Assembly: GCA_900556965.1 (NCBI GenBank)
Contig: USQV01000012.1
Location: forward strand, 1 to 11,779
Reading direction: 5' to 3'
DNA: 11,779 nucleotides
Source of the DNA: an uncultured Clostridium sp.
Lineage (GTDB): Bacteria; Bacillota_A; Clostridia; Lachnospirales; Lachnospiraceae
Shown: positions 1 to 11,779 of the stretch, piece after piece
Numbering within the stretch: the first letter of the stretch is position 1
Layout: every line of letters begins with the position of its first letter
The notes under the pieces: model-generated
The model's database searches: none
The model's input: only the letters and a program-made list of their open reading frames with translations
Told to the model about the DNA's origin: nothing
Program-made: the position numbers and the translations under genes

Positions 1-52
1 TATGCGTTAATTTGGTTGAAATTGTTACAAACTCCCGAATTTTTACGGAAAA

Positions 53-59
53 TGTCGAT
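53..59 (+). promoter_or_regulatory. Possible 0A box (Spo0A binding site)
   Basis: TGTCGAT matches the Spo0A box consensus TGTCGAA at six of seven bases. It lies about 36 bp upstream of the -35 element of the promoter at 89-117. Spo0A commonly regulates its own gene, so a box here fits a native spo0A upstream region. One mismatched heptamer could occur by chance, so this is tentative. Confidence 0.3.
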
Positions 60-88
60 CGAATTTTCAAAAATTTACGGGAAATATA

Positions 89-117
89 TTGAAAAGGCGA
101 AAAAATAAAATTATAAT
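89..117 (+). promoter_or_regulatory. Sigma-A-type promoter of the spo0A/ligA chimera
   Basis: TTGAAA (89-94) and TATAAT (112-117) are separated by exactly 17 bp, close to the housekeeping consensus. Transcription would start near 124, leaving a leader of about 78 nt before the ATG at 202. The start codon is preceded by AAAGGAGAG (189-197), a good ribosome binding site. Bases 1-201 hold no other recognisable gene; the end of spoIVB, often upstream of spo0A, is not visible. Confidence 0.7.
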
Positions 118-201
118 GTCTGTGTGATTGGAAAAAGTTCAGAAGAAAACGGATGCAGTGAAATTCCGGAAAGACTATGAGTTTTTGCAAAGGAGAGCTT
201 T

Positions 202-2046
202 ATGGAAAAGATCAACATTGCCATCGCGGATGATAACGAACGCATGCAGGAAATGCTTGGGAACGTCATAAAACAGGATGACACGCTTGAACTGATCGGG
301 CAGACCGGAAACGGAAATGATATCTACAGTATCATCCGCGACAAAGAACCGGACGTCGTACTGCTTGACATTTTCATGCCGAAGATGGATGGTCTGACTG
401 TGGTACTCACATACGAAAACGGAACACTTTCCAAAGCAGTTACCAGAGGAAACGGAGAGATCGGTGAGGTCATAACAGCCAATGCAAGAACGTTTGTTAA
501 TCTTCCCATGTCGATCCCATATAAAGACAGGCTGATACTGCGGGGAGAGGCGGTGATCACTTATTCTGACTTTAAGAAGCTTAATGAGTCCATTGATGAC
601 GTAGATGCCAGATATAAAAATCCGAGAAATCTGTGCAGTGGCTCGGTCCGTCAGCTAAACAGCAAGATCACAGCAGAGAGAAATGTTCGTTTTATGGAGT
701 TTTCTCTGGTGCAGGCAGATGGCATCGATTTTCATAATTCCAGAAAAGAGCAGTTTATCTGGCTGTCCGGCCTCGGCTTTGAAACCGTCGAATTTGTTGA
801 AGTGACCGCGGAAAATCTTTCGGAGGCAGTGGCCGGGTTCGCGAAACGGATCGAAGATAATGACATTCCATCAGATGGACTGGTACTTTTATACGATGAT
901 ATTGCTTACGGAATGTCTTTAGGAAGAACGGCAAAATTTCCGAAGGATTCCATTGCATTTAAATGGGCCGATGAATTGCAGGAAACAACTCTTTCCTATA
1001 TAGAATGGAGTGCATCGCGGACAGGGCTTATTAATCCGGTCGCTGTATTTGAGCCGGTGGAGCTTGAGGGGACTACCGTGAGCCGGGCAAGTGTCCACAA
1101 TATCAGTATTATGGAAGGGCTTAAACTTGGAGCCGGAGACAGAATCACCGTCTATAAGGCCAACATGATCATTCCGCAGATCGCAGAAAATCTTACGAGA
1201 AGCGGTGTACGGGACATTCCCCAAACATGTCCGGTGTGTGGAGGTAGGACGGAGATACGAAGTGTCAATGATGTCAAGGCTCTTTATTGCACTAATCCGG
1301 AATGTCAGGCTAAGAGGATAAAAAGCTTTGATCTGTTCGTAAGCCGGGATGCGCTGAATATTGACGGATTGTCAGAAATGACGCTGGAGAAATTTATTGC
1401 CGCCGGTTTTATCCATGAATATGATGATATTTTCCATCTGGACAGACATAAAGAGGAAATCGTCGGGATGGAGGGCTTTGGGCAGAAATCCTACGAAAAC
1501 CTGATCGCAGCTGCCAAAACATCCTCCCATACGACGCTTCCCCGACTGATATTCGGACTGGGGATCGCCGGGATCGGACTCGCAAACGCAAAAATGATAT
1601 GCCGACACTTTAAATTTGATCTGGATGCCATGAGAAAGGCAGACAGAGAGGAGCTTTGTGCCATAGATGGCATCGGAGCCGTTCTGGCGGATGCGTGGGT
1701 CGGATATTTTAAGTCAGATGAGAATAATAAAGTGTTGGATCATCTGCTGGAGGATCTGACCTTTGAAAATGAAAATACAGAAAGCACAGATCGGAGCTTA
1801 GAGGGCAAAACCTTCGTGATCACGGGCTCAGTGGAGCATTTTGCAAACCGCAAGGAGCTGCAGGAATATATTGAAGCCCGGGGCGGAAAGGCTACCGGAT
1901 CTGTAACCGCAAAGACCAGCTATTTGATCAACAACGAGGTGACATCAAATTCGTCGAAGAATAAGAAGGCAAAGGAATTGGGAGTGCCGATCATTTCGGA
2001 AGCGGATTTTCTGAGGATGACAGGAGAAGAAAGCAATGCCGATTAA
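202..2046 (+). CDS. Chimeric protein: Spo0A receiver-domain start fused to NAD-dependent DNA ligase lacking its N-terminal domain
   Basis: The protein has 614 residues. Residues 1 to about 65 are the first half of a Spo0A receiver domain: acidic pair D10/D11, phosphoacceptor D56, then MPKMDGL. From K61 onward it is LigA: nucleotidyltransferase K61-x-D63-G64, TRGNG at 81-85, RGE at 114-116, NPRN at 140-143, FK at 253-254; OB fold about 270-335; zinc finger C343, C346, C363, C368; helix-hairpin-helix region about 375-510; BRCT about 531-608. LigA domain Ia, which binds the NMN half of NAD+, is absent, as are the second half of the receiver and the Spo0A DNA-binding domain. The join falls in a K-x-D-G-L motif common to both parents, with no stop or frameshift. 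By family knowledge it should neither phosphorelay nor self-adenylate from NAD+ normally. It may be a true rearrangement or an assembly chimera. Its end overlaps metA. Confidence 0.9.
   Translation: MEKINIAIADDNERMQEMLGNVIKQDDTLELIGQTGNGNDIYSIIRDKEPDVVLLDIFMPKMDGLTVVLTYENGTLSKAVTRGNGEIGEVITANARTFVNLPMSIPYKDRLILRGEAVITYSDFKKLNESIDDVDARYKNPRNLCSGSVRQLNSKITAERNVRFMEFSLVQADGIDFHNSRKEQFIWLSGLGFETVEFVEVTAENLSEAVAGFAKRIEDNDIPSDGLVLLYDDIAYGMSLGRTAKFPKDSIAFKWADELQETTLSYIEWSASRTGLINPVAVFEPVELEGTTVSRASVHNISIMEGLKLGAGDRITVYKANMIIPQIAENLTRSGVRDIPQTCPVCGGRTEIRSVNDVKALYCTNPECQAKRIKSFDLFVSRDALNIDGLSEMTLEKFIAAGFIHEYDDIFHLDRHKEEIVGMEGFGQKSYENLIAAAKTSSHTTLPRLIFGLGIAGIGLANAKMICRHFKFDLDAMRKADREELCAIDGIGAVLADAWVGYFKSDENNKVLDHLLEDLTFENENTESTDRSLEGKTFVITGSVEHFANRKELQEYIEARGGKATGSVTAKTSYLINNEVTSNSSKNKKAKELGVPIISEADFLRMTGEESNAD
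382..399 (+). other. Spo0A/LigA fusion junction
   Basis: These six codons read K-M-D-G-L-T. Upstream sequence is Spo0A-like (DIFMPKMDGL) and downstream is LigA-like (DGLTVVLTYENG). The KxDGL core fits both families: in Spo0A it follows the phosphoacceptor strand, and in LigA it holds the AMP-accepting lysine. The breakpoint therefore cannot be placed more finely than about 15 bp from this sequence alone. Confidence 0.75.
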
Positions 2047-2956
2047 AATTCAGAATGATCTGCCCGCACGGGCAATATTGGAAAGTGAAAATGTATTTAT
2101 TATGGATGAAAGCAGGGCGGCAAGTCAGGATATCCGCCCCCTTGAGATCCTGATATTGAACCTTATGCCGCTCAAGGAGGATACGGAGACACAGCTTTTG
2201 CGGGCATTATCCAATACACCGCTGCAGGTAGAATGCACATATATGACCATGTCCACCCACGAGTCCACCCACACGTCGGCCAGCCATTTGAACAAGTTTT
2301 ATGTTACGTTTGAGGACATAAAAAAACGCCGCTATGATGGAATGATCATCACAGGAGCGCCGGTGGAGCTGATGGAATTTGAGCAGGTAAACTACTGGGA
2401 GGAGTTAACAAGGATCATGGAGTGGAGCAAGACTCATGTGACCTCAACGCTGCATCTATGCTGGGGAGCTCAGGCCGGGTTATATTACCACTATGGAATA
2501 CAGAAGCATTTAAGGGCAGAAAAGCTTTCCGGAATCTACAGACATACGACCTTAGACAGAAAAGTACCGCTGATGCGAAGCTTTGATGATTACTTTAACT
2601 GTCCGCATTCCCGTTATACCGAAGTCCGGGAGGAGGATATCCTGAAGCATCCCGAGCTTCGGATCCTTGCCCGCTCCGAGGAGGCTGGCGTATTTCTTAT
2701 AATGAACCGAGACGGGAGCCAGATTTTTGTTCAGGGACATCCGGAATATGACAGAATGACCTTAGACAGTGAATATCACAGAGATCTTGACCGGGGGCTT
2801 AAACCGGTATTACCGTGTCATTATTATGATAACGATGATCCCTCAACGGTTCCGGCACTGACATGGAGAAATATGGCCAACACCCTTTATACAAACTGGC
2901 TGAATTTTTATGTATATCAGGTAACTCCGTATACGCTGGAGGAAGACGCGGAGTAA
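2036..2956 (+). CDS. metA: Homoserine O-acetyltransferase, MetA family
   Basis: MetA activates the hydroxyl of L-homoserine with an acyl group from acyl-CoA, the committed cytoplasmic step to methionine. The 306-residue length is typical. Catalytic C142 (LHLCWGAQAG) and the H235/E237 pair (GHPEYDR) are at the positions known for the family. Residue 111 is Glu (GAPVELMEFE), which in characterised MetA proteins selects acetyl-CoA, while Gly111 selects succinyl-CoA; hence acetyltransferase rather than succinyltransferase. The start overlaps the last 11 bp of the ligase gene and has its own AGGAG at 2022-2026, so translation is probably coupled and transcription comes from upstream. No SAM or T-box riboswitch is apparent before it. 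Confidence in the family is very high; acyl donor is inferred from one residue. Confidence 0.95.
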   Translation: MPIKIQNDLPARAILESENVFIMDESRAASQDIRPLEILILNLMPLKEDTETQLLRALSNTPLQVECTYMTMSTHESTHTSASHLNKFYVTFEDIKKRRYDGMIITGAPVELMEFEQVNYWEELTRIMEWSKTHVTSTLHLCWGAQAGLYYHYGIQKHLRAEKLSGIYRHTTLDRKVPLMRSFDDYFNCPHSRYTEVREEDILKHPELRILARSEEAGVFLIMNRDGSQIFVQGHPEYDRMTLDSEYHRDLDRGLKPVLPCHYYDNDDPSTVPALTWRNMANTLYTNWLNFYVYQVTPYTLEEDAE

Positions 2957-3006
2957 GCCACCATCCGGCCTCACCGTAAGAGTTCGGGCTATCCTCTTAA
3001 GGTGGC
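2957..3006. terminator. Inverted repeats between the convergent metA and HAD genes
   Basis: GCCACC (2957-2962) pairs with GGTGGC (3001-3006), and inside it TAAGAG (2977-2982) pairs with CTCTTA (2994-2999). The element covers the ends of two convergent genes, and T-rich sequence follows on the plus strand from about 3015. It could end metA transcription, but the stems are interrupted and the T tract is displaced, so the call is weak. Confidence 0.35.
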
Positions 3007-3456
3007 AATCAGCCTTTTTGGTTTTTCTAAAAGAGCAAGAGCATCAAGGATTGAGCGGGTACAGATGTCTGTGGCCGCGATCAATGCAGAGCAGGCGCCT
3101 TCTTCCGCCATTACGGCGATGGAGAGGGCGCTTTCTTTGCACATAAGGCAGTCATTTCTTCCGTTTCCGATCGCCACACACCGGTCGGCCCCTAGGGAGC
3201 GGACAATATTAAGCTTTGCTTCCATGGCAGAGCCCTTTGGAAATGTCCGTATTGTAAGCGGGAGTCCGCAACAGTTTGAAGCGGCGGTTCCGTGGGTATC
3301 GGCGGTCAGAACATAGATGGAATAGGTGTGGGAGAGGCGGCAGATCGCCTCCTTTGTTTCCGGTGCAATCGTGCCGTCGAGGGCGATCGTTCCGTTATAG
3401 TCAAGGACAAGGCAGGAGAGCTCGAGCTCTTTGTAGCCGGGAATATCAATTTTCAT
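2989..3456 (-). CDS. HAD-superfamily hydrolase resembling the soluble P-type ATPase domain (COG4087-like)
   Basis: A small cytoplasmic HAD protein of 155 residues with no membrane segment. Motif I is D19-Y-N21-G-T (LVLDYNGT), motif II is T51 in VLTADT, and motif IV is GNGRND (97-102), like the GDGxND of P-type ATPase phosphorylation domains. The usual second aspartate of DxDGT is Asn, so the general acid/base of ordinary HAD phosphatases is missing; this resembles P-type ATPases, where that position is Thr. The opening (MKIDIPGYKELEL) and the end (KPKRLIATLRG) fit the family of stand-alone soluble P-type ATPase-like proteins, whose function is not established. GGAGG lies upstream of the ATG (complement of 3463-3467). 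It is divergent from pstSCAB and shares its control region, but a phosphate-related role is only a guess. Confidence 0.85.
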   Translation of the reverse strand: MKIDIPGYKELELSCLVLDYNGTIALDGTIAPETKEAICRLSHTYSIYVLTADTHGTAASNCCGLPLTIRTFPKGSAMEAKLNIVRSLGADRCVAIGNGRNDCLMCKESALSIAVMAEEGACSALIAATDICTRSILDALALLEKPKRLIATLRG

Positions 3457-3489
3457 TTATAGCCTCCGTTGCTGCGGCAGCAGTTATTC

Positions 3490-3501
3490 GATTATGGATA
3501 G
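3490..3501 (+). repeat. GATTATGGATAG box, copy 1
   Basis: This 12-bp sequence recurs exactly at 3555-3566, 65 bp downstream (about six helical turns). A related GATTGCGGATA lies at 3643-3653. All three are in the HAD-pstS intergenic region, suggesting binding sites for a shared regulator, which I cannot name. Confidence 0.45.
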
Positions 3502-3507
3502 GCAGCA

Positions 3508-3530
3508 AAGCGGATTGCGAATATCCGCTT
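3508..3530. promoter_or_regulatory. 8-bp inverted repeat in the HAD-pstS control region (possible operator)
   Basis: AAGCGGAT (3508-3515) and ATCCGCTT (3523-3530) are perfect inverted copies around a 7-base centre. The site lies just downstream of the putative minus-strand HAD promoter. No T tract follows on either strand, which argues against a terminator and for an operator or a leader hairpin of the HAD mRNA. Confidence 0.45.
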
Positions 3531-3544
3531 GACGAAACAACTAC

Positions 3545-3575
3545 AGTATAGCATGATTATGGATAGATTTTACAA
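3545..3575 (-). promoter_or_regulatory. Putative minus-strand promoter for the HAD gene
   Basis: On the minus strand TATACT (complement of 3545-3550) is preceded by TGC, making an extended -10. A TTGTAA -35 candidate (complement of 3570-3575) is 19 bp upstream, longer than ideal, which the extended -10 may offset. Transcription would start near 3538, placing the inverted repeat 3508-3530 in the early leader. Confidence 0.4.
3555..3566 (+). repeat. GATTATGGATAG box, copy 2
   Basis: An exact copy of the 12-mer at 3490-3501. It lies between the -35 and -10 of the putative HAD promoter and about 40 bp upstream of the pstS -35, so a bound protein could affect both genes. Confidence 0.45.
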
Positions 3576-3585
3576 AGATTTTAAG
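3569..3585 (+). promoter_or_regulatory. Possible PhoP-type direct repeat
   Basis: TTTACA (3569-3574) and TTTAAG (3580-3585) are 11 bp apart in phase, resembling the TT(A/T/C)ACA direct repeats bound by PhoP in Bacillus. They lie about 23-39 bp upstream of the pstS -35. Only the first hexamer fits well and no third repeat is clear, so this is weak support for phosphate control. Confidence 0.25.
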
Positions 3586-3607
3586 CAAAGCTATTGAAAA
3601 AAACAAT

Positions 3608-3636
3608 TTGATTCTTTTGAATCATTGAATTATACT
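3608..3636 (+). promoter_or_regulatory. Promoter of the pst operon
   Basis: TTGATT (3608-3613) and TATACT (3631-3636) are spaced 17 bp apart. A palindrome, TGATTC-TTTT-GAATCA (3609-3624), overlaps the -35 and spacer and may be an operator. Transcription from near 3643 would give a leader of about 53 nt. Confidence 0.6.
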
Positions 3637-3640
3637 TTAT

Positions 3641-3674
3641 CTGATTGCGGATAATCCTATCCGAAGCTTATCAG
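3641..3674 (+). repeat. Hairpin in the pstS leader
   Basis: CGGATA (3648-3653) and TATCCG (3658-3663) form a perfect 6-bp stem with a four-base loop; CTGAT (3641-3645) and ATCAG (3670-3674) can pair outside it. It falls at the predicted start of the pst transcript, ahead of the ribosome site at 3684-3688. It could stabilise the 5' end or be a protein site; the stem contains the GGATA core seen in the boxes upstream. Confidence 0.4.
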
Positions 3675-3695
3675 TTAATTTATGGAGGATTAAAA

Positions 3696-4697
3696 ATGAA
3701 GAAAAATCTTACAAAGGTACTTGCCGCAGCTATGTCCTTAAGCATGCTGACCGCTTGCGGCGGAAACACAACGGCAGCTACAACAGCTGCAGCAACAGAA
3801 GCAGCTACAACAGAAGCAGCAACAGAAGCTGCTACCACAGAGGCCGCAACAGAGGCAGCACAGGAAGATAAATTCCAGTCCTCGATCCTGTTCTGCGGTT
3901 CCACCTCTCTTTACCCGATCATGTCCTCTCTGGCATCTTCCTTTACCGAGAAGTATGTCACATGGGATAAGGTAGATGCGTCCTTCCCGGCAGAAAACAT
4001 CTCTATTTACGTTGCACCGGGCGGATCCGGAGTAGGCGTAAGTGCAGCAGTAGATAAGACAGCAGACTTTGGTATGCTGGCACGTGCGATCAAGGATTCC
4101 GAGGTAGAAAAGCTTGGCCCGGATTATCAGAGCTTTACCGTAGCTCGTGACGCTCTTACCGTATCTGTAAATGTTGAGAATCCGATCTGCGACGTTATGG
4201 ATGACATGACAACAGATATGATCCGTCAGATCTTTGCAGGCGAGATCACAAGCTGGGATAAGGTAGACGCTTCCCTTCCGGCAGAGCCGATCAACGTATA
4301 TATCCGTGACCTGTCCGGCGGTGCTTATGAGGTATTCCAGAAGGCCGTTATGGGTGAGAGCGAAGTAACTGCTTCCGCAACACAGTCCGCATCCATGACT
4401 GAGCTGGCTACAAACATTGCAAATGATAAGTGGGGCATCGGCTATGCAGGCTTTGGTGCATTCAACAAGATCAATGCAAAGGGTGAGGCATTAAAGGCAA
4501 TGAAAGTTGATGGCGTTGAGCCGACAGTTGAGAACATCATCAGCGACGCCTACAAGATCCAGCGTCCGGTTATGTTCGTAACAGGCGACAAGCTGACAGC
4601 TTCTGAGCAGGCCTTCGTTGACTATGTATTCTCTCAGGCAGGATACGATGCTACAGAAGCCAATGGTTACATTCCGGCATTCACACCGGCAAACTAA
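3696..4697 (+). CDS. pstS: Phosphate ABC transporter, substrate-binding lipoprotein PstS
   Basis: PstS captures inorganic phosphate outside the membrane and delivers it to PstC/PstA. The start is the ATG at 3696, preceded by GGAGG (3684-3688); a longer frame from 3645 would place the leader and signal peptide internally. The 333-residue precursor has a lipoprotein signal with lipobox L18-T-A-C21, then a Thr/Ala/Glu-rich linker (about 24-56) likely spanning the cell wall. Binding-site segments are GST at 69-71, GGSG at 109-112, AR at 129-130, and R204-D205 with S207. WDKVDASxPAE occurs twice, at 90-100 and 187-197. The second copy sits where PstS normally has the GEIxxW loop, and the first looks like an inserted duplicate. 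A terminator-like hairpin follows, which may keep PstS in excess over the permease. Confidence 0.95.
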   Translation: MKKNLTKVLAAAMSLSMLTACGGNTTAATTAAATEAATTEAATEAATTEAATEAAQEDKFQSSILFCGSTSLYPIMSSLASSFTEKYVTWDKVDASFPAENISIYVAPGGSGVGVSAAVDKTADFGMLARAIKDSEVEKLGPDYQSFTVARDALTVSVNVENPICDVMDDMTTDMIRQIFAGEITSWDKVDASLPAEPINVYIRDLSGGAYEVFQKAVMGESEVTASATQSASMTELATNIANDKWGIGYAGFGAFNKINAKGEALKAMKVDGVEPTVENIISDAYKIQRPVMFVTGDKLTASEQAFVDYVFSQAGYDATEANGYIPAFTPAN

Positions 4698-4720
4698 TTG
4701 AGAAAATAGGCTATTTAGCG

Positions 4721-4763
4721 AGGGAGCAGGTGCATGAGCCATCTGCTCTCTTTTAGCTTTTTT
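4721..4763 (+). terminator. Terminator-like hairpin between pstS and pstC
   Basis: Bases 4721-4732 pair with 4740-4751 in a 12-bp stem with two G-U pairs and a seven-base loop (4733-4739), followed by TTTT (4751-4754) and TTTTTT (4758-4763). The pstC ribosome site begins just after, at 4765. Such hairpins after binding-protein genes give partial termination or protect the upstream mRNA, so most transcripts may carry only pstS. Confidence 0.7.
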
Positions 4764-4775
4764 CAGGAGGAAATT

Positions 4776-5663
4776 ATGAGAAAAAAGATCGACTCTGCGT
4801 TTTCCGTCCTTATTTATCTTCTCACGGCATGTTCGATCATGGCGTTGGGATTTGTGATCTACTTTATCGTGAAAGAGGCGCTCCCGCTGTTTCAGGAGGT
4901 CAGTCTTTCGGAATTTTTGCTGGGAAAACGATGGATGCCTATCGATTATACAGGAACGACTGCCTTTGGAATCTTTAATTTTATCGTGGCCACTGTTTAC
5001 GTTTCATTTACGGCAATGATCTTGGCGGTGGGGATTGGTCTCGGGGCGTCTGTGTTTTTATCCTGTGTTGCTACAGAGAGCATGTGCGGCATCCTGTATC
5101 CCTTTGTGGATCTTCTGGCAGGAATCCCGTCTGTTGTTTATGGCTTTATCGGTCTTCAGGTGCTGGTCCGTATTTTCCTGAAGGCGGGCGTCCGCACAGG
5201 AACGTGTGTACTGGCGGCAGGTATCCTGCTGGCTGTTATGCTTCTCCCGTTTCTGGTCTCCTCCTGCAGTGAGACCATCCGGAAGGAGAAGAAAAAATAT
5301 GAAGCTGCTGCGGCCGCTCTGGGGATTGGCAGGTGGTATGCGATCGCAACGATCATTCTTCCCGCTTCATGGAAAAACATCCTGTTATCCATGATCCTTG
5401 CAATCGGACGTGCCATGGGGGAAACGATGGCCGTTATGATGGTAATGGGAAATGCCAATCTTTTTCCGAGACTGCTGGGAAAGAGTGAGAGCATTGCCTC
5501 GGTGATCGCACTGGAAATGGGAACCGCAGAATACGGGAGCACTCATTACCATGCCCTGTACGGGGCCGGTCTGGTGCTGATGCTTTTATTGTTTATTATT
5601 AATGTAGGGATCAATATGCTCCGCAGACGGATCGTTTCAAATCAGGGGAGGGATGCAGAATGA
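4776..5663 (+). CDS. pstC: Phosphate ABC transporter permease PstC
   Basis: One of two membrane subunits forming the phosphate channel. The ATG at 4776 was chosen because AGGAGG (4765-4770) precedes it and it opens with a basic stretch before a hydrophobic segment; the in-frame ATG at 4734 lies inside the hairpin. The 295 residues contain about six membrane segments (roughly 9-32, 63-98, 105-134, 143-163, 203-225, 262-282). Family landmarks are GIPSVVYGF (116-124), the EAA loop that contacts the ATPase (E176-A-A, then LP at 195-196), and GRAMGETMAV (211-220). Its stop overlaps the pstA start as ATGA. The length and motifs are normal for PstC. Confidence 0.94.
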   Translation: MRKKIDSAFSVLIYLLTACSIMALGFVIYFIVKEALPLFQEVSLSEFLLGKRWMPIDYTGTTAFGIFNFIVATVYVSFTAMILAVGIGLGASVFLSCVATESMCGILYPFVDLLAGIPSVVYGFIGLQVLVRIFLKAGVRTGTCVLAAGILLAVMLLPFLVSSCSETIRKEKKKYEAAAAALGIGRWYAIATIILPASWKNILLSMILAIGRAMGETMAVMMVMGNANLFPRLLGKSESIASVIALEMGTAEYGSTHYHALYGAGLVLMLLLFIINVGINMLRRRIVSNQGRDAE

Positions 5664-6490
5664 GATGGCTTGGAAATCTGATCAAAGCATGGGCATACAT
5701 AAGCTTTGCACTGGTATGTGCAGTCATTCTGTTTCTGTTCGGCTTTGTATTTTACCGAGGCGCCGGAACGATCAGCATGGAATTTCTGACCGAGGCGCCG
5801 CGCGGTCTGATCCTCGGCGAAGAAGGCGGTATTTTCCCGGCGATCATAGGAAGCCTGATGTTTACGGGAACCGCTCTTGTATTAGGCGGGATACCGGCCA
5901 TCGCAACAGCGCTTTTTGTTGTATTTTATTGCAGTAACCGGTATCTGGAGGAAGGGATCCATCTTGTGATCCAGTGTATTTCCGGGATCCCATCGATCGT
6001 ATTGGGGCTTTTTGCCTATAGCTTTCTTGTACGCGATCTGGATTTCGGAAGATGCATATTTTCCGCAGGCGTCGCTCTGGCGATCATGATCCTTCCGTTT
6101 ATCGAGGTCAGGGCCGAGAAGGCCTTCAGAGAGGTTCCTGTCCACATCGTTCAGTCCTCCTATGCCCTTGGCTGCTCCAGACTTTATACGATCTCAAGGA
6201 TCATTCTTCCCTCCTGTCGGGGAGAGCTGGTATCCGGCTTGATATTGGGAGGCTGTTATGCCATGGGAGCTACGGCCCCGATGATCTTTACCGGAGCGGT
6301 CGCCTATGCAGCAGTGCCGGACAGCCTGTTTGCTCCGGCTATGGCCCTTCCGCTCCATCTGTATCTTCTTGTGGCCCAGGGAGCCACATCGATGGATACA
6401 GCTTACGGAACGGCCTTTGTGATGATGGCGATCATCCTGCTCAGCAATCTGCTGGCAACGGTATATGCAAGGAGGAGTGAAAAACGATGA
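5660..6490 (+). CDS. pstA: Phosphate ABC transporter permease PstA
   Basis: The second membrane subunit of the phosphate importer, pairing with PstC. It has 276 residues and about six membrane segments. GGIFPAIIGSL (56-66), SGIPSIVLGLFAY (108-120), an EAA-type cytoplasmic loop (about 164-184, ending IILP) and MGATAPMIFTGA (202-213) are PstA landmarks; the last matches the G-E/A-T-A-P region typical of this subunit. The start overlaps the pstC stop by 4 bp, with GGGAGGG upstream (5645-5651), and the end overlaps pstB by 4 bp, so the three membrane-complex genes are translationally coupled. Nothing appears broken or missing. Confidence 0.94.
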   Translation: MRWLGNLIKAWAYISFALVCAVILFLFGFVFYRGAGTISMEFLTEAPRGLILGEEGGIFPAIIGSLMFTGTALVLGGIPAIATALFVVFYCSNRYLEEGIHLVIQCISGIPSIVLGLFAYSFLVRDLDFGRCIFSAGVALAIMILPFIEVRAEKAFREVPVHIVQSSYALGCSRLYTISRIILPSCRGELVSGLILGGCYAMGATAPMIFTGAVAYAAVPDSLFAPAMALPLHLYLLVAQGATSMDTAYGTAFVMMAIILLSNLLATVYARRSEKR

Positions 6491-7236
6491 AAGAACTCAT
6501 AAAACTGGAAAATATCGGTGTTTCCTACGACGGAAAGCCGATATTAAAAGATGTTTCAATGAATATATATCCCAACAGGATAACGGCTATTATGGGCCCT
6601 TCCGGATGCGGAAAGACAACGCTCCTTAGGACCATGAACGGACTGTTGTGGGAGGAGCCGGGGGCAGAGGTCCTCGGACAGCTGCTGCTCCACGGAAAAA
6701 ATATCAGGGAAATTCCGGTAGAAGCCTTAAGAAAGCAGGTGGGGCTTGTATTTCAGACCCCGTCTCCGTTTCCTTTTTCCATTTATAAGAATATGACTTA
6801 CGCGTTAAAGTATTATGGAGAACGGGATAAGAATAAGCTTAAGGAGATGGTAACAGAAAAGCTAAAGATGGCCGGACTTTATGAAGAAGTAAAGGATGAG
6901 CTGAATAAAAGTGCATTAAAGCTTTCCGGTGGGCAGAAGCAGCGTCTTTGTATCGCCCGGGCCCTGACGGTGGAGCCGGAGGTTCTGCTTTTAGACGAAC
7001 CCTGCTCGGCCCTCGATGTCAGATCGTCGGCAGTAATAGAAGCTATGCTGACAGAGCTTAAGAAAAAATATACGATCGTCATCGTGACCCATAACATTGC
7101 ACAGGCAAAAAGGATCGCGGATGATGTTGCCTTTGTATTCGAGGGACGGCTGGTTGAATACGGAAAGGCCGAAGAATTATTTGAGGATCCCAAAAAGAAG
7201 GAGACCAGATCGTTCTTAGACGGGATCTACGGCTAG
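6487..7236 (+). CDS. pstB: Phosphate ABC transporter ATP-binding protein PstB
   Basis: The cytoplasmic ATPase powering phosphate import. All nucleotide-binding motifs are intact in 249 residues: Walker A GPSGCGKT (37-44), Q-loop Q90 in VFQTPSPFPFSIYKN, signature LSGGQKQR (146-153), Walker B with D170-E171, D-loop SALD (174-177), and switch H202. The Q-loop followed by P-x-P-F-P-x-S-I-Y is characteristic of PstB among ABC ATPases. It overlaps pstA by 4 bp. It is the last gene of the operon; the usual phoU does not follow, since a terminator and a minus-strand gene come next. Confidence 0.95.
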   Translation: MKELIKLENIGVSYDGKPILKDVSMNIYPNRITAIMGPSGCGKTTLLRTMNGLLWEEPGAEVLGQLLLHGKNIREIPVEALRKQVGLVFQTPSPFPFSIYKNMTYALKYYGERDKNKLKEMVTEKLKMAGLYEEVKDELNKSALKLSGGQKQRLCIARALTVEPEVLLLDEPCSALDVRSSAVIEAMLTELKKKYTIVIVTHNIAQAKRIADDVAFVFEGRLVEYGKAEELFEDPKKKETRSFLDGIYG

Positions 7237-7272
7237 ATGAAGGGACGACTCAACGATCCTTTGCGAAAAGAA

Positions 7273-7321
7273 AAAGACCCTGTTCCGAACTTGGCTTGTC
7301 CAAGATCGGGATCGGGTCTTT
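7273..7321. terminator. Bidirectional terminator between pstB and the asparaginase gene
   Basis: AAAGACCC (7273-7280) pairs with GGGTCTTT (7314-7321), and CTTGG (7290-7294) with CCAAG (7300-7304) at the tip, with partial pairing between. On the minus strand the stem is followed by a long T-rich tract (complement of the A-rich 7266-7275), ideal for ending the asparaginase transcript. On the plus strand TCTTTGTTG is a weaker tail for the pst operon. Confidence 0.8.
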
Positions 7322-7345
7322 GTTGCATCTGCGAATGGGGCGGGA

Positions 7346-8359
7346 TCAGTCGGAGACCGCATTCCAGAGAATGTCGTGTCCGATGGTCTTATAAAATATT
7401 TTCTTAACCTGCTTCGGATCGGAGGTTTGACCGAGGATCCACATAAGCTTCGTGACGGTTGCCTCCAGAGTCATGTCGTAGGATTCGATCAGACCGAAGG
7501 TGTTTTTGATCTTCTGGCCGACCTCATAGACGGACATATTACTGCCTTCCTGAGTTACCTGGGTCGTCATGACAACGATCTTTTTATTTTCGACCATTTT
7601 CTCGATGGAATGGTAGAAATCTCCGGATTCGTAGGAGGGAAGTCCGCCTACACCGAAGGATTCGATAACGACCGCATCATAGTGGTCTGCCATGTAATCC
7701 AGAATTGAGGAGTCCATGGAGGGAATCAGCTTAAGTAGTGCCACATGGCTGTTTAATTCGTGGTAGAAACGGACATTTTCCTTATCCTGCCATTTATCAT
7801 CAATATAGAACAGGATCTGGTCATCCTGTATAACAGCCAGATACGGGAAATTGATGCTGGAAAAGGCGTTGTAGCTCTTTGTGCGCTCCTTTTTGCCTCT
7901 TGTTCCGGCGATCACCTTGCCGTCGAAAACGATATTTACGCCGTGGGCACGTTCACAGGATGCAAAACGGAGGCTGTCTAAAAGGTTTGTCCGCGCATCA
8001 GTCACATCCAGATCGATAGGCTTTTGTGCGCCGGTGATCACGATAGGCTTATTGGAGTGCTGAACAAGGTAAGACATGGCAGCGGCCGTATATGCCATGG
8101 TGTCCGTTCCGTGGCAGATCACAAAGCCGTCATAGTTATCATAATTTTCCTCAAGCACCTTAGAAAGCATCAGCCAGTGCTTGGGGTGGATATTTGTACT
8201 GTCAATATTGAGAACCTGAATTGCGTCTACTTCACAGAAGGAACGGGCTGCAGGCACATAGGATAAGAGCTCATCACCGGTAAGGAGCGGAGTCAGGCCG
8301 GAATCTCCGCGCTTGCAGGCGATAGTACCGCCGGTTCCAAGAAGAAGGATATGTTTCAT
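7346..8359 (-). CDS. ansA: Type I L-asparaginase
   Basis: It hydrolyses L-asparagine to aspartate and ammonia. The 337 residues carry the conserved asparaginase pattern: nucleophile T12 in GTGGTIA, S54 in the DST segment, T85-D86 in HGTDTM, and K161 in the RTKS segment; ITGAQKP at 108-114 is also typical. No signal peptide is present, which fits a cytoplasmic type I enzyme rather than a periplasmic type II one. The start at 8359 (MKHILLLGTGG) follows a purine-rich AAAGGGGAAA, rather distant at about 11 nt. The frame stays open to 8566, but that stretch contains the promoter at 8403-8431, so the longer version is rejected. Closely related glutaminase/asparaginase activities cannot be excluded. 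Single-gene unit ending at the terminator 7273-7321. Confidence 0.92.
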   Translation of the reverse strand: MKHILLLGTGGTIACKRGDSGLTPLLTGDELLSYVPAARSFCEVDAIQVLNIDSTNIHPKHWLMLSKVLEENYDNYDGFVICHGTDTMAYTAAAMSYLVQHSNKPIVITGAQKPIDLDVTDARTNLLDSLRFASCERAHGVNIVFDGKVIAGTRGKKERTKSYNAFSSINFPYLAVIQDDQILFYIDDKWQDKENVRFYHELNSHVALLKLIPSMDSSILDYMADHYDAVVIESFGVGGLPSYESGDFYHSIEKMVENKKIVVMTTQVTQEGSNMSVYEVGQKIKNTFGLIESYDMTLEATVTKLMWILGQTSDPKQVKKIFYKTIGHDILWNAVSD

Positions 8360-8402
8360 AGAAAATGTTTCCCCTTTCCCATACATAAGTAATAATACAT
8401 AA

Positions 8403-8431
8403 AGTATATCATAGGGAAAACAGGACTTCAA
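8403..8431 (-). promoter_or_regulatory. Promoter of the asparaginase gene
   Basis: On the minus strand TTGAAG (complement of 8426-8431) and TATACT (complement of 8403-8408) are exactly 17 bp apart. The leader before the ATG at 8359 would be about 38 nt. This fixes the start of the gene downstream of the promoter. Confidence 0.65.
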
Positions 8432-8455
8432 CAAGTGACCCTTAATTTTCAAATT

Positions 8456-8470
8456 TTTGTTTACAACAAA
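8456..8470. repeat. Short palindrome between asparaginase and the DUF4250 gene
   Basis: TTTGTT (8456-8461) and AACAAA (8465-8470) flank a three-base centre. It lies about 25 bp upstream of the asparaginase -35 and near a TTTACA -35-like hexamer on the plus strand (8460-8465), for which no convincing -10 was found. It may be an operator for divergent genes. Confidence 0.3.
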
Positions 8471-8537
8471 CACATTTTGCGGCATGATAGAGATATAGAT
8501 AAATTTAAACTTCAGGATGCAGAAAGGGGGCGGCATT

Positions 8538-8717
8538 ATGGCATCTGTACCGAAGGATCCGGTCATGCTCTTAAGCTATATCAATACACAGCTTAGAGAT
8601 AATTATCCGGACATGGAGGAGCTCTGTTCGGCTCTTTTGCTCTCAAAGGAGGAGGTGGATAAGACACTTTCTTCTATCGGTTATGTATATGACCGGGAGA
8701 AAAATAAATATGTATAG
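8538..8717 (+). CDS. Small DUF4250-family protein
   Basis: A 59-residue acidic protein without signal or membrane segment. The pattern PKDPVMLLSYINTQLRD at the start, a short helical middle with EELC and SKEEVDKTL, and the ending SIGYVYDREKNKYV match the DUF4250 family, common in Clostridia and of unknown function. The middle looks like a small helix-turn-helix-type fold, but no DNA contact can be claimed. The ATG at 8538 was chosen because AAAGGGGG (8523-8530) precedes it at a normal distance; an in-frame ATG at 8517 would put that site inside the gene. A membrane-protein gene follows after 29 bp, possibly co-transcribed. Confidence 0.82.
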   Translation: MASVPKDPVMLLSYINTQLRDNYPDMEELCSALLLSKEEVDKTLSSIGYVYDREKNKYV

Positions 8718-8746
8718 CTCTGCCCACTTTCTGCCAGACTAACAGC

Positions 8747-9199
8747 ATGAGCAGAGTAGAGTACAGACAAGAGTTTTTAAGAAATTTTATGAAATGCGGG
8801 CTTGCCGGATGGGGTATGGAGATCATGTATACAGCAGCAGGCTCTATCGCGGCCGGAGACAGATGCCTGATGGGACGGACTTCCCTTTTGATGTTTCCGA
8901 TTTATGGGCTTGGGGTGCTTTTGGTACCCATCAGCAGCTTTCTGGATCGATGGCTGGAAAACGGAGACAAGCTTACCTTAAGAGATCGGATATGGCGCCA
9001 CGGGATCAATGATATGGTGCTGATATTTTTAGCGGAGTATCTGTTCGGATCCCTGCTCCGGCTTTATCAGATCTGTCCGTGGGACTATTCAGGGTGCCTG
9101 TTTAATGTGGATGGAGTGATCCGTCTGGATTTTGCACCCTATTGGTTTTTCGCCGGGCTGTTATTTGAAACGCTGACTGGCGGCTTCCGGAAAACATAG
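8747..9199 (+). CDS. Small integral membrane protein, PF06541 type (putative ABC-transporter type IV family)
   Basis: The 150 residues form about four hydrophobic segments (roughly 14-34, 44-63, 88-106, 128-145). GWGMEIMYTA near the start, SLLMFPIYGLG, EYLFGSLLR, CPWDYS and IRLDFAPYWFFAGLLFE are the conserved blocks of PF06541, a clostridial membrane family whose name suggests transport without experimental support. It follows the DUF4250 gene by 29 bp. Its ATG has no recognisable Shine-Dalgarno sequence, and the next in-frame ATG (8789) has none either; translation may depend on coupling to the preceding gene, or the true start may be a near-cognate codon such as the CTG at 8720. Function unknown. 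Confidence 0.8.
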   Translation: MSRVEYRQEFLRNFMKCGLAGWGMEIMYTAAGSIAAGDRCLMGRTSLLMFPIYGLGVLLVPISSFLDRWLENGDKLTLRDRIWRHGINDMVLIFLAEYLFGSLLRLYQICPWDYSGCLFNVDGVIRLDFAPYWFFAGLLFETLTGGFRKT

Positions 9200-9250
9200 C
9201 AGACTTAAGCCGGGAAAAAGGTTAAAAAAAAGAAAGAAAAGGTGATGAGA

Positions 9251-9982
9251 ATGATACGATTGATCATGGTTGCGATAACGGTAGTCGGATTCCTGATATT
9301 CGGATATCCGCTTTTAATGATCCAGAATGCGATCGGAAAAAAGGATGCGCATAAACGGGACGTGCAGAGCTTAAAGATTGTTCAGGGCGTGTTTTCTCTT
9401 ATCCTGCGTCTGGCGGGCGTGACAGTCACGGTAAAGGGAGAAGAAAATATCCCTAAGGATCAAGCTGTCCTCTATGTGGGAAACCACAGAAGCTATTTTG
9501 ATATCCTCGTGGGTTACACCACGGTTCCCGGGCTGATGGGCTTTGTAGCCAAGTCCGAGATGAGGAAGATCCCTCTTTTAAGAAGCTGGATGGAGAATGT
9601 AAACTGCCTGTTTTTAGACAGAAAGGATATCAAAGCCGGCCTTAAGATGATCTTAGAGGGGATCGAGAAGGTAAAAAGCGGCATTTCCGTGTGGATCTTC
9701 CCGGAGGGAACAAGAAACCGGAATGAAGATATCCGGGAGCTGATGATCTTCAAGGAAGGAAGCCTAAAGATCGCGGAAAAATCCGGATGCCCCGTGGTTC
9801 CGGTGGCAATGTCCCATACGGCAGAGGTATTTGAAAAGCACTTTCCGTTTATCCGTCCGGCCCATGTGACGGTTTATTACGGAAAACCGTTTTACATCCG
9901 GGATCTGGATCCGGAAAATAAAAAACATGCCGGAGCTTATACCCGGGAAGTGATCCGGGATATGCTTGAGGAAATAAAATAA
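9251..9982 (+). CDS. plsC: 1-acyl-sn-glycerol-3-phosphate acyltransferase (PlsC family)
   Basis: It transfers an acyl chain to lysophosphatidic acid, giving phosphatidic acid for membrane lipids, at the inner face of the membrane. The 243 residues start with a hydrophobic segment (about 4-25). They hold the acyltransferase blocks NHRSYFD (78-84, catalytic H79 and D84), FLDRKD (121-126), FPEGTRNR (150-157) and VPVAMSH (183-189). The ATG at 9251 is chosen for its spacing from AAGGTGA (9239-9245); the in-frame GTG at 9242 and ATG at 9245 lie in that site and are less likely. It is followed closely by pheA with a 31-bp gap containing a tandem repeat. Substrate is inferred from the family. Confidence 0.9.
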   Translation: MIRLIMVAITVVGFLIFGYPLLMIQNAIGKKDAHKRDVQSLKIVQGVFSLILRLAGVTVTVKGEENIPKDQAVLYVGNHRSYFDILVGYTTVPGLMGFVAKSEMRKIPLLRSWMENVNCLFLDRKDIKAGLKMILEGIEKVKSGISVWIFPEGTRNRNEDIRELMIFKEGSLKIAEKSGCPVVPVAMSHTAEVFEKHFPFIRPAHVTVYYGKPFYIRDLDPENKKHAGAYTREVIRDMLEEIK

Positions 9983-9999
9983 TCGACAAATAATCGACA
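9978..9999 (+). repeat. Perfect 11-bp tandem duplication
   Basis: AATAATCGACA occurs twice in direct succession (9978-9988 and 9989-9999). The first copy contains the plsC stop codon; the second ends just before the AGGAGAAAAGGA ribosome site of pheA. It looks like a replication-slippage duplication with no coding effect. Confidence 0.7.
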
Positions 10000-10013
10000 G
10001 GAGAAAAGGACAG

Positions 10014-11150
10014 ATGAAGAAGCTTGACTTGATGGAATGCAGAAATAAGCTGGATGTGATCGATAAAGAGATCGTAAGGCTTTTTGAGGAAAGAATGAGT
10101 GTCTGCGGCGATGTGGCTGAATATAAAATAGCAACGGGAAAAGCTGTTTATGATGCAGAGCGGGAAAAGCAGAAGATCGCTGCGGTGGAGGGATATGCCC
10201 ATGGAGAATTTAATAAAGAAGCGGTCAGAGAGATATTTTCCCAGCTTATGACCATCAGCCGCCGATACCAGTACGGGCTTCTTCGCAAGAACGGAAAAGT
10301 ATCACCGATCGATTTTAAACTGGTGAAGGAGATAAAAAGAGACGGTGTGCGTGTCGTATTCCAAGGCGTAGAGGGCGCATACAGCCACGCCGCCACAAAG
10401 CTGTATTTTGGTGAGGCAGCGGATACCTACCATGTGGAGCAGTTTGAGGATACCATGAAGGAGCTTGAAAAAGGGCGTGCGGATTATGCCGTGCTTCCTA
10501 TTGAAAACTCTACCGCCGGTTTTGTAATCAGCAATTATGATCTGCTCTCAAAATATCAGGTATGTATTGTCGGTGAGGTCTATGTACCGATCGAACACAT
10601 GCTTGTGGGGCTCCCTCAGGCAGAGCTTTCAGATATAAAAACGGTTTATTCCCATAATCAGGCTTTGATGCAGTGCAGCGAATATTTAAGCGGCCACCGC
10701 GAATGGAGACAGATAAGTGCGGTCAATACGGCCGCTGCCGCTAAAAAGGTCATGGAGGACGGGGATAAGACTAAAGCTGCCATCGCCAGCCGCGAGGCCG
10801 GAAGGCTTTACGGGCTGAAGGAGCTGGCAGCTGCCATAAATGATAAAAAGGGAAACACCACCCGCTTTATCATTCTCTCGCATCACGCAGTATACGCAGA
10901 AAAGGCGGGAAAGGTCACGATCACCTTTGAGCTCCCTCATGTCAGCGGATCCTTATACAATATTCTCGGAAATTTTATTTTTAACGGCCTCAACATGATG
11001 ATGATCGAGTCCAGACCGATACCGGAAAGACCGTTTGAATATCGGTTCTTTGTGGATTTTGAGGGAAACTTAAGTGAGGAAGCGGTGCAGAACGCCCTTA
11101 CCGGGATCCGTGCGGAGGCATCTTCCATGAGGATCCTTGGCAATTATTAA
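10014..11150 (+). CDS. pheA: Bifunctional chorismate mutase / prephenate dehydratase (P-protein)
   Basis: It converts chorismate to prephenate and then to phenylpyruvate for phenylalanine synthesis in the cytoplasm. Three domains fill 378 residues. Residues 1-90 are an AroQ-type mutase with R10, R27, K38, D47, R50 and E51 at the expected active-site spacing. Residues about 112-288 are the dehydratase, with FQGVEGAYSHAA (116-127), PIENSTAG (162-169) and the catalytic TRF motif (283-285). Residues about 299-376 are the ACT regulatory domain with ESRP (332-335); the usual GALV-type segment reads GSLY (312-315). Retained ESRP suggests phenylalanine feedback inhibition. AGGAGAAAAGGA precedes the ATG. 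The next gene starts 10 bp after the stop, so the two are likely one operon; no leader-peptide attenuator was seen. Confidence 0.95.
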   Translation: MKKLDLMECRNKLDVIDKEIVRLFEERMSVCGDVAEYKIATGKAVYDAEREKQKIAAVEGYAHGEFNKEAVREIFSQLMTISRRYQYGLLRKNGKVSPIDFKLVKEIKRDGVRVVFQGVEGAYSHAATKLYFGEAADTYHVEQFEDTMKELEKGRADYAVLPIENSTAGFVISNYDLLSKYQVCIVGEVYVPIEHMLVGLPQAELSDIKTVYSHNQALMQCSEYLSGHREWRQISAVNTAAAAKKVMEDGDKTKAAIASREAGRLYGLKELAAAINDKKGNTTRFIILSHHAVYAEKAGKVTITFELPHVSGSLYNILGNFIFNGLNMMMIESRPIPERPFEYRFFVDFEGNLSEEAVQNALTGIRAEASSMRILGNY

Positions 11151-11160
11151 GGAGGCGCCT

Positions 11161-11779
11161 ATGGCAGGATACATATTTGCAGCCATTGATGTGGGATCCT
11201 TTGAGCTGGAGCTGGGGATCTATGAGGTATCCGGAAAAAACCGGCTGAAAAAGCTTGATCATGTCCGTCATGAGATCGCCCTCGGACGCGATACCTATAA
11301 AAACGGAAAGATCAGCTATGAGCTGATGGAGGAGCTATGCCGCGTTCTGGGAGAATTTGTGGAGATCATGGATGGCTATAAGGTCACCGACTACCTGGCT
11401 TACGGGACCAGCGCGATGCGCGAGGCGAAGAATATGCAGATCGTCCTTGAACAGATCCGTGTCCGAACCGGGCTTAAGGTGCAGATCATCAGTAACTCCG
11501 AACAGAGATTTTTAAGCTATAAGGCGATCGCGGCGGCGGATGAGGAATTTGATAAAAATATCCAGCTGGGGACGGCCATCGTTGATGTGGGATTCGGAAG
11601 CATGCAGATCTCTCTGTTTGATGAAAATCTTCTCGTCTCGACAGAAAACCTTCCGCTGGGAGTATTACGGATCCGGGAAAACTTTCAGGCAGTAAATTCA
11701 ACGGTAGACAGAACCAGTGAGATCATCGGAGAGATGGTCGGAAGCGAGCTGGCTACCTATAAAAAGATATATTTAAAGG
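11161..11779 (+). CDS. Ppx/GppA-family phosphatase, N-terminal part (runs off the window)
   Basis: The open frame continues to the last base, giving 206 complete codons of a protein that should be longer. The ASKHA-type fold of exopolyphosphatase / pppGpp phosphatase is seen in AAIDVGS (7-13), YGTSAMREA (81-89), an SNSEQRF segment (111-117) where relatives have SGxEEAxL, and VDVGFGS (141-147) where DIGGGS is usual. The family degrades inorganic polyphosphate or converts pppGpp to ppGpp; which one cannot be told here. Two phosphate-binding loops deviate: the usual DxGSNS reads DVGSFE, and DIGGGS reads DVGFGS. It has an excellent AAGGAGG (11149-11155) and lies 10 bp after pheA. Full length, and a possible ppk neighbour, are out of view. 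Confidence 0.85.
   Translation, partial: MAGYIFAAIDVGSFELELGIYEVSGKNRLKKLDHVRHEIALGRDTYKNGKISYELMEELCRVLGEFVEIMDGYKVTDYLAYGTSAMREAKNMQIVLEQIRVRTGLKVQIISNSEQRFLSYKAIAAADEEFDKNIQLGTAIVDVGFGSMQISLFDENLLVSTENLPLGVLRIRENFQAVNSTVDRTSEIIGEMVGSELATYKKIYLK

Follow-up and report, generated by a model that had tools for sequence, protein, structure and literature searches.

The window, that is, the whole stretch of 11,779 nucleotides of contig USQV01000012.1 that was analysed here (presumably a metagenome record), begins on its forward strand with the upstream region of a spo0A gene, followed by spo0A codons 1 to 66 and two bases of codon 67 (positions 1-401, with the coding part at 202-401). From position 402 it continues, again on the forward strand, as the gene for the DNA ligase LigA, which is entered immediately behind the catalytic-lysine motif and runs to its full C-terminal end at position 2046. 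These two parts constitute a single open frame of 614 codons (202-2046), with the start of Spo0A, the remainder of LigA and no frameshift; the frame is preceded by a ribosome-binding-like AGGAG, and its chimeric product of 614 residues is denoted P0001 below. Further downstream on the forward strand lies metA (2036-2956), encoding a homoserine O-acyltransferase, the start of which overlaps the end of the ligase frame. The rest of the window (2957-11779) holds what we take, by inspection, to be a HAD-like gene on the reverse strand, a pst cluster, an asparaginase gene on the reverse strand, two small genes, an acyltransferase gene, pheA and a ppx-like gene.

Architecture of the chimeric frame

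On the Spo0A side, the Pfam receiver domain PF00072 was found at P0001 residues 6-68, where it covers only profile positions 1-61 of 111 and is therefore not a complete Spo0A receiver domain. The Spo0A model TIGR02875 matched residues 2-68 across model positions 1-67 of 262, with 59.9 bits against a cut-off of 200 bits, and no Pfam match to the C-terminal Spo0A DNA-binding domain was found in P0001. On the ligase side, the match to the adenylation domain PF01653 starts at profile position 47 of 253, so that this domain is truncated at its front; behind it come OB, zinc-finger, HhH and BRCT domains (PF03120, PF03119, PF12826/PF14520 and PF00533), and PRK07956, the LigA model, matched residues 59-606 with 469.2 bits against a cut-off of 369. 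PF22745, which we take to be the N-terminal domain Ia of LigA, was listed for an intact LigA, P0002, and was absent from the Pfam scan of P0001. The open reading frame and the Pfam, TIGR02875 and PRK07956 matches all bear out the in-frame Spo0A-LigA chimera that had been proposed for 202-2046 in an initial annotation of the window; its account of the Spo0A portion, as a promoter region followed by codons 1 to about 65, needs correcting in that the Spo0A-side DNA makes up the whole left end (1-401).

Compared with known systems, P0001 is like LigA (PRK07956, TIGR00575) in the match of its residues 59-606 and in its 99% identity to an intact LigA, but unlike LigA it is without the N-terminal domain and the adenylation-domain start that P0002 possesses. 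Similarly, it is like Spo0A (TIGR02875) in that its residues 1-67 are 100% identical to Spo0A of Fusicatenibacter saccharivorans, but unlike Spo0A it has about half of a receiver domain and no match to a DNA-binding domain. At face value, the protein would keep the catalytic lysine motif but have neither the N-terminal domain of a ligase nor the latter half of a receiver, and we ascribe no function to it. Domain Ia of LigA is needed for the reaction with NAD+. Because the N-terminal domain is missing, ligase activity of P0001 is predicted to be absent, and no reaction with NAD+ would be expected from general knowledge of NAD-dependent ligases. Residue 166 (window 697-699) is Glu in P0001 and Ala in all 120 listed LigA homologs, P0002 among them, and may be either a strain variant or a base error.

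Sources of the two arms

The left arm (1-401) consists of chromosomal DNA much like that of F. saccharivorans. It is identical at 399 of 401 bases (two differences) to MT835781, a record from a human faecal sample, and at 388 of 401 (13 differences) to a contig of F. saccharivorans D41t1 (L072, genome G007). Both of these records part from the window at position 402, and over 402-440 they differ from it at 25 of 39 positions; both continue into a complete Spo0A of 266 residues. When seven genomes of the genus of G007 were searched, the left arm was found at 97% in G007 only, with main matches of 69-75% in the other six; this distribution, together with the near-identity to MT835781 and L072, assigns the left arm to F. 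saccharivorans or a very close strain. MT835781.1 itself (L001), which carries spo0A and is labelled Bacteriophage sp., is 97.2% identical to an F. saccharivorans contig over 18.1 of its 19.2 kb and looks like bacterial DNA in a virome. LigA is also encoded in other MT83... records of that series, with identities of up to 66% to P0243, a second chimera that is described below.

The right arm (402-11779) leads to another Lachnospiraceae species. P0001 residues 61-614 are identical to P0002 (658 residues; source 'ena', a 4,218-bp contig) at 550 of 555 aligned positions, or 99%, and the first 103 residues of P0002, comprising its N-terminal domain and the start of its adenylation domain, are replaced in P0001 by Spo0A sequence. 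P0002 was the best of 120 listed P0001 homologs, with the next at no more than 87%; these homologs cover 90% of the query, that is, the LigA part only, and none of the 120 matched Spo0A residues 1-58 at E<=1. The LigA of F. saccharivorans itself is only 66-67% identical to the LigA half of the window. The neighbouring metA product is 99% identical to P0122 over 98% of the query, and ligA and metA are adjacent in relatives at loci L111, L112, L104, L113, L114 and L117.

The genes ligA through pheA lie collinear in the window and on contig C37 of genome G032 (L111), except for approximately 3.5 kb extra in G032 that sits after metA, before the next gene common with the window; the ppx-like gene was matched in G279 (L117) only. 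Because this gene order is kept in contig C37, the right arm up to pheA reads as one coherent piece of chromosome. Both in the window (3645-7236) and in G032 the pst cluster lies between metA and the asparaginase gene, and in locus L003 the asparaginase match starts approximately 135 bp past the metA match. At the level of DNA, ligA-metA was matched at E<=1e-250 in 17 of 397 genomes of the family, with a best identity of 77% (G351), and the two genomes of the genus of G002 gave DNA identities of 74-75%. Given that best ligA-metA match of only 77%, the right-arm species was not found among the 397 family genomes. Base composition does not tell the arms apart (G+C of 0.47 for 202-401 and 0.48 for 402-11779).

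Since the Spo0A part is 100% identical to F. saccharivorans and the LigA part 99% identical to another lineage, the pair does not come from one lineage; each side of the window matches a different species better than any single one. By these comparisons of sequence, two source lineages are mixed in the window.

Intact forms of both genes were present in relatives. A Spo0A match was found in all eight genomes searched, namely seven LigA-side relatives and F. saccharivorans, and was confirmed over residues 1-264 in G001-G005, at 54-58% identity, the call for G006 coming from an N-terminal match only. Spo0A of all seven LigA-side relatives is 56-58% identical to that of F. saccharivorans and lies on a separate contig from ligA. 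A single LigA gene was found at E<=1e-50 in each of the eight genomes (split, in G001, between two parts of a single contig). Both genes could be placed in 12 genomes, several of them MAGs, and lie on different contigs in 11 of these 12; in F. saccharivorans they are found on the same contig, C15, approximately 26 kb apart. The relatives examined have spo0A and ligA-metA apart, an arrangement that the initial annotation had named as one part of a test of whether the join is genuine. The genome of Clostridium porci (G006) contains two LigA-like genes, on contigs C3 and C56, that are 73% and 47% identical to the query.

The shareable block at the join and a second chimera

The window is identical to its Spo0A parent, as represented by MT835781, from position 97 to position 401, with the first difference at 402. 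P0002 has Trp-Lys-Met-Asp-Gly at the join, and Trp is found at that position in 118 of the 120 listed homologs; because Trp is encoded by TGG only, both 380 and 381 should be G in the LigA parent, whereas 380 is C in the window. With the Spo0A parent leaving the window at 402 and the LigA parent differing at 380, any block common to the two parents lies within 381-401. Its upper bound is 21 nt, in that the Spo0A parent was seen and the codons of the LigA parent at 380-401 were deduced from the P0002 protein and from relatives. At this point both Spo0A and LigA encode K-M-D-G-L-T-V, in the same frame. The similarity of about 15 bp given for the join in the initial annotation should accordingly be replaced by one of up to 21 nt. 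Among nine LigA loci compared with the block, the closest (L104) has one mismatch in 21 and the others have two to five.

The propensity of the two genes to coincide at this motif was examined across 191 loci, which provided 55 Spo0A sites, 48 of them distinct, and 130 LigA sites, of which 95 are distinct; filtering out sites that lack 'DG' left both counts unchanged. In register, at least 15 nt are common in 39 of 4,560 site pairs, at least 18 nt in seven of 4,560, and all 21 nt in one of 4,560, counts in which the sites are not independent, because related genomes recur; when the register was shifted by one to three codons in either direction, none of the 4,560 pairs had 12 or more nucleotides in common in any of the six shifted registers. 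The 21-nt pair consists of Spo0A of G011 and LigA of Claveliimonas bilis (a complete genome), and so belongs to two different genomes. A back-of-envelope expectation, assuming uniform composition, is that genomes of 3.6 and 3.1 Mb would have approximately five 21-mers in common by chance. Over shorter stretches, 21-mers of a 36-kb F. saccharivorans contig were found in a stretch of G279 (six, counting both strands) and in none from G032, G290 or G002, and no 21-mer is common to that contig and window 402-11779 once the block is excluded; with any found in only one of the four relatives' stretches, a 21-nt block is no frequent occurrence over such lengths, which counts against the misassembly explanation.

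A second Spo0A-LigA chimera, P0243, was recovered in a search that used chimera residues 1-100 as query and candidates of approximately 338-1074 residues. Among the best 120 of 7,860 matches, it is the only one with both PF00072 and ligase domains, and further copies may exist beyond those 120. It is a protein of 605 residues from a contig of 2,058 bp, identical to P0001 at 460 of 609 aligned positions (76%), and its join falls at the same codons. For its LigA part, the closest of 397 genomes is Clostridium fessum (G004), at 90%, and for its Spo0A part the closest of 299 genomes is G150, at 79%; the latter part shows 50% identity to the Spo0A of G004 and just 56% to the F. saccharivorans protein. 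Judging from these identities, P0243 seems to join two lineages that are not the two of the window. We read it as another misassembly at this hot spot. The case is weaker than that of the window, because neither parent could be traced to a species, and of all the observations it is the one that could most readily be held against a reading of the window as misassembled.

The join was not encountered elsewhere in its exact form, the junction pattern giving no matches in genome_contigs and none in viral_contigs. Viral contigs likewise gave no match to the LigA-side pattern and no relatives of P0243 or P0001, and a plasmid search gave no match. None of the LigA matches listed for the 397 family genomes (386 with a match) starts before query residue 26, and the Spo0A N-termini listed from a search of 299 genomes, of which 98 matched at E<=1e-18, all lie in open frames of at most 378 residues. 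A literature search on Spo0A with DNA ligase and fusion returned only a match concerning ALR receiver domains, and one on F. saccharivorans with Spo0A found none. A conserved family of Spo0A-LigA fusions was considered and rejected: P0243 is the only listed case, and comes from another species pair.

Other unusual fusions were noted in the same material. In P0260 (597 residues, on a 5,761-bp contig) a Spo0A gives way, close to its C-terminal domain, to a PTS EIIC-like protein (PF02378, PF00072, PF08769), and this is probably another false or broken fusion. P0311 (742 residues) carries a pseudouridine-synthase-type protein (PF00849, PF01479) in frame ahead of LigA, and may be a read-through fusion of neighbours. 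In G032 (L111 30-1105), an open reading frame similar to the front part of P0311 stops 13 bases before the ligA start.

Explanations for the join

The window is almost certainly a chimeric metagenome contig that unites two species by misassembly, and is to be flagged as such. The initial annotation had left a choice between misassembly and biology; the first is supported by halves from two species, by intact parents of both and by a shareable block of 21 nt or less. Its biological alternatives, in which the cell would have lost full Spo0A and LigA domain Ia and might be asporogenous, or in which the chimera would be a duplicate with a new role, found no support. We infer that the two parts were joined by assembly software running at a small k-mer size, and not by chimera formation in the library or during PCR or by recombination in a living cell. 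The assembler would have passed from F. saccharivorans spo0A into ligA of a second gut Lachnospiraceae species by way of a short exact repeat present in both genes, of at most 21 nt, at 381-401. Such a repeat would exist in both genes because K-M-D-G-L-T-V is encoded at that place in each of them, in one and the same frame, and the frame would remain open across the join because of that common motif. The formation of chimeric contigs from k-mers common to several genomes is described as a failure mode in two reports (PMC7299287, PMC8171044), and the window resembles the chimeric nodes of multi-species de Bruijn graphs treated there, in which two genomes are joined at a common stretch. Unlike the usual chimeric contig, it has its join in frame inside two protein genes, a feature that follows from both genes encoding the same heptapeptide.

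The same two-species structure and short microhomology would also be produced if molecules of the two species had been joined at short homology before sequencing, by template switching or multiple-displacement amplification, and the resulting library or PCR chimera had then been reproduced by the assembler. Molecules of that kind are rare, however, and usually lose to true assembly paths, and the length of the block is near that of the smallest k-mer commonly used by assemblers; we therefore regard this origin as very unlikely. A real recombinant, in which the LigA-side chromosome took up F. saccharivorans DNA at the block and acquired a true fusion gene, perhaps as a second ligA, would account for a join that is in frame, for the complete LigA C-terminus and for metA downstream, and P0243, in which two other species meet at the same codons, resembles at first sight the recurrence of a real fusion. 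That reading is nonetheless extremely improbable. A recombinant cell without another ligase would lack LigA domain Ia; the eight genomes searched each have a single LigA gene, with spo0A of the seven relatives on a separate contig; and inheritance does not explain P0243, whose Spo0A part is only 56% identical to that of F. saccharivorans and whose own halves indicate two lineages. A recent true fusion in a living strain was rejected as unlikely on the same grounds. We attach hardly any credence to a further proposal, in which the in-register identity of spo0A and ligA would be a recombination hot spot of gut Lachnospiraceae and P0001 and P0243 its independent products, carried by rare living strains with an extra fusion gene.

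With misassembly as the preferred explanation, the window is best regarded as two separate pieces, abutting at 381-401. The apparent fusion of Spo0A and LigA domains would then be an artefact and not a new protein, and a tempting false fusion is removed from consideration. A chimera of this type, being in frame, can pass at the level of the gene, where it presents an open frame, an AGGAG, a complete C-terminus and a normal downstream neighbour. The codons for KMDGLTV let two species carry the same 21 nt, so that the same false protein can recur in public data, and a recurrence such as P0243 could be taken for evolution in analyses of domain fusion.
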